DNA of 64,000 bases. Origin: Angustibacter sp. Root456 (lineage in GTDB: Bacteria; Actinomycetota; Actinomycetes; Actinomycetales; Angustibacteraceae). Positions 1-64,000 of the stretch are shown here, one piece after another. Below the pieces are notes generated by a model. The model worked only from the letters and a program-made list of their open reading frames with translations, did no database searches and was not told the DNA's origin. Numbering within the stretch: the stretch's first letter is position 1; every line of letters begins with the position of its first letter. The DNA lies in the NCBI RefSeq assembly GCF_001426435.1, contig NZ_LMER01000001.1:600147-664146 (forward strand). The letters are read 5' to 3'. The position numbers and the translations under genes are program-made.

Positions 1-13
1 GGGCCCCGTCGGT

Positions 14-568
14 TCACCCATGCCGCGGGTCGTACGCCTCGTCGTCGCGGCGGTCGTCCTCGCTGCGGTCGTCCCAACCCTCGCCCGCGGCGTCGGCCAG
101 CTCGTACAGCCGCCGCTGGACGTCCTCGACACCCGGCACGTCGTCGAGGGTCAGCTGGCCGCGCTCGCCGGCCGACTCGACCACGAGCGTCCCGCAGCCC
201 AAGAGGCGCTCGATCACGGTGTGCGAGAACGAGATGTCGTTGATCCGCGTGAGCGGCATGTCGCGTCCGGTGCGGGCGATGACACCGCGCCGCGTGATGA
301 GCCGGCGGGTCGTGACGACGTAGTGGGTGGTGACCCACCGCAGGAACGGCAGCAGCGTCGTCGCCACGAGCACCACCACCGCCACCGTCGCGATGGCGAT
401 CCGCACGATCGGCTGGGCGCCGCCGTCGGGTACGCGCGCCGCGCCGAAGGACGCCAACGGCACGACGACGAGCAGCGCGAGCACCGGCAGCACGAGCGCC
501 TTCCAGTGCGGGTGCAGCTCGAGCTCGACGTCCTCGTCCTGCGACAGGAGCCTGCGCGGGTAGGCCAT
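14..568 (-). CDS. PH-domain (bPH2-type) membrane protein
   Basis: 184 aa. Two hydrophobic segments lie at about residues 24-45 and 54-75. They are followed by a bacterial PH domain with the typical run TTHYVVTTRRLITRRGVIAR and a later LTRINDISFSHTVIERLLGCG stretch. The C-terminus is strongly acidic/basic (WDDRSEDDRRDDEAYD). This architecture matches small YdbS/YdbT-like actinobacterial proteins of unknown biochemical role, probably acting at the membrane. The ATG at 568 lies 7 nt after the birA stop, so the two are probably cotranscribed. The longer open frame reaching upstream only overlaps birA out of frame. No Shine-Dalgarno is visible. Confidence 0.8.
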   Translation of the reverse strand: MAYPRRLLSQDEDVELELHPHWKALVLPVLALLVVVPLASFGAARVPDGGAQPIVRIAIATVAVVVLVATTLLPFLRWVTTHYVVTTRRLITRRGVIARTGRDMPLTRINDISFSHTVIERLLGCGTLVVESAGERGQLTLDDVPGVEDVQRRLYELADAAGEGWDDRSEDDRRDDEAYDPRHG

Positions 569-575
569 GGTCAGA

Positions 576-1448
576 TCATGCCGTGCCCGGCGCGCCCGAG
601 GGGGCGTCCGCGCGACGCACGTGGATGACGTCGCCCACCGCGAGCGCCCGCACGTCACCGGTCGAGGGGCGCACGAGCAGGCAGCCGTCGTCGTCCACGC
701 CCTCGGCCTCGCCCTCCAGAGCGTCACCTCCGGGCAGCTCGACGCGCACCCGCTGGCCGATGGTCGCGCAGCGCTCGCGGTACGCCGCGCCGATGCTGCT
801 GCGCCGCGGGTCGCCGTCCGCCCGCACCCAGGCGCCGTACCGGGCGGCCACACCGCGCAGCACGGCCCGCAGCACGGTGTCGCGGTCGGTGGTCGCCGAT
901 CCCGCGATGGCCAGCGACGTCGCCGTCGGCACGGGCAGCTCGTCGGCCGACTGGCTCACGTTGAGACCCACGCCGGCGACGACCGCCGCGCCGTCAGGGG
1001 TCTCCACCACCTCCGCGAGCACGCCGCAGACCTTCAGGTCACCGACCAGCACGTCGTTGGGCCACTTCAGCCGGGCGTCCAGGCCAGCGACGCGCACGAG
1101 CGCGTCGACCACGCCGACCCCGACGACCAGCGGCAACCACGTCCAGGCCGAGCGCGGGACCTCGCGCGGCTGCAGGAGCACCGACACGGCCACCGCCGAC
1201 CGCGGCGGCGTCGTCCAGGTGCGGTCGCGGCGGCCTCGACCGGCCTGCTGGTCGTCCGTGGTGAGCACCGCGCCCGCGGTGGCCGTGCCCGCACGGGCGC
1301 GCTGCGCGAGGTCGGCGTTCGTGGAGCCGGTAGCCGCGACGACGTCGAGCGACGTCCACGGGCCGTCCGGGTCGACCAGCGCCCGACGCAGGGCTGTCGC
1401 CCGCAACGGCGGCCGCGACAGGTCGGCCCACGGCGTGGAAGCGGTCAC
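576..1448 (-). CDS. birA: Biotin--[acetyl-CoA-carboxylase] ligase
   Basis: 290 aa. BirA activates biotin to biotinyl-AMP and transfers it to the carrier lysine of biotin-dependent carboxylases. Visible motifs are GSTNADL near residue 41, the biotinyl-AMP loop GRGRRDRTW near residue 70, and [17 protein letters not shown] in the catalytic core; a C-terminal SH3-like segment follows. The first 40 residues hold no helix-turn-helix, so this is a monofunctional ligase rather than a repressor. It is divergent from pccB, the beta subunit of one of its targets' complexes. Start is GTG at 1448. The minus-strand -10 TAGCCT (1455-1460) ends 6 nt upstream, so the mRNA is probably leaderless. Confidence 0.93.
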
Positions 1449-1454
1449 ACCTTG

Positions 1455-1482
1455 AGGCTAGATGGCGGTGGCGCACTAGGCT
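1455..1482. promoter_or_regulatory. Divergent birA/pccB promoter pair
   Basis: Two -10 hexamers point away from each other. TAGCCT on the minus strand (1455-1460) ends 6 nt before the birA GTG at 1448. TAGGCT on the plus strand (1477-1482) ends 7 nt before the pccB GTG at 1490. Neither start has a Shine-Dalgarno sequence, so both transcripts are inferred to be leaderless. The whole intergenic region is only 41 nt, so each promoter's -35 region must lie in or near the other gene's start. Confidence 0.65.
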
Positions 1483-1489
1483 GCGGGCC

Positions 1490-3099
<1,610 letters not shown>

Positions 3100-3103
<4 letters not shown>

Positions 3104-3315
3104 GCGACCAGGAGCAGCCCCCGGTGCTGCGGATCGTGCGCGGCAACCCGACGCCGGACGACGTCGCCGCGCTCGTCGTGGTGCTCGCGGCTGCCGGTGG
3201 TGGGGACGACGCGCCCGCTCCTGCGCCGACGTCCCGGTGGGCCGCCTCGGCGCGTCCGCACGGTGCGACCGCCCCGGCCCGCGGCGGCTGGCGGGCCAGC
3301 GCCCTGCCGCGCTGA
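3100..3315 (+). CDS. accE: Acyl-CoA carboxylase epsilon subunit
   Basis: 71 aa. The N-terminus [21 protein letters not shown] and the C-terminus GWRASALPR are the two conserved blocks of actinobacterial carboxylase epsilon subunits; the linker between them is Pro/Ala-rich. In Streptomyces and Mycobacterium this small subunit binds the alpha and beta chains and raises complex activity. The GTG at 3100 overlaps the pccB TGA by 4 bp (GTGA), giving translational coupling and a 1:1 supply with PccB. It is too short for many gene callers, but the motifs at both ends make it convincing. Confidence 0.9.
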
Positions 3316-3406
3316 CCTCGACGTGCCCCACGCGGCTCCCGCGCCCCTGGAAGCCCTGGCCCGCTGCGCCTAGAGTGCGAGAAGGCGCAGCCCGTGGGAG
3401 GCGACC

Positions 3407-4201
3407 GTGCCAGAGGCCCAGGTGCAGGACGTCACCCTTCACTACGACGTCACCGGTGAGGGGCCGCCCCTGGTCTTCGTGCACGGCATGTGCGGCCGAG
3501 GGGACGTGTGGGAGGGCCAGGTCCAGCGCTTGTCGGACGCCTTCACCTGCATCACGTACGACCGACGGGGTCACGGGTCCAGCTCCGACGCCGACGCGCC
3601 GCACACCGTGCCGCTGCACGGCGACGACCTCGCCGCGCTCATCCAGCACCTCTCCCTGGCACCTGTGGTGCTCGTCGGCTCCAGCGGCGGGGCCCGCGTC
3701 GCGCTCGACGTCGCGCTGCGCCATCCCGGACTGCTGGCCGGCGCCGTGCTCTCCGAACCACCTGTCTTCTCCCTCGAACCGCAGCTCGGTCGGGAGTTCC
3801 TCGGCCGGGTCGTCCCGGCCGTACAGCCGCGTCTGGACGCAGGAGACCTGCGGGGAGCGGTCGACGCGTTCTTCGAGGTCGTGTGCCCCGGGCTGTGGCG
3901 CCAACTCGACGACGCCGGTCGGGAGCCGTACCGAGCGAGCGCTGCCATGCTCGTCGCCGACCTGCAGCAGCCACCGCTCACCGTGACGGCCGATGAGCTG
4001 GCGGCGGTTCGGGTCCCCGTCCTGGCCATCGCGGGCCGCGACAGCGACCCGTTCCTGCGAGCGACGCCTCGGGTGATCGCGGCAGCGGTGCCGTCGGCTC
4101 AGCTGCTCGAGCTGCCCGACTGCGGGCACGTGACCTACGCCGAGCAACCTGACCTCTTCGCCGACGCCGTCCGAGCCTTCGCAGGCGGCCTGGAGCGCTG
4201 A
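3407..4201 (+). CDS. Alpha/beta hydrolase
   Basis: 264 aa, full length for a small alpha/beta hydrolase. The oxyanion region is FVHGMCGRGD, the nucleophile elbow is VGSSGG (Ser93), the probable acid is in AGRDSDPF and the histidine in CGHVTYAEQP. The fold resembles haloperoxidase/esterase-like hydrolases, but the substrate cannot be told. Start is GTG at 3407. An upstream GGGAGG lies at 3395-3400, and a -10 TAGAGT at 3371-3376 implies a short leader rather than a leaderless mRNA. It stands alone, with a 52-nt gap before the next gene. Confidence 0.85.
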   Translation: MPEAQVQDVTLHYDVTGEGPPLVFVHGMCGRGDVWEGQVQRLSDAFTCITYDRRGHGSSSDADAPHTVPLHGDDLAALIQHLSLAPVVLVGSSGGARVALDVALRHPGLLAGAVLSEPPVFSLEPQLGREFLGRVVPAVQPRLDAGDLRGAVDAFFEVVCPGLWRQLDDAGREPYRASAAMLVADLQQPPLTVTADELAAVRVPVLAIAGRDSDPFLRATPRVIAAAVPSAQLLELPDCGHVTYAEQPDLFADAVRAFAGGLER

Positions 4202-4253
4202 CGCCGCAACGGCGATCAAGCCTGGACGGCGCCTCGCAGGTCACGCTGGACGC

Positions 4254-4748
4254 ATGACGATTCCCTGGGCAGAACCCCTGGCACCCGTAGAGCGCGGGCC
4301 GCGCGTCGTCCCGGAACCGCCGCGGCGCGGCGAGCCGGGCGGCCCGCCGTGCGGTGTGTGCGAAGGGCACGCGACCGAGGCCGTGTGGTCCGACGCGCAC
4401 TTCACCATGCACACTCCCGTCGGCGGCAGCCTGCCGGGCACCGTGTGGGTGGCGAGCACCGAGCACGTCGACTCCTTCTGCGACCTGTCCCCGGCGGCGG
4501 CCGAGGCCTTCGGGCCGATGGTGGCGCGCGTCGAGCGGGCGATCCTCGCGCGAGGCGACGTCGGCCGCGTGCACCTCTACCGCTGGGGTGACGGCGGTGC
4601 GCACTTCCACGTGTGGTTCCTGCCGCGTCCGCTCGGCATGCTGGAGGCGAACGGCGCCATGCTGCCGCTGTGGGAGGACGTGCTGCCGAACGTGACGGAC
4701 GACGAGCTGCTGACGGCGGCCCGCGAGATCGCGGACCGCATGGGATGA
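4254..4748 (+). CDS. HIT-like (histidine triad superfamily) protein
   Basis: 164 aa. The sequence GGAHFHVWFLPRP near residues 118-130 resembles the histidine-triad nucleotide-binding loop, although the canonical HxHxHxx is reduced to HFHVWF. An N-terminal PPCGVCEGH motif could bind zinc. The 'hydrolase or transferase acting on a nucleotide' role is inferred from the superfamily only. Its stop overlaps the next gene by 4 bp (ATGA), so it is cotranscribed with an amino-acid-type permease. No known pathway links the two. Confidence 0.65.
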   Translation: MTIPWAEPLAPVERGPRVVPEPPRRGEPGGPPCGVCEGHATEAVWSDAHFTMHTPVGGSLPGTVWVASTEHVDSFCDLSPAAAEAFGPMVARVERAILARGDVGRVHLYRWGDGGAHFHVWFLPRPLGMLEANGAMLPLWEDVLPNVTDDELLTAAREIADRMG

Positions 4749-5995
4749 GCGCGCCGATCCCGCACCAGCTCGCGCGCCGCCTCGGCACCGGGGACGCCGT
4801 CGTCGTCGGGCTGAGCGCCATGGTGGGCGCGGGCGTCTTCGCGGTCTTCGCACCGGCGGCGCAGGCCGCGGGGTCGGGGTTGCTGGTCGGGTTGGGGCTG
4901 GCCGCCGTCGTGGCGTTCTGCAACGCGACGTCGTCCGCGCAGCTCGCGGCGGCGTACCCGACGTCCGGCGGCACGTACGTCTACGGCCGCGAGGTGCTCG
5001 GGCCGTGGTGGGGCTTCGTCGCCGGCTGGGGCTTCGTGGTCGGCAAGACGGCGTCGTGCGCGGCCATGGCCTTGACGTTCGCGACCTACGCGGTGCCCGC
5101 CGGCCGCGGCTGGCAGCGGATCGTGGGGGCCGGCGCTGTCGTGCTGCTGACGGTCGCCAACCTGCGCGGTATCACGCGGACGGCGGCCGCCGCGCGCGTG
5201 CTGCTCGTCGCCACCGGTGCGGTGCTCGTGGGGTTCCTCGCGCTCGCCGCCACGGGCGCTGCCGACGTGCACCCCTCCGCTCTGCCGGTGCACGGCGGCG
5301 TCGGCGGGGTACTGCAGTCAGCGGGCCTGATCTTCTTCGCCTTCGCCGGCTACGCACGCATCGCCACGCTGGCCGAGGAGGTGCGGCGTCCGGAGCAGCT
5401 GGGTCGGGCCATCGTGATCGCGCTGGCCGTCGTGGTGCTGCTCTACCTCGCGGTCGGGCTGGCACTGGTGGCCGTGCTGGGGCGTGACCTGCCGTCCTCG
5501 GCCACGCCGGTCGCCTCGGCGGTCGACGCGCTGGGGGCAGCGTGGGCCGTGCCGGTCGTACGCATCGGTGCCGCGGCGGCGAGCCTCGGTGCGCTGCTGG
5601 CCCTCCTGGCCGGCGTCGGGCGGACGACGCTCGCGATGGCGCGCGAGCGCGATCTGCCCGGGCCGCTGGCGTCCGTCGACCTCCGCCACCACGTCCCCGA
5701 CCGCGCACAGCTCGCGATCGGCGCGGTCGTCGTCGTCCTCGTGCTGACGTCGGACCTGCGCGGCGTCATCGGGTTCTCGTCCTGCGGCGTGCTCATCTAC
5801 TACGCGGTGGCGAACCTGTCGGCGGTGCGGCAACCGGCGGCGCAGCGGCGCTGGCCGCGGGCGTTGCAGCTCGTCGGGCTGGTCGGCTGCCTGGTGCTCG
5901 TGGTGACGCTGCCCTCGGCGTCGGTGCTCGCCGGGCTGGGCGTCCTGGCCGTCGGTGTCCTCGGCCGGCTCGTCGTCCTCCGGCATCGACGCTGA
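4745..5995 (+). CDS. APC-family amino acid permease
   Basis: 416 aa, about 12 hydrophobic segments. The N-terminal helix GLSAMVGAGVFAVFAPAA carries the unwound GAGVF substrate motif of APC transporters. The FAFAGYARIATLAEEVRRPEQLGRAI stretch is the conserved TM6 to cytoplasmic-loop signature. The substrate is probably an amino acid or amine, not predictable further. The ATG at 4745 overlaps the preceding TGA (ATGA); the longer in-frame extension into the HIT-like gene is an overlap artefact. Confidence 0.85.
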   Translation: MSAPIPHQLARRLGTGDAVVVGLSAMVGAGVFAVFAPAAQAAGSGLLVGLGLAAVVAFCNATSSAQLAAAYPTSGGTYVYGREVLGPWWGFVAGWGFVVGKTASCAAMALTFATYAVPAGRGWQRIVGAGAVVLLTVANLRGITRTAAAARVLLVATGAVLVGFLALAATGAADVHPSALPVHGGVGGVLQSAGLIFFAFAGYARIATLAEEVRRPEQLGRAIVIALAVVVLLYLAVGLALVAVLGRDLPSSATPVASAVDALGAAWAVPVVRIGAAAASLGALLALLAGVGRTTLAMARERDLPGPLASVDLRHHVPDRAQLAIGAVVVVLVLTSDLRGVIGFSSCGVLIYYAVANLSAVRQPAAQRRWPRALQLVGLVGCLVLVVTLPSASVLAGLGVLAVGVLGRLVVLRHRR

Positions 5996-6004
5996 ACCAC
6001 GCAG

Positions 6005-7027
6005 TCAGAGCCGGCGCTGCAGCTGCGGGCACGCCTCGACGAGCTGGAAGCCCAGTGCTTCGTTGATGGCCAGCATGTGCGCGTTGACGTCGGCGTTGCC
6101 GGTCATCACGACGGTGCGCTCGGGGTGGGCGGCCTGCAGGCGGCGCAGGTTCTCGACCTTGACGGCGAGCCCGAGCCGGTGGCCGCGGTGCTCGCGGCGC
6201 ACCAGGGTTCCCCACTGCCACACCGACGTCCGCGTGCCAGAGCCGATGACGAGGTCGGTGTAGGCGACGACCTGGCCGTCGCCGTCGACCGCGACGGTCG
6301 TGATCCGTTCGCGGCCCATGTCGGTGAACAGCTGCAACCGCTCGCGGTAGCGCTCGGGGGTGAGCGACTCGGGCTCGTACTCGACCGTGCCGGCCGGGGC
6401 GTCGACCGCGAGCTGGTTCTCGGTGTCGCACAAGGACGCCTGCAGGTGTTCTGGCACACCGTCGACGTAGGTCTCCAGCCGGTACCGGCCCGACCAGCCG
6501 GCGCGGGCGCCGGCCTCGAGGTCGTCCAGCCGACCGGCGTCGACGGGCAGCGCCAGGTGCCGCATGGAGTCCCGGCTCGCCTCGGCGAAACCGTGTCGTG
6601 CGGCGAAGCGCCGGTACGGGTGCTCGTCGCCGGCGTCCAGCGGCACGAACACCTCCGACAGCACCTCAGGGCGGCCCCGCCGGTGCACCTCGTCGAGCAC
6701 CGCCTGCAGCAGCGCGGTTCCCCGTCCGCGACCGCGCGCCTGCGGCTCGACCTCCACCATGCAGTAGGCCTTGTCGACGTTGTCGGTCAGCGGGAACCAG
6801 CAGTGCGCGAGCCCCACCGGTCTCCCGTCCCACCAGGCCGCCCAGAGCAGGTGGTCCTCGGCGGGGTCGACGAACCGCTGGTCGGCGGCGAAGGCGCTCG
6901 GGGACTCCGGATCGTGCCACGGCCGCCCGGCCCGCTTGCTGGCTGCCTCGACGCCGTACAGCTGCGCCAGCACCGCGTCGTCCGCGAGGTCGACGCGGTG
7001 GACGGTGTCGAGATGCAGCGTGCCCAC
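6005..7027 (-). CDS. Tandem GNAT N-acetyltransferase
   Basis: 340 aa with two GNAT domains. The first has the acetyl-CoA pyrophosphate loop in VEPQARGRGRGTALLQ (about residues 90-105). The second has LVRREHRGHRLGLAVKVENL (about residues 275-294), followed by NADVNAHMLAINEALGF, the usual N-x-x-M-x-x-x-N-x-x-LGF ending. Tandem-GNAT proteins include mycothiol synthase-like and antibiotic-modifying enzymes; the acceptor is unknown here. The GTG at 7027 is preferred to upstream starts because the minus-strand -10 TAGCGT (7036-7041) ends 8 nt before it. Confidence 0.82.
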   Translation of the reverse strand: MGTLHLDTVHRVDLADDAVLAQLYGVEAASKRAGRPWHDPESPSAFAADQRFVDPAEDHLLWAAWWDGRPVGLAHCWFPLTDNVDKAYCMVEVEPQARGRGRGTALLQAVLDEVHRRGRPEVLSEVFVPLDAGDEHPYRRFAARHGFAEASRDSMRHLALPVDAGRLDDLEAGARAGWSGRYRLETYVDGVPEHLQASLCDTENQLAVDAPAGTVEYEPESLTPERYRERLQLFTDMGRERITTVAVDGDGQVVAYTDLVIGSGTRTSVWQWGTLVRREHRGHRLGLAVKVENLRRLQAAHPERTVVMTGNADVNAHMLAINEALGFQLVEACPQLQRRL

Positions 7028-7099
7028 GAGCGACCACGCTAGGCAGCACGCGGGCCGGGGGGCCAACGGTTATCCCTGCGCGCCACTAGGGTGACCGCC

Positions 7100-8806
7100 G
7101 TGACCGACTCCACAGACGCCGTTCGCCCGCGCACCGCCGTCGACGAGATCGCCGACGCCCACCTCGACGCCGAGATCGCGCTCGACCCGATCGCCGCGAC
7201 GTCGCTCGGGGTGCCCGGCCACGAGACCGAGCTCACCGACTACTCCCCCGAGGGCCACGCGGCCCGGCGCGAGGTCGGGCTGCGCACCCTGCGAGCCCTC
7301 GACGACGTCGAGCCCGCGGACGACGTCGACCGCGTGACGATCGCGGCGATGCGCGAACGGCTCGGGCTGGCCGAGGAGCTCTACGCCATCGGTGCGGACG
7401 ACTACGACCTCAACGTGCTCGCGAGTCCGCTGCAGAGCCTGCGCTCGGTGTACGACCTGATGAACAAGGGCACTGTCGACGACTGGGCGACCATCGCCAC
7501 GCGCCTCACCCGGACGCCGCAGGCCATGCAGCAGTACGTCGCGTCGCTGCGCGAGGGCATGGCGCGAGGCGTCACGCCCGCGCGGCGGCAGGTCGAGAAG
7601 TGCGCGGCCCAGGCCGAGCAGCACGCATCCGCGAACGGCTTCTTCGCCGAGCTCGCGTCCGGTGCACGTGCCGGTGACGCCGAACTACCGACGAGCGTTT
7701 CGTCCGACCTATCCGACGCTACAAACGTTGCAGCGCAGGCCTTCGGTGACTTCTCGAGGTTCCTGCGCGACGAGCTGCTGCCCGTCGCGCGCGCTGACGA
7801 CGCTGTCGGCCGCGATGAGTACCAGCTGCGCTCCCGTTACTTCCTGGGCGCCACGGTCGACCTCGACGAGACCTACGAGTGGGGCCGCGCCGAGCTCGCG
7901 CGCATCGAGGACGAGATGCGAGCGGTCGCCGAGCAGATCAAGCCTGGCTCGACGCCCGACGAGGCGATGAAGGCACTGGACGACGACCCCGCCCGCCAGC
8001 TGCACGGCACCGACGCGCTGCAGGCCTGGATGCAGCAGCTGAGCGACGCCGCGATCGTGGCCATGGCCGGCACGCACTTCGACATCCCGCACCCGGTGCG
8101 CCGGCTGGAGTGCTGCATCGCGCCGACCCACGAGGGCGGCATCTACTACACCGGCCCGAGCGAGGACTTCTCACGGCCGGGCCGCATGTGGTGGTCGGTG
8201 CCCGAGGACGTCACCAGCTTCGGCACGTGGCGCGAGACCACGACCGTCTACCACGAGGGCGTGCCCGGCCATCACCTCCAGGTGGCGCAGACCGTCTACC
8301 GCTCGGCCCTCCTCAACCGCTGGCGGCGCCTCGGTTGCTGGGTCAGCGGCCACGGCGAGGGCTGGGCGCTCTACGCCGAGCGGCTGATGGCCGACCTGGG
8401 CTTCCTCGACGACCCGGGCGACCGCATGGGCATGCTCGACGGTCAGCGCATGCGTGCGGCGCGCGTCGTCCTCGACATCGGCGTGCACTGCCGCAAGGAC
8501 GCCCCGGCTGAGCTGGGCGGTGGCACCTGGGACGCCGAGAAGGCCTGGGAGTTCTTCCGGCACAAGGTGAACATGCCCGAGTCATTCATCCGCTTCGAGG
8601 TCGACCGCTACCTCGGGTGGCCGGGCCAGGCGCCGGCGTACAAGGTTGGCGAGCGACTGTGGCTCGACGCGCGCGAGCAGGTGAGGGCGCGCGAGGGCGA
8701 CGCGTTCGACCTGGCGCGCTTCCACCGCCGAGCGCTCGATCTGGGGTCGGTCGGGCTCGACGTCCTGCGCGAGGCGCTCGTCGGCCGAGCGCTGCCCACG
8801 ACCTGA
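7100..8806 (+). CDS. DUF885 family putative metallopeptidase
   Basis: 568 aa, usual length for DUF885. The family signature YHEGVPGHHLQ at about residue 383 resembles a zinc HExxH-type site, and GHGEGWALYAERLMADLGF follows. There is no signal peptide, so the protein is cytoplasmic. The 'peptidase' role is a family-level inference. I take the GTG at 7100, not the one at 7091. The -10 TAGGGT occupies 7087-7092 and overlaps the earlier candidate, whereas 7100 lies exactly 7 nt beyond it, matching the leaderless spacing seen at many genes here. Confidence 0.86.
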   Translation: MTDSTDAVRPRTAVDEIADAHLDAEIALDPIAATSLGVPGHETELTDYSPEGHAARREVGLRTLRALDDVEPADDVDRVTIAAMRERLGLAEELYAIGADDYDLNVLASPLQSLRSVYDLMNKGTVDDWATIATRLTRTPQAMQQYVASLREGMARGVTPARRQVEKCAAQAEQHASANGFFAELASGARAGDAELPTSVSSDLSDATNVAAQAFGDFSRFLRDELLPVARADDAVGRDEYQLRSRYFLGATVDLDETYEWGRAELARIEDEMRAVAEQIKPGSTPDEAMKALDDDPARQLHGTDALQAWMQQLSDAAIVAMAGTHFDIPHPVRRLECCIAPTHEGGIYYTGPSEDFSRPGRMWWSVPEDVTSFGTWRETTTVYHEGVPGHHLQVAQTVYRSALLNRWRRLGCWVSGHGEGWALYAERLMADLGFLDDPGDRMGMLDGQRMRAARVVLDIGVHCRKDAPAELGGGTWDAEKAWEFFRHKVNMPESFIRFEVDRYLGWPGQAPAYKVGERLWLDAREQVRAREGDAFDLARFHRRALDLGSVGLDVLREALVGRALPTT

Positions 8807-8854
8807 GACGCCGCTCGGGAATACCCTGCACGGCGCCTAGGGTTTGCTCTCGAG

Positions 8855-8932
8855 ATGGGAAACGTCTGGGGATTGACGACGCGGCGCTGGCTCGACCTGC
8901 GCCGCTGGGCCGGTGACGGCTGTCGCGGCTGA
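8855..8932 (+). CDS. Possible 25-codon leader ORF upstream of the symporter
   Basis: A complete ATG-TGA frame of 25 codons sits between the DUF885 gene and the symporter, rich in Trp (3) and Arg (6), for example LTTRRWLDLRRWAG. A -10-like TAGGGT at 8838-8843 would start a transcript about 4 nt before it. It ends 42 nt before the symporter ATG. It has no Shine-Dalgarno and no homology I recognise, so it may be chance in high-GC DNA. Confidence 0.2.
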   Translation: MGNVWGLTTRRWLDLRRWAGDGCRG

Positions 8933-8974
8933 CGCGCGCCACCGTCCCCCTTCGTCACTCACCCTAGGACTCCC

Positions 8975-10312
8975 ATGTCTTCCGCCACTTCGGCGCGCCC
9001 TCGGCGCGCGTCCGCACTGCCCCGCGTGCCGTTCGGCGCGCAGATCCTGCTCGGCCTGGTCCTCGGCGTCGCGCTCGGCCTGCTGGCCCGCGCACAGGAC
9101 CTCGGCTGGCTCACCGAGACCCTCACCACGATCGGCAGCCTGTTCGTCCAGCTGCTGAAGCTGGCCGTGCCGCCGCTGGTCTTCACTGCCGTGCTGGTCT
9201 CGATCACGCGGCTGCGCGAGGTGACCGGCGCCGCGCGCCTGGCCCTGCGCACCCTGCTGTGGTTCGGCATCACGAGTGCGATCGCCGTGACGATCGGCCT
9301 GGTGCTCGGCACCATCACCCACCCCGGCCGCGGCGTGCAGCTCGACGTGTCGAAGGCCGCCAAGCCCGAGCACGTCGGCTCGTGGTTGGACTTCCTCACC
9401 GGCATCGTGCCGACCAACCCGGTGGGCGCGTTCGTCGACGGCAACGTGCTGCAGATCGTGTTCCTCGGTGCCGTCACGGCTGCGGCCGTGCTGGCCGTCG
9501 GCGCCAAGGCCGAGCCCGTCGTCGCGCTGTCGGAGGCCGTGCTCGAAGTCGTGCAGAAGGCGCTGTGGTGGGTCATCCGCCTCGCGCCCCTCGGCACCCT
9601 GGGCCTCATCGGAAAGGCCGTCGCCAGCTACGGCTGGGACCTCCTGTCGCCCCTCGCCACCTTCACCGTCACCGTGTACGTCGGCCTGGCGCTCGTCATC
9701 GCCGTCGTCTACCCGACGCTGCTCGCCGGCGTCGCCAAGCTCAACCCGGTGCGGTTCTTCGCCGGCGCCTGGCCGGCGATCGAGCTGGCGTTCGTGTCGC
9801 GCTCGTCGGTGGGCACCATGCCGCTGACCCAGCGCGTCGCCACCGAGAACCTCGGCGTGCCGCGCGAGTACGCGGCGTTCGCCGTCCCGTTCGGCGCCAC
9901 CACGAAGATGGACGGCTGCGCTGCCATCTACCCGGCGATCTCGGCGATCTTCGTGGCCGAGGTGTTCGGCATTCCGTTGGGGGTCAAGGAGTACGTGCTG
10001 ATCGCGTTCGTGTCGGTCGTCGGCTCGGCGGCCACGGCGGGCCTCACCGGCGCCATCGTGATGCTGACCCTCACGCTGTCGACGCTCGGCTTGCCGCTCG
10101 AGGGCGCCGGCCTGCTGCTGGCGATCGACCCGATCCTCGACATGGGCCGCACCGCGGTCAACGTGACCGGCCAGGCGCTCGTGCCCGTGATCGTGTCGGC
10201 CCGTGCGGGCATCCTCGACCGGGCGGTCTACAACGCCCGCGAGCAGGCGGTGCGTGACGCCGTGCCCGGCACCGGCGAGCGCACCCGAGAGCCGGTGCCC
10301 AGCGCGGCCTGA
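8975..10312 (+). CDS. Dicarboxylate/amino acid:cation symporter (DAACS)
   Basis: 445 aa, the expected length for GltP/DctA-type symporters. It imports dicarboxylates or acidic amino acids with H+ or Na+. Eight hydrophobic segments plus the hairpin motifs are visible. FVSRSSVGTMPLT is the serine-rich hairpin HP1. FAVPFGATTKMDGCAAIYP is the TM7 motif, where the family has NMDGT. DPILDMGRTAVNVTGQAL is TM8, with the substrate-contacting Asp and Arg. The ATG at 8975 is preceded by a possible leader region (8807-8974). The downstream maf gene has its own promoter. Confidence 0.92.
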   Translation: MSSATSARPRRASALPRVPFGAQILLGLVLGVALGLLARAQDLGWLTETLTTIGSLFVQLLKLAVPPLVFTAVLVSITRLREVTGAARLALRTLLWFGITSAIAVTIGLVLGTITHPGRGVQLDVSKAAKPEHVGSWLDFLTGIVPTNPVGAFVDGNVLQIVFLGAVTAAAVLAVGAKAEPVVALSEAVLEVVQKALWWVIRLAPLGTLGLIGKAVASYGWDLLSPLATFTVTVYVGLALVIAVVYPTLLAGVAKLNPVRFFAGAWPAIELAFVSRSSVGTMPLTQRVATENLGVPREYAAFAVPFGATTKMDGCAAIYPAISAIFVAEVFGIPLGVKEYVLIAFVSVVGSAATAGLTGAIVMLTLTLSTLGLPLEGAGLLLAIDPILDMGRTAVNVTGQALVPVIVSARAGILDRAVYNAREQAVRDAVPGTGERTREPVPSAA

Positions 10313-10339
10313 GCCGCACCTCGCACTAGGGTCGGGCGC

Positions 10340-11002
10340 GTGACCTCCTCCGCGCCCGACCCTCGTGCACTCACCCTCGTCCTCGCCTCGCAGTCCCCTG
10401 CGCGGCTGAAGACGCTGCGTTCCGCTGGCGTCGAGCCGCAGGTGCAGGTCTCGCAGGTCGACGAGGAGGCCGTCGAGGCCGCCGCCCGCGAGACCTACGG
10501 CGAGCTCGACGCCGACCAGGTCGCCCTGCTGCTCGCGCGAGCCAAGGCAGAGGACGTCGCGGCGACGCTCGACGACTGCCTGGTGCTGGGCTGCGACTCC
10601 GTGCTCGAGCTGGCCGGCGAGCAGCACGGCAAGCCGCGCGACGCCGCGGAGGCGACCGCCCGCTGGCAGCGCATGCGCGGCGGCTCCGGCGTCCTGCACA
10701 CCGGCCACTGGCTGATCGACCTGCGCGACCCCGACGACGGCGGCAGCGGCGCCACGCTCGGCGCGGTCGCCTCCACCACCGTCCACTTCGCCGACGTCAC
10801 GGACGAGGAGATCGCCGCCTACGTCGCCACCGGGGAGCCGCTCGGCGTGGCCGGCGCCTTCACCACCGACGGGCTCGGCGGTGCGTTCGTGCGCGGCATC
10901 GAGGGAGACCACCACACCGTGGTCGGCGTGAGCCTGCCGGTGCTGCGCGACCTGCTCGCCGAGTGCGGCGTGCGCTGGACCGACCTGTGGGTCACCGCCT
11001 GA
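10340..11002 (+). CDS. maf: Maf/YhdE-like nucleoside triphosphate pyrophosphatase
   Basis: 220 aa. Maf proteins hydrolyse non-canonical or modified NTPs and are tied to septation control. The N-terminal LVLASQSPARLKTLRSAG is the phosphate-binding signature. QVDEEAV, LGCDSVLEL and GKPRDAAEA follow in family order, and the C-terminal GVAGAFTTDGLGGAFVRGIEG is also conserved. The GTG at 10340 lies 7 nt after -10 TAGGGT (10327-10332), so the mRNA is probably leaderless. Confidence 0.92.
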   Translation: MTSSAPDPRALTLVLASQSPARLKTLRSAGVEPQVQVSQVDEEAVEAAARETYGELDADQVALLLARAKAEDVAATLDDCLVLGCDSVLELAGEQHGKPRDAAEATARWQRMRGGSGVLHTGHWLIDLRDPDDGGSGATLGAVASTTVHFADVTDEEIAAYVATGEPLGVAGAFTTDGLGGAFVRGIEGDHHTVVGVSLPVLRDLLAECGVRWTDLWVTA

Positions 11003-11003
11003 T

Positions 11004-11046
11004 TTGACGCCGCGGGCCGCGTGTTGATTAGGTAAGCCTTACCTTC
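11004..11046 (+). promoter_or_regulatory. efeUOB promoter with DtxR/IdeR-type iron box
   Basis: The site TTAGGTAAGCCTTACCTTC (11028-11046) matches 15 of 19 positions of the DtxR consensus TTAGGTTAGCCTAACCTAA as I know it. Its core AGGTAAG-CCTTACCT is a clear dyad. A -35 TTGACG (11004-11009), an 18-bp spacer and a -10 TTAGGT (11028-11033) put the box over the -10. Fe2+-loaded repressor would therefore block polymerase. Iron-starvation induction of efeUOB is inferred. Confidence 0.8.
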
Positions 11047-11066
11047 TCAACTGGCGGGAGTTCGCT

Positions 11067-11918
11067 GTGCTGCCCACGTTCGTCATCGGCCTGCGCGAAG
11101 GCCTCGAGGCCGCCCTGGTCGTCGGGATCATCGCTGCGTTCCTCGCGCGCCAGGGGCGTCGTGACGCGCTGCGTCAGGTCTGGCTCGGCGTGGGCGCAGC
11201 CGTCGTCCTGTGCCTGGGCGTGGGCTTCGCCCTGCACGCGCTCGAGCGCAGCCTCCCCCAGCAGGCGCAGGAGGGGCTCGAGACGGTCATCGGTCTGCTG
11301 GCGGTCGCGATGGTGACCTGGATGATCGTCTGGATGCGCCGCAACGCCCGTCGCCTCAAGGGCGGCCTCGAGGCGGCGGCCGCCGCCGCACTCGACTCCG
11401 GCTCGGCCCGGGCCCTGGTCGTGATGGCCTTCCTGGCCGTGCTGCGCGAGGGCTTCGAGACCGCCGTCTTCCTGCTCTCGGTGTTCCAGAGCAGCACCAA
11501 CGCCACGGCCGCCTCGGGCGGCGCGCTGCTGGGCATCGCCGTCTCGCTCGCCATCGGTTACGGCATCTACCGCGGCGGGGTGCGCATCAACCTGCAGCGG
11601 TTCTTCACGGCCACCGGCGCAGTGCTCGTCGTCGTCGCGGCCGGTCTGCTCATGACGGCCGCGCACACCGCGCACGAAGCGGGGTGGGTGAACGTCGGCC
11701 AGCAGGCGGTGGCTGACCTGTCCGGAGTCGTCGCACCGGGGACGGCGCAGGCGGCTCTGGTCACCGGCGTCCTCGGGATCCAGCCGCGACCGACACTGAT
11801 CGAGGTGCTCGCCTGGGCCCTCTATCTCGTGCCCATGCTGCTCGTGGTGCTGTGGCGCCCGCGGGCGCCACGGCCCGCGCGCAGCACCGCCACGCCGCGC
11901 GTTCCCGCCGACGCCTGA
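11067..11918 (+). CDS. efeU: Iron uptake permease EfeU (FTR1 family)
   Basis: 283 aa with seven hydrophobic helices. The two REGxE ferric-binding motifs of Ftr1/EfeU are visible: REGLEAA near residue 10 and REGFETA near residue 129. The protein carries iron across the cytoplasmic membrane, working with EfeO and EfeB. Start is GTG at 11067 with a weak GCGGGAG upstream. It is first in a three-gene operon behind the iron box. Confidence 0.94.
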   Translation: MLPTFVIGLREGLEAALVVGIIAAFLARQGRRDALRQVWLGVGAAVVLCLGVGFALHALERSLPQQAQEGLETVIGLLAVAMVTWMIVWMRRNARRLKGGLEAAAAAALDSGSARALVVMAFLAVLREGFETAVFLLSVFQSSTNATAASGGALLGIAVSLAIGYGIYRGGVRINLQRFFTATGAVLVVVAAGLLMTAAHTAHEAGWVNVGQQAVADLSGVVAPGTAQAALVTGVLGIQPRPTLIEVLAWALYLVPMLLVVLWRPRAPRPARSTATPRVPADA

Positions 11919-11949
11919 CCCTCCTTCCGTTGCCCTGAAAGGACTTCCC

Positions 11950-13080
11950 GTGATGTCCCCTGCCCGCGTGCCCGCGCTCGCCGGCGCCCTCGCTGCCTCG
12001 TTGCTGGTCCTCACCGCCTGTGGCGACGACGCCTCGCCCGCTGCCGCCGGTGCCACGACCGTCACGGTCACCGCCACCGACGACGGCTGCACCGCCGAGC
12101 CGGCGTCGTCCGCGGCCGGGCCGGTGACGTTCAAGGTGACGAACCGCGACGCGCGCCGGGTCACCGAGGTCGAGCTGCTGCGCGACGGCAAGATCCTGGG
12201 CGAGAAGGAGAACCTCACACCGGGCCTGTCCGGCACCTTCACGCTGCGCCTGGACGCCGGCGAGTACGTCGTCCTGTGCCCGAACGCCGCCACCGAGCAG
12301 TCGACGTTCACGGTCAGGGGCGCGGCGGGCGGGGCCGCGACGACCACCGCTGCGGCCGGGCTCGACGAGGCGGTGTCGACGTACCGCACCTACCTGCTCT
12401 CGCAGACCGCATCGCTGGTGAAGGCCACGACCGAGTTCACCGCCGCGGTGAAGGCGGGTGACGTCGAGCAGGCCAAGGCGCTCTACGCCCCGACCCGCAG
12501 CTGGTACGAGCGGATCGAGCCGGTGGCCGAGACCTTCGGCGACCTCGACCCGCGGATCGACGCGCGCGTCAACGACGTCGACCCGTCGGACGCGTGGACC
12601 GGCTTCCACCGCATCGAGAAGGCGCTGTGGGCCGACCGCAGCCTGAAGGGCCTGGCGCCGGTCGCCGACCAGCTGCTGGCCGACGTCCGCGAGCTGTCGG
12701 GCGAGATGGACGACGTCGAGCTGAGCGCCGCGCAGATCGCCAACGGCGCCGTCGGCCTGCTCGACGAGGTCGCCAAGAGCAAGATCACCGGCGAGGAGGA
12801 GCGCTACAGCCACACCGACCTGTGGGACTTCGCCGCCAACCTCGCCGGCGCTCGCCAGGCGTTCGACGTCCTCGGGCCAGTGCTGCGCGAGAAGCAGCCG
12901 ACCCTGCTGGAGACAGCCAAGTCGCAGTTCGCTGACGTCGAGGCGTCGCTGGCCCGGTACCGCACTGGCGACGGTTACCGTGACTACTCCGCCGTGACCG
13001 ACGAGCAACGACGCACGATGACCACGCAGGTCAACGCGCTCGCCGAGACGCTCAGCAAGATCGCTCCCCTCGTCGCATGA
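11950..13080 (+). CDS. efeO: Iron uptake lipoprotein EfeO (cupredoxin + M75 domains)
   Basis: 376 aa. The N-terminal signal ends in the lipobox LTAC (Cys24 if the GTG at 11950 is used), so the protein is tethered outside the membrane. A cupredoxin-like domain (about residues 35-125) ends with YVVLCPN. It is followed by an M75/EfeO domain with GFHRIEKALW, the HxxE metal-binding motif. It delivers iron to EfeU. AAAGGA at 11937-11942 fits either the GTG at 11950 or the ATG at 11953. The stop overlaps efeB by 4 bp. Confidence 0.93.
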   Translation: MMSPARVPALAGALAASLLVLTACGDDASPAAAGATTVTVTATDDGCTAEPASSAAGPVTFKVTNRDARRVTEVELLRDGKILGEKENLTPGLSGTFTLRLDAGEYVVLCPNAATEQSTFTVRGAAGGAATTTAAAGLDEAVSTYRTYLLSQTASLVKATTEFTAAVKAGDVEQAKALYAPTRSWYERIEPVAETFGDLDPRIDARVNDVDPSDAWTGFHRIEKALWADRSLKGLAPVADQLLADVRELSGEMDDVELSAAQIANGAVGLLDEVAKSKITGEEERYSHTDLWDFAANLAGARQAFDVLGPVLREKQPTLLETAKSQFADVEASLARYRTGDGYRDYSAVTDEQRRTMTTQVNALAETLSKIAPLVA

Positions 13081-14303
13081 GCGTCAGCCGGAGGGGGTTC
13101 CTGGGCGGCCTCGGTGCGGCCGGCGCCGGCGCAGGGCTGAGCGCCATCGCGGCGACGGCGCACGCCAGCGCACCGCGGGCGCCGCACGTCGCCGACCGCG
13201 TGCCGTTCCACGGCGAGCACCAGGCCGGGATCGCCACGCCGTCGCAGGACCGCCTCGCGTTCGCGGCGTTCGACGTCACCACCGACGACCGCGCCGCGCT
13301 GCGCGACCTGCTCGCCGAGTGGACGGCAGCCGCCGAGGCGATGACCCGAGGCGCGGCGGTGCCTGGCACGTCATCGCTGCCCTCGGCGCCGCCCGCCGAC
13401 ACGGGCGAGGCGATAGGACTTCCGGCGTCCGGGCTCACCGTCACCATCGGTTTCGGGCCGTCGCTGTTCGACGACCGCCTCGGCCTCGCTTCCCGGCGAC
13501 CCGCTGCCCTGCAACCGGTTCCGGCGCTACCCGGCGACGAGCTCGACCCGCGTCGCTGCGGCGGCGACCTGGCGATCCAGGCCTGCGCCAACGACCCTCA
13601 GGTCGCGTTCCACGTCGTCCGCAACCTCGCGCGCATCGGGGCCGGCACCGTGGCCATGCGGTGGTCGCAGCTGGGCTTCGGCCGCACCTCCACCACCAGC
13701 CGCACGCAGTCGACGCCGCGCAACCTCATGGGGTTCAAGGACGGCACGCGCAACATCGTGGGTGAGGACCTCGCCGCCATGCGCCGGCACGTGTGGGCGG
13801 GGGCCGACTCCGGGCAGCCGTGGATGGACGGCGGCACGTACCTCATGGCCCGTCGCATCCGCATGCTCGTGGAGGCGTGGGACCGCGACGTCCTCTCCGA
13901 CCAGGAGGCGGTCTTCGGGCGGCGCAAGCACTCCGGGGCACCGCTCACCGGCGTGGCCGAGTCCGACGACCCCGACTACGCAGCCACCGCGGCGGATGGC
14001 GAGCCGGTGATCCCCGACCAGGCGCACATCCGGCTCGCGAGCCCGGAGAACAACGACGGCCTGCGCATCCTGCGGCGCGGTTTCTCCTACACCGACGGCA
14101 TCGACGACCTCGGCCTGCTCGACGCCGGGTTGTTCTTCATCTCGTTCCAGCGCGATCCCGAGCAGTTCGTGGCGCTGCAGCGCAAGCTCGGGCGGCACGA
14201 CGCCCTCAACGAGTACATCAAGCACACCGGCAGCGGTGTCTGGGCCTGCCCGCGCGGCCTGCCCGACCCCTCACGCACCTGGGCCGACCACCTCTTCGCC
14301 TGA
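13077..14303 (+). CDS. efeB: Deferrochelatase/peroxidase EfeB (Dyp type)
   Basis: 408 aa. The twin-arginine signal SVSRRGFLGGLG sits at the extreme N-terminus, so the enzyme is exported folded with haem. GFKDGTRN is the Dyp-peroxidase GxxDG motif, and the C-terminal half holds the haem-ligand region. EfeB oxidises Fe2+ or releases iron from haem for EfeU/EfeO. The ATG at 13077 overlaps the efeO TGA. It converges with the next gene across only 5 nt, with no terminator-like hairpin visible between them. Confidence 0.94.
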   Translation: MSVSRRGFLGGLGAAGAGAGLSAIAATAHASAPRAPHVADRVPFHGEHQAGIATPSQDRLAFAAFDVTTDDRAALRDLLAEWTAAAEAMTRGAAVPGTSSLPSAPPADTGEAIGLPASGLTVTIGFGPSLFDDRLGLASRRPAALQPVPALPGDELDPRRCGGDLAIQACANDPQVAFHVVRNLARIGAGTVAMRWSQLGFGRTSTTSRTQSTPRNLMGFKDGTRNIVGEDLAAMRRHVWAGADSGQPWMDGGTYLMARRIRMLVEAWDRDVLSDQEAVFGRRKHSGAPLTGVAESDDPDYAATAADGEPVIPDQAHIRLASPENNDGLRILRRGFSYTDGIDDLGLLDAGLFFISFQRDPEQFVALQRKLGRHDALNEYIKHTGSGVWACPRGLPDPSRTWADHLFA

Positions 14304-14308
14304 CGGCC

Positions 14309-15859
14309 CTAGACGGGCGGGACGCCGCGCCGCCGCTGGCTGAACGCGCGGTCTCGGCGCGCGGCGTACCGCAGCCGCATGACCAGCTCGTCGCGCAGGT
14401 CCTCGGGCTCGACGACGCCGTCGAGCACGAGGTCGCTGAGGAGGCGCTCGAGGTCGACGTCCTCCTCGTACTCGCTGCGCCGGTCGGCCACGAACTGCGC
14501 CCGCTCGGCGTCGTCCTCGATGGCCGCGATCTTGTTGGCGTACACCGCGTTCACGGCGGCATCTGGCCCCATCACGGCGATGCGGGCGGTCGGCAGCGCG
14601 ATGCACGCGTCGGGCCCGAAGCCGGGGCCGGCCATGGCGTAGAGGCCGGCGCCGTAGGCCTTGCGGACCACGACGCTCACCTGCGGCACGGTCGCCTCCG
14701 ACACCGCGCTCACCATCTTGGCGCCGTGCCGGATGATGCCGCCGCGCTCGACGTCCGAGCCGATCATGAAGCCGGGCACGTCGGCCAGGTAGACCAGCGG
14801 CACGTTGAACGCGTCGCACCACCAGATGAAGCGCGCGGCCTTGTCGGCGCTGTCGGCGAAGAGCACGCCGCCCTTCACCGCCGAGTTGTTGGCGACGATG
14901 CCGATGGTCTCGCCGTTCATGCGACCGAAACCCGTGACGAGCTCCGCCGCGAACAGCGGCTTGATCTCGAAGAACGACCCGTCGTCGACCAGCCCGTCGA
15001 TGACGTCGTGGACGTCGAACGGCTGGCTCTCGACCTCCGGCACGACCGTGGCGTCGAGCGGCGACTCCGGCGGCTCGGGCGCGTACGACGGTGGGGCGTC
15101 GCGCCAGCTCGACGGCAGGTAGGAGAACAGCAGTCGCGCCTGCTCGATGGCGTCGGTGTCGTCGTCGGCCAGCAGGTCGCCGCAGCCCGAGACGGTGCAG
15201 TGCATGCGCGCACCGCCCATCTCCTCGAGCGTGACCTTCTCGCCCACCACCATCTCGGCCATGCGGGGGCTGCCGAGGTACATGGAGGCGTTGCCCTCCA
15301 CCATGATCACGCAGTCCGTGAACGACGGGATGTACGCACCACCCGCGGCCGACGGGCCGAACAGGCAGCAGATCTGCGGCACCTTGCCGCTGAGCGCCAC
15401 CTGGTTGTGGAAGATGCGACCGGCGCCGCGGCGCCCGGGGAACAGGTCGACCTGGTCGGTGATCCGCGCGCCCGCGGAGTCGACGAACCAGAACACCGGA
15501 AGCTCTTCGCGCAGAGCCGATTCCGTGGCCCGCACGATCTTCTCGACGGTGCGCGCACCCCAAGAGCCGGCCTTCACGGTGGGGTCGTTGGCGACGACGA
15601 TCGCTGGACGTCCGTCCACGAGCCCGCGCCCAGTGACCACGCCGTCCGCCGGCAGCCCGTCGGCCATCGCGTTCGCGTACCGGCCGTCCTCGATGAACGT
15701 CCCCTCGTCGAACAGCAGCGCGATGCGCTCGCGGACGTAGAGCTTGTTCTGGCTCGCGAGCTTGTCAGCGGCCTTGGGGGTGGGCGCGGCCGAGGCCTCG
15801 TGCGCAGCGTGGAGCCGCTCACGCACCTGCTCGACGCGCGGGTCGCTCGCGTACGTCAC
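14309..15859 (-). CDS. Acyl-CoA carboxylase beta subunit, second type
   Basis: 516 aa, a full carboxyltransferase with N- and C-domain oxyanion motifs: FGPSAAGGAYIPSFTD and LADVPGFMIGSDVERGG. It differs clearly from PccB. At the specificity position its motif reads KAYGAGLYAMAG, with Tyr where PccB has Asp426, so another acyl-CoA is likely. Being downstream of an acyl-CoA dehydrogenase suggests an enoyl-type substrate as in methylcrotonyl-CoA carboxylase, but this is inference. Start is GTG at 15859, overlapping the dehydrogenase TGA (GTGA). It would use the shared PccA-type alpha subunit encoded nearby. Confidence 0.88.
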   Translation of the reverse strand: MTYASDPRVEQVRERLHAAHEASAAPTPKAADKLASQNKLYVRERIALLFDEGTFIEDGRYANAMADGLPADGVVTGRGLVDGRPAIVVANDPTVKAGSWGARTVEKIVRATESALREELPVFWFVDSAGARITDQVDLFPGRRGAGRIFHNQVALSGKVPQICCLFGPSAAGGAYIPSFTDCVIMVEGNASMYLGSPRMAEMVVGEKVTLEEMGGARMHCTVSGCGDLLADDDTDAIEQARLLFSYLPSSWRDAPPSYAPEPPESPLDATVVPEVESQPFDVHDVIDGLVDDGSFFEIKPLFAAELVTGFGRMNGETIGIVANNSAVKGGVLFADSADKAARFIWWCDAFNVPLVYLADVPGFMIGSDVERGGIIRHGAKMVSAVSEATVPQVSVVVRKAYGAGLYAMAGPGFGPDACIALPTARIAVMGPDAAVNAVYANKIAAIEDDAERAQFVADRRSEYEEDVDLERLLSDLVLDGVVEPEDLRDELVMRLRYAARRDRAFSQRRRGVPPV

Positions 15860-17046
15860 GACGGCAGACCCAGCCCGCGGGCGATCACCATGCGCTGCAC
15901 CTCGCTCGTCCCCTCTCCGATCTCGAGGATCTTGGCGTCGCGGTAGAACCGCGCCACCGGGTACTCCTCCATGAATCCGTTGCCGCCGAAGATCTGCGTC
16001 GCCACGCGGGTGGCCGACACGGCGGCCTCGGTGGAGTACAGCTTGGCGATCGCTGCCGCCTGCTTCACCTCGGCCACCGAGCGCTTGCCCTCGTGGTGCA
16101 GGTCCTTCAGCCACGCCGCCTTGTAGGTGAGCATGCGCGCCGCCTCGACCGCCACGGCCAGGTCGGCGACCTGGAACGACACACCCTGGTTGACGCCGAT
16201 CGGCTTGCCGAACGCGATCCGCGTCTTCGCGTACTCGGTCGTCGCCTCGAGGCAGGCCTGGGCCAGGCCGACGGCGAGCGCCGAGATGGCGATGCGGCCG
16301 TCGTCCAGGGTCTTGAGGAACTGCTTGAAGCCCTCGCCGCGGCCGCCGAGCAGGTGGTCGGCCGGCACGCGTGCGCCGTCGAAGGTGAGCCCGTGGGTGT
16401 CGCTCGCGTGCCACCCGAGCTTGCGGTAGGCCGGCTCGACGGTGAAACCCGGTGTGCCGGAAGGGACCATGATCGCGGAGATCTCGGCGCGGCCGTCGTC
16501 CAGCGTGCCGGTGCGCGCGGTGACGGTGACGACGCTCGTGATGTCGCTGCCCGAGTTGGTGATGAAGGCCTTCGCGCCGTCGACCACCCACTGCGCATCG
16601 TCGCCCTCGCCCTCGAGGCGCGCCTTGGTGCGGGTCGCACCCGCGTCGGAACCGGCGTCCGGCTCGGTGAGGCCGAATGCCGCGAGCGCACGGCCGGCGA
16701 CGAGGTCGGGCAGCCAGCGCTGCTTCTGCTCGTCGGTGCCGAAGCTGAGGATCGGGTTGATGCCCAGGCCCACCCCGGCCGACAGCGTGATGCCGATCGA
16801 CTGGTCGACGCGGCCGAGCTCCTCGATGGCCACGCAAAGGGAAGTGAAGTCGCCACCCGCGCCGCCGTACTCCTCCGGCACGACCAGCCCGAACAGGCCG
16901 AGCTCGCCAAGCTGCGGCACCAGCTCAACCGGGAAGCGGTGCTCGCGATCCCACTGCTCGACGTGCGGGGCCACCTGCTCCTCGGCGAACTCGCGGACCA
17001 CCGCCCGGAAGTCCTCGTGGTCCTTGCTGAGTTCGAACGCGGTCAC
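15856..17046 (-). CDS. Acyl-CoA dehydrogenase
   Basis: 396 aa, typical length. It makes alpha,beta-enoyl-CoA using FAD and passes electrons to ETF. FGLTEPDAGSDAGATRTKA and the C-terminal FGGNGFMEEYPVARFYRDAK are family signatures. The catalytic Glu is present at the short/medium-chain position (EIGEGTSEVQR), where isovaleryl-CoA dehydrogenases have a small residue. I therefore do not call it isovaleryl-CoA dehydrogenase. The GTG at 17046 is chosen for its strong upstream AAGGAGG on the minus strand. It is divergent from the MerR gene, across a shared palindromic operator. Confidence 0.92.
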   Translation of the reverse strand: MTAFELSKDHEDFRAVVREFAEEQVAPHVEQWDREHRFPVELVPQLGELGLFGLVVPEEYGGAGGDFTSLCVAIEELGRVDQSIGITLSAGVGLGINPILSFGTDEQKQRWLPDLVAGRALAAFGLTEPDAGSDAGATRTKARLEGEGDDAQWVVDGAKAFITNSGSDITSVVTVTARTGTLDDGRAEISAIMVPSGTPGFTVEPAYRKLGWHASDTHGLTFDGARVPADHLLGGRGEGFKQFLKTLDDGRIAISALAVGLAQACLEATTEYAKTRIAFGKPIGVNQGVSFQVADLAVAVEAARMLTYKAAWLKDLHHEGKRSVAEVKQAAAIAKLYSTEAAVSATRVATQIFGGNGFMEEYPVARFYRDAKILEIGEGTSEVQRMVIARGLGLPS

Positions 17047-17056
17047 AGTGGTCCTC

Positions 17057-17100
17057 CTTGACGTTGACGTCAACGTAAAGCAGGATGCCGGGCGTGGCAA
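17057..17100. promoter_or_regulatory. Palindromic operator inside two divergent promoters
   Basis: Positions 17057-17080 form a 24-bp palindrome with one mismatched pair; the core ACGTTGACGTCAACGT (17061-17076) is perfect. Plus strand: -35 TTGACG (17058-17063), 17-bp spacer, -10 CAGGAT (17081-17086), then the merR GTG 7 nt later. Minus strand: -35 TTGCCA (17095-17100), 17-bp spacer, -10 TACGTT (17072-17077). A dimer bound to the palindrome would therefore cover the merR -35 and the dehydrogenase -10. It resembles the LiuR-type CTTTACGTTnACG half-site I recall for MerR regulators of branched-chain amino acid catabolism. Confidence 0.78.
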
Positions 17101-17531
17101 GCGGCACGTGGACGATCGCGCAGATCGCCGAGGAGCTCGGCATCACGCACCGCACCGTGCGCTACTACGAGGACCTCGGCCTCATCTCGCCCGAGCGGCG
17201 CGGCACCGTGCGGGTGTTCCACCCGCGCGACCGCATCCGCCTGCAGCTCGTGCTGCGGGGCAAGCGCCTCGGCTTCCCGCTCGAGGAGATCCGCACGATC
17301 GTCGACATGTACGACGAGCAGCCGGGCGAGGCCGGCCAGCTGCGGTACCTGCTTGGCCAGATCGACGACCGGCGGGCCGAGCTGGAGCAACGCAAGCGCG
17401 ACGTCGAGGCGGCCCTGACCGAGCTCGACGACCTCGAGCGGCGCTGCCACGACGACCTGACGGCGCTGGCCGAGGGTGGCCCTGGTGCACCGACCGATGC
17501 AGGGACAGATGACGACACTGACGTTCGCTAG
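17094..17531 (+). CDS. MerR-family regulator (LiuR-like) of the acyl-CoA genes
   Basis: 145 aa. The winged helix-turn-helix is WTIAQIAEELGITHRTVRYYEDLGLISPER, followed by a long coiled-coil (about residues 80-120) and an acidic tail. No C-terminal cysteine pattern for metals is seen, as in LiuR-type fatty-acyl regulators. The GTG at 17094 is taken because it is 7 nt from -10 CAGGAT; an ATG at 17085 would overlap the -10. It sits between the dehydrogenase/carboxylase operon and pccA, so all three units are candidate targets. The ligand is probably an acyl-CoA (inference). Confidence 0.85.
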   Translation: MASGTWTIAQIAEELGITHRTVRYYEDLGLISPERRGTVRVFHPRDRIRLQLVLRGKRLGFPLEEIRTIVDMYDEQPGEAGQLRYLLGQIDDRRAELEQRKRDVEAALTELDDLERRCHDDLTALAEGGPGAPTDAGTDDDTDVR

Positions 17532-17558
17532 GCTCACGCCGGGCCGGAGGGAGCTGGG

Positions 17559-19403
17559 ATGACGACGGACGGAGCGGGCGAGATGGGACGACACGGGAAC
17601 CGCATGATCACCAAGGTGCTCATCGCCAACCGCGGCGAGATCGCGGTGCGCGTCGCCCGGGCCTGCCGAGACGCGGGGATCGCCTCGGTGGCGGTGTACG
17701 CCGACCCCGACCGCGACGCCCTGCACGTCAAGGTCGCCGACGAGGCCTACGCCCTCGGCGGCTCGACCCCCGGCGACTCCTACCTGGTGCAGGAGAAGCT
17801 GATCGCCGTCGCCAAGGAGTCGGGCGCTGACGCCGTCCACCCCGGCTACGGCTTCCTCTCCGAGAACGCCCACTTCGCCCAGGCCGTCATCGACGCCGGG
17901 CTCATCTGGGTCGGGCCTCCCCCGGCAGCCATCGACGCCCTCGGCGACAAGGTCAAGGCGCGCCACATCGCCGAGCGCGCGGGCGCCCCGCTCGTCGCCG
18001 GCACCAAGGACCCCGTGAACGACGCCGACGAGGTCATCGCCTTCGCCGACGAGCACGGCCTCCCCGTCGCCATCAAGGCGGCGTACGGCGGCGGCGGCCG
18101 CGGCCTGAAGGTCGCCCGCGAGCGCGACGAGATCGCGGAGCTGTACGAGTCCGCCGTGCGCGAGGCCGTGTCGGCGTTCGGTCGTGGAGAGTGCTTCGTC
18201 GAGAAGTACCTCGACAAGCCGCGCCACGTCGAGACCCAGTGCCTCGCCGACGAGCACGGCAACGTCGTGGTCGTCTCGACGCGTGACTGCTCGCTGCAGC
18301 GCCGCCACCAGAAGCTCGTCGAGGAGGCGCCCGCGCCCTTCCTCAGCGACGAGCAGGTCGCCGAGCTGTACCGCGCCTCCAAGGCGATCCTGCGCGAGGC
18401 CAACTACGTCGGGGCCGGCACCTGCGAGTTCCTCGTGGGCCAGGACGGCACCATCTCGTTCCTCGAGGTCAACACCCGCCTGCAGGTCGAGCACTGCGTC
18501 AGCGAGGAGGTCTCCGGTCTGGACCTCGTGCGCGAGCAGCTGCGCATCGCGGCAGGCGAGGAGCTCGGCTACGACGACCCCGAGCTGCGTGGGCACTCCA
18601 TCGAGTTCCGCATCAACGGCGAGGACGCCGGACGCAACTTCCTGCCCGCCCCCGGCTCGGTCACGGCGTTCCACCCGCCGACGGGGCCCGGCGTCCGGCT
18701 CGACTCGGGCGTGGAGTCCGGTGACGTCATCGCCGGTGCCTTCGACTCGATGCTCGCCAAGCTCATCATCACCGGCTCCTCGCGCCAGCACGCGATCGAG
18801 CGGTCGCGTCGGGCGCTGGACGAGTTCGTGATCGAGGGCATGCCGACGGTGCTGCCCTTCCACCGCGCCGTCGTGCGCGACGAGGCCTTTGCGCCTGCCG
18901 ACACCGAGGCGCCGTTCACCGTGCACACGCGCTGGATCGAGACCGAGTTCGACAACCAGATCGAGCCGTTCGCGGGCCCCGGCGCGCAGGGCGCTGAGCC
19001 AGAGGAGCGCCAGCAGGTCGTCGTCGAGGTCGGTGGCAAGCGGCTGGAGGTCTCGCTGCCGGCCGGGTTCGCCGTCGGTGGCAACGGCGGTGGCGCGGTC
19101 GCCAAGGCCAAGGCTCCCAAGCGCTCGGCGCGCGCTTCGTCCGGTGCGGCTGCAGGTGGGGACGCCCTCACCGCCCCGATGCAGGGCACGATCGTGAAGA
19201 TCACGGTGGAGGAAGGGCACGTCGTCGAAGCGGGCCAGCTCGTCGTCGTCCTCGAGGCCATGAAGATGGAGCAGCCCATCACCGCGCACAAGTCGGGAAT
19301 CATCACCGCGCTGCAAGCCGAGATCGGCCAGACCGTCACCAGCGGCGCCGTCCTGCTCGAGGTCAAGGACCACTCCGACGCCACCACCGCCACCACCGAG
19401 TAG
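17559..19403 (+). CDS. pccA: Acetyl/propionyl-CoA carboxylase alpha subunit (biotin carboxylase + BCCP)
   Basis: 614 aa. The biotin carboxylase domain starts at [19 protein letters not shown]. It contains [11 protein letters not shown], the ATP-grasp loop [13 protein letters not shown] and [10 protein letters not shown]. The C-terminal biotinyl domain has [10 protein letters not shown], with the biotinylated Lys569. Length and sequence match the AccA2/AccA3-type alpha chain shared by several carboxyltransferases, so it probably serves both PccB and the second beta subunit. The ATG at 17559 has GGAGGGAG at 17546-17553; an ATG at 17604 is an alternative. A -10 TAGGCT (17529-17534) overlaps the merR stop. 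Confidence 0.93.
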
Positions 19404-19413
19404 CCCCGACCTC

Positions 19414-19475
19414 GCAAATTCCCCGGAATTCGTCGCCTGGGCACCCTCCGGGCGTACAAGTTCCGGGGAATTTGC
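19414..19475. repeat. Long hairpin repeat, copy 1 (3' side of the DUF559 gene)
   Basis: The arms GCAAATTCCCCGGAA (19414-19428) and TTCCGGGGAATTTGC (19461-19475) pair perfectly over 15 bp. The interior continues with imperfect pairing, CGCCTGGG against CCGGGCG. It lies 11 nt beyond the DUF559 stop and 11 nt beyond the converging pccA stop, so it could also terminate both. It shares sequence and structure with copy 2 at 20448-20515. No U-run follows. Confidence 0.85.
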
Positions 19476-19485
19476 CGAGAGGTGG

Positions 19486-20364
19486 TCAGCGGGTGCGCTC
19501 GGCGATGGCGCCTCGCACCGCCGCCAGCAACAGCGACGGACGGCGCAGCATCTCAGCCGTCACAATGACGACCGTCCAGCCGGCAGCGCGCAACCCAGCA
19601 AGACGGTCGTTGTCGAGCCCGCGCTGCCGCTCCTCCTCGTGCCACCGACCGTCGTACTCGATGGCGATCTTGAGCTCGGGAATCGCGAGGTCAACGCGGG
19701 CGATGACCCGCCCGTCGACCCGGACGCGAAACTGCGGCACCGTCACGATGCCGTCCTCGTGCAGCAGCACTCGTGCACGCGACTCCGGCAGCGACTCGGC
19801 TCGAGGATCGACGAGCTCAGCCGCGCAGGCCGCTGCACGCACGTGGTGAACGCCCTGCTCGCCCAGCCATCGTCGGAAAGCCTGGACGTCGAGCAGTCCG
19901 GCCCGCACCAGGGCGTCGAGTCGGGCGGTGGCGTCCGGCAGATCAAGACCCGCTACGGCATCCAGTGCGAGTCGGTTCGCCTCAGCCAGCCGGACGCCGT
20001 CCAGCAGCCGCCCGACGCGCACAGGCCGCTGGCTCGTACGCACCTTCACGCCTTCGCGTTTGGGCGCCTTGACGCTCTCGGGTACGACTGCCAGCACGAT
20101 GTCGCCCCGCTGCGCGATGCGGACGCCGAGGACCGTGGCGGCCGAGGCACCGGTGATCACGGCCTCGTCGGGGAGAACCAGGCAGGCCGCCTGGCACTGC
20201 AGCTTGTGTGTGAGGGGCACCCAGCTGGGCCGATAGACGCCCTGCAGCACACGCTCGACGAACGGCCCGCGGAGCTGGCGGTCGGTCAGCAGACCCTGCG
20301 CGACGGCCTCACTACCGACAAACACGTCCGGTAGGGGCTCAGGGGGACGACGATGCTTCGGCAC
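19486..20364 (-). CDS. DUF559 (Vsr/PD-(D/E)xK-like) protein with AbiEi-like N-terminus
   Basis: 292 aa. The N-terminal 170 residues look like the AbiEi-antitoxin-like winged helix plus linker often fused to this family (LTDRQLRGPFVERVLQGVYR). The C-terminal DUF559 domain resembles very-short-patch-repair endonucleases. It carries ESRARVLLHEDG, VDLAIPELKIAIEYDGRWH and a final GWTVVIVTAEML; the Asp/Glu-x-Asp pattern suggests a nuclease site. Its true role is unknown. The GTG at 20364 has -10-like CATGCT ending 6 nt upstream. The gene is bracketed by two related hairpins, suggesting a mobile or repeat-associated cassette. Confidence 0.8.
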   Translation of the reverse strand: MPKHRRPPEPLPDVFVGSEAVAQGLLTDRQLRGPFVERVLQGVYRPSWVPLTHKLQCQAACLVLPDEAVITGASAATVLGVRIAQRGDIVLAVVPESVKAPKREGVKVRTSQRPVRVGRLLDGVRLAEANRLALDAVAGLDLPDATARLDALVRAGLLDVQAFRRWLGEQGVHHVRAAACAAELVDPRAESLPESRARVLLHEDGIVTVPQFRVRVDGRVIARVDLAIPELKIAIEYDGRWHEEERQRGLDNDRLAGLRAAGWTVVIVTAEMLRRPSLLLAAVRGAIAERTR

Positions 20365-20447
20365 CTGACGAGCATGGCGAAGTCGGCGTCACCGCTGCGG
20401 CGCCCGAGCCCGCACCTGTGGATAACCCCCTGAGCCCCATCAGAGGT

Positions 20448-20515
20448 CCGGCAAATTCTTGGGAAGTTGTACGCCTGGGTCCGCCCAGGCGTACAAGTTC
20501 CCAAGAATTTGCCGG
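20448..20515. repeat. Long hairpin repeat, copy 2 (5' side of the DUF559 gene)
   Basis: A 68-nt inverted repeat. Thirty-two positions per arm pair with a single G-G mismatch (20466/20497) around a TCCG loop (20480-20483). The left arm starts CCGGCAAATTCTTGGGAA and ends TTGTACGCCTGGG. Relative to copy 1, the inner stem changes from CCCCGG/CCGGGG to CTTGGG/CCCAAG on both arms, so pairing is kept. It lies 34 nt past the lpdA stop and 83 nt before the DUF559 start, so it may terminate lpdA as well. Confidence 0.88.
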
Positions 20516-20549
20516 AAGGGGGTGGTCAGGGGGTGGGAAGGGGGCGGGG

Positions 20550-21974
20550 TCAGGGGGCGGTGTGCAGCTGGCGCGCGGCCTCGGCGATCGAACCGGACAT
20601 CGACGGGTAGACCGTGAAGGTCGACGCCACCTGGTCGACCGTCAGCTTGGTCTGCACCGCGAGCGCCACCGGGAAGATCAGCTCGGAGGCGCGCGGGGCC
20701 ACGACGACGCCACCCATGACCTGGCCGGTTCCGCTGCGGCAGAACAACTTCACGAAGCCGTCGCGCACGTTCTGCATCTTGGCCCGAGGGTTGGTGGCGA
20801 GCGGCAGCATCACCGACTCGTAGGCGATGCCCGCTTGTTCGAGCGCCGGCACCGACCAGCCGACCGTGGCGATCTCAGGGTCGGTGAAGATGTTGGCGGC
20901 CACCGCGCGCAGGTTGAGGGGCTGGACGGCGTCCCCGAGGGCGTGCTGCATCGCGATGCGCCCCTGCATGGCCGCTACCGAGGCGAGCGGGAGCACGCCG
21001 GTGCAGTCCCCGGCCGCGTAGACCCCGCGCGCGGTGGTGCGGGACACGCCGTCGACCTGCACGTGACCGGACGCCGTCAGCTCCACCCCCGCGGTGTCGA
21101 GGCCGAGGTCGTCGGTGTTGGGCACCGACCCCACCGCCATGACGCAGTGCGAACCCGACACCGTGCGCCCGTCGGTGAGGGTCACGAGCACGCCGTCGCC
21201 GTCGCGCATCACCGACTGCGCGCGCGAGCGGTCGAGCACGTTCATGCCGCGCCGCCGGAAGACGTCCTCGATCACCTCGGCCGCATCGGGGTCCTCCCCC
21301 GGCAGGACGCGCTCGCGTGAGCTGACGAGCGTGACCTGGCTGCCGAGCCCGAGGTAGGCGTGGGCGAACTCCGCGCCCGTGACACCAGAGCCCACCACCA
21401 CCACGTGCTCCGGCACCTGCGTGAGGTCGTACACCTGCTGCCACGTGAGGATCCGCTCGCCGTCCGGGACGGCGGTGGGCAGCTCGCGCGGGCGGGCACC
21501 GGTGGAGATCAGGGCGACGTCGGTGTCGATGGTCGACGTGCCGCCGTCAGCCTGCTCGACCACGACGCGTTGGGCGCCGTCGAGCCGCCCGACACCGCGC
21601 ACGACCCGGATGCCGTCACGCTCGAGCCGCGCGGCGATGTCGTCACTCTGCGCTTGCGCCAGCTCGAGCACGCGGTGGTTGACCACCGCCAGGTCGGCGC
21701 TGGCCACCTGGCCGGGCTGCGGCGGCTCCGCCAGCTGGACGCCGTACCCGGCAGCCAGGAAGAACCGGCCCATGAAGTCGGCGGTGGAGATCAGCGCCTT
21801 GCTGGGCACGCAATCGGTGAGCACGGCAGCGCCACCGAGCCCGTCGCGGTCGACCACCGTCACCTCGGCACCCAGGTGCGCTGCCACGAGCGCGCTCTCG
21901 TACCCGCCCGGGCCGCCGCCGACGATGGCGACGCGGTGCGGACGGTTCGCGGTGGGGCTGCTCACGGCCACCAT
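20550..21974 (-). CDS. lpdA: NAD(P)H:quinone reductase, LpdA type
   Basis: 474 aa flavoprotein of the disulfide-reductase superfamily. The N-terminal FAD motif is VAIVGGGPGGYESALVAA; GVYAAGDCTGVLPLASVA is the second FAD motif. The usual redox pair CxxxxC is broken: the segment reads GGAAVLTDCVPSK, with Ala in place of the first Cys. The same change marks mycobacterial LpdA (Rv3303c), an NAD(P)H quinone reductase and not lipoamide dehydrogenase. The ATG at 21974 is used; in-frame GTGs at 21971 and 21965 are alternatives. It is divergent from the next gene across 28 nt. Confidence 0.9.
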   Translation of the reverse strand: MVAVSSPTANRPHRVAIVGGGPGGYESALVAAHLGAEVTVVDRDGLGGAAVLTDCVPSKALISTADFMGRFFLAAGYGVQLAEPPQPGQVASADLAVVNHRVLELAQAQSDDIAARLERDGIRVVRGVGRLDGAQRVVVEQADGGTSTIDTDVALISTGARPRELPTAVPDGERILTWQQVYDLTQVPEHVVVVGSGVTGAEFAHAYLGLGSQVTLVSSRERVLPGEDPDAAEVIEDVFRRRGMNVLDRSRAQSVMRDGDGVLVTLTDGRTVSGSHCVMAVGSVPNTDDLGLDTAGVELTASGHVQVDGVSRTTARGVYAAGDCTGVLPLASVAAMQGRIAMQHALGDAVQPLNLRAVAANIFTDPEIATVGWSVPALEQAGIAYESVMLPLATNPRAKMQNVRDGFVKLFCRSGTGQVMGGVVVAPRASELIFPVALAVQTKLTVDQVASTFTVYPSMSGSIAEAARQLHTAP

Positions 21975-22002
21975 CCAACCACTGACCCCCTAACCTGGCC
22001 CC

Positions 22003-22452
22003 ATGCCCCTGTACGCCGCGTACGGCAGCAACCTCGACTCGCGCCGCATGCTCGAGCGGGCTCCGCACTCCCCGCCGTGCGGCACCGGCTGGCTGAACGG
22101 TTGGCGACTGACCTTCGGTGGCGAGGAGCTCGGCTGGCAGGGGTCGCTCGCGACGATCGTCGAGCAGGCCGGCGCCCAGGTGTACGTAGCGCTCTACGAC
22201 CTCACCACCTCTGACGAGGCGCTGCTCGACGAGTGGGAAGGGGCGGCGCTCGGGTACTACCGCAAGCTGCGCGTGCGGGTGCACACGCTTGACGGGCAGG
22301 AGACCGCCTGGGTCTACGTCCTCGACGCCTACGAGGGCGGCCTGCCCTCAGCGCACTACCTGGGCGAGATCGCCGAGGCCGCGCAGTCCGCCGGCGCACC
22401 GGACGACTACGTCGCTGAGCTGCGCTCGCGTCCCTGCCGCTCGATCGGCTGA
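22003..22452 (+). CDS. Gamma-glutamylcyclotransferase-like protein
   Basis: 149 aa. The N-terminus PLYAAYGSNLDSRRM carries the YGSNL substrate-binding motif of the GGCT/AIG2 fold. LDEWEGAALGYYRK supplies the likely catalytic acidic residue and conserved YY. Homologues release 5-oxoproline or act on other gamma-glutamyl amines; the substrate is not predictable. The ATG at 22003 follows -10 TAACCT (21991-21996) by 6 nt, so it is probably leaderless. Confidence 0.85.
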   Translation: MPLYAAYGSNLDSRRMLERAPHSPPCGTGWLNGWRLTFGGEELGWQGSLATIVEQAGAQVYVALYDLTTSDEALLDEWEGAALGYYRKLRVRVHTLDGQETAWVYVLDAYEGGLPSAHYLGEIAEAAQSAGAPDDYVAELRSRPCRSIG

Positions 22453-22463
22453 GTCGGGCCGAG

Positions 22464-23498
22464 TCAGCCGGCGAGCTGGTCGACGACGCGCGCGAAGACC
22501 CGCGGGAACCGTTGCGCCGCAGGGACGACGGCACCGCGCGTCCGCTGGTGAGTGGCCGCCCACAGCAGCGACGCGGTGAGCCAGCGATAGCGCCGTGAGG
22601 CGTGCCGCCACGCCCGCTCGTAGTCCTGCGGCCGCCCGGCGAGCACGGCGTCGACGGCGGCGCGCGCCGATGCCAACCCCACCGCGATCCCCTCACCCGT
22701 GAGCGCGTCGACGTACCCCGCAGCGTCCCCCACCAGCAGCACGCGGCCCGTGGTGCGCGCCGATGCGCGCTGCCGCAGAGGCCCAGCGCCGCGCACGTCG
22801 TCCAGCGGTTCGGCACCAGCCAGCCGCGCAGCCAGGGCCGGGAACGCCCCGAGGTGCTCGTCGAACGGCCGCCGCTGCGCGCTGAGGACGGCGACCCCCA
22901 CCGCGCCCGGAGCCACTGGCGTCACGTAGGCCTCGGCGTGCGCCGCCCAGTGCACCTCGACGTGCGATGTCCACGGTGCGACTGCGACGTGCTGCCGCAG
23001 GCCGTAGCGCGCCGGCCCGGGCGCCGGGCGTTCGAGGCCCAGGGCAGCGCGGACCCGGGAGTGCAGGCCGTCGGCACCCAGCAGGTAGCGAGCGCGGACT
23101 CCGCCCGCCGTGACGCCGTCTGCGTCCTGCGAGACGTCGCTCACCCGCAGCGGCTGGACGTCGACGCCGGCGTCCTGCGCCGCCTGCGCCAGCGCCCGGT
23201 GGAGCTCGAGGCGCCGCACCCCTCGCCCGGGGCCCGAGCGGAACGCCGCCTGCACCGAGCGCCCGGCGACGTCGAGGTACCGGATGCCCGTGAGGTCGTG
23301 CGACACCAGGTCGTCCGCCCGCGGCCCCAGCACCTCCTGCACCGCGCGCCACGCCCCCGGCATGAGCCCCTCGCCGCAGGCCTTGTCGACGGGCACGTCA
23401 CGCGGCTCGGCCACCACCACCTGGAGCCCGGCCCGAGCGGCCAGGGTGGCGGCCGCCAGCCCGACGGGGCCACCACCCACCACCAGCAGGTCGGTCAC
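22464..23498 (-). CDS. FAD-dependent monooxygenase/geranylgeranyl-reductase-like flavoenzyme
   Basis: 344 aa. The Rossmann motif LLVVGGGPVGLAAATLAARAG is at the N-terminus, and VLLVGDAAGYVDALTGEGIAVGLASA is the second FAD motif. It resembles both aromatic hydroxylases and geranylgeranyl reductases. In Streptomyces srsC and Actinoplanes agq-type clusters, a flavoenzyme in this position oxidises the type III PKS product to a hydroquinone or quinone, which fits here. Its GTG at 23498 overlaps the methyltransferase TGA (GTGA). It is last in a three-gene operon. Confidence 0.85.
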   Translation of the reverse strand: MTDLLVVGGGPVGLAAATLAARAGLQVVVAEPRDVPVDKACGEGLMPGAWRAVQEVLGPRADDLVSHDLTGIRYLDVAGRSVQAAFRSGPGRGVRRLELHRALAQAAQDAGVDVQPLRVSDVSQDADGVTAGGVRARYLLGADGLHSRVRAALGLERPAPGPARYGLRQHVAVAPWTSHVEVHWAAHAEAYVTPVAPGAVGVAVLSAQRRPFDEHLGAFPALAARLAGAEPLDDVRGAGPLRQRASARTTGRVLLVGDAAGYVDALTGEGIAVGLASARAAVDAVLAGRPQDYERAWRHASRRYRWLTASLLWAATHQRTRGAVVPAAQRFPRVFARVVDQLAG

Positions 23499-24004
23499 CC
23501 GCGCCCCAACGCCGCGTCCTCCGTGCGGATGCGCACGCGTAGCAGCACGGCGTTCAGCACCGTGAAGAGCACGGCCGTGGTCCAGGCCGTGTGCACGAGG
23601 GGCAACGCCAACCCCTCGGCCACCACCGCGACGTAGTTGGGGTGCGGCAGCCGCCGGTACGGCCCGCGCTGCACCAGGTCGAGTCCCGGCACGACGATCA
23701 CCCGGGTGTTCCACTGGTGGCCCAGCGTGGTGATGCACCACCACCGAAGTCCTTGCGCTGCAACGACCACAGCCAGCATCGGCCAGCCCAGCCACGGGAT
23801 GAAGGGCCGGTCGGCCACCAGCACCTCCACGACGGCCCCGACCAGCAGGGCGGTGTGCAGCACCACCATCACCGGGTAGTGCCCAGCACCGTGCTCGCGA
23901 CCGCCGCGGGCCAGGCTCCAGGCGGCGTTGCGCTTCGACACGATGAGCTCGGCGACGCGCTCCAACCCGACGAGCACCACCAGCCCGACGTACCAGCTCA
24001 CCAC
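23495..24004 (-). CDS. Isoprenylcysteine carboxyl methyltransferase (ICMT)-like methyltransferase
   Basis: 169 aa with four or five hydrophobic segments. The conserved cofactor region is [30 protein letters not shown], ending with the RxPHPNY motif of ICMT/PEMT-type membrane methyltransferases that use S-adenosylmethionine. Next to a type III PKS, homologues (SrsB type) methylate alkylresorcinols rather than proteins. The ATG at 24004 overlaps the PKS 3' end by 7 nt. Confidence 0.88.
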
Positions 24005-25077
24005 CGCAGCAGCACCAGCTCGGAGCAGAAGCCCGGCCCCATGGCCATCAGCACACCGGGCGACCCCGGCTCCGGCGAGCGCTTGGCCATCGTGTCGTGC
24101 AGCACGTGCAGCACGGACGACGACGAGAGGTTGCCCACCTCGGCCAGTGACCGCCAGGTCAGCTCGAGCGCATCAGGTGGCAGCGCGAGGGCGCTCTGGA
24201 TCGCCTCGATCACCTTCGGGCCACCGGGATGCGACACCCACGCAGCGACGTCACCGACCGACAACCCGTGCGCTGCAAGCAGACCGCGCACGTCGTCACC
24301 GAGGTAGTGCACCACCAGGTCGGGCACCTCGGCGCCGAGCACGATCTTCAAACCGCTCGCTCCGACGTCCCAACCCATGGCGCGCTCGGTGCCCGGGTAC
24401 AGGTGGCTGCGCGAGTCGACGATCGAGGGCCCGGACGCCGTCGCGGCCGCTGGGTGCTCCTCGCCCACCAGGACGACGGCCGCCGCGCCATCGCCGAACA
24501 GGCCGCTCGCGACGAAGTTGGCGATCGACGCGTCGTCGCGCTGGAGCGTGAGGGAGCACAGCTCGACCGACAGCAGCACCGCGACGTCGCGGGGGCGCCC
24601 CACCAGGTAGTCGTGGGCGCGGGCGAGGCCGCCCGCCCCGCCCATGCAGCCGAGGCCGATCAGCGGCATGCGGCGCACGTCGGGACGCAACCCGATCGCC
24701 GTGGCGACGCGCGCCTCCAACGACGGCACCGCGATGCCGGTGACGGTGGTGGAGACGACGAGGTCGACGTCCGCCGCCTCGAGCCCGGCCGCGTCGAGGG
24801 CGCCGAGCACCGCCCGCGACCCGAGCTCGACGGCGGCCTCGATGAAGGCGTCGTTGCTGGCGCCGAAGTCGGCGAGCTCGGAGTACCGCTCCAGCGGCAG
24901 GGCGAGGTTGCGGCTGCCCACCTGCGCGCTCGCGTGGAACCGCTCCAGGAGCGCCCGCTTGCCGGTCGCGCCGAGGCACATGTCGGCGAAGGCCTCGGTG
25001 ATCTGCTGCTGCGGGTACCGGTGGGCGGGCAGCACGGGGTGGACGGCCGCGACCCTGCTCGTGCGCGCTGCGCTCAT
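23998..25077 (-). CDS. Type III polyketide synthase (alkylresorcinol/alkylpyrone type)
   Basis: 359 aa, usual length. The Cys-His-Asn triad is visible: Cys144 in [11 protein letters not shown], His283 in WVSHPGGPK and Asn316 in EVGNLSSSS. Such enzymes extend fatty acyl starters with malonyl units and cyclise them to alkylresorcinols or pyrones. Operon partners downstream are an ICMT-like methyltransferase and a flavoenzyme; a UbiA prenyltransferase is divergent. The ATG at 25077 is 6 nt after minus-strand -10 TATGCT (25084-25089), so it is probably leaderless. Starter length cannot be inferred from sequence alone. Confidence 0.92.
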
Positions 25078-25083
25078 TCGGGA

Positions 25084-25107
25084 AGCATAGGTTCGCCGCC
25101 GTATGCT
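25084..25107. promoter_or_regulatory. Mirror-image divergent promoters of PKS and UbiA
   Basis: The same hexamer TATGCT occurs on both strands: minus 25084-25089, plus 25102-25107. They are 12 nt apart, and each ends exactly 6 nt before a start codon (ATG 25077, GTG 25114). Both transcripts would be leaderless. Polymerases could not occupy both sites together, which would coordinate or alternate expression of the cluster's two arms. Confidence 0.7.
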
Positions 25108-25113
25108 CGCCCG

Positions 25114-25965
25114 GTGGCTGAAACCCTTCGGCGGCCACCGCACCGACCGGTCACGGCCCTGCTGCTGGCGTGCCACCCGGGCCCGGCCGCGGCCGTCACC
25201 GCGCTCGCCGGGCTGCTCGCCGTCGCAGCCGACGCGTCGGCGTCCGTGACGGCGCTGGTGGTCGCCGCGTTCGGCGCCGGCCAGCTGTCGGTCGGCTGGA
25301 GCAACGACTGGTGGGACGCCGACCGCGACCGCCAGGTGGCGCGCGACGACAAGCCGGTGGCCGCGGGCGACATCACGCAGCGCGCCGTGGGCTGGGCCGC
25401 CCTGGCCGCCGCGACCGCCACCGTGCCGCTCTCGCTCGCGCTCGGCGCCGCGGCAGGCGTGACGCACCTGGTCGCCGTGGCCTCGGCGTGGTCGTACAAC
25501 CTGTACCTGAAGCGCACCGCCCTGTCGTGGCTGCCGTTCGCCGTCAGCTTCGGGCTGCTGCCGGTCGTGATCACGTTGGCCGTCGCGCCGCGGCACGTCG
25601 CGCCGTGGTGGGCCGTCGTGGCGGGCGCCCTGCTCGGAGTGGGCGCGCACCTGGTCAACGTGCTCCCGGACGTCGGCGACGACCTCGCCACGGGGGTGCG
25701 GGGCGTCGTGCACCGGTTGCCGCGTTCGCTGGTGGCCGTGCTGGCCCCCGCGGTCTTGGCCCTGGCCACGCTCGTGGTGGTGGTCGGGCCGCCCGGCCCG
25801 GCGTCCGCCGTTCGCTGGGGAGCCCTGGCGCTCGCCGTCGTCGCAGCCGGCGTCGCGGGAGCGACCGGCGCTCGGGGCCGCGAACGGCGCGTTCCCCTGG
25901 CGGCCACCGTGGTTGCGGCTGCCGTTAACGTCGCACTCCTCCTCGCTTCCGGAAGGGCGCTGTAA
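25114..25965 (+). CDS. UbiA-family prenyltransferase
   Basis: 283 aa membrane protein with about eight helices. The Mg-diphosphate motif [11 protein letters not shown] (NDxxDxxxD) is near residue 65. A second acidic motif, [11 protein letters not shown], is near residue 190. It attaches an isoprenoid to an aromatic acceptor. Divergence from a type III PKS points to the alkylresorcinol or quinol as acceptor, as in agq-type clusters (inference). The GTG at 25114 is leaderless behind TATGCT; the long upstream extension of this frame only overlaps the PKS. Confidence 0.88.
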
Positions 25966-26017
25966 CCTGCGCTTGAACGCGAGACGATCTTCGTCCGTCG
26001 TGATCAGGAGGCCCACC

Positions 26018-27163
26018 GTGCGAACCCGACCCTCACGCCCACGCTCCCTGCGCGTCACCGCGACGCTGGCCCTCTCGGCGTCCGTCGTCGCCCTGGCCGC
26101 CTGCTCGCCGCCCGCCAAGGAGGCCACCGGCGAGGCCAAGTCCAACGCCAGCGCGAAGAGCCTCGCGGACTTCGGCGGTATGGACCAGCTCGTCGCCGCG
26201 GCCAAGAAGGAGGGCAAGCTCAACGTCATCGCCCTGCCCCCCGACTGGGCCAACTACGGCGAGATCATCTCGACGTTCCAGAGCAAGTACGGCATCACCG
26301 TGAACTCGGCCCAGCCGGACGCCGACAGCGCCACCGAGATCTCGACCGCCAAGAACCTCAAGGGCCAGGACGCCGCACCCGACGTCTTCGACCTCGGCCA
26401 GGCCGTCGCGCTCGCCAACACCGACGTGTACGCGCCGTACAAGGTCGCGTCGTTCGACAAGATCCCGGCCGACCTGAAGGACGCCAACGGCCTGTGGGTC
26501 AACGACTACGGCGGCTACATCTCCATCGGCTACGACGCCAAGAAGGTGCCTGCGCCGACCAGCTTCGCCGACCTGCTGAAGCCCGCCTACAAGGGCAAGG
26601 TGGCGCTCAACGGCAACCCCACCAAGGCCGGTGCGGCCTTCGCCGGCGTGGTGGCCGCCTCCCTCGGCAACGGTGGGTCGGCCGACGACGTCGCGCCCGG
26701 CGTCGCCTACTTCAAGCAGCTCAAGCAGGCTGGCAACCTCGTGCCCGTCGACCCGACGCCGGCCACGATCCAGTCCGGACAGACCGCCGTCGTCATCGAC
26801 TGGGACTACAACAACGCCGGCCAGACGAAGGCCCTCGCGGGCAAGATCGACTGGAAGGCCGTGATCCCGCAGGGCGCGGTCAACGGCGCCTACTACGTGC
26901 AGGCCATCAACAAGGACGCCCCGCACCCGGCGGCCGCCCGACTGTGGCAGGAGTTCCTGTACTCCGACCAGGGCCAGAACCTCTGGCTCAAGGGCGGCGC
27001 CCGTCCGGTGCTGGCTGAGGAGATGGCCAAGGCCGGCACGATCGACAAGGCGGCCTACGACGCGCTCCCGCCGGTGAACGGCACGCCGGTCTTCATCACC
27101 GAGGCGCAACGCGTCAAGATCACCGACTACCTGAACCAGAACTGGCAGAAGGAGATGGGCTGA
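26018..27163 (+). CDS. ABC transporter substrate-binding lipoprotein (spermidine/Fe3+-type fold)
   Basis: 381 aa. The signal peptide ends with lipobox ALAAC (Cys29). It is a family-1/6 periplasmic-type binding protein: [22 protein letters not shown] at the N-lobe, then [27 protein letters not shown] and [11 protein letters not shown]. PotD/AfuA-like proteins bind polyamines, iron or small anions; I cannot choose among them. The GTG at 26018 has AGGAGG at 26006-26011. A -10 TAACCT (25963-25968) overlaps the UbiA stop. It is first of a four-gene importer operon. Confidence 0.88.
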
Positions 27164-28026
27164 CCAGAGCTCGCGGCGCCCGCCGTCGGACGGCGGGTGC
27201 CGCGCTCGGCACGGTGCCGTTCTTCGCCTTCGTGGCGGTGTTCCTCATCGTGCCGACGGCCGTCGTCGTCGTGCAGGCGTTCCTCACCGACGCCGGCGCT
27301 CCGACGCTCGACAACGTCCGTGAGCTGGGCAACCGCGACATCCGGCAGGCGCTGGCCAACAGCGTGATCCTGTCGGGGGTCACCGCCCTGGTCGGCGCCG
27401 CCTGCGGCGCTGTCGTCGCCTACGCGGTGTCGACGGCCCGGCCTGAGGGCCTGCTACGGCGCGTGGTGAGCGCGGCCTCCGGGGTCCTCGCGCAGTTCGG
27501 CGGCGTGATGCTGGCCTTCGCGTGGATCGCCACCCTGAGCCTGTCGGGGTTGGTGCCGGTGTTCTTGCGCGACCACTTCGGTGTCAGCGTCGACACCTCG
27601 TGGCTGTACAACCTGTCGGGCTTCGTGCTGGTGTACCTGTACTTCCAGATCCCCTTGATGGTCATCGTGTTCCTCCCGTCCGTCGACGGGCTGCGACCGC
27701 AGTGGCGCGAGGCCACCGAGAGCCTCGGTGGCACCACCTGGCAGTACTGGCGCAACGTGGCCGGCCCGCTGCTGGCACCGGCGTTCCTCAGCTCGGCGCT
27801 GCTGCTGTTCGCCAACGCGCTGTCGGCCTACGCCACGGCTGCCGCACTGAACGCGCAGAGCACGTTCATCCTCCCCTTGCAGATCGGGAACGCGATCGGC
27901 AGCGAGGTCGTGCTCGGCCGACAGAACGTCGCCAAGGCGCTCGCGCTCGAGATGGTCGTGATCGTGGCCATCGTGATGATCGGCTACACCTGGCTGCAAC
28001 GCCGCGCTGAACGGTGGCTGGGATGA
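27160..28026 (+). CDS. ABC transporter permease 1 (PotB-like), probable CTG start
   Basis: 288 aa if started at CTG 27160. It has six hydrophobic segments and the inner-membrane EAA loop near EATESLGGTTWQYWRNVAGPLL. The CTG overlaps the upstream TGA (CTGA), as the other genes of this operon do with ATGA/GTGA. AAGGAG at 27149-27154 is 5 nt before it. It also supplies the basic N-terminus [12 protein letters not shown] expected before TM1. The only canonical start is GTG 27214 (MPFFAF), which would begin inside TM1 with no cytoplasmic tail. Function: half of the membrane channel. Confidence 0.82.
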   Translation: MTRARGARRRTAGAALGTVPFFAFVAVFLIVPTAVVVVQAFLTDAGAPTLDNVRELGNRDIRQALANSVILSGVTALVGAACGAVVAYAVSTARPEGLLRRVVSAASGVLAQFGGVMLAFAWIATLSLSGLVPVFLRDHFGVSVDTSWLYNLSGFVLVYLYFQIPLMVIVFLPSVDGLRPQWREATESLGGTTWQYWRNVAGPLLAPAFLSSALLLFANALSAYATAAALNAQSTFILPLQIGNAIGSEVVLGRQNVAKALALEMVVIVAIVMIGYTWLQRRAERWLG

Positions 28027-28889
28027 GCGCCGTCGGCACCGCCACGCGGCGCGCGCGCTCGCACCGGCGTCTGCGCTGGGTCGTCATGACGCTCGCGGCT
28101 GTGTTCTTCCTGCTGCCGTTGTGGGCGATGGTGGTGTTCAGCACCTCCTCGCCGCGCGGGGTGACCGGCCAGACGTGGCGTCAGCTCATCGACGTGGGGC
28201 AGCTGGCGCGCGACTACCCCAGCTTCGTCGAGGGCGTGAAGCTGTCGGCGTACCTGGTCGTGCTGACCGTCGCGATGATGCTGGTGCTGCTCGTGCCGAC
28301 CATGACGTGGGTGCGGTTGCGGCTGCCGCGCCTGCGCCGCCCCATGGAGTTCCTCTGCCTGCTGCCGCTCACGATCCCCGCGATCGTGCTCGTCGTCGGC
28401 CTCGCGCCGGTGTACGCGTGGGTCACGTACTTCTTCGGCGGCTCGAGCGTGTGGTTGTTCTTCGCGTACACCGTGCTCGTGCTGCCGTACGCGTACCGAG
28501 CGATCGACGCCGGCCTGTCGGCCATCGACGTCCGCACCCTGTCCGAGGCGGCGCGGGGACTCGGCGCCAGCTGGCCACGCGTCTTCTGGTCGATCATCAC
28601 CCCGAACATCCGCACGGCCCTGATGTCGGCGTCGTTCCTGTCGGTCGCGCTGGTGCTGGGTGAGTACACCATCGCCTCGCTCATGAGCCGAAACAACCTG
28701 CAGGTCAGCATCTTCCAGCTCAGCCAGCGCACGCCATCGATGTCGGTGGCGGTGTCGCTGGCCGCGCTCCTGCTGTGCTTCGTGCTGCTCGTCGGCCTGT
28801 CGCTGCTGGCCGGACGCCGCCGGCGGGCCACCGTGGCCGCCACCACCGCCCAGGCGCCCAGCCCCGTCCCCGTCGAGGAGCCCTCGTGA
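28023..28889 (+). CDS. ABC transporter permease 2 (PotC-like)
   Basis: 288 aa with six hydrophobic segments. The EAA loop is SEAARGLGASWPRVFWSIITPNIRTAL. The N-terminus is arginine-rich (TRRARSHRRLRW) before TM1, matching the positive-inside rule. It pairs with permease 1. The ATG at 28023 overlaps the preceding TGA, and its own TGA overlaps the ATPase GTG, so all four genes are translationally coupled. Confidence 0.9.
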   Translation: MSAVGTATRRARSHRRLRWVVMTLAAVFFLLPLWAMVVFSTSSPRGVTGQTWRQLIDVGQLARDYPSFVEGVKLSAYLVVLTVAMMLVLLVPTMTWVRLRLPRLRRPMEFLCLLPLTIPAIVLVVGLAPVYAWVTYFFGGSSVWLFFAYTVLVLPYAYRAIDAGLSAIDVRTLSEAARGLGASWPRVFWSIITPNIRTALMSASFLSVALVLGEYTIASLMSRNNLQVSIFQLSQRTPSMSVAVSLAALLLCFVLLVGLSLLAGRRRRATVAATTAQAPSPVPVEEPS

Positions 28890-29938
28890 GCCAGCCCACC
28901 CGCACCGGAGCGCCCGTGCGCCTGGAGGGACTGCACCGTCACTACGGGCCGGTGCACGCCCTCGACGGCTTCGACCTCGACCTCGCGCCCGGCGAGCTCG
29001 TCGCGCTGCTCGGGCCGTCGGGCTGCGGAAAGACCACGGCGCTGCGACTGTTGGCCGGCCTCGAGGACGCCGACGCCGGCCGCATCGTCGTCGGCGACGA
29101 GGACGTCACCTCGGTGCCCGCGAACAAGCGCGACATGGGCATGGTGTTCCAGGCCTACAGCCTGTTCCCGCACATGACGGCGCTCGACAACGTCGCGTTC
29201 GGCCTGCAGCTGCGCGGGGCGTCACCCGGCGAACGACGTCAGCGCGCCGGGCAGATGCTCGAGCTCGTCGGGCTCTCCGAGCAGGCGAACCGCTACGCGC
29301 ACCAGATGTCCGGGGGCCAGCAGCAGCGCGTCGCCCTCGCCCGCGCCCTCGCGATCGAGCCTCGCGTGCTGTTGCTGGACGAGCCGCTGTCGGCGCTCGA
29401 CGCCAAGGTTCGCGTGCAGCTGCGCGACGAGATCCGCCGCATCCAGCTCGACGTCGGCACCACGACGCTGTTCGTCACCCACGACCAGGAGGAGGCGCTC
29501 GCCGTCGCTGACCGCGTGGGCGTGATGCGCCAGGGCCGGCTCGAGCAGATCGGTGCCCCTGACGAGGTCTACGCGCGGCCGGCCACGCCGTTCGTCGCCG
29601 ACTTCGTGGGCCTCACCAACCGGGTCGACGGCGTGGCGGCGAACGGCGAGGCGCACGTGCTCGACGGCACGGTGCCGCTGCTGCCGGGCTCGCCGACGTC
29701 CGGTGAGGTCGTGGTGCTCGTACGCCCCGAAGCCGTTGCGGTGCAGGCGGATCCCGCTGGTGACGGCGAGGTGGCGGCGACGAGCTTCCTCGGCTCGCTC
29801 GGCCGCGTGCAGGTGCGCACCACGCACGGCCTCGTGCTCGCCCAGGTGCCCACCCGCGACGTCGAGCAGCTGCCTCCGGGCACCCGGGTACGGCTCAGCG
29901 TGCGACCCACGCCGGCGCTCGCCGTCCCGCGTCGGTGA
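28886..29938 (+). CDS. ABC transporter ATP-binding protein (PotA-like)
   Basis: 350 aa. Walker A GPSGCGKTT is near residue 45, Q-loop MVFQAYSLFPHM, signature MSGGQQQRVALARAL, Walker B VLLLDEPLSALDAKVR and H-loop LFVTHDQEEAL. The C-terminal TOBE domain spans about residues 245-345, typical of PotA/FbpC/MalK-like importers. It energises the importer encoded by the three genes upstream. GTG 28886 (GTGA overlap). Confidence 0.93.
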   Translation: MSQPTRTGAPVRLEGLHRHYGPVHALDGFDLDLAPGELVALLGPSGCGKTTALRLLAGLEDADAGRIVVGDEDVTSVPANKRDMGMVFQAYSLFPHMTALDNVAFGLQLRGASPGERRQRAGQMLELVGLSEQANRYAHQMSGGQQQRVALARALAIEPRVLLLDEPLSALDAKVRVQLRDEIRRIQLDVGTTTLFVTHDQEEALAVADRVGVMRQGRLEQIGAPDEVYARPATPFVADFVGLTNRVDGVAANGEAHVLDGTVPLLPGSPTSGEVVVLVRPEAVAVQADPAGDGEVAATSFLGSLGRVQVRTTHGLVLAQVPTRDVEQLPPGTRVRLSVRPTPALAVPRR

Positions 29939-29981
29939 TGTCGTCGCGGCGGCTCGACCCGACCGCGTATCGTCCTCGCTC

Positions 29982-30821
29982 GTGACGACCGAACCAGCCC
30001 ACCTCGACCTCGCCGACCCGGCCACCGACCCCTTCGCCGTCGCGCAGGCGGCGGCCGAGCGCCTCGCCGAGCTCACCGGAGCTGAGCGCCACGACGTCGC
30101 GCTCGTGCTGGGTTCCGGCTGGGCGCCCGCGGGTGACCTCCTGGGCGAGACGCTGGCCGAGATCCCCTCCACCGACCTGCCGGGCTTCAGCGCCGCGGCG
30201 GTCGTGGGTCACCACGGCGTGGTCCGCTCGGTGCGCATCGGCGACACCGATCGCCGCGCGCTCGTGTTCGGCAGCCGCACGCACTTCTACGAGGGCAGAG
30301 GCGTGCGCGCGGTGGTGCACGGCGTCCGGACGGCGGCCCGCGCCGGCTGCTCGACCGTCGTGCTCACCAACGGCTGCGGCGGCCTCAACCCCTCCTGGAC
30401 GCCAGGCACGCCGGTGCTCATCAGCGACCACATCAACCTGACGGCGAGCTCACCCCTGGAGGGCGCGACGTTCGTCGACCTCACCGACCTCTACAGCTCG
30501 CGCCTGCGTGACCTGTGCCGCGAGGTCGAGCCCGACCTCGACGAGGGCGTCTACGTGCAGTTCCGCGGGCCGCACTACGAGACGCCCGCCGAGGTGCGGA
30601 TGGCGAAGACCATCGGCGGCGACCTCGTCGGCATGTCGACCGCGCTGGAGGCCATCGCCGCCCGGCACGCAGGACTCGAGGTGCTCGGCATCTCGCTCGT
30701 CACGAACCTCGCCGCCGGCATCAGCGACCAGCCGCTCGACCACGCCGAGGTGATCGAAGCCGGCCGGGCCGCTGCCCAGCGCTGCGGGCGGATGCTCGCC
30801 GACGTCGTGAAGAAGATCTGA
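29982..30821 (+). CDS. punA: Purine nucleoside phosphorylase (trimeric family 2)
   Basis: 279 aa. It converts (deoxy)guanosine or inosine plus phosphate to base and (deoxy)ribose-1-phosphate. Visible blocks are VALVLGSGWAPAGD, SRTHFYEGRG (phosphate site), VVLTNGCGGLNP, QFRGPHYETPAEVRM and LGISLVTNLAAGIS, in the order of trimeric PNPs. GTG 29982 lies 8 nt after -10 TATCGT (29968-29973), so it is probably leaderless. It abuts pmm (TGATG), giving a two-gene unit in which the sugar-1-phosphate product is passed to a mutase. Confidence 0.92.
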   Translation: MTTEPAHLDLADPATDPFAVAQAAAERLAELTGAERHDVALVLGSGWAPAGDLLGETLAEIPSTDLPGFSAAAVVGHHGVVRSVRIGDTDRRALVFGSRTHFYEGRGVRAVVHGVRTAARAGCSTVVLTNGCGGLNPSWTPGTPVLISDHINLTASSPLEGATFVDLTDLYSSRLRDLCREVEPDLDEGVYVQFRGPHYETPAEVRMAKTIGGDLVGMSTALEAIAARHAGLEVLGISLVTNLAAGISDQPLDHAEVIEAGRAAAQRCGRMLADVVKKI

Positions 30822-32485
30822 TGGCCGTCGACGACGAGCTTTTCGCCCGCGCGGTCGTGTGGCGTGACGACGACCCCGACACCACCACGCGCGCCGAGCT
30901 CGAGGACGTCGTCGCCGCCGCCCGCGGCGGCGACCTGGACGCCCTGGCCGACCTCGCCGACCGGTTCGCGGGCACGCTCGAGTTCGGCACTGCTGGCCTG
31001 CGCGGTCGCATCGGCGCCGGCCCGAACCGGATGAACCGGGCAGTCGTGATCCGCGCCGCTGCTGGGCTCGTGGCGTACCTGCAGGCACAGGGGCGCGCCC
31101 CGCGCGTCGTCATCGGCTACGACGCACGCCACCGCAGCGACGACTTCGCTCGTGACACCGCGACCGTCGTCGTCGCGGCCGGTGGCGAGGCCCTGCTGCT
31201 GCCGCGCCCGCTGCCGACGCCCGTGCTGGCGTACGCGATCCGGCACGTCGGCGCCGACGCCGGGGTGATGGTGACGGCGAGCCACAACCCGCCGCAGGAC
31301 AACGGGTACAAGGTCTACCTGGGCGATGGCAGCCAGATCGTCCCGCCGGCTGACGCCGAGATCGCCGCCGAGATCGCGAAGGTCGTGGCGGTAGCCGAGG
31401 TCCCGCGCGCCGACGACGGCTGGCAGGTGCTGGACGAGGACGTCCTCGACGCCTACCTCGACGCCGCCGCGCGCGTGGTCGCCGACGACGCACCCCGCGA
31501 CCTCGACGTCGTGCACACGCCGCTGCACGGGGTCGGCCGCGACGTCCTGGTGGCCGCGCTGCAGCGCGCCGGGTTCGCGGCGCCGTTCGTGGTGCCCAGC
31601 CAGGGTGATCCCGACCCCGACTTCCCCACCGTGGCCTTCCCTAACCCCGAGGAGCCCGGCGCGATCGACGCCGCTCTCGACGCCGCTCGCGAACGCGGCG
31701 CCGACATCGTGCTCGCCAACGACCCGGACGCCGACCGGTGCGCCGTCGCGGTGCCCGATCCCGCCTCTGCGGGTGGCTGGCGCATGCTGCGCGGTGACGA
31801 GGTCGGCGTGCTGCTCGGTGCGTTCCTCATCGAGCGCGGCGTGCCGGACGACGCCGTGATGGCTTGCTCGATCGTGTCGAGCCGCCAGCTGGCCGCCGTC
31901 TGCGCCGCGCACGGGGTCGAGCACCGCGAGACGCTGACCGGCTTCAAGTGGATCTCACGCGTACCCGGCCTGCGGTACGGCTACGAGGAGGCACTCGGCT
32001 ACTGCGTCGACCCCGACGCGGTGCGCGACAAGGACGGCGTGAGCGCCGCGCTGCTCATGGCCGAGCTGGCCGCGCGGCTGAAGGCCGACGGGCGCACGCT
32101 GCTCGATCGGCTCGACGACATCGCGCGCGAGACCGGCGTCTACGCCACCGACCAGCACTCGGTGCGGGTGGCCGACCTCTCGCTCATCAGCGACGCGATG
32201 GCGCGGCTTCGGTCGGCGGCGCCGACCGAGCTGGGCGGCTCGGCCGTCGAGCGGGCGGACGACCTCAGCGCCGGCAGCGACGACCTGCCACCCACTGACG
32301 GCCTGCGGTACTACCTCGCCGACGGCAGCCGGGTCGTCGTCCGACCCAGCGGCACCGAGCCCAAGCTCAAGGCCTACCTCGAGGTCGTCGAGCCGGTGGC
32401 GGACGACGTCGCCACCGCTCGCGCCACGGCGCACGAGCGGCTGGCCGCGCTGAAGCAGTCGGTGGCGGAGGCCATCGGCCTGTGA
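30821..32485 (+). CDS. Phosphomannomutase/phosphoglucomutase-family enzyme (likely phosphopentomutase role)
   Basis: 554 aa, all four alpha-D-phosphohexomutase domains. The phosphoserine loop is TASHNPP (Ser154), the metal loop DPDADR, the sugar loop GYEEALGY and the phosphate loop RPSGTEPK. Length and N-terminal GTAGLRGRIGAGPNRMN match the PGM2/PMM2-like subgroup, which includes phosphopentomutases. Coupling to punA and nearness to deoC make interconversion of (deoxy)ribose-1- and -5-phosphate likely, but hexose activity is equally allowed by sequence. Its ATG overlaps the punA stop by 1 nt. Confidence 0.9.
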   Translation: MAVDDELFARAVVWRDDDPDTTTRAELEDVVAAARGGDLDALADLADRFAGTLEFGTAGLRGRIGAGPNRMNRAVVIRAAAGLVAYLQAQGRAPRVVIGYDARHRSDDFARDTATVVVAAGGEALLLPRPLPTPVLAYAIRHVGADAGVMVTASHNPPQDNGYKVYLGDGSQIVPPADAEIAAEIAKVVAVAEVPRADDGWQVLDEDVLDAYLDAAARVVADDAPRDLDVVHTPLHGVGRDVLVAALQRAGFAAPFVVPSQGDPDPDFPTVAFPNPEEPGAIDAALDAARERGADIVLANDPDADRCAVAVPDPASAGGWRMLRGDEVGVLLGAFLIERGVPDDAVMACSIVSSRQLAAVCAAHGVEHRETLTGFKWISRVPGLRYGYEEALGYCVDPDAVRDKDGVSAALLMAELAARLKADGRTLLDRLDDIARETGVYATDQHSVRVADLSLISDAMARLRSAAPTELGGSAVERADDLSAGSDDLPPTDGLRYYLADGSRVVVRPSGTEPKLKAYLEVVEPVADDVATARATAHERLAALKQSVAEAIGL

Positions 32486-32520
32486 CCTGCGGGTGGGGGT
32501 CGGCACCGCGCCACCTGGAC

Positions 32521-32602
32521 TAACCTGGGTCGTTGCGGTCGGTAGGCGGCCGCCCCTGCGGGTGCGTGACGGCGCACCCGGCAGTCAGTGGCAAGAGGCA
32601 AC
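32521..32602 (+). promoter_or_regulatory. deoC promoter and leader
   Basis: -10 TAACCT at 32521-32526 would start transcription near 32533, about 70 nt before the deoC GTG. The leader holds a GGGTGCG/CGCACCC hairpin (32560-32566 / 32573-32579) followed by the Shine-Dalgarno AAGAGG (32593-32598). This contrasts with the leaderless genes nearby and could carry a DeoR-type site, but no clear operator is recognised. Confidence 0.5.
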
Positions 32603-33607
32603 GTGAGCACGACGACCGACGCACCGGCCCCGGTCCCCAGCGCGCAGGACGACCTGCGCGACCTGGCCGGCATCGACACGCTCTCGAACGCGTCGCTGCG
32701 GCGCTTCCTGCACGGCCTCCCCGGAGTCGACCAGGTCGGCCTGGAGGCGCGGGCGGCAGCGCTCGGCACGCGGTCGATCAAGACGACGTCGAAGGCCTGG
32801 GCGATCGACACCGCCATCTCGATGATCGACCTGACGACGCTCGAGGGCGCCGACACCGAGGGCAAGGTGCGCGCGCTGTGCGCCAAGGCGATGCACCCGG
32901 ACCCCAGCGACCCGAGCTGCCCGAAGGTCGCCGCGATCTGCGTCTACAACGACCTGGTGGGCGTGGCCGTCGACGCATTGCGTGGCAGCGGGATCCACGT
33001 GGCGGCGGTGGCCACGGCGTTCCCCAGCGGGCGCGCGAGCCGGCACGTGAAGCTCGCCGACACCCGCGACGCCGTCGAGGCCGGGGCCGACGAGGTCGAC
33101 ATGGTGATCGACCGCGGCGCCTTCCTGTCCGGTCACTACCTGCAGGTGTTCGAGGAGATCGCCGAGACCAAGGCGGCGTGCACGGCGTCCGACGGTCGCC
33201 AGGCGCACCTGAAGGTCATCCTCGAGACCGGCGAGCTGTCGACGTACGACAACGTCCGGCGCGCCTCGTGGCTCGCCATGCTCGCGGGCGGTGACTTCAT
33301 CAAGACGAGCACCGGCAAGGTCTCCCCCGCCGCCACGCTGCCCGTGACGCTGCTGATGCTCGAGGCCGTGCGCGACTTCAGGCTCGCCGGGGGCCGACAG
33401 GTGGGCGTCAAGCCCGCCGGCGGCATCCGCACGAGCAAGGACGCGCTGAAGTACCTCGTGACCGTCAGCGAGACGGCCGGTGACGACTGGCTCGACCCCG
33501 ACTGGTTCCGCTTCGGCGCGTCCAGCCTGCTCAACGACCTGCTGCTGCAGCGGCAGAAGCTCAGCACCGGCCGCTACTCCGGCCCCGACTACGTGACCCT
33601 GGACTGA
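32603..33607 (+). CDS. deoC: Deoxyribose-phosphate aldolase
   Basis: 334 aa, the longer form of DeoC. It cleaves 2-deoxyribose-5-phosphate to glyceraldehyde-3-phosphate and acetaldehyde. The Schiff-base lysine is Lys234 in GGDFIKTSTGK; other family blocks are AICVYNDLVG, ATAFPSGRA, DEVDMVID and GVKPAGGIRTSKDAL. GTG 32603 is favoured by AAGAGG at 32593-32598; a GTG at 32588 is possible. An aldehyde dehydrogenase overlaps the stop, well placed to oxidise the acetaldehyde formed. Confidence 0.93.
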   Translation: MSTTTDAPAPVPSAQDDLRDLAGIDTLSNASLRRFLHGLPGVDQVGLEARAAALGTRSIKTTSKAWAIDTAISMIDLTTLEGADTEGKVRALCAKAMHPDPSDPSCPKVAAICVYNDLVGVAVDALRGSGIHVAAVATAFPSGRASRHVKLADTRDAVEAGADEVDMVIDRGAFLSGHYLQVFEEIAETKAACTASDGRQAHLKVILETGELSTYDNVRRASWLAMLAGGDFIKTSTGKVSPAATLPVTLLMLEAVRDFRLAGGRQVGVKPAGGIRTSKDALKYLVTVSETAGDDWLDPDWFRFGASSLLNDLLLQRQKLSTGRYSGPDYVTLD

Positions 33608-35049
33608 TGGCGATGAGCAAGTTCGAGTACGCCCCCGCACCCGAGTCGCGGTCCGTCGTCGACCTCAAGGCGTCGTACGGGCTGTTCATCGACGGCGAGT
33701 TCACCGACCCGGCGAGCGGCGCCTCGTTCAAGACGATCAGCCCGAGCACCGAGGAGGTGCTCGCCGAGGTCGCCGAGGGTGACGCCGCGGACGTCGATCG
33801 CGCCGTTCGCGCCGCGCGCCGGGCCTTCGAGCGCAGCTGGTCGCGGCTGCCGGGCGCCGAGCGAGGCAAGTACCTGTTCCGCATCGCGCGGATCCTGCAG
33901 GAGCGCGCCCGCGAGCTCGCGGTGCTCGAGTCGCTCGACAACGGCAAGCCCATCAAGGAGACGCGCGACGTCGACGTCCCCCTCGCCGCGGCGTGGTTCT
34001 TCTACTACGCCGGCTGGGCCGACAAGCTCGACTACGCGGGTCTCGGCCCGAACCCGCGCCCCCTCGGCGTCGCGGGCCAGATCATCCCGTGGAACTTCCC
34101 GCTGCTCATGCTGGCGTGGAAGATCGCCCCGGCGCTGGCTGCCGGCAACACCGTGGTGCTCAAGCCTGCGGAGACGACGCCCCTGACCGCGCTGCTGTTC
34201 GCCGAGATCTGCCAGCAGGCCGACCTGCCCGCCGGTGTGGTCAACATCGTCACCGGCGCGGGTGCCACGGGCGCCGCGCTGGTCGACCACGACGGCGTCG
34301 ACAAGATCGCGTTCACCGGCTCCACCGACGTGGGCAAGCGCATCGCCCGGGCGGTGGCCGGCGGCCGCAAGAAGGTCACGCTCGAACTCGGCGGCAAGGG
34401 CGCCAACATCGTCTACGACGACGCGCCGATCGACCAGGCCGTCGAGGGCATCGTCACCGGCATCTTCTTCAACCAGGGCCACGTCTGCTGCGCCGGCTCG
34501 CGCCTGCTGGTGCAGGAGAGCGTCGCCGACGAGGTCGTCGAGCGGCTCAAGCGCCGGCTGGCCACCCTGCGCGTCGGCGACCCGCTCGACAAGAACACCG
34601 ACGTCGGCGCGATCAACTCCGCCGAGCAGCTGGCGCGCATCACCGAGCTGGCGCAGGCTGGCGAGGACGAGGGCGCCGAGCGCTGGTCGCCCCAGTGCGA
34701 GCTTCCGGGCCACGGTTTCTGGTTCGCGCCCACGGTGTTCACCGGCGTCTCGAACACCCACCGCATCGCGCAGGAGGAGATCTTCGGCCCGGTGCTGTCG
34801 GTGCTCACCTTCCGCACGCCCGACGAGGCGGTGGCCAAGGCCAACAACACGCCGTACGGCCTGTCGGCGGGGATCTGGACCGACAAGGGCTCGCGCATCC
34901 TCTGGACCGCCGACCGGCTGCGCGCCGGCGTGGTGTGGGCCAACACCTTCAACAAGTTCGACCCCACCTCGCCCTTCGGCGGGTACAAGGAGTCCGGATA
35001 CGGCCGCGAGGGCGGCCGCCACGGCCTGGAGGCCTACCTTGCCCACTGA
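33607..35049 (+). CDS. Aldehyde dehydrogenase
   Basis: 480 aa, complete NAD(P)-dependent aldehyde dehydrogenase. IIPWNFPLLMLAWKIAPALAAG and FTGSTDVGKRIAR form the cofactor site. ELGGKGANIVYDDA has the general base Glu, and the nucleophile is Cys294 (or Cys295) in NQGHVCCAGSR. The C-terminus has EEIFGPVLSV and PFGGYKESGYGREGG. Sitting in an overlap with deoC suggests acetaldehyde from deoxyribose as substrate (inference). The ATG at 33607 shares one base with the deoC stop; an ATG at 33613 is possible. Confidence 0.93.
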   Translation: MAMSKFEYAPAPESRSVVDLKASYGLFIDGEFTDPASGASFKTISPSTEEVLAEVAEGDAADVDRAVRAARRAFERSWSRLPGAERGKYLFRIARILQERARELAVLESLDNGKPIKETRDVDVPLAAAWFFYYAGWADKLDYAGLGPNPRPLGVAGQIIPWNFPLLMLAWKIAPALAAGNTVVLKPAETTPLTALLFAEICQQADLPAGVVNIVTGAGATGAALVDHDGVDKIAFTGSTDVGKRIARAVAGGRKKVTLELGGKGANIVYDDAPIDQAVEGIVTGIFFNQGHVCCAGSRLLVQESVADEVVERLKRRLATLRVGDPLDKNTDVGAINSAEQLARITELAQAGEDEGAERWSPQCELPGHGFWFAPTVFTGVSNTHRIAQEEIFGPVLSVLTFRTPDEAVAKANNTPYGLSAGIWTDKGSRILWTADRLRAGVVWANTFNKFDPTSPFGGYKESGYGREGGRHGLEAYLAH

Positions 35050-35959
35050 GACCGCGTCGTCGTCGGCGGCATCCACCCGGCTCGACGTCCGCAAGACCTA
35101 CAAGCTGTACGTCGGCGGCAAGTTCCCGCGCAGCGAGTCCGGCCGCTCCTACGAGGTCACCGACAGCCGCGGGCGCTTCGTCGCCAACGCCGCCCAGGCC
35201 TCGCGCAAGGACGCCCGCGACGCCGTGCTCGCCGCCCGGGCCGCCGTGAAGGGCTGGTCGGGTGCCACCGCGTACAAGCGGGGACAGGTGCTCTACCGCG
35301 TGGCCGAGGTGCTCGAGGGCCGGCGCAGCCAGTTCGTCGACGAGGTGGCTGCGGGCGAGGGGCTCACCCGCCCGCGCGCCGAGAAGGTCGTCGACGCCGC
35401 GATCGACCGCTGGGTCTGGTACGCCGGATGGTCCGACAAGGTCGCGCAGGTCATGGGCAACCTCAACCCCGTGGCCGGTCCCTTCTTCGACATCAGCGCG
35501 CCTGAGCCGACCGGTGTCGTCGCAGTCCTTGCACCGCAACGGTCCTCGCTGCTCGGTCTCGTCTCGGTGGTGGCACCGGCCATCGTCACCGGCAACACCG
35601 TGGTGGTGCTCGCGAGCGAGCGCCGTCCGCTTCCGGCGGTGACCCTCGGCGAGGTGCTCGCGACCTCCGACGTGCCCGGCGGCGTGGTCAACCTGCTCAC
35701 CGGGCGCACCGCGGAGGTCTCCCCCTGGCTCGCATCGCACATGGACGTCAACGCCATCGACCTCACGGGTGCGGCCGACGCCGAGGGCGTCGCGTGGGCT
35801 GATCTCGAGGTGGCTGCGGCCGACAACCTCAAGCGGGTGCTGCGTCCCGCGGGCGATGGCGGCGACGCGGTCGAGCCCGACTGGCGCGCCGACCCGGGGC
35901 TGTCTCGGATGCGCGCCTTCCTCGAGACGAAGACCGTATGGCACCCCAAGGGCACGTGA
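35039..35959 (+). CDS. Aldehyde dehydrogenase-family protein lacking the catalytic domain
   Basis: 306 aa, about 60% of a normal aldehyde dehydrogenase. The N-terminal cofactor-binding half is recognisable (YKLYVGGKFPRSESG, ANAAQASRKDARDAV, WYAGWSDKVAQVMG, GVVAVLAPQRSSLLG, NAIDLTGAADAEG). The chain then jumps to a short tail, NLKRVLRPAG. The ELGGK glutamate and the GQxC nucleophile are absent, so it should be inactive alone. It may form a structural partner with the upstream enzyme. TTG start at 35039 has GGAGG at 35028-35032 and overlaps the preceding stop by 11 nt. The regular frame argues against random decay. Confidence 0.8.
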   Translation: MPTETASSSAASTRLDVRKTYKLYVGGKFPRSESGRSYEVTDSRGRFVANAAQASRKDARDAVLAARAAVKGWSGATAYKRGQVLYRVAEVLEGRRSQFVDEVAAGEGLTRPRAEKVVDAAIDRWVWYAGWSDKVAQVMGNLNPVAGPFFDISAPEPTGVVAVLAPQRSSLLGLVSVVAPAIVTGNTVVVLASERRPLPAVTLGEVLATSDVPGGVVNLLTGRTAEVSPWLASHMDVNAIDLTGAADAEGVAWADLEVAAADNLKRVLRPAGDGGDAVEPDWRADPGLSRMRAFLETKTVWHPKGT

Positions 35960-36750
35960 ACCGCCTCGACGCGCGCTCCGCGTGGGAGCGCTGGTGCGAG
36001 AGCCGCGACAGCGCCGTCCGCTCGGGGTGGGGGCCGTTGGCGCTCACCGGAACGCACTGGTTCGACGACGCGCTCGAGCTCGACGGCCTACCGGGACGGT
36101 GGCAGGTCGTCGACGGTTCCGTGACGCTCACGGCCAGTGCCGGTGACGGCCTGGTCGTCGACGACCAGCCGCTCGACGGCACCGTGCGGGTGCACAGTGA
36201 CATGGAGGCGGTCGGCACCAGCGTGACCGCAGGGGACGCGCGCCTGCTGCTGATCGACCGCGAGGGCGCCTTCGCCGTCCGCGTGTACGACCCGAACTCC
36301 CCTGCGCTGCAGGCGTTCCAGGGGATCGAGCAGTTCCCGTTCGACGAGCGGTGGGTGCACGAGGCGACGTTCACGCCGTACGACGTCGACCGGGTGGTGC
36401 GGATCCCGCACGTCGACGGCGTCGAGCGGGGCTACCCGATCGGCGGCGAGATCGCGTTCGCGCTCGACGGCGGCGCGGTGCGGCTCGCGGTCGAGGTCGA
36501 GCCCGAGACCGGCCAGATGCAAGCGGTGCTGTCCGACGCCACGAGCGGTGTCAGCACCTACCGCTTCCGCTTCCTCGACCTCGACACCCCGGACGGCGAC
36601 GGCCGGGTGGTCGCCGACCTCAACCGCCTGCGCCTGCCTCCGTGCGCGTTCAGCGACCACTTCGTCTGCCCGTTCCCGCCGCCGAGCAACCAGCTCGAGC
36701 TGGCCCTCGAGGCCGGCGAGAAGCAGCCGCTCGGCGTCGCCCACCACTGA
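35956..36750 (+). CDS. DUF1684 family protein
   Basis: 264 aa. The C-terminal LNRLRLPPCAFSDHFVCPFPPPSNQLELALEAGEK is the DUF1684 hallmark (cited here only by its pattern of Pro, Cys and NxL). A central IREG-like stretch, LLLIDREGAFAVRVYDPNSPAL, also fits. There is no signal peptide; function is unknown. The GTG at 35956 overlaps the preceding TGA (GTGA), as in most operons here. An ATG at 35938 is the alternative and lacks a good Shine-Dalgarno. It is last of the deoC operon, followed by a hairpin. Confidence 0.78.
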   Translation: MNRLDARSAWERWCESRDSAVRSGWGPLALTGTHWFDDALELDGLPGRWQVVDGSVTLTASAGDGLVVDDQPLDGTVRVHSDMEAVGTSVTAGDARLLLIDREGAFAVRVYDPNSPALQAFQGIEQFPFDERWVHEATFTPYDVDRVVRIPHVDGVERGYPIGGEIAFALDGGAVRLAVEVEPETGQMQAVLSDATSGVSTYRFRFLDLDTPDGDGRVVADLNRLRLPPCAFSDHFVCPFPPPSNQLELALEAGEKQPLGVAHH

Positions 36751-36763
36751 GCGGCGAGCGCGC

Positions 36764-36819
36764 GAGAGCAGAGAAGCTGGGCACTTCAGACCTCCACCGT
36801 GCCCCACTTCTCTGCTCTC
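36764..36819. terminator. Long hairpin after the deoC operon
   Basis: The arms GAGAGCAGAGAAGCTGGGCAC (36764-36784) and its complement (36799-36819) pair over 21 positions with two mismatches around a 14-nt loop. It lies 14 nt past the DUF1684 stop. No U-run follows, as is common for actinobacterial terminators. Its right arm ends exactly where the truncated DinB-like frame on the minus strand loses similarity, so it may be an inserted repeat rather than only a terminator. Confidence 0.7.
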
Positions 36820-37015
36820 AATGACCCGCCACCAGGCCGAGACGCGACATCGATGACGGGGCCACCGACCGGTCCACCAGCTGCTCGGGCGTCAGCCCGC
36901 CGCACTTCATCGGCAACGTCGTGCGCTGGAACTCAAGACGGTCTTCGAGTGCCGACCGCTCGTCCCGCGGCTTGGTGGGCGGTTCAGGTCGCTCGGGCGT
37001 GCTCCACGTGGTCAT
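36818..37015 (-). pseudogene. Truncated DinB/DUF664 N-terminal fragment
   Basis: A 65-codon frame whose product matches only the first part of actinobacterial DUF664 (DinB-like, mycothiol-dependent enzyme) proteins. Matching parts are DERSALEDRLEFQRTTLPMKCGGLTPEQL and the following PSSMSRLGLV. The expected continuation (RHLADVE-type, with the first metal His) is missing. The frame instead runs into the hairpin at 36764-36819 and stops. The remaining 90 residues are not present between 36751 and 36820. I read it as a remnant. The 37016-37100 gap to the next gene holds nothing I recognise. Confidence 0.7.
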
Positions 37016-37100
37016 CCGGCCCATGGTGTCGCACCGGGCTGCACGACGGCTCACCGGCTGCCCGAGCGGCCGGTCGCGGCCCGGGCACAAGGCAACCCCG

Positions 37101-38333
37101 TCAGGGCAGCTCGTCGCGACGCCGCGTGAGGTAGGCGGTCTCGGCGGTGTTTCCCGCGAGCTCGATGGCGCGGTCGTACGCCGCCCGGGCCTGCCCGCTG
37201 CGCCCCAAGCGCCGCAGCAGGTCGGCCCGCGTGACGTGGTACGCGTGGTAGCCGGCGAGCGCGCCGTCCAGCTGGTCGACAGCAGCCAGGGCCACCTGCG
37301 GGCCGTCGAGCTCGGCGACGGCCACCGCGCGGTTGAGCGCGACGACGGGCGAGGCGTCGAGGCGCACGAGCTGGTCGTACAGCGCCACGACCTGCGACCA
37401 GTCGGTGTCGCGGATGTCGCGCGCCGAGGTGTGCACGGCGTTGATCGCGGCCAGCAGCTGGTAGCGCCCCGGCGCCTCACCGCTCGCCAGCCGCTCGCGC
37501 ACCAGGCGGTGACCCTCGGCGATGAGCGCGGCGTCCCAGGCGGCGCGGTCCTGCTGGTCGAGCGTGACCAGCTCACCGCGCGCCGACACCCGGGCCTCGC
37601 GACGCGCCTCGATGAGCAGCATCAGCGCCAACAACCCGGCCACCTCGCCGTCGTGCGGCAGGAGGGCGCGCAGCAGTCGCGTGAGGCGGATCGCCTCGGC
37701 GGTGAGCTCCCGGCGCACCGGGGTGGTGTCGGCGCTCGTGGCGAGGTAGCCCTCGTTGAAGATGAGGAACAGCACCGCGAGGACGCCGGACACGCGCGCC
37801 GGCAGGTCGTCCGCCGACGGCACGCGGTACGGGATGCGCGCGGCCTTGATCTTCGCCTTCGCCCGCGTGATGCGCTGTCCCACCGTGGGCTCCTGCGCGA
37901 GGAATGCCCGCGCGATCTCGGCGACCGTGAGGCCGCCCACCAGGCGCAGCGTGAGCGCCACGCGAGCCTGCATCGCGAGCGCCGGGTGCGCGCAGGTGAA
38001 CATCAGCCGCAGCCGATCGTCGTCCACGGCGCCGAGGGGCTGATGCGGTGAGTCGTCAGCCATGAGCCACGCCTGCCTCTGCTTGTCGTCCCGCTTGTTC
38101 TCACGGCGCAGCCGGTCGATGGCCTTGCGCGTCGCGGTCGTGGTGAGCCACGCCCCGGGGTTGGGTGGCACGCCGTCGGCCGGCCAGCGCTCGACCGCGG
38201 TCGCGAAGGCTTCGGCTGCGGCGTCCTCGGCGACGTCGAGGTCACCGAAGCGGCGCGCCAGCGCGCCCACCACCCGGGGCCACTCCTCACGATGGGCCCG
38301 GGCGACGACCTGCGCGGCGTCGACGTCCGTCAC
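37101..38333 (-). CDS. ECF42-type RNA polymerase sigma factor with C-terminal TPR-like domain
   Basis: 410 aa. Sigma2 is at the N-terminus (DLDVAEDAAAEAFATAVERWP). Sigma4 is LRLVGGLTVAEIARAFLAQEPTVGQRITRAKAKIK. A long helical C-terminal extension (about residues 180-410) replaces an anti-sigma factor, as described for ECF42/DUF6596 proteins. The partner upstream is a YCII/DGPF protein, the known conserved neighbour. The GTG at 38333 overlaps its stop (GTGA). No anti-sigma gene is nearby, consistent with control by the fused domain. Confidence 0.9.
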   Translation of the reverse strand: MTDVDAAQVVARAHREEWPRVVGALARRFGDLDVAEDAAAEAFATAVERWPADGVPPNPGAWLTTTATRKAIDRLRRENKRDDKQRQAWLMADDSPHQPLGAVDDDRLRLMFTCAHPALAMQARVALTLRLVGGLTVAEIARAFLAQEPTVGQRITRAKAKIKAARIPYRVPSADDLPARVSGVLAVLFLIFNEGYLATSADTTPVRRELTAEAIRLTRLLRALLPHDGEVAGLLALMLLIEARREARVSARGELVTLDQQDRAAWDAALIAEGHRLVRERLASGEAPGRYQLLAAINAVHTSARDIRDTDWSQVVALYDQLVRLDASPVVALNRAVAVAELDGPQVALAAVDQLDGALAGYHAYHVTRADLLRRLGRSGQARAAYDRAIELAGNTAETAYLTRRRDELP

Positions 38334-38653
38334 AGGAACGGGCGCACCTCGACCTTGCGGTTGCAGGCCCTCGACCCTTCCTTCGCAAGGCGCAGCGCGA
38401 CGTCGAGGTCGTCGGCCGCGATGATCCAGAAGCCCGCGAGGAACTCCTTGGACTCCACGAACGGCCCGTCGCTGATCACCGTCTCGCCGCCCCGGTTGTC
38501 GATCACCGTGGCGGTGTCAGGCCCCCCGAGGCCACCCGCGAAGACCCAGTGGCTGCCGGCCTGAAGCCGCTCGTTGAAGACGTCGATCGCGGCCATCTCG
38601 TCGTCGGTGGCGAGGTCAGTGCCGTCGTGGATCACGGAAAGCAGGTACTGCAT
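38330..38653 (-). CDS. YCII-related DGPF-domain protein
   Basis: 107 aa. ISDGPFVESKEFLAGFWIIAADDLDVAL is the DGPF signature of the YCII family, whose members have a dimeric alpha-beta barrel fold. Such genes are regularly linked to ECF41/ECF42 sigma factors, but their activity is unknown. The ATG at 38653 has AGGAG upstream. It is first of the two-gene unit with the sigma factor. Confidence 0.88.
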   Translation of the reverse strand: MQYLLSVIHDGTDLATDDEMAAIDVFNERLQAGSHWVFAGGLGGPDTATVIDNRGGETVISDGPFVESKEFLAGFWIIAADDLDVALRLAKEGSRACNRKVEVRPFL

Positions 38654-38747
38654 GTCGGCTCATCTCCTGTGCTGTGGGGCGCCCCTGCCGGGCGGCCGTC
38701 ACCCCTTCTACGAAGCACTCGACCGCGATCCGACACGCTCACAGCGA

Positions 38748-39407
38748 TCATCGCAGCAGCACGCGGATCCAGAGGTCACGCAGCAGTCGCTCGATGCCGG
38801 CATCGTCCAGCCCCCGGGCGGCGAGCAGCTCGAGGTACTCGGGGGCGTTGGTCGTCCACAAGACGTCAGCCACCTGGCGGTCGTCCAGGTCGTCGCGCAG
38901 CTCCCCAGTGGCGCGCAGCTCGGCGGCGAGCCGCAGCATGTTGTCCGCCCGTCGCTGCCCCAGCCCCTGCCACGCCTGCAGCGCCGACTCGTCGGACGCC
39001 GCCGCCTGTCGGAGGGCGGCGACCAGCGGGACGACGTCCGCCTGCAGGCGCGCCAACGCCGCGGCGTAGGTGGCGAGCTTGGCACTTGCCGTGGGCGCCT
39101 CGTGGATGGCCCGGACGTAGTCGCGTTCCTCCGCTGTCGTCAGCTCCGCCGCGGGGGTCGCGCGGGCCCGCCCCGCGAGCGCTTCGTCGACGAGCGCGAT
39201 GAGCAGCTGCGGCTTGCGCCCCACCGCCGTGTAGACGGTGTCGACGACGACCCCGGCGCGCTGGGCGACGGCGGCGACCGTCGTCGCCGCGTACCCGCGG
39301 TCGCTGAACAGCGCTCTGGCCGCCTGCAGCACCGCCGTCCGCGTCGCGGCCGCCTGAGCCTGCCGCTTCAGGGAGCGGTACGGGCGGGGCTTGACCGGGC
39401 CAGACAC
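38748..39407 (-). CDS. TetR-family transcriptional regulator
   Basis: 219 aa. The N-terminal helix-turn-helix is ATRTAVLQAARALFSDRGYAATTVAAVAQRAGVVVDTVY, a standard TetR domain, with a variable ligand domain after it. It is divergent from a cupin gene, its most likely target. GTG 39407 is chosen because minus-strand -10 TAAGGT (39415-39420) ends 7 nt upstream; an ATG at 39425 would overlap or precede the promoter. The gene is probably leaderless. Confidence 0.87.
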   Translation of the reverse strand: MSGPVKPRPYRSLKRQAQAAATRTAVLQAARALFSDRGYAATTVAAVAQRAGVVVDTVYTAVGRKPQLLIALVDEALAGRARATPAAELTTAEERDYVRAIHEAPTASAKLATYAAALARLQADVVPLVAALRQAAASDESALQAWQGLGQRRADNMLRLAAELRATGELRDDLDDRQVADVLWTTNAPEYLELLAARGLDDAGIERLLRDLWIRVLLR

Positions 39408-39492
39408 GAGACCTACCTTAGCCATATTCGGCAGAAGCCCGTTCGGATGAATTCGTCGGACCGGTGCCGTCGACAGGACACGGAGGTGTCCG

Positions 39493-39998
39493 ATGACCGA
39501 CACAGCCACTCTCCCCCTCGCCCGCGCGGCAGGGACCGGCCCGGCCACCTGGGCCATGGGCTCGCTCTTCGAGCACCTGCTCACCGGCCCCGAGAGCGGC
39601 GGCGAGCTCGGGGTCTCGCTCGTCACCCAGCCCCCGGGCACCGCGACCCCCTGCACCGGCACACCCACGAGAGCGAGGCGTTCTACCTGCTCGAGGGCAC
39701 GATGACCTACCGGGCGGGGGACGACGTCCACCACCTGGAGGCGGGCAGCTTCATCTACCTGCCCAAGGGCATCCCCCACGCCTTCCGCGTCACGGGGTCG
39801 ACCCCGGTGCGGTTCCTCGGCCTCACGACGCCAGGCGCTCTGCTCGCGCTGTACGACGAGGTGGGCGTGCCGGCGACCGAACGGCGGCTGCCGGGTACCG
39901 ACGGGCGCCCCCCGGCCGAGGAGATTGGCCGCTGGAACGAGATCGGGCCGCGCTACGGGCTGCAGGTCGTCGGGCCACCGATCCCCGAAGGCGCCTGA
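39493..39998 (+). pseudogene. Cupin-domain protein interrupted by a -1 frameshift
   Basis: The frame opens at ATG 39493 behind GGAGG (39482-39486) and encodes a cupin N-terminus up to VTQPPGTATP. A C-run at 39647-39651 then shifts it. The continuation LHRHTHESEAFYLLEGTMTYRAG, with cupin motif 1 (HxHxxE), and the later YLPKGIPHAFR, cupin motif 2, lie in the third frame to 39998. Restoring one base in the C5 run joins both parts into a normal product of about 168 aa. This could be a real disruption or a homopolymer sequencing error. GGACAC (39476-39481) and GTGTCC (39486-39491) form a dyad around the ribosome site. Confidence 0.8.
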
Positions 39999-40025
39999 GC
40001 GCGACCTGACCCGAGCCGGCCTGGG

Positions 40026-40382
40026 TCACCAGGAGACGCCGGCCGCGGCGAGGGCCGCCTCGACCTCCAAGCGCGCCACCGGGTCGAGCGGCAACCCCGC
40101 GGGCACCGCGATCCCCACGACTTGCCCGGTCTCGCGCAGCACCGCGTCGTAGGCCATCGTCACCGAGCTGAGCCGGTGGTAGAGCGCCGGCGTGCGGCGG
40201 TCGCAACGACGCAGCCACGACAGCTCGCGATCGAGCCGGTGCAGGGCCGCGCACAGCCGCACGAACCGCTCGGCATCGCTCGTCCCGACCCGCAGGCGCC
40301 GCACACCGACCGCCTCGAGGGCCGCCTGCGCGGCTCGGACGGCGTGCTGACGCGCACCGGTGCGCGCAGGCCCCGCAGCCAT
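40026..40382 (-). CDS. Conserved-looking hypothetical protein, helical
   Basis: 118 aa with no motif I recognise. It is mainly helical and Arg/Ala-rich (TGARQHAVRAAQAALEAVGVRRL at the N-terminus). A central FVRLCAALHRLDRELSWLRRC may form a coiled coil, and the C-terminus is DPVARLEVEAALAAAGVSW. The ATG at 40382 is taken; a -10-like CACACT ends 6 nt upstream, so it may be leaderless. The longer upstream extension overlaps the divergent kinase gene and is unlikely. Confidence 0.6.
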   Translation of the reverse strand: MAAGPARTGARQHAVRAAQAALEAVGVRRLRVGTSDAERFVRLCAALHRLDRELSWLRRCDRRTPALYHRLSSVTMAYDAVLRETGQVVGIAVPAGLPLDPVARLEVEAALAAAGVSW

Positions 40383-40442
40383 GGGTCCAGTGTGCGCCCG
40401 CCGGCGCTCGCCCACCAGCGCCGTCTGCGAGAATGACTGCCC

Positions 40443-41042
40443 GTGCCCGACCTCCCCCTCACCACGCGCGTGGTGGTGCTCGCCGGCCCGTCGGGCAGCG
40501 GCAAGTCGCACCTCGCCGGCCGCCTGCAGCTACCCGTGCTGCGCTTCGACGACTTCTACCGCGACGGCGACGACCCCGACCTGCCCCGTGCCTTCGGCAT
40601 CGTCGACTGGGACGACCCGGCGTCGTGGGACCGAGACGCGGCGGTGGATGCGGCCGTGACCTTGTGCCGCACCGGCTCGGTGGACGTCCCGCGCTACGAC
40701 ATCCCGACGTCCAGGGCCGTGGGGCACTACGTCGTGGAGGCAGCGCGCTCCCCGCTCGTGATCGCCGAGGGCATCTTCGCCGCCGAGACCATTCCGTTGC
40801 TCGCAGCGGCCGGGGTGCTGGCCGACGCCATCGCGCTCACCCACCGACCGCCGGTGACCTTCACGCGGCGGCTGCTGCGCGACCTGAAGGAGTCACGCAA
40901 GCCGCCGTTGACGCTGCTGCGCCGCGGCTGGGGCCTCATGCGCGCCGAGCCGGCGATCGTCGCCCGGCAAGTGCGCCTCGGCGCGAGCGCCTGCTCGCCC
41001 GCTGCCGCCGAACGCCGGATCCGCGCCCTGCTGCACACCTGA
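40443..41042 (+). CDS. Uridine kinase-like P-loop kinase
   Basis: 199 aa. Walker A GPSGSGKSHLAGRL is near residue 15. LRFDDFYRDGDDPDLPR is the uridine-kinase-type acceptor motif, and IAEGIFAAE the Walker B-like strand. Homologues phosphorylate uridine or cytidine, or are uncharacterised 'ATP-binding protein' relatives. Placement among nucleoside salvage genes supports a nucleoside substrate. GTG 40443 follows a weak -10 GAGAAT (40429-40434) by 8 nt. Confidence 0.8.
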   Translation: MPDLPLTTRVVVLAGPSGSGKSHLAGRLQLPVLRFDDFYRDGDDPDLPRAFGIVDWDDPASWDRDAAVDAAVTLCRTGSVDVPRYDIPTSRAVGHYVVEAARSPLVIAEGIFAAETIPLLAAAGVLADAIALTHRPPVTFTRRLLRDLKESRKPPLTLLRRGWGLMRAEPAIVARQVRLGASACSPAAAERRIRALLHT

Positions 41043-41051
41043 GGCTTCGGC

Positions 41052-41777
41052 TCACGCCATCGAGAGCAGGAAGGCGCAAGCGAACCCGGCCACCGTGACC
41101 AGCCCCACGAGGGCACCGGCGTGCTCCATCGCCTCGGGCATCATCGTGTCGGCCAGCATCGTGAGGATGGCCCCGGCCGCGAAGGCCTCGATCACCGCGA
41201 TGACGTCGCCCGACGCCCCGCTCAGGACGCCGTAACCGAGGGCCGCCGCGATCGTCGAGGCGGCCAGCACAGCCAGCCAGAGCCCGAGGATGTAGCGGGT
41301 CGAGCGCCCCGCCTTGTGCATGCCGCTGGACGCCGACAGCGACTCGGGCACGTTCGACAGGAACACCGCGGCCACCACCGGGATGCCGACGTGGCCGCCC
41401 CCGATGAGGCTGACGCCGATGGCGGCCGACTCGGGGATGCCGTCGAGCAGCGCGCCGAGCACCAGCGTCGTCGGCCCTGCTCCCTCCTGGGGACCATTGG
41501 GGCTCTTGCGCCGGTGACCACCGTGCCGGTCGATGATCCAGTCACCGACGAAGAACACCACCGAGCCACCCACGAGGCCGAGGACGACCGCCACTCCGCC
41601 GGACTGGTTGTACGCCTCGCTGGTCAGCTCGAAGGCCAACGCGCTGATGAGGACACCTGCGCCGAAGGCCATGATGATGCCGATGACGCGGTTCGACGCA
41701 CGCAGGTAGATACCGAGCAGCGCCCCCAGCAGGAGCGCTGCACCACCGACGAATCCCCACCAGGCTGCGAGAAGCAC
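41052..41777 (-). CDS. ZIP-family metal transporter
   Basis: 241 aa with about eight hydrophobic segments. The metal-transport motif is LGALLDGIPESAAIGVSLIGGG (helix 4) and AVFLSNVPESLSAS (helix 5), with a His-rich loop HGGHRRK between helices 3 and 4. It probably imports Zn2+ or another divalent cation. GTG 41777 lies 6 nt after -10 TAGCGT (41784-41789), which overlaps the sipW stop codon. It therefore has its own leaderless promoter although it is collinear with sipW. Confidence 0.85.
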   Translation of the reverse strand: MLLAAWWGFVGGAALLLGALLGIYLRASNRVIGIIMAFGAGVLISALAFELTSEAYNQSGGVAVVLGLVGGSVVFFVGDWIIDRHGGHRRKSPNGPQEGAGPTTLVLGALLDGIPESAAIGVSLIGGGHVGIPVVAAVFLSNVPESLSASSGMHKAGRSTRYILGLWLAVLAASTIAAALGYGVLSGASGDVIAVIEAFAAGAILTMLADTMMPEAMEHAGALVGLVTVAGFACAFLLSMA

Positions 41778-41786
41778 GCCGTGACG

Positions 41787-42338
41787 CTAGCGGGCCACCG
41801 ACAGTCGCGCAGGTCGAGCGTGGGCGGCGGCGTAGCGAGCGGGCTGGGGCGCCGCCGACTCCCCGAAGAAGACGCTCCACGCGAGCACGATGGCGAGCGT
41901 CAGCACCATCAGCGACGGCACGCCCGTGGGCTGCTGGAGGAAGACGAGCAGGTAGCCGCCGTACGGCACGCCGGCGACGACGGCACCTTCGACGTTGCGC
42001 TCCGGGAGGGTCCAGGGGTCCGGGGTCCGGTTCGCGTCGCCCTTGGTCTTGATGCCGGCAGGGGTGATGTCGTGGACGCGGTGGGTGACGAGGCCGTCGA
42101 TCGTCCGGAAGGTGATCACCTGGCCCACTCGCGGCTGGCCGGGTCGGGCCGGTGCGTCGAGGAGCAGCGAGCCGGTGGGGTACGTCGGGGTCATCGAGCC
42201 GGTGCGCACGGCGTAGAGCCGGTAGCCCTGGTGCCACCCCACGAGCCCGACGCACACCAGCGAGATGGCGAGCGCGGCCAGCAGCGACCAGACGACGGCG
42301 CTCCAAGACAGGCGCAGCTTCACGCGGGCTCCCTTCAC
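41787..42338 (-). CDS. Signal peptidase I, SipW (ER/archaeal) type
   Basis: 183 aa. An N-terminal membrane anchor (residues 13-34) and a C-terminal one (about 140-160) flank an S26B catalytic domain. The nucleophile Ser48 is in VRTGSMTPTYPTGS. His86 in LVTHRVHD replaces the lysine of ordinary signal peptidases, and Asp101 is in TKGDAN. This Ser-His-Asp type processes TasA/CalY-like precursors in Firmicutes. The adjacent upstream gene encodes just such a protein. Confidence 0.87.
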   Translation of the reverse strand: MKGARVKLRLSWSAVVWSLLAALAISLVCVGLVGWHQGYRLYAVRTGSMTPTYPTGSLLLDAPARPGQPRVGQVITFRTIDGLVTHRVHDITPAGIKTKGDANRTPDPWTLPERNVEGAVVAGVPYGGYLLVFLQQPTGVPSLMVLTLAIVLAWSVFFGESAAPQPARYAAAHARPARLSVAR

Positions 42339-42364
42339 CAGCGTCGACCTCCGGGACGGCGGGT

Positions 42365-42394
42365 GGGCGGGCGCCCGCGAACGGGCGCCCGCCC
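42365..42394. terminator. GC-rich hairpin between the TasA-like gene and sipW
   Basis: A perfect 13-bp stem, GGGCGGGCGCCCG (42365-42377) with its complement (42382-42394), closes on a CGAA loop. A smaller CATGCCG/CGGCATG hairpin lies beside it. They sit 50 nt past the TasA-like stop and 27 nt before the sipW ATG. The hairpin could reduce read-through so that the enzyme is made in smaller amounts than its substrate. Confidence 0.7.
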
Positions 42395-42443
42395 CATCAT
42401 GCCGCTGCCGGCATGGTGTCGATCAGCTTCTTGCCAGGTTCGA

Positions 42444-43148
42444 TCAGAAGTCGTCGGCGTTGGTCAGGTCAGGAGCGTGACCAGCCTGGACGGCGACGAT
42501 CTTGAACGGGACGGTCGGGAGCGTGGTGTCCTGCGCGGTCCAGCGACCGGTGACGCCGAACTCCAGGGTCATGCTGCCGGTGCCGCCGCTGCTCAGGTTG
42601 GACGCGAGCTTGATGGCATAAGGAACACCGCAGTAGGGGATGGTGTCGTCGCGGTTGATCGGGCGAGCGCTGCTCCCACCGTGACCGTTGGCGTCGACCG
42701 CGCAGTGAGCCGGGTCGGCCGGGTTCTCGGCGTGAGCCAGGTTGTTCGACGTGAAGATCGTCGTCCCGTCGGCCTTCACCGCGAAGTGACCGAACCGACC
42801 GAGGCCGCCGTCCGGCCACGTGGGGTCGTTCTTAGCGCCGGTGAACTGGGCCACCTGCGTGTTGCTCTTGTCGAAGACCAGCCAGACGTCCGACTTGCCG
42901 CTGCTCTGGCTCACCTGGTAGGCGACGCTGTCGGTCTGGTAGTCGCCCGGCATGAGGTTCTGGAAGCTCATGTTGCGGTGGCCGCTGATGAGGTTGACGT
43001 TCAGGTGACCGGTGCTGGCCGCCATCTGGCCGTTCTCGCTGTCGGTGAACCACGCACCGGTGCCGGTGGCGGCGGTGGCGACGAGGGCCGCACCGGCGCC
43101 GAGGGTGCCGATGAACCCGGCGACCTTGACGATGTTCTTCTTGCTCAC
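42444..43148 (-). CDS. TasA/CalY-like secreted protein (SipW substrate)
   Basis: 234 aa. The N-terminus KKNIVKVAGFIGTLGAGAAL is a signal peptide ending ATGTGAWFTDSENG; the AWFTD box is the SipW-type cleavage context seen in TasA/camelysin proteins. The mature part is rich in Asn, Gly, Ser and Thr, with two Cys (HCAVD and PYCGV) that could pair. It may form fibres or a surface coat (inference). GTG 43148 has AGGGGAT upstream. A two-component system lies directly upstream on the same strand. Confidence 0.82.
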   Translation of the reverse strand: MSKKNIVKVAGFIGTLGAGAALVATAATGTGAWFTDSENGQMAASTGHLNVNLISGHRNMSFQNLMPGDYQTDSVAYQVSQSSGKSDVWLVFDKSNTQVAQFTGAKNDPTWPDGGLGRFGHFAVKADGTTIFTSNNLAHAENPADPAHCAVDANGHGGSSARPINRDDTIPYCGVPYAIKLASNLSSGGTGSMTLEFGVTGRWTAQDTTLPTVPFKIVAVQAGHAPDLTNADDF

Positions 43149-43324
43149 GCGTATCCCCTTGGAGCAGTAGCTCGAGCGCCGGTTTCGCCCCTGGCTCCCC
43201 ACCCGACTGCAGGCGACCAATTGGCCGGGTGGCTCAGTGCCTCGCTCGGCGGCCGGACGACCCGACCACCTACCTCAACGGTGTCTGAGCGCGCCGCCCC
43301 GAACATCACCAGAATTGGGGAACT
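43149..43324 (-). promoter_or_regulatory. Structured leader candidate upstream of the TasA-like gene
   Basis: The 176-nt gap between the response regulator and the TasA-like gene contains several complementary segments on the minus strand. CCACCCG pairs with CGGGTGG around a CCAATTGG core, and GGAGC with GCTCC just before the ribosome-binding site. This may form a folded 5' leader. I could not match it to a known riboswitch class. Confidence 0.35.
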
Positions 43325-43978
43325 TCACCGCTCGCGGCCGCGCCACCCCGCGCGACGCGCCTGAGCTACCGCCTGCAGCTGCGAGCCCACGCCGAGCTTG
43401 CTCAGCACCGACTTGATGTGCGAGCGCACCGTGGCCTCCGACACCGTCGTCCGGGCGGCGATCGCACCCGCCGGCTCGCCCTCGACCAGCGCGGCCAGCA
43501 CCGCCTCCTCGCGAGGCGTCAGGCGCCGGAAGGGTGCGAGCACCGTCTCGGACTCGTGCCGGTGATGGTCGGCCGCCCGCAACCACTCGGTGCGGTCGAC
43601 CTCGCTCACCACCGGCTGTCCTTCAGCTGCAGCGCGGACGCCGGCGACGACGTCCTCGAGCGGTGAGCTCTTGGCCAGGACGCCGACCGCCCCGGCCAGT
43701 AGGCAGCGACCCCACCGCGCGCGGTCCGCCTCGGCGGTCAGCACCACGACGGTGTGGCCGTCGGCCACGAGCTCGGGCAGCAGGTCGTCGCCGTCCCGGG
43801 CGCCTTCGAGACTGAGGTCGAGCAGCACCACGCGGGGCGCCCACTGGCCCACGCGCAGCACCACGTCGTCGTGCGGGTCGACCAGCACGGCGTCGTAGCC
43901 GGCGTCCTGCAGCGCGATGGCGAGTGACTGGGCGAGGAACCGGTGGTCGTCGACCACTGCCACCCGAGCTGCGACCAC
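43325..43978 (-). CDS. NarL/LuxR-type response regulator
   Basis: 217 aa. The receiver domain has DD near residue 10, phospho-acceptor Asp54 in VVLLDLSLEG, a Thr in VVLTAEA and Lys in LAKSSPLED. The LuxR helix-turn-helix LTPREEAVLAALVEGEPAGAIA...SEATVRSHIKSVLSKLGV is C-terminal. The GTG at 43978 is 5 nt after the kinase stop, so kinase and regulator are cotranscribed. The TasA-like gene immediately downstream is its most likely target. Confidence 0.92.
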   Translation of the reverse strand: MVAARVAVVDDHRFLAQSLAIALQDAGYDAVLVDPHDDVVLRVGQWAPRVVLLDLSLEGARDGDDLLPELVADGHTVVVLTAEADRARWGRCLLAGAVGVLAKSSPLEDVVAGVRAAAEGQPVVSEVDRTEWLRAADHHRHESETVLAPFRRLTPREEAVLAALVEGEPAGAIAARTTVSEATVRSHIKSVLSKLGVGSQLQAVAQARRAGWRGRER

Positions 43979-43983
43979 GCGAC

Positions 43984-45441
43984 TCAGCCCGCCTGCCGCT
44001 CGACGGACCCCGTCGACGTCGGGGCTGGCAGGCTGAGGGTCACGGTGAAGCCGCGCCCGGACGGCGCCAGCACCGTCAGCTCGCCCCCGGCCTCCCGCGC
44101 CAGCCGGCGCGACGACGCCAGCCCCACGCCCTGGCCTGCGCTGGATCCGCGCTGCAGGGGCAGGGCCGGGCCGTCGTTCGACACCTCCAGGTGCACCGTG
44201 CCGCGAGCAGAGACCACGCGCATCCGCACGCGGGTGCCGGGCGCATGGCGCACGGCGTTCTGCAGCAGGTTGTCGACGACCCGGCAGACGGCGTCGCGGT
44301 CGGCCCGGACGACGCCGCCGTCGAGCCGGGCGTCGACTACGAGCCCTCGCTGCCGCCAGGTGAGCAGCACCGGGCCCAGGGCGTCGTCGAGTCTCAGGTC
44401 GTCCGTCGCCGTCTCGCGACCGGCCGCGAGCATGCGCTCGACGCGGTCGAGCTCGGCGCGGGTGGCGCTCACCAGCTCGGCCCGCGTGGCGTCGTCCAGG
44501 GCCTCGGCGTTCGCTGCGAGCACGTCGCTGGCCGAGCGGATCGCGGCGAGCGCGTTGAGCGCGTCGTGGCGGCGTTCGCGCTCGCGTTGCACGGCGTCGC
44601 TGCGCTCGGCGAGCACCGCGAGCGTGCGCAGCGACCGCAGCGTGTGGGCGGTGAGCGCCGCCTTCAGGAACCCGGCGGCGAGCTGCGCGACCAGTGCGGC
44701 CGCCGCAGCAGCGCAGGCCACGGCAGCAGCCTGCGCGACCACCCCCGGCGCGGCGTGCAGCGTGAACGCCGCGCTGAGCAGCAGCCAGAACCCCACCAGC
44801 GGCCGCACCAGCGGGCTCGACGCCCGGCGCGTGAGCAGCAGCACCCGCAGTGCGACGCCCGCCGCGACCGCGGCGGGCACGAGCCGGGCGACGGTGAGGT
44901 GGCCCACCAGCCCGCCCTGCAGGGCCAGCTGGCTCGCGAGCACGCCGACCACGGCGATCACGATGAGCCGGACGAGCTCGTGCAGGGGCTGCAGCGTGGT
45001 GTCGACGATCGCGCCGTCGAGGGCCCGCGCCGACACGACACCTCCCGCGAGCAGGATGGCGGCGAGCACGAGCGGGCGCACGGTCGAGACCGGCTCACCG
45101 ACGGCGCTGCTCAGGCGAGGGACCACCGAGACCAGCACGGCCGCAGCCAGCAGGCCCGTCCCGACGCGGCCGGGCGCCGCCCAGCCGCCCACGCGCCACG
45201 CCACGAGCAGGGCTACCCCCGCACCGAACGACACGGTCGACCACAGCGCCAGCGCCAGCGTCCACAGCTGCTCGCCGTAGAGCGGAGCCGAGTGCTGCAC
45301 GGCGGCCGCGAGCAGGAAGGCGAGGGCGAAGGCCGCGGCGCTACCAGTGAGCAACCGGTGGGGCACCTCCACGGTGCGTGCGACGGCTCGGCGGTCGTGA
45401 CCGCGGTACCGCACCCGCGCGTCGCCCGGCTCTTGTGCCAT
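43984..45441 (-). CDS. Membrane sensor histidine kinase
   Basis: 485 aa. About eight to ten hydrophobic segments cover residues 20-270. A dimerisation/phospho-acceptor helix with ERRHDALNALAAIRSASDVL (His in HDALN) and a HATPase domain follow, with N-box VVDNLLQNAVRHA and G-box GQGVGLASSRRLAREAGGEL. The many-helix sensor could detect a membrane or hydrophobic cue. The ATG at 45441 is favoured by the upstream GAGAAAGGG; an upstream start at 45474 lacks one. Confidence 0.88.
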   Translation of the reverse strand: MAQEPGDARVRYRGHDRRAVARTVEVPHRLLTGSAAAFALAFLLAAAVQHSAPLYGEQLWTLALALWSTVSFGAGVALLVAWRVGGWAAPGRVGTGLLAAAVLVSVVPRLSSAVGEPVSTVRPLVLAAILLAGGVVSARALDGAIVDTTLQPLHELVRLIVIAVVGVLASQLALQGGLVGHLTVARLVPAAVAAGVALRVLLLTRRASSPLVRPLVGFWLLLSAAFTLHAAPGVVAQAAAVACAAAAAALVAQLAAGFLKAALTAHTLRSLRTLAVLAERSDAVQRERERRHDALNALAAIRSASDVLAANAEALDDATRAELVSATRAELDRVERMLAAGRETATDDLRLDDALGPVLLTWRQRGLVVDARLDGGVVRADRDAVCRVVDNLLQNAVRHAPGTRVRMRVVSARGTVHLEVSNDGPALPLQRGSSAGQGVGLASSRRLAREAGGELTVLAPSGRGFTVTLSLPAPTSTGSVERQAG

Positions 45442-45534
45442 GCAGTGCCCTTTCTCCCGGTCAGAGAATGGCACTCACCAAGTGTTTGCGGATGCAGTTA
45501 CTGAAATTGGCGCGATCTCGAAGAATGGTGCTGC

Positions 45535-46323
45535 TCAGCCGTCCGCGGTGCAGCGGCCGGGACGGGTGAGCACCCTGGCCCCGTCGTCGGTGATGGCGAT
45601 CGTGTGCTCGGTGTGAGCGGTGCGACAGCCGGTGGCGCTGCGCAGCGTCCAACCGTCGGAGTCGGTCACGAGCTCGGCGGTGTCGGCCATCACCCAGGGC
45701 TCCAGGGCCAGCAGCAGACCGGGCCGCAAGCGGTAGCCGCGGCCCCGACGTCCGGCGTTGGCCACGTGCGGGTCCTGGTGCATCGTCGAGCCGATGCCGT
45801 GACCGCCGAACTGCAGGTTCACGGCATAGCCCGCCGCGGTGAGCACCTCGCCGATGGCGTGCGAGATGTCACCCACGCGGGCGCCCGGGCCGGCCACGGC
45901 GATGCCGGCCGCGAGGGCCCGCTCCGTCGCGTCGATCATCGCCAGGCTCCGCGGGGGCCGGGCCTCGCCGACGACGAAGCTGATGGCCGCGTCGGCAGCC
46001 ACGCCGCCCAGCGTCACCGCGAGGTCGAGGCTGAGCAGGTCACCGTCAGCGAGCTGCGCGTCGTGCGGCCGGCCGTGCAGCACCGCGTCGTTCACCGACG
46101 TGCAGATGTAATGGCCGAACGGCCCGCGCCCGAACGACGGCGCGTAGTCGACGTAGCAGGACGTCGCACCCGCCCCGAGGATCAGCTCCTTGGCCCAGCG
46201 GTCGACGTCCAGCAGGTTCGTCCCGACGGCGCACCGCTCGCGCAGCGTCTGCAGGATGTCACCGACCAGCCGGCCGGTCACCTCGGCCTGAGCCAGCTGC
46301 TCGGCGTCCAGGATCTCGATCAC
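45535..46323 (-). CDS. map: Type I methionine aminopeptidase
   Basis: 262 aa. The five metal ligands are visible: Asp in LSLDLAV, Asp in AADAAISFVV, His in FGGHGIGSTMH, Glu in LALEPW and Glu in HTEHTIAI. It removes the initiator Met. No N-terminal zinc-finger or SH3-binding extension is present. It lies 10 nt from add on the same strand. It is probably an additional paralogue, since the housekeeping copy is usually near secY/adk (known from other genomes, not testable here). Confidence 0.92.
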   Translation of the reverse strand: MIEILDAEQLAQAEVTGRLVGDILQTLRERCAVGTNLLDVDRWAKELILGAGATSCYVDYAPSFGRGPFGHYICTSVNDAVLHGRPHDAQLADGDLLSLDLAVTLGGVAADAAISFVVGEARPPRSLAMIDATERALAAGIAVAGPGARVGDISHAIGEVLTAAGYAVNLQFGGHGIGSTMHQDPHVANAGRRGRGYRLRPGLLLALEPWVMADTAELVTDSDGWTLRSATGCRTAHTEHTIAITDDGARVLTRPGRCTADG

Positions 46324-46333
46324 GACGGAGCGC

Positions 46334-47470
46334 TCAGGCCTGGTCGAGCAGCGCGGCGTAGCCCGGCTTGATGACGTCGTCGATGAGGGCGAGCCGCTCG
46401 TCGAACGGGATGAACGCGCTCTTCATCGCGTTCACCGTCACCCACCGCAGGTCGGCCAGGTTCCAGCCGAGGTCATCGACGAGCAGCTGCATCTCGCGCG
46501 ACATCGAGGTGCCGCTCATCAGGCGGTTGTCGGTGTTGACGGTGACGCGAAAGCGCAGCCGGGCGAGCAGGCCGATCGGGTGCGTCGCGATGGATGGCGC
46601 GGCACCGGTCTGGACGTTGGACGACGGGCACATCTCGAGCGGGATGCGCATGTCGCGCACGTACGCCGCGAGCCGGCCCAGGCTGACGTCCTCGGGGCGC
46701 GCGGCGGCGTCCGCTTCGGGGTCCGAGCCGTACGGGCGCGAGCCGATCCGCAGGTCGTCGACGATGCGCACGCCGTGCCCCAGACGGTCGGCGCCGCACC
46801 ACTGGATCGCCTCCCAGATGCTCGGGAGGCCGAACGCCTCGCCGGCGTGGATCGTGAAGTGCGCGTTCTCCCGGCGCAGGTACTCGAACGCGTCGAGCGA
46901 GCGGGTGGGCGGGAAGCCCGCCTCGGGTCCGGCGATGTCGAAGCCGACGACGCCCAGGTCGCGGTAGCGGACGGCGAGGCGCGCGATCTCCATGTGGTTG
47001 GCCGCCTGGCGCATGGCGGTCACCAGCGTGCCGACGCGGATCCGGTGCCCGGCGGCGGCTGCGGTCGCCTCACCCTGGCGAAAGCCCTCCAGCACCGCCT
47101 CGACCACCTCGGCGAGCGACAGCCCGCCCTGCAGGTGCTGCTCGGGGGCGAAACGCACCTCGGCGTACACCACGCCGTCGGCGGCGAGGTCCTGGGCGCA
47201 CTCGCTCGCGACGCGCACGAGCGACTCGCGAGTCTGCATCACGCCCACCGTGTGCGCGAAGGTCTCCAGGTAGCGCTCCAGCGAACCTGAGTCGGCCGAC
47301 TCGCGGAACCACACGCCGAGCGCCGCGGCGTCGGTCTCCGGAAGCGCGTCGTAGCCGGTCTCGCGCGCGATCTCGATGATGGTCTGCGGGCGCAGCCCGC
47401 CGTCGAGGTGGTCGTGCAGCAGCACCTTGGGTGCGCGGGCCACGGGCTCGGAGATGGTGACGTCTTCCAC
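46334..47470 (-). CDS. add: Adenosine deaminase
   Basis: 378 aa. It converts (deoxy)adenosine to (deoxy)inosine for PunA. The N-terminal [10 protein letters not shown] holds two zinc His; [27 protein letters not shown] and [11 protein letters not shown] are the other active-site blocks. The GTG at 47470 follows minus-strand -10 TAGATT (47478-47483) by 7 nt, so it is probably leaderless. The longer upstream frame overlaps the divergent MFS gene and lacks similarity. Confidence 0.93.
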
Positions 47471-47545
47471 GCACCGCAATCTAGTGGTCGCCCGGGGCGG
47501 CGCAGGCACCGGAGCCGGGCGACGGGCCATTGGGACACTGGAGGG

Positions 47546-48919
47546 GTGTCGATACCACCCGTCCCCGAAGGCGTCCGCGAACGGCCTCGACCGCAGTGGG
47601 TGCGCCAGCACCGGCACGGCGGGTGGTTCGCGGTGGCGGCGGTCTGCTTCGGCGCCTTCATGGGTCAGCTCGACGCCAGCATCGTCACCATCGCCTACCC
47701 CGAGCTCTCGCGGAACCTCGGCGCCCCACTGGGCGCGGTGGAGTGGGTGTCGCTGTCGTACCTGCTCACCCTGGCGATGCTGCTGCTGCCGGCCGGTCGC
47801 TGGTCGGACGCCCTGGGCCGCAAGCGGTTGTACCTGTGGGGGTTCGTGGTCTTCACCGTCGGCTCCTTGGCCTGCGCGCTGGCACCCACCCTCGGCTGGC
47901 TGGTCACAGCGCGCGTGGTGCAGGCCGTCGGTGCCGCGCTGCTGCAGGCCAACAGCGTCGCCATCGTGACGACGAGCGTGCCCCCGGCCCGCACTCACGC
48001 GGCCCTCGGCATCCAGGCCGGCGCGCAGGCACTCGGACTCGCGCTGGGCCCGACGCTCGGCGGGGCGCTCATCGCCGCCGGTGGCTGGCGGACGGTGTTC
48101 TGGGTGAACGTGCCCGTCGGCGTGGTGGCCTACGTCGTCGGCACGGTCTTCATCCCCCGAACGCGTCACCTGCGGCCCACCGGACGCTTCGACGCCCCGG
48201 GTGCGGTGCTGCTCACGGTGGCGGCGGGGGCGCTGCTCGCTGCCGCCTCGGGGATCTCCGGTGCCGGTTGGCCGTTGCCCGTGGTGGGGCTGCTCGCCGT
48301 CACTGCGGTCGTCGCGGCCGGCCTGCTCGCTCTGGCCGAGCGACGGGTCGACGAGCCGCTGCTCGACCGTGTCGTCCTGCACTCCCCCGGGGTGCGCCGG
48401 GGGCTCGTCGGGGCCCTGCTGGCCTACCTCGTGCTGTTCGGGCCGCTCGTGCTCGTGCCGGTCGAGCTCGACCGGCTCGGCACCGGCAGCCTCGCCACCG
48501 GGCTGCTGCTCAGCGCGCTGCCGGCCGGCTTCGCCGTCACGGCCCTGAGCGCCGGCGTCCTGCCGCGGTCCTGGTCGAGCCGCCTGCGCGTTCGCCTCGG
48601 CGGGGCCCTCGCGACCGTGGGGCTGGTCGGCGTCGCGCTGCTGCCGCTGACCACCGGGTGGCTGCCGCTGGCCCTCCTGGTCACGGGCCTCGGAGTGGGC
48701 CTGGTGACGCCGGCCAACAACGCCTCGATCATGGCCGCCACACCCGCGCAGGCCGCTGGCACCGCCGGCGGCCTGATCAACCTCGCCCGTGCGTTCGGCA
48801 CGGCTCTGGGGGTCGCGGTCGTGTCGCTCGCCGTGACGACGGTCGCCGGGGCCACCGGCGCCCAGGTGGCCGCGCTCGTGCTCGCGGCGCTCGCGCTGGT
48901 GCTCTCCGTCAGCAGCTGA
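47546..48919 (+). CDS. MFS transporter, DHA2 (drug:H+ antiporter, 14-TM-like) family
   Basis: 457 aa, 12-14 hydrophobic helices. Motif A in the 2-3 loop is [19 protein letters not shown]1 motif D1 is [15 protein letters not shown], and motif C appears as [14 protein letters not shown] in TM5. These make it an exporter of drugs or metabolites; the substrate is unknown. GTG 47546 follows -10-like GACACT (47534-47539) by 6 nt. Its TGA lies inside a terminator stem shared with the convergent cupin gene. Confidence 0.88.
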
Positions 48920-48939
48920 CGGCGGCGTGCCGCCGTCAG
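48916..48939. terminator. Bidirectional terminator containing both stop codons
   Basis: CTGACGGCGGC (48916-48926) and GCCGCCGTCAG (48929-48939) form a perfect 11-bp stem with a 2-nt gap. The MFS stop TGA (48917-48919) and the convergent cupin stop (48936-48938, TGA on the minus strand) are in symmetric positions, one on each arm. The two genes thus share one compact element. Confidence 0.8.
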
Positions 48940-49289
48940 TCCTCGCGGTGCGCGAGGTCGGGGCTGAACGCCGGCAGGCACACCGCGACGTACTCGGCGC
49001 CCTCGTCGCCCACGGAGTAGCGCACGGTCTCTCCCTTGCGGGTCACCACCGCCTGCCCGGCCGGCACCTCGAGCACCCCGCCGTCGTGCTCGACGCGCAC
49101 GGAGCCGGCCAGCACCAGCGTGATCTCGTCGAAGTCCGGCGCCTGCGCGGGCTCGTCCCAGCCGGCGGGCGCCTTCATGTGCGCCACCGACACCGCGGCC
49201 TCACCGGTGGTGGCGCGGCCGACGTACTCGTCGATGACCTTGCCGCCGGGCACAGGGATGCGGGTGGGGGCGTTGATGAGCTCAGGCAT
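48936..49289 (-). CDS. Small cupin-domain protein
   Basis: 117 aa, single cupin barrel. [19 protein letters not shown] and [19 protein letters not shown] mark the two cupin motifs, but metal-binding histidines of motif 1 are absent, so a metal enzyme role is doubtful. Similar to EutQ-like or ectoine-synthase-like cupins of unknown role. The ATG at 49289 follows minus-strand -10 TAGGCT (49297-49302) by 7 nt (leaderless). It is close to deoA but has its own promoter. Confidence 0.82.
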
Positions 49290-49320
49290 GGCGCCGAGCC
49301 TACGCCGAGGGCGGGTCGAC

Positions 49321-50616
49321 TCAGGAGGCGGCGATGCGGTCGACCACCAGCGGCAGCAGGTCAGGACGGTCGCCTTCGGGAGCGATGAAGTAGCCACCCT
49401 CCAGCGCCTGCAGGGCCCGTTCGAAGCGCTCGGGGGTGTCGGTGTGCAGGGTCATGAGCGGCTCACCGCCGCGCACCGTCGCGCCGGGCTTGGCGTGCAG
49501 CTCGACCCCGGCACCGGCCTGGACGACGTCCTCCTTGCGGGCGCGTCCGGCGCCGAGGCGCCAGGCGGCCACGCCCACAGCCAGGGCGTCGAGCTGGGTG
49601 AGCACGCCGTCAGCCGGCGCCATCACGACGTGGGTCTCCTTCGCCGTGGGCAGCGAGGCGTCCGGGTCGCCGCCCTGCGCGGCGATCATGCGGCGCCACA
49701 CGTCCATCGCGCTGCCGTCCCGCAGCTTGTCGGCTGGGTCGACGTCGTCTCGGCCCGCGGCGGCGAGCATCTCGCGGGCCAGGGCCAGGGTGAGCTCGAC
49801 GACGTCGTCCGGGCCGCCACCCGCCAGCACCTCGAGCGACTCGCGCACCTCCAGCGCGTTGCCGGCGGTGAGGCCGAGGGGGGTCTGCATGTTCGTGAGC
49901 AGCGCGACCGTCGTGACCCCAGCGTCGGTGCCGAGGTCGACCATGGTGCGGGCGAGCTCGCGGGCGTCGTCCACCGACTTCATGAACGCGCCCGAGCCGA
50001 CCTTGACGTCGAGCACCAGCGCGCCGGTGCCCTCGGCGATCTTCTTGCTCATGATCGAGCTCGCGATCAGCGGGATCGCCTCCACCGTGCCCGTGACGTC
50101 GCGCAGCGCGTACAGCTTCTTGTCGGCCGGGGCGAGGCCGTCGCCGGCGGCGCAGATGACCGCGCCGACGTCGTCCAGCTGGGCGAGCATCTCGGCGTTC
50201 GTGAGGCTCGCGCGCCAGCCGGGGATCGACTCGAGCTTGTCGAGGGTGCCGCCGGTGTGGCCGAGACCGCGGCCCGACAGCTGCGGGACGGCGACACCGC
50301 ACGCGGCCACGAGGGGGGCCAGCGGCAGGGTGATCTTGTCTCCCACGCCGCCTGTCGAGTGCTTGTCGGCGGTGGGGCGCGACAGCGACGAGAAGTCCAT
50401 CCGCTCACCGCTCGCGATCATCGCGGCGGTCCACCGGCTGATCTCCGCGCGGTCCATGCCGCGCAGCAGGATCGCCATCGCCAGCGCCGACATCTGCTCG
50501 TCGGCGACCACTCCGCGGGTGTAGGCGTCGACGACCCAGTCGACCTGCTCGTCGCTCAACCGCTGGCCGTCCCGCTTGGCGCGGATGACGTCGACGGCGT
50601 CGAAGGCTTCGCTCAT
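49321..50616 (-). CDS. deoA: Thymidine phosphorylase
   Basis: 431 aa. It splits thymidine or deoxyuridine to base and deoxyribose-1-phosphate. The family signature SGRGLGHTGGTLDKLESIPG is near residue 112; TADKHSTGGVGDKITLPLAP (phosphate loop) and VGSGAFMKSVDDA also fit. The C-terminal PYNP domain is complete. It is downstream of cdd and the nucleoside importer, on the same strand, after a 234-nt gap holding short repeats. Confidence 0.94.
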   Translation of the reverse strand: MSEAFDAVDVIRAKRDGQRLSDEQVDWVVDAYTRGVVADEQMSALAMAILLRGMDRAEISRWTAAMIASGERMDFSSLSRPTADKHSTGGVGDKITLPLAPLVAACGVAVPQLSGRGLGHTGGTLDKLESIPGWRASLTNAEMLAQLDDVGAVICAAGDGLAPADKKLYALRDVTGTVEAIPLIASSIMSKKIAEGTGALVLDVKVGSGAFMKSVDDARELARTMVDLGTDAGVTTVALLTNMQTPLGLTAGNALEVRESLEVLAGGGPDDVVELTLALAREMLAAAGRDDVDPADKLRDGSAMDVWRRMIAAQGGDPDASLPTAKETHVVMAPADGVLTQLDALAVGVAAWRLGAGRARKEDVVQAGAGVELHAKPGATVRGGEPLMTLHTDTPERFERALQALEGGYFIAPEGDRPDLLPLVVDRIAAS

Positions 50617-50696
50617 GATCTGATCCTCGTACTCGGGGGAGGTGTGGTCACGGCAGTTCGCGCCCGGCGCAACGCCCGGCGGCCCCTGCTCGCGCC

Positions 50697-50833
50697 GCCC
50701 AGCCCGGTTTGCGCCGTCAGGGCCGCTTTGCGCAGCTCAGCCGCGGCTGTGATGGCGGAGGCAGCGGTGCCTGCGCCGCTCAACCCGAGGCCGGACGGCG
50801 CAAAGCAGTCTGGGTGGCGCAAAGCAGTCTGGG
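50697..50833. repeat. Short repeat cluster between cdd and deoA
   Basis: GGCGCAAAGCAGTCTGGG occurs twice in tandem (50797-50814, 50816-50833), 19 nt apart. Two inverted relatives sharing TTTGCGC (around 50708-50714 and 50726-50732) lie upstream in the same gap. The rest of the 50617-50850 interval holds no frame I can support. The inverted copies could fold with the tandem pair into a hairpin between the two salvage genes. Confidence 0.6.
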
Positions 50834-50850
50834 GGGCGGAAGGGTGAAGG

Positions 50851-51261
50851 TCAGCGGGTCTCGAGGTCGGTGACGCCGAAGGCGTCGGGCAGCACCTCGG
50901 TCATCGCCTTGATGCCGGACGGCGTGTCGACCAGGCAGGTCGGGCCACCGTTCTCCCACAGCAGCTGCCGGCACCGGCCGCAGGCCATGAGCGGCTGCCC
51001 GGCCCGGTCGACGCACGCGACGGCGACCAGGCGGCCGCCGCCGGTGAGGTGCAGCTGGCTGACCATGCCGCACTCGGCGCACAGCGCGACACCGTACGCG
51101 GCGTTCTCGACGTTGCAGCCGCTGACGATCCGCCCGTCGTCGACCAACCCCGCGACACCGACGGGGAAGCCGGAGTACGGCACGTAGGCGTGGTGCATCG
51201 CTTCCACCGCGGCCGCTCGCAGCGCTTCCCAGTCGACGTCCAGCTCAGCCACGTCAGCCAC
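50851..51261 (-). CDS. cdd: Cytidine deaminase
   Basis: 136 aa, homotetrameric-type length. The zinc site is ALCAECGMVS (Cys-Ala-Glu) plus MACGRCRQLL. Substrate residues are in SGCNVENAAYG. It turns (deoxy)cytidine into (deoxy)uridine for DeoA. The ATG at 51261 overlaps the nupQ-like permease stop by 8 nt, so it is expressed with the nucleoside importer. Confidence 0.94.
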   Translation of the reverse strand: MADVAELDVDWEALRAAAVEAMHHAYVPYSGFPVGVAGLVDDGRIVSGCNVENAAYGVALCAECGMVSQLHLTGGGRLVAVACVDRAGQPLMACGRCRQLLWENGGPTCLVDTPSGIKAMTEVLPDAFGVTDLETR

Positions 51262-52528
51262 CTTCGCCTCGCCGGTAGCGCAGACCGTCGGCCGCCGGCA
51301 TCCGCAGCCGTTGCGACGCCAGGCTCAGCACGAGCAACGTGGCGACGTACGGCGTCATGCCGGTGAAGTCGGACGGCACCTCGTCAGTGAGCAAGTACCA
51401 CAGCAGCAGCCCGACAGCGCAGGCGGTCGCGACGAGCGTCGTCGCGAGGTTCGCCCGGCGCAGCACCCGCACGGCCACCAGGCCGAGCAGGATGAGGAAC
51501 AGCACGAGCAGCAGGGCGTGCACGCTCTCACCACCCCGACGCAGCTGGAGCGCGTCGGTGTAGCCGAACAGCGCCGAGCCGGCGAGCAGGCCGCCGGGTC
51601 GCCAGTTGCCGAAGATCATGGCGGCGAGGCCGATGAAGCCTCGGCCGCCGGTCTGCCCGTCGCGGTAGGCGCTGGCCGCGACCTCCGCGAGGAACACGCC
51701 ACCGATGCCGGCGAAGGCACCCGACGCCACGACCGCCGCGTACTTGTAGAGGTAGACGTTGACGCCCAGCGACTCTGCCGCCACCGGGTTCTCACCGCAG
51801 CTGCGCAGCCGCAGCCCGAAAGCCGTGCGCCACAGCACGAAGAACGACCCGATCACGAGCAGGATCGCGATCAGCGTGAGGATCGACATGCCCGTCGTGA
51901 CGCCGCGCACGATCGCCGCCAGGTCGGACACGAAGAACCAGTGCTTGTCCTCGATCGTGCCGAGGCCGTCGGAGACACCGGGGATGGTCAGCGTCGGCAG
52001 GTCGCCGATCGGCGGGGACTGCGTCTTGCCGCCGCCGGGGTGACCCACGAACGCCAGGCCGGACAGGTACTTCACGGCGCCGGCGGCGAGCAGGTTGATC
52101 GCGACACCGGAGACGATGTGGTCGACGTTGAAGGTGACCGTCGCGACGGCGTGCAGCAAGCCGCCGAGCGCTCCGAACACGATGCCTGCGGCCAGGCCGG
52201 CCCACGGCCCCCACTGGTAGCCGGCGAAACCAGCGCCCCAGGTGCCGAAGATCATCATGCCCTCGAGGCCGATGTTGACCACGCCCGAGCGTTCCGACCA
52301 CAGACCGCCGAGCGCCGCCATGGCGATCGGGACGGCGAGACCGATGGCCGCGGCGATGGTGCCGCTGGACGCGATGTCGTTGGCGCCGGTGACGGCCCGC
52401 ACGGCGGCGAGCGCCACGACGGCGCCGAGCCCCAGGAGCGCCCACGTGCCCGCACCGATGCGTCGGCGCCTGGTCGGCTCATCGACCGGGGTGGGGGCAC
52501 CTGCGGCTGCCGCGACCTCGACGCTCAT
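51254..52528 (-). CDS. Nucleoside ABC transporter permease 2 (NupQ/RnsD-like)
   Basis: 424 aa with about ten hydrophobic segments. The conserved LGGLWSERSGVVNIGLEGMM motif of BmpA-linked BPD_transp_2 permeases is near residue 72. GFGLRLRSCGENPVAAESLGVNV is the usual cytoplasmic EAA-like loop. It forms the channel with the next permease. The ATG at 52528 overlaps the preceding stop (ATGA), and cdd overlaps its own stop. Confidence 0.9.
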   Translation of the reverse strand: MSVEVAAAAGAPTPVDEPTRRRRIGAGTWALLGLGAVVALAAVRAVTGANDIASSGTIAAAIGLAVPIAMAALGGLWSERSGVVNIGLEGMMIFGTWGAGFAGYQWGPWAGLAAGIVFGALGGLLHAVATVTFNVDHIVSGVAINLLAAGAVKYLSGLAFVGHPGGGKTQSPPIGDLPTLTIPGVSDGLGTIEDKHWFFVSDLAAIVRGVTTGMSILTLIAILLVIGSFFVLWRTAFGLRLRSCGENPVAAESLGVNVYLYKYAAVVASGAFAGIGGVFLAEVAASAYRDGQTGGRGFIGLAAMIFGNWRPGGLLAGSALFGYTDALQLRRGGESVHALLLVLFLILLGLVAVRVLRRANLATTLVATACAVGLLLWYLLTDEVPSDFTGMTPYVATLLVLSLASQRLRMPAADGLRYRRGEGG

Positions 52529-53667
52529 ACCGTCACCTCCTGAGCCGTGCCGCCTGGTCTGGGCGGGCTGCTCTCGTGGTCACCGAGCTCACGAGCCACC
52601 TTGCGCTGCTCGGCGACGACGCTGTACCGGCGCACCATCTCGTAGGCGATCACGACCGACAGCACGATGATCCCCTGCATGATCTTGACGACCTCGGGTG
52701 CGACGTCCGCCAGGATCTGCAGGGGGTTGCTCGCGACGTCGAGGTAGGCGAAGAGCAGTGCGGCGACGGCGACACCCACCGGCGAGTTCCGACCGACCAA
52801 CGCGATGGCGATGCCGGTGAAACCGAGGCCGGCGGGGAACGACAGGTCGTAGGTGTACGTCTTCCCGAGCAGCTCGGGCAGGCCGACGAGGCCAGCGACA
52901 GCGCCGCTCAGCACCATCGAGGCGACGATCATGCGCTTGACGTTGACTCCGCTCGCCACCGCTGCCGTCGCCGAGCGCCCGGTGGCCCGCAGGTCGAAGC
53001 CGAACCGGGTGCGGCTGATCAGGTACCAGTACCCCACACCCACGAGGGCCGCGACGATGACGAAGCCGTAGGCCTTCACGGGCGCGTTGGGCAGCAGCGT
53101 GAAGCCGGGCATGCGCCCCGACTCCGGGATCGACGGCGTGGAGATGTTGTTGCTCGCCGCCTCACCGGACGCCACCCGGCGCAGCAGGTAGGCCACCAGG
53201 CCGCCGGCGATCGCGTTGAGCATGATCGTCGAGATCACCTCGCTGACTCCGCGCCCGACCTTGAGCAGACCCGCGATCGCGGCCCAGGCCGCGCCGACCG
53301 CCATGGCGACCACGATCACCACGAGGATGTGCAGCGGCTTCGGCAGGTTGATGGCACCACCGACGACGGCGGCCGCGAACACCGCGAGCCGGTACTGGCC
53401 GTCGACACCGATGTTGAACAGGTTCATCCGGAAGCCGATGGCCACCGCGATCGCCGACAGGTAGTACGTCGTGCCGAGGTTGATCGTCGTCATGAGGTTG
53501 CGCGGCATCACGCCGGGCAGACCGCCGGTGACGAGGGTCTTCCAGGTGACCCAGACGGGGTCGCCCGCGGCGAGCAGGATCACGCTGGTGACCACCACCG
53601 AGAAGGCCACGGCCAGCAGCGGTGCCGCCAGCGCCAGCCCGATGCGGCTCAGGTCGCGGTTCTTCAT
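52525..53667 (-). CDS. Nucleoside ABC transporter permease 1 (NupP/RnsC-like)
   Basis: 380 aa, hydrophobic. GFRMNLFNIGVDGQYRLAV corresponds to the FNIGxEGQ motif of this permease class, and FGFDLRATGRSATAAVASGVNV to its cytoplasmic loop. It pairs with the downstream permease. The ATG at 53667 overlaps the ATPase stop (ATGA). Confidence 0.9.
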   Translation of the reverse strand: MKNRDLSRIGLALAAPLLAVAFSVVVTSVILLAAGDPVWVTWKTLVTGGLPGVMPRNLMTTINLGTTYYLSAIAVAIGFRMNLFNIGVDGQYRLAVFAAAVVGGAINLPKPLHILVVIVVAMAVGAAWAAIAGLLKVGRGVSEVISTIMLNAIAGGLVAYLLRRVASGEAASNNISTPSIPESGRMPGFTLLPNAPVKAYGFVIVAALVGVGYWYLISRTRFGFDLRATGRSATAAVASGVNVKRMIVASMVLSGAVAGLVGLPELLGKTYTYDLSFPAGLGFTGIAIALVGRNSPVGVAVAALLFAYLDVASNPLQILADVAPEVVKIMQGIIVLSVVIAYEMVRRYSVVAEQRKVARELGDHESSPPRPGGTAQEVTV

Positions 53668-55211
53668 GACTCGCCCTCCGTCGACGCGCCGGTCATGGCG
53701 GAGCCGAGCTGCTCGGGGGTGACCCGCGCGGGGTCGAACTGGCCGACGAAACGGCCGCGCAGGATGACGTGGATGGTGTCGCTGAGGCCGATCAGCTCGT
53801 CGAGGTCGGCGGAGATCAGGAGCACGGCGAGGCCGGCGGCCCGCGCGCGGCGGATGTGGTCCCAGATCGCCGCCTGCGCGCCGACGTCCACCCCGCGGGT
53901 GGGGTGCGCCGCCAGCAGGACGACCGGGTCACCGGACAGCTCGCGCCCGACGAGCAGCTTCTGCTGGTTGCCCCCCGACAGCGAGCCCGCCGTGACGTCG
54001 ATGCTCGGCGAGCGGACGTCGTACTCGGCGAGGATGCGCTCGGTGTCCCTGCGAGCGCCGCCGCGGTCGATGAGCGGTCCTCGCGACGACGGCTCCTGGG
54101 TCTGGTGGCCGAGGATGCGGTTCTCCCACAACGGCGCATCGAGCAGCAGACCCTGTCGGTGGCGGTCCTCGGGGATGAAGCCGATACCCGCCTCACGGCG
54201 GCGGCGCGTCGTCCACTCGCTGATGTCCTGCTCGCCCAGCAGCACCTGGCCGGTCTCGGGGTCACGCAAGCCCATGATGGCGTCGACGAGCTCGCCCTGG
54301 CCGTTGCCCTCGACGCCGGCGATGCCGAGGATCTCGCCGCGGTGGATCGTGAAGCTGATGTCCTCCAGCAGCGCCCGGGCGCCGGCGCGCAGGGTGAGAT
54401 CGCGCACCGTGAGCATCGGGACGTCGGTGACGGTCGACTCGGTGGTCTGCGGGCTCGGCAGCTCGCTGCCCACCATGAGCTCGGCGAGCTCGCGTGACGT
54501 CGTGCCCTCGGGGTCGACGGTCGCCACGGTCTCGCCGCGGCGGATGACGGTGATCGAGTCGGCGACCGACAGCACCTCGTCGAGCTTGTGCGAGATGAAG
54601 ATGACCGTGAGCCCCTCGGCCTTGAGCTCTCGCAGGTTGGCGAAGAGCTCGTCGACCTCCTGCGGCACCAGCACCGCCGTCGGCTCGTCGAGGATGAGGG
54701 TGGTCGCCCCGCGGTAGAGCACCTTCAGGATCTCGACGCGCTGGCGGTCGCCGACCCCGAGCTCCTCCACGAGCACATCGGGCGCGACCTCGAGGCCGTA
54801 GGCGTCGCTGAGCTCGCGGATGCGGGCACGGGCCTTGTCACCGATGCCGTACAGCTTCTCGGCACCCAGCACGACGTTCTCGAGCACCGTGAGGTTGTCG
54901 GCCAGCATGAAGTGCTGGTACACCATGCCGATTCCGGCCTCGATGGCGTCGCTGGGCGAGCCGAAGGTCTGGGTGCGGCCACCTACCTCGATCGTGCCCT
55001 CGTCCGGACGCTGCACGCCGTAGAGGATCTTCATCAGCGTCGACTTGCCCGCGCCGTTCTCGCCGACCACCGCGTGCACGGTGCCCTTGCGGACCTCGAA
55101 CGTCACGTCGCGGTTGGCCACGACGCCCGGGAAGCGCTTGGTGATCCCGGTCAGCCGGACGGCCACCTCACCGGTGGCGGCGTCCGCCGCGGGAGCGGCT
55201 GCAGTGGACAG
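53664..55211 (-). CDS. Nucleoside ABC transporter ATP-binding protein (tandem domains), probable CTG start
   Basis: 515 aa, two ABC domains as in NupO/RbsA. The first has VVGENGAGKSTLMKIL, LGVGDRQRVEILKVL and LILDEPTAVL. The second has a degenerate Walker A region (IAGVEGNGQGELV) and LSGGNQQKLLVGREL. The best translation signal is GGAGGA followed by CTG at 55211 (minus strand), giving MSTAAAPAADAATGEVAV. Canonical options are GTG 55286 with no Shine-Dalgarno and GTG 55166, which would leave only about 10 residues before the first strand. It powers the BmpA-type importer. Confidence 0.85.
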   Translation of the reverse strand: MSTAAAPAADAATGEVAVRLTGITKRFPGVVANRDVTFEVRKGTVHAVVGENGAGKSTLMKILYGVQRPDEGTIEVGGRTQTFGSPSDAIEAGIGMVYQHFMLADNLTVLENVVLGAEKLYGIGDKARARIRELSDAYGLEVAPDVLVEELGVGDRQRVEILKVLYRGATTLILDEPTAVLVPQEVDELFANLRELKAEGLTVIFISHKLDEVLSVADSITVIRRGETVATVDPEGTTSRELAELMVGSELPSPQTTESTVTDVPMLTVRDLTLRAGARALLEDISFTIHRGEILGIAGVEGNGQGELVDAIMGLRDPETGQVLLGEQDISEWTTRRRREAGIGFIPEDRHRQGLLLDAPLWENRILGHQTQEPSSRGPLIDRGGARRDTERILAEYDVRSPSIDVTAGSLSGGNQQKLLVGRELSGDPVVLLAAHPTRGVDVGAQAAIWDHIRRARAAGLAVLLISADLDELIGLSDTIHVILRGRFVGQFDPARVTPEQLGSAMTGASTEGES

Positions 55212-55339
55212 GGGGTCCTCCTCACGCGGGGCCGGACGACGGTGTCCGGGGGCGACGGCTGTGGGGCACGGCAGTGCTGTGAACACAGGTCCGGGGCGAC
55301 GCTACCGCGCCGCCCCGGACCCAGGTCAGACCTCTGACG

Positions 55340-56395
55340 TCACGGCTGGGTGGGCACCGTGATCTTGCCGTCGATGATCTGCTGCTTCAGGTCGTCGACC
55401 TTGGACTTGATGTCGTCGATGTGACCACCGGTGGTCGAGTAGTCGACGCCACCCTTCTTCAGGTCGTACACCTGGTCGCCGTCCGGGATGGTGCCGTCCT
55501 GGGCCGACTTGATGAAGTCGTACACCGCGACGTCGACCTTCTTGATCATCGAGGAGATGATCACGTCACGAACGGCCGGGGCCGCCGTGAGCGCCTGGTC
55601 GGAGTCGACACCGATCGCCATGGCGTTCTTGGCCTTGACGGCCTCGAACACGCCGCCGCCGGAGCCGCCGGCCGCGTGGTAGATCACGTCGGCGCCGGCG
55701 TCGAGCATGCCCTGCGCGGCGGTCTTGCCCTTGGCCGGGTCGGTGAAGCCCGAGAAGTCCGGCGGCTGGGTGAGGTACTTGGTCTGGATCTTGATGTTCG
55801 GGTTGATCGCCTTGGCGCCGGCGACGTAGCCCGCCTCGAACTTCTGGATCAGCGGCACCTGGACGCCACCGACGAAGCCGATGTTGCCGCTCTTGGACTT
55901 CAGCGCGGCGATCGCGCCGACGAGGTAGGAGCCCTCGTTCTCGGCGAACAGCAGGCCGTGGACGTTCTTGGGCGTCTTGTCACTACGAGCGTTGTCGACG
56001 ATCGCGAAGTTGATGTCGGGGAACTCGGCCGCCACCTTGTCGGTCGCCGACGCGTAGGCGAAGCCAACCGCGACGATCGGGTTGTAGCCGGCCTGGGCGA
56101 GGGTGCGCAGGCGGTCCTCCTTGGCGGACTCCGCCTCACCGGACGTCGCCTCGGCCTCCTGGGCCGTCACGCCGAGCTCGGACTTGGCCTTGTCGAGGCC
56201 CGCCGCCGCGGCGTCGTTGAACGACTGGTCGCCGCGACCGCCGATGTCGTAGGCCAGGCCGACCTTCAGAGCCTTCTTGGTGCTCGAGCCGGTCGAACCG
56301 TTGCCGCTCGAGGCGTTGTCGGAGCTGCTGCCGCACGCTGCCAGTGCCAGGGCTGCCACTGAGGCGGCGGCCACCATCTTCATCACCCGACGCAA
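55340..56395 (-). CDS. BMP-family nucleoside-binding lipoprotein
   Basis: 351 aa. A signal peptide with lipobox LALAAC (Cys21) is followed by a Bmp domain: VGLAYDIGGRGDQSFND, VGFAYASATDKVAAEFPDINF, NEGSYLVGAIAALKSKSGNIGFVGG and YHAAGGSGGGVFEAV. It captures nucleosides for the downstream ABC genes. The start is TTG 56395 with AGAAGGAGA 6 nt upstream, better than the in-frame ATG at 56383. The upstream gap 56396-56579 holds a possible -10 TAGAGT (minus, 56505-56510), which gives a leader of about 100 nt. Confidence 0.92.
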   Translation of the reverse strand: MRRVMKMVAAASVAALALAACGSSSDNASSGNGSTGSSTKKALKVGLAYDIGGRGDQSFNDAAAAGLDKAKSELGVTAQEAEATSGEAESAKEDRLRTLAQAGYNPIVAVGFAYASATDKVAAEFPDINFAIVDNARSDKTPKNVHGLLFAENEGSYLVGAIAALKSKSGNIGFVGGVQVPLIQKFEAGYVAGAKAINPNIKIQTKYLTQPPDFSGFTDPAKGKTAAQGMLDAGADVIYHAAGGSGGGVFEAVKAKNAMAIGVDSDQALTAAPAVRDVIISSMIKKVDVAVYDFIKSAQDGTIPDGDQVYDLKKGGVDYSTTGGHIDDIKSKVDDLKQQIIDGKITVPTQP

Positions 56396-56579
56396 GGGGT
56401 GTCTCCTTCTATCCGGTTACCACGTGCTGACCTCAAAGCGAGCCCAGCTGGACACTTCGCCGACGTCCGGCGTCTGCCTCGACACCTCGCGCAAGTCGGT
56501 CGGGACTCTACCCGCGCCACATGGGCGTTGTACGCCGGACTCGACTGAGTATCCGAACCGTTACCGGCCAGTCACCTCG

Positions 56580-57830
56580 TCAACTGTTGCCGTCGCGCTC
56601 GGGCGTCTCGAGCGAAGCGTTTGGTGCCAGGGCGGCGAGCGCGTCCAGGGCCACCTGCGCCAGCAGCTGGGCGCCGATGGCCACCGCGCCGTCGTCGACG
56701 CGCAGGTTGCCCTGGTGCAGGTCGTACGTCGGGCCGCCGGGCGTCCGCGTGCCCAGCCGGGCCATCGCCCCGGGCACGGACTCGAGGTACCAGGAGAAGT
56801 CCTCACCGCCGAGGCTCTGCTCGGTGCCGACGACGCCGGCGGGGCCGACCACCGAGGCGGCGGCGGTCGCGAGGTGCCGCGCGGCCTCCGGAGCGTTCAC
56901 CACCGGCGGGACGCCACGCAAGTGCTCGATCTCGGCGGTGACGCCGTACGGGGCGACCACGGCGCGCACGACCTCGTCGACGATGCGCTGAGCCTGGTCC
57001 CAGGCCCGGATGTCGAGCAGCCGCAGGGTGCCCGCCGCCTCACCGAGGCTGGGGATGACGTTCTTTGCCGACCCGGCGTGCACCGATCCCCACACCAGGC
57101 TGGCGCCGGCGCGCGGGTCGAGCCGGCGCGACAGGGCGGCGGGGACGTCGGTGACGACCTTGGCGAGCGCGTAGGTGAGGTCCTGGGTGAGGTGCGGGCG
57201 CGAGGTGTGGCCCCCGCGTCCGCGCAGGCGCACGGTGACCGAGTCGGAGGCCGCGGTGATGGCTCCCTCGCGCAGGCCGACCTGGCCGACGTCCAGCGAC
57301 GGGTCGCAGTGCACGGCGAAGATCGAGTGCACGCGGTCGAGCACGCCGAGGGCCACGAGGTCGACGGCCCCGCCGGGCATGACCTCCTCGGCCGGCTGGA
57401 ACACCAGGCGCACGCGTCCGGGCAGGGGGCTGGCCAGATGCCGCTCGTGGAGGGCGAGCCCGGCCCCGAGCAGCGCCGCGGTGTGCACGTCGTGCCCGCA
57501 GGCGTGCGCGACGCCGCCGACCGTCGAGCGCCAGGGGTCGGGCGTCTCGTCGTCGACCGGCAGGGCGTCGAGGTCGGCACGCAGCGCGACCACCGGCGCG
57601 GACGGCGAGAGGTCACCCACCTCGGCCAGCAACCCGCTGCGCGGCAGCTCCTGGACGGCGATGCCCTCCTTCTCCAGGCGCGCGGCCACCAGCTCGGTGG
57701 TGCGTACCTCGTGCCGTGAGGTCTCGGGGTGCGCGTGGATGTCGCGCCGGGTCTCGATGAGCTCGTCGCGCAGCGCGGCGACGAGGTCGGCGAGCGACGG
57801 CAGGGTCGGCGAAGAGGAGTGAGGTTCCAC
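56580..57830 (-). CDS. M20-family amidohydrolase (N-acyl-amino-acid/hippurate type)
   Basis: 416 aa. The metal-site blocks HPETS, ACGHDVHTAALLG and FQPAEEVMPGGA are visible. The dimerisation lid domain follows, with GGHTSRPH, and SLGGEDFSWYL near the C-terminus. Such enzymes remove acyl groups from amino acids or amino-acid conjugates; the exact substrate is open. GTG 57830 follows -10 TAACCT (minus, 57840-57845) by 9 nt, so leader length is close to zero. Confidence 0.9.
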   Translation of the reverse strand: MEPHSSSPTLPSLADLVAALRDELIETRRDIHAHPETSRHEVRTTELVAARLEKEGIAVQELPRSGLLAEVGDLSPSAPVVALRADLDALPVDDETPDPWRSTVGGVAHACGHDVHTAALLGAGLALHERHLASPLPGRVRLVFQPAEEVMPGGAVDLVALGVLDRVHSIFAVHCDPSLDVGQVGLREGAITAASDSVTVRLRGRGGHTSRPHLTQDLTYALAKVVTDVPAALSRRLDPRAGASLVWGSVHAGSAKNVIPSLGEAAGTLRLLDIRAWDQAQRIVDEVVRAVVAPYGVTAEIEHLRGVPPVVNAPEAARHLATAAASVVGPAGVVGTEQSLGGEDFSWYLESVPGAMARLGTRTPGGPTYDLHQGNLRVDDGAVAIGAQLLAQVALDALAALAPNASLETPERDGNS

Positions 57831-57852
57831 GATCCCGCCAGGTTAGCCGGGG

Positions 57853-59436
<1,584 letters not shown>

Positions 59437-59518
59437 AGCCGGAAGGGTAGCCGCGCGCGTGCGCCCCGGCTCCCGCTCGTGGCTGACCTCACACCGGCTA
59501 CGGCGCTAGCCTGCGTGC

Positions 59519-59866
59519 GTGGCCGCCGTCCGCATCGCCCGCGTCTACGACCCCGTGTCGCCGGACGACGGTCGGCGCGTCCTCGTCGACCGGCTGTGGC
59601 CGCGCGGGATCAGCAAGGAGCGCGCCGCGCTCGACGAGTGGTGCAAGGACGCCGCCCCCTCGCCCGACCTGCGTCGGTGGTTCGGCCACGACCCGGAGCG
59701 GTTCGAGGAGTTCGTGCGCCGCTACCACGCCGAGCTCGCGAGCGGGGTCGGCGCGGACGCCGTCGCGCACCTGCGCGAGCTCGCGGTGGCGGGCCCACTC
59801 ACCCTGCTCACGGCGACGAAGGACCCCGCGCAGAGCACCGCCGCTGTCCTCGCCGCCCTCCTCTAG
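59519..59866 (+). CDS. DUF488 family protein
   Basis: 115 aa. The family pattern is complete: RVYDP, RVLVDRLWPRGISKERAALDEWCKDAAPS, LRRWFGHDPERFEEFVRRY and LTLLTATKD. Function is unknown; the conserved Cys and Arg residues have suggested an enzymatic role. GTG 59519 follows -10 TAGCCT (59507-59512) by 6 nt (leaderless). It converges with manC across a hairpin. Confidence 0.88.
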   Translation: MAAVRIARVYDPVSPDDGRRVLVDRLWPRGISKERAALDEWCKDAAPSPDLRRWFGHDPERFEEFVRRYHAELASGVGADAVAHLRELAVAGPLTLLTATKDPAQSTAAVLAALL

Positions 59867-59885
59867 CCACCACCCCCGCTCGAAC

Positions 59886-59923
59886 GTGGTGGTTACGCAT
59901 CGCCAGTGATGCGCAGCCACCAC
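59886..59923. terminator. Hairpin between convergent DUF488 and manC
   Basis: GTGGTGGTTACGCATC (59886-59901) pairs with 59908-59923 over 16 positions with one mismatch and one G-U, around a 6-nt loop. A further CCACCAC just after the DUF488 stop can pair alternatively with the left arm. It is placed as a shared terminator; no U-run is seen. Confidence 0.75.
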
Positions 59924-59942
59924 GCTGGCGCGAGTGCTGCCG

Positions 59943-61028
59943 TCAGAGCAGGTCGGTGCGGCCGTCGGCGGCGAGCCGGTCGACGAACGACTTGACGTCC
60001 TGGGCCCGTGAGCGGTGCGCGACGAGCAGGACGTCGGCGGTGTCGACCACCACGACGTCGTCCACCCCCAGGAGCGCCACCAGGCGACCGGAGTCGGCCG
60101 CCACCACGCCCGAGCTGTCGGTGGCGAGCACCTCGCCCTCGCCCAGCACCTGGACGGGCGCGTCGGGCAGCACCGTGCCGACCGCTCCGAAGTCGCCCAC
60201 GTCGTCCCAGCCGAAGGTGCCCGGCACGACGGCCACGCGTCCGGCCGCCGCTGCCGGCTCGGCCACCGCGTAGTCGAAGGCGATGCGTTCGAGCGTCGGC
60301 CACACCGCCTCGAGCTCGGCCTCTCGGTCGGCGGTGTCCCACGCCTGGCCGAGCCGCCGCAGGCCGGCACCCAGCTCGGGCCGGTATTCGTCGAGAAGGT
60401 CGAGCAGCGTCGCGGCCCGGGCCACGAACATCCCCGCGTTCCACCGGTAGCGACCACTGGCCAGGTACTGCTCGGCGGTGGCGGTGTCCGGCTTCTCGAC
60501 GAACTCCTCCACCATCAGCGCGGACGGCGCACCGGCCACCTCGAGCGCGTCGCCCGCCCGCACGTAGCCGAACCCCGTGGCCGGCCGGGTCGGCTCGATG
60601 CCCACGGTGACCAGCAGACCGGTGCGGGCCACTGCGACGGCCTCGGCCACCACGGCGGCGAACACCGCGTCGTCCGCGATCGCGTGGTCGGCAGCGAACG
60701 ACCCGACGACGGCCTCGGGGTCACGCGCGTGCGCCACGGCGGCGGCCAGCCCGATGGCGGCGGCGGAGTCCCGCGGCGAGGGCTCGACGAGCAGGCGCTC
60801 GGCGCCGATCTCGGGCAGCTGCCGCGCGGTGTCGGCGGCGTGGGCGGCACCCGTGACGACGTACGTCTGCCCCGCGACGCCGGCGAGGCGACTGCAGGTG
60901 TCCTGCAGCATCGAGCGCCCGCTGCCGGTGAGGTCGAGCAGGAACTTCGGGCGCGAGCGCCGCGAGAGCGGCCACAGCCGCGTGCCTGCGCCCCCCGCAG
61001 GGACGATCGCCACCAGGTCGTCGATCAC
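59943..61028 (-). CDS. manC: Mannose-1-phosphate guanylyltransferase
   Basis: 361 aa. It makes GDP-mannose for mannosylation and glycan synthesis. The nucleotide-binding motif PAGGAGTRLWPLSRRSRPKFL is at the N-terminus; VEPSPRDSAAAIGLAAA, GFGYVRAGD, VEEFVEKPD and YRWNAGMFV are the remaining family blocks. It lacks the C-terminal isomerase domain of bifunctional ManC/AlgA. GTG 61028 follows minus-strand -10 TAGCGT (61037-61042) by 8 nt. Confidence 0.92.
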   Translation of the reverse strand: MIDDLVAIVPAGGAGTRLWPLSRRSRPKFLLDLTGSGRSMLQDTCSRLAGVAGQTYVVTGAAHAADTARQLPEIGAERLLVEPSPRDSAAAIGLAAAVAHARDPEAVVGSFAADHAIADDAVFAAVVAEAVAVARTGLLVTVGIEPTRPATGFGYVRAGDALEVAGAPSALMVEEFVEKPDTATAEQYLASGRYRWNAGMFVARAATLLDLLDEYRPELGAGLRRLGQAWDTADREAELEAVWPTLERIAFDYAVAEPAAAAGRVAVVPGTFGWDDVGDFGAVGTVLPDAPVQVLGEGEVLATDSSGVVAADSGRLVALLGVDDVVVVDTADVLLVAHRSRAQDVKSFVDRLAADGRTDLL

Positions 61029-61089
61029 GAACGGCGACGCTACCCGGCGGTTGCCGTACCTGCGAAGTTGGTCACACCGGGCCTCCCGG

Positions 61090-61123
61090 TTGGGGAGTTC
61101 GACGCGTGCGTCACTACAGTGAC
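61090..61123 (+). promoter_or_regulatory. sdhCDAB promoter with small dyad
   Basis: A -10 TACAGT (61115-61120) lies inside the dyad GTCACTACAGTGAC (61110-61123), whose 6-bp arms are perfect. A possible -35 TTGGGG (61090-61095) is 19 nt upstream. A protein bound to the dyad would cover the -10. The leader to sdhC is about 80 nt. Confidence 0.5.
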
Positions 61124-61208
61124 CACGTCGTGGACGACGCCGTCCCCCGCACCCGCCTGCGTGGCGCGGAGACCGGCGCGTCGCCGCCACCTCGCGAAAG
61201 GCAACGTC

Positions 61209-61583
61209 GTGCCCAAGGCACCTGCAGGCACCCTCTACCGGGGCCGTGAGGGGATGTGGTCGTGGGTCGCGCACCGCGTGACCGGCGTCCTGATCTTCTT
61301 CTTCCTCTTCGCGCACGTCCTCGACACCGCGCTCGTCCGCGTGTCGCCCGAGGCCTACAACGACGTGATCGGGACCTACAAGAACCCGGTCGTCGGGCTG
61401 GGTGAGGTCGGCCTGGTCGCGGCGATCATCTTCCATGCGTTCAACGGCGTGCGGGTCATGCTCGTCGACTTCTGGTCGAAGGGCCCGCGCTACCAGCGGC
61501 AGATGCTGTGGGGAGTCATCGCCCTGTGGGTGCTGCTCTTCGTGCCGTTCGCCATCCGCCACCTGATGAACGTCTTCAGCTGA
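61209..61583 (+). CDS. sdhC: Succinate dehydrogenase cytochrome b556 subunit
   Basis: 124 aa with three helices. The N-terminus GTLYRGREGMWSWVAHRVTGVLIFFFLFAHVLD has the conserved SxxHRxTG-like quinone/haem region (WVAHRVTG) and a haem His. IFHAFNGVRVMLVDF contains the second conserved His. GTG 61209 has AAAGG at 61197-61201. It is the first gene of sdhCDAB. Confidence 0.93.
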   Translation: MPKAPAGTLYRGREGMWSWVAHRVTGVLIFFFLFAHVLDTALVRVSPEAYNDVIGTYKNPVVGLGEVGLVAAIIFHAFNGVRVMLVDFWSKGPRYQRQMLWGVIALWVLLFVPFAIRHLMNVFS

Positions 61584-61593
61584 GGGGCACGCC

Positions 61594-62058
61594 ATGACCG
61601 CCAACACCCAGGGGACGCCGCAGATCGCGGCACCGCGCGCCACCTTCCGCCGCAGCCGCTCCACCCGCAGCAACTACGAGCTGTGGTCGTGGACCTTCAT
61701 GCGCCTGTCGGGCGTCGTGCTCATCGCGCTCGTCTTCGGCCACCTGTTCGTCAACCTCATGCTCGGCCAGGGCATCAAGGCGATCGACTTCGCGTTCGTC
61801 GGCGGCAAGTGGGCGAGCCCCTTCTGGCAGACCTGGGACCTGCTGATGCTCTGGCTGGCCGAGGTGCACGGCGTCAACGGCGTGCGCACGATCATCAACG
61901 ACTACGCCGAGAAGGACAGCACCCGCCTGGTGCTCAAGGCCCTGCTGATGCTGAGCGCGCTCATCGTGCTCGTCCTCGGCACCCTCGTCATCTTCACCTT
62001 CGACCCGTGCCCCACCGGCGAGCCCAGCAACCTGCTGCCGTCGTTCTGCACCAAGTGA
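61594..62058 (+). CDS. sdhD: Succinate dehydrogenase hydrophobic membrane anchor subunit
   Basis: 154 aa. Three helices start at [24 protein letters not shown], with the conserved RxSG and His. [20 protein letters not shown] is the second haem/quinone-proximal block. A charged N-terminal 30 residues precedes TM1. It forms the membrane anchor with SdhC. The ATG at 61594 is 10 nt past sdhC. Confidence 0.92.
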
Positions 62059-62074
62059 CTGCGAGGTAGGGACC

Positions 62075-63826
62075 ATGCAGACGCACACGTACGACGTCGT
62101 CATCGTCGGGGCCGGCGGTGCCGGCATGCGCGCCGCCCTGGAGTCGAGCCAGCGCGCGCGCACGGCGGTGCTCACCAAGCTCTACCCCACGCGGTCGCAC
62201 ACCGGCGCGGCGCAGGGTGGCATGTGCGCCGCCCTCGCGAACGTCGAGGAGGACAACTGGGAGTGGCACACCTTCGACACCGTCAAGGGCGGTGACTACC
62301 TGGTCGACCAGGACGCCGCGGAGGTGATGTGCCGCGAGGCCATCGACGCCGTCCTCGACCTGGAGAAGATGGGCCTTCCGTTCAACCGCACCCCCGAGGG
62401 CCGGATCGACCAGCGCCGCTTCGGCGGCCACACGCGCAACCACGGCGAGGCGGCCGTGCGCCGCTCGTGCTTCTCGGCCGACCGCACCGGCCACATGATC
62501 CTGCAGACCCTGTACCAGAACTGCGTCAAGCAGGACGTCGAGTTCTTCAACGAGTTCTACGTGCTCGACCTCGTGATGGCGGGCGAGGGCGACGAGCGCC
62601 GCATCGCCGGCGTCGTGGCCTACGAGCTCGCCTCCGGCGAGATGCACGTCTTCCGCGCCAAGGCCGTGATCCTGGCCACCGGCGGCGCGGGCAAGGTGTT
62701 CAAGACGACGTCGAACGCCCACACCCTCACCGGCGACGGCATGGGCATCGCCTGGCGCAACGGCCTGCCGCTGGAGGACATGGAGTTCTTCCAGTTCCAC
62801 CCGACGGGCCTCGCCGGCCTCGGCATCCTGCTGTCGGAGGCCGCCCGCGGCGAGGGCGCGATCCTGCGCAACAGCGAGGGCGAGCGCTTCATGGAGCGCT
62901 ACGCCCCCACCATCAAGGACCTCGCGCCGCGCGACATCGTCGCCCGCTCGATGGCCAACGAGGTGCGCGAGGGCCGCGGCTGCGGCCCCAACAAGGACTA
63001 CGTGCTGCTCGACCTCACCCACCTCGAGCCGGCGCACATCGACGCCAAGCTGCCCGACATCACCGAGTTCGCGCGCACCTACCTAGGCGTCGAGCCCTAC
63101 ACCGAGCCCGTGCCGGTGTACCCGACGGCGCACTACGCCATGGGCGGTGTGCCGACCAACGTCGACGCCGAGGTGCTGCGCGACAACACCCACGTCGTCC
63201 CCGGCCTGTACGCGGCCGGTGAGGTGGCCTGCGTGTCGGTGCACGGCTCGAACCGCCTGGGCACCAACTCCCTGCTCGACATCAACGTGTTCGGACGCCG
63301 GGCCGGCATCGCCGCCGCCGAGTACGCCAAGACGGCCGAGCTCCTCGAGCTGCCCGAGGCGCCGGAGCGGCCGACCATCGAGCTGCTGCAGGGCATGCTC
63401 GACCGCCAGGACGGCGAGCGCGTGGCCGCCGTGCGCAAGGCGCTGCAGGAGACCATGGACCGCAACGCCCAGGTGTTCCGCACCGAGGCGTCGCTCAAGC
63501 AGGCGCTCACCGACATCCAGGGCCTGAAGGAGCGGTACCGCACGGTCTCGGTGCAGGACAAGGGCAAGCGGTTCAACACCGACCTGCTCGAGGCGGTGGA
63601 GCTGGGCTTCCTGCTCGACCTCGCCGAGGTCATCGTGGTCGGTGCGCTCGAGCGCAAGGAGTCTCGCGGCGGGCACTTCCGCGAGGACTACCCGAACCGC
63701 GACGACGTCAACTTCATGCGGCACACGATGGCCTACCGCGAGCAGACCGCTGAGGGACCGCAGGTGCGCCTGGACTACAAGCCAGTGGTGCAGACCCGCT
63801 ACGAGCCGATGGAGCGCAAGTACTGA
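62075..63826 (+). CDS. sdhA: Succinate dehydrogenase flavoprotein subunit
   Basis: 583 aa, full length. The FAD motif is [17 protein letters not shown], and the covalent-flavin His is in [11 protein letters not shown]. Substrate and catalytic segments are [32 protein letters not shown] and [10 protein letters not shown]. It oxidises succinate to fumarate, linking the TCA cycle to the quinone pool. The ATG at 62075 has GAGGTAGGGA upstream; the stop overlaps the next ATG by one base. Confidence 0.95.
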
Positions 63827-64000
63827 TGGCGAACGACGACGCCGTGAACCCCGAGAGCGCGCCGAGCAACCCGCCCACGGAGGCCGAGACCTCGCAGGGG
63901 CCGGACTCCCGGCCGCTGCAGGCGCGCGAGCCCGCGGAGCCGACCGACACCCCGCGCGACGAGCCCGCGCGCGAGGCGACGGCCGCTGGTGACGGCGCGT
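63826..64000 (+). CDS. sdhB: Succinate dehydrogenase iron-sulfur subunit, N-terminal part (cut by window end)
   Basis: Only the first 58 codons are present. They encode a low-complexity Pro/Glu/Asp/Ala tail (NPESAPSNPPTEAETSQ at the start) with no iron-sulfur motif yet. Gene order sdhC-sdhD-sdhA and the TGATG overlap make sdhB the expected gene. If so, its N-terminal extension is longer than the 10-20 residues usual before the ferredoxin domain. Identity is inferred from position. Confidence 0.75.
   Translation, partial: MANDDAVNPESAPSNPPTEAETSQGPDSRPLQAREPAEPTDTPRDEPAREATAAGDGA

Follow-up and report, generated by a model that had tools for sequence, protein, structure and literature searches.

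In the genome of Angustibacter sp. Root456, a gene of the DUF559 endonuclease type lies between two long hairpins of related sequence. The window analysed here is a 64,000-nt stretch of that genome (3.84 Mb, hereafter G000), and its relevant features are collected in Table 1. A first-pass annotation of this DNA had reported that the two hairpins share sequence blocks in the same order, and that the intervening gene joins an AbiEi-like N-terminus to a Vsr-like nuclease domain. Both statements are borne out, the former by the sequences of the two copies and the latter by profile matches of the encoded protein. Hairpin 1 sits between the convergent stops of a carboxylase gene (ending at 19403) and the DUF559 gene (ending at 19486), while hairpin 2 stands roughly 34 nt past the stop of an lpd-like gene and is also upstream of the DUF559 gene. 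The names given to the neighbours, carboxylase alpha subunit and lpd-like, come from reading of the sequence. A covariance model, built with these same copies, scores the hairpins at 71.9 and 86.5 bits, respectively. Rfam has no match at either one; its sole match in the window at gathering threshold is a c-di-GMP-II-GAG riboswitch (43169-43253, minus strand, 47.3 bits).

Table 1. Features of the window relevant to the DUF559 locus (positions in the window; a dot marks features given without strand)
Feature	Position	Strand	Basis or remark
Hairpin 1, family 1	19412-19477 (copy 1 proper 19414-19475, 62 nt)	.	Sequence, gene context
DUF559 gene (292 aa), coding for a Vsr/EDxHD-like nuclease domain behind an AbiEi-like N-terminal region	19486-20364	-	
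Nuclease core, residues 222-270	19555-19701	-	Stretch matched by MTES_1575
AbiEi-like region, residues 36-140	19945-20259	-	Best PADLOC AbiEi model
Hairpin 2, family 1	20451-20512, palindrome reaching 20447-20516	.	Sequence
lpd-like gene	20550-21974	-	Named by reading of sequence
Dispersed family-2 copy	36764-36819	.	About 14 nt past a stop codon

Taken alone, the window protein matches two Pfam families without reaching the curated cut-off of either, MTES_1575 at E 7.1e-4 and DUF559 at E 1.4e-3; the PADLOC AbiEi model gives E 5.2e-5. Across 31 relatives, at E 0.01 or better, MTES_1575 is matched by 28 and DUF559 by 17, and AbiEi models match the N-terminal half (the commonest model in 15 of the 31 members). 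No transposase family appears among the profile matches of these members at the same threshold, the rest being nuclease or AbiEi families. When compared with the PDB, the profile of the 31 relatives finds 3hrl (E 3e-6) and 3r3p (E 3.6e-5), a "mobile intron protein" that we take to be I-Bth0305I; PvuRts1I and Vsr are reached only at E 0.1-0.6. Residues S191, E194, D225 and G239 are invariant among the relatives and E236 and Y237 nearly so. All six fall in and just before the nuclease core, a pattern that would be expected of an active PD-(D/E)XK/EDxHD site. Several members also match defence models (PADLOC mREase_II in 8/31 and PDC-S37 in 6/31, NCBIfam antiphage_ProA in 3/31), so a role in defence is conceivable. 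A single-sequence fold of the protein (mean pLDDT 40.7) was not used. Genes of this kind are common: across the order, 123 of 149 genomes (counting G000) contain a match to the window protein. The possibility that they are phage or plasmid cargo was rejected, as the protein is found in none of 50,697 phage records and in four of 72,556 plasmid records, one of which is 11.85 Mb long.

With respect to the flanking repeats, we scored bracketing as the best local alignment between the 350 nt before and the 350 nt after a gene, taking 20 as the threshold. By this measure, 28 of 35 DUF559 genes of the order (six of G000 and 29 loci of other genomes, including the same-genus genome G001) share a repeat between both flanks, as against 3 of 170 control genes of G000. 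Hairpins therefore do track DUF559 genes, a link that the first-pass annotation had proposed to look for and whose absence, with the hairpins found simply as terminators, would have told against it. One of the seven genes below threshold (L049) owes its place there to a wrongly set start; scored from the correct one (L200), it reaches 63. Moreover, two of the three control positives are themselves flanked by DUF559-linked families, namely L015 (family 1) and L049 2251-3369 (the L200 family). The latter gene (contig 20, near 702 kb) reads as class II fructose-bisphosphate aldolase-like and carries on its flanks the repeat family of the adjoining DUF559 gene. In other genomes, 20 stretches of which were scored, brackets were found at 15 of 18 DUF559 genes versus 4 of 173 neighbours (Fisher P 4e-16), although these 18 genes largely overlap the 35 and thus amount to a second control rather than a second sample.

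The same arrangement extends beyond the order. Specifically, 17 of 28 evaluated DUF559 loci from the wider phylum score at least 20 and 11 fall below; this set began as 29 loci, one of which was dropped for a short flank, and it includes four from the order as well as L167, which is the gene already counted as L122. Three of four DUF559 genes from named records of the plasmid collection are bracketed. In Tsukamurella tyrosinosolvens NCTC13231, WP_170181047.1 has 64-nt hairpins on both sides and a second DUF559 gene has inverted 72-nt repeats; the third is in Arthrobacter sp. ERGS1:01, and the gene of Nonomuraea gerenzanensis, whose ends are approximate, is not bracketed by score. The Tsukamurella hairpin occurs in eight records of the same organism (20 places) and, at the sensitivity used, in no other of the 72,556 plasmid records. 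All five DUF559 genes examined in G001 are bracketed. The brackets vary in form, being either single hairpins or short arrays of motifs in inverted order. Of 49 bracketed loci, our palindrome test found one or more palindromic copies in 32 (median 52 nt, typically 44-61 nt, with a median arm of 19 nt and spacer of 15 nt) and none in 17. Taken together, these observations make the pairing of DUF559 genes with flanking repeats close to certain.

We also asked whose motif each gene carries. Twelve bracket motifs were searched together in their 12 source genomes and in G000, with 40 candidates scored per genome. All 12 source genomes were matched, among the matches listed always by their own motif, and G000 gave no match to the 12 foreign ones. 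Copies outside the DUF559 locus were present, among the matches listed, in nine of the 12 genomes; the matches listed for G071, G114 and G023 extend no further than the locus. Within G000, a profile of 31 proteins finds 12 DUF559 matches, two of them weak and partial; nine of the ten others are bracketed on both sides, while at the tenth (C20:56546) the family stands on the upstream side alone. When seven hairpin families of G000 were compared with the 12 matches, the resulting matrix was diagonal. Family 1 pairs with the window gene, family 2 with C20:557k, family 3 with C20:93k, family 4 with C14:431k, family 5 with C3:10k, family c6 with C16:151k and family c4 with C20:56k. For six single-copy control hairpins of the same genome, no DUF559 locus scored above 13.

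Not all of these matrix entries carry equal weight. The references for families 2, 3 and 4 are the downstream brackets of the very loci being scored, so only the upstream scores (26, 36 and 26) are independent, while those for families 1, 5, c4 and c6 come from elsewhere than the scored brackets. Families c4 and c6 had first been taken as control hairpins and proved to be repeated, in at least seven and at least four places; a partner DUF559 gene was predicted for each before being found, and both were then found. Copy numbers in G000 for families other than family 1 are lower bounds, as 40 of 179 candidates were scored. Family 2 recovered only itself among these candidates, and its dispersed copy in the window was seen separately. 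The cognate DUF559 gene of this copy is on contig 20 near 557.6 kb, and the copy has a local score of 21.5 to the family-2 hairpin versus a maximum of 11 for up to 2000 random window pieces. The brackets of L200 and L201 have dispersed copies in the G000 sequence examined, and that of L204 has none there. The pairing is thus specific both within and between genomes, and the proposal that such hairpins flank DUF559 genes holds in general, except that the other DUF559 genes of G000 carry families of their own rather than family 1.

Comparison with G001 reveals how gene and motif change together. The carboxylase and lpd neighbours are kept there at 85 and 80% DNA identity, and between them lies a DUF559 gene of 52% protein identity in the opposite orientation, with a hairpin on each side whose sequence, CACCATTCGCGCTTGACGTG..., differs from that of family 1. 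This CACCATTCGCGCTTGACGTG family is itself dispersed in G001 (15 arm matches, and at least 17 places outside the locus among the matches listed) and has no match in G000. The carboxylase-DUF559-lpd locus is also found in G042 and G057, which belong to another family, with yet other motifs, indicating that the gene stays in place while its motif changes. Relatives with the gene at this locus therefore do have flanking repeats, of other sequence; their lack had been named in advance as a reason to doubt the link. Five other relatives have DUF559 genes of 45-52% identity beside different neighbours, and one of eight relative stretches inspected (L143) gave no DUF559 match.

Five gene pairs could be compared between G000 and G001. 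Four of them lie at conserved loci, and the fifth, C3:10k, has no neighbours in common over the stretches examined. The motif is shared at 60, 64 and 70% protein identity and unrelated at 43 and 52%. Across 49 bracketed loci out of 57, the 57 having been chosen largely for being bracketed, a shared motif was found in 3/3 pairs at 70% identity or above, in 2/80 at 45-70% and in 0/1093 below 45%. Protein and motif accordingly co-change.

Family 1 is spread through G000 in about 25 copies, the two at the window locus included, in agreement with the dispersal anticipated for a mobile repeat. A blastn search with copy 1 reaches 23 distinct places, far more than chance would give, all with E values of 2e-4 or lower and the strongest non-self match at 2.9e-15. 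The arm pattern GCAAATTCNNNGGNA, which has 31 matches in G000 and none when reversed as a control, adds two more. This pattern has no match in 18 relatives, one of them of the same genus. Across 84,980 named species represented by a single genome each, a collection from which the source genome is possibly absent, it finds three unrelated hairpins. Aligning the 25 copies yields a consensus that opens with CGGCAAATTC and consists of CGGCAAATTCCCCGGAAnTTGTACGCCTGGG, a short loop and the complementary arm, with arms of about 28 nt. The family-1 covariance model also gives weaker matches in other genomes (L111, L114 and L210, 25-38 bits compared with 60-87), all of them at bracket hairpins, which we read as matches of shape. 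The window hairpin has no match in phage records. An unrelated 68-nt hairpin was seen in Saccharopolyspora oryzae (L050 2972-3039), with the base GCAAATTC...GAATTTGC and an inner stem resembling other families of the present account.

If copies have moved, junctions without them should exist in a sister genome. We prepared 23 family-1 junctions, searched about half of them in G001 and located eight, none of which holds a family-1 copy. No hairpin of the CACCATTCGCGCTTGACGTG family is among those listed at these places either. Six of the eight are without any hairpin, one has a weak unrelated hairpin, and at one an acid-phosphatase-like gene stands between two hairpins that belong to another G001 family. 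In one case a gene pair separated by a hairpin in G000 shows, according to our own gene caller, a 4-nt overlap in G001. No target-site duplication is readable at the G001 empty sites, the divergence being too great. The copies are thus dispersed, and present or absent by lineage, in line with the empty sites that the first-pass annotation had suggested seeking. The acid-phosphatase-like (HAD) gene (L135 1783-2821) is absent from the same junction of G000, and the motif bracketing it resembles the bracket of a G001 DUF559 gene in L212; possibly it is passenger cargo.

The placement of family 1 bears on what the copies do. Using gene calls from our own script, 22 of the 25 lie at most 37 nt from a stop codon (median 13.5); the other three comprise one that is convergent on inspection and two between divergent genes (C2:30061 among them). 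Convergent gene pairs are enriched at the copies, with 10-11 of 24 as compared with 38 of 256 gene pairs at the same loci. The hairpins also fold strongly as RNA (-24 to -58 kcal/mol). A stem just past a stop codon fits an intrinsic terminator, so it could be argued from these three features that the hairpins are ordinary bidirectional terminators multiplied by chance, with the DUF559 gene merely caught between two of them. No T run follows the stem in the 24 copies inspected, the located G001 junctions do without family-1 hairpins, and six single-copy hairpins of G000 have no DUF559 link. Bracketing is specific to DUF559 genes, each with a motif of its own. Plain terminators were rejected on this specificity and on the diagonal matrix of families and genes, and we regard such an origin as very improbable.

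A different function is suggested by the AbiEi-like region and by the weak matches to defence models. Here the DUF559 protein, as a sequence-specific regulator or a defence nuclease, would control its own expression in the AbiEi manner, with the palindromes as its operators and the dispersed copies forming its regulon. AbiEi antitoxins are described as binding their own promoter at inverted repeats (PMC7319586), and one bracket copy does lie upstream of the DUF559 gene. The second bracket copy, however, lies at or past a stop codon, and the dispersed family-1 copies likewise follow stops rather than occupy promoters, with only two of 25 between divergent genes. This reading is also at odds with the absence of family-1 copies from the located G001 junctions, and we consider it distinctly improbable.

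In terms of the hairpin itself, it had been claimed that both arms change together and, from this, that structure is under selection. Joint change is indeed present, since both-sided change occurs in 10 of 28 pairs of the family-1 alignment and pairing is higher than in shuffles (87.5 versus 85.5% of cells, with none of 500 shuffles as high). Against this, a manual count gives hybrid arms in seven of the 25 copies (e.g., CCCCGG/CTTGGG, CTTGGG/CTTGGG and CCCCGG/CCCCGG); window copy 2 is the only one with the symmetric CTTGGG/CCCAAG pair. Covariation of the family-1 arms is therefore real but modest, and the claim of selected structure built on it weakens accordingly. RNA structure as the main selected feature was rejected on the hybrid arms and the modest pairing excess. 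Such covariation fits two-fold recognition by a protein at least as well as RNA structure. In single arms of family-1 copies, e.g., C20:728484, C20:673673 and C2:30061, the inner TTCNNNNGAA block is flipped or swapped, as though short blocks that are palindromes in themselves were inverting or being exchanged. On reading, this block of C20:673673 could pair through G-U on one strand; in C20:538891, which has a tandem setting, the transcribed strand pairs no better by sequence, so no strand rule holds.

Orientation of the gene adds a further element. Between G000 and G001, two loci show the DUF559 gene flipped within its pair of repeats and against its neighbours, namely the window locus and C20:557k (where G000 carries about 1.8 kb extra on one side); the gene keeps its orientation at C20:93k and C20:704k. 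It is not itself hopping at the window locus, which it shares with G001, G042 and G057; three further DUF559 loci are common to G000 and G001. Inversion raises the prospect that the sole role of the brackets is to flip or swap the DUF559 cassette at loci that stay fixed, the dispersed copies being a by-product of recombination. Several brackets are inverted repeats, and protein and motif both differ at two conserved loci. Yet orientation is kept at C20:93k and C20:704k, homologous recombination between any inverted repeats would flip a gene without a dedicated function, and the 25 dispersed copies at unrelated genes are left unexplained. On these grounds, a role confined to inversion or exchange appears unlikely.

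With moderate confidence, we favour instead the view that the cognate DUF559 nuclease recognises and spreads its repeats, arranged like REP elements and their RAYT partners with an unrelated enzyme. The first-pass annotation had seen a resemblance to REP/RAYT with a nuclease-fold protein, and bracketing, dispersal and junctions without copies all support it. Judged from the sequence comparisons above, recognition by the nuclease of its own repeat is likely, and spreading by the nuclease would be the best explanation of the copies, which could also owe their spread to other machinery. The window locus would then be one member of a class of paired elements, each composed of an AbiEi-DUF559 nuclease gene and two private repeats, whose non-autonomous copies would have spread through the genome to come to rest mostly just past stop codons.

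How this might proceed can be sketched. The AbiEi-like part may read one arm, with two protein molecules on the inverted repeat, and the nuclease domain may cut at or in the repeat. Host repair would then copy or rejoin the freed repeat at other breaks and would sometimes rejoin the whole cassette, which would account for the flips. End-joining repair is common in actinobacteria, and spreading possibly relies on it. Copies would survive best at gene ends, perhaps in use as terminators, and their placement there may reflect tolerance, terminator use or both.

On a broader scale, we think the odds are somewhat better than even that AbiEi-DUF559 nucleases form a so far undescribed, apparently phylum-wide class, each recognising and spreading its own repeat, selfish or domesticated. 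Many independent pairs would coexist per genome, with protein and motif co-changing, and the REP/RAYT way of life would have been invented a second time, with an unrelated nuclease. No earlier description of a DUF559/palindrome pairing was found in the open-access literature, surveyed at record level. This proposal gives the common, unexplained DUF559 genes a concrete candidate target and accounts for a set of lineage-specific hairpins at gene ends. With dozens of natural protein-DNA pairs whose specificity seems to have co-changed, a code linking nuclease and repeat is directly testable. If it is true, the pairing of palindromic repeats with an enzyme of their own has evolved two or more times.

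Several known systems bear comparison with this arrangement. Classical MITEs and insertion sequences have terminal inverted repeats with target-site duplications and leave clean empty sites; family 1 is absent at the eight located G001 junctions, where duplications are unreadable at such divergence. The Vsr mismatch endonuclease, MTES_1575 REase and DUF559 are the families matching the C-terminal domain, and the open-access literature, at record level, shows no link of Vsr or DUF559 to palindromic repeats. The nuclease core of the DUF559 proteins also resembles EDxHD homing endonucleases through the 3r3p match. No intron or intein was seen, however, and in place of an uninterrupted target site the DNA concerned lies to either side of the gene and recurs across the genome. 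The N-terminal region is related to antitoxins of the AbiE type IV toxin-antitoxin systems (AbiEi and Rv2827c), which differ from the DUF559 protein in lacking its C-terminal nuclease domain. The DUF559 repeats, moreover, stand on both sides of the gene and are dispersed, and the neighbours in the window, where an AbiE system would have an AbiEii toxin gene following AbiEi, read as metabolic genes. As given in portions of the respective papers, I-Bth0305I binds nearly 60 bp as a dimer (PMC3943268), AbiEi occupies two 23-bp inverted repeats with 3 bp between them, and Rv2827c binds pairs with 13 bp between them (PMC7319586). Such a dimer target and such paired repeats have a geometry like that of the palindromes described here.

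The closest likeness is to REP/RAYT systems (REPtrons and TIRtrons). As described in passages of PMC2817692 and PMC3733652, these have a single nuclease-type gene flanked by two palindrome or inverted-repeat copies. Their REP families are dispersed intergenically, near stops and between convergent genes, with several repeat-specific genes per genome. DUF559 genes are likewise flanked by two cognate palindromes or inverted repeats, at the frequencies given above, and their linked copies are dispersed at gene ends in genome-specific families. There are also differences. Family 1 lacks the GTAG head and other brackets differ freely in sequence; bracket palindromes are typically longer than the 20-40 nt of REPs; and the copy number of family 1 is low, unlike that of the abundant REPs, which usually exceed 100 per genome. 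The enzyme itself is a DUF559/Vsr-EDxHD nuclease with an AbiEi-like region rather than an HUH (Y1) tyrosine transposase, and being unrelated to RAYT, the DUF559 protein is not a RAYT.
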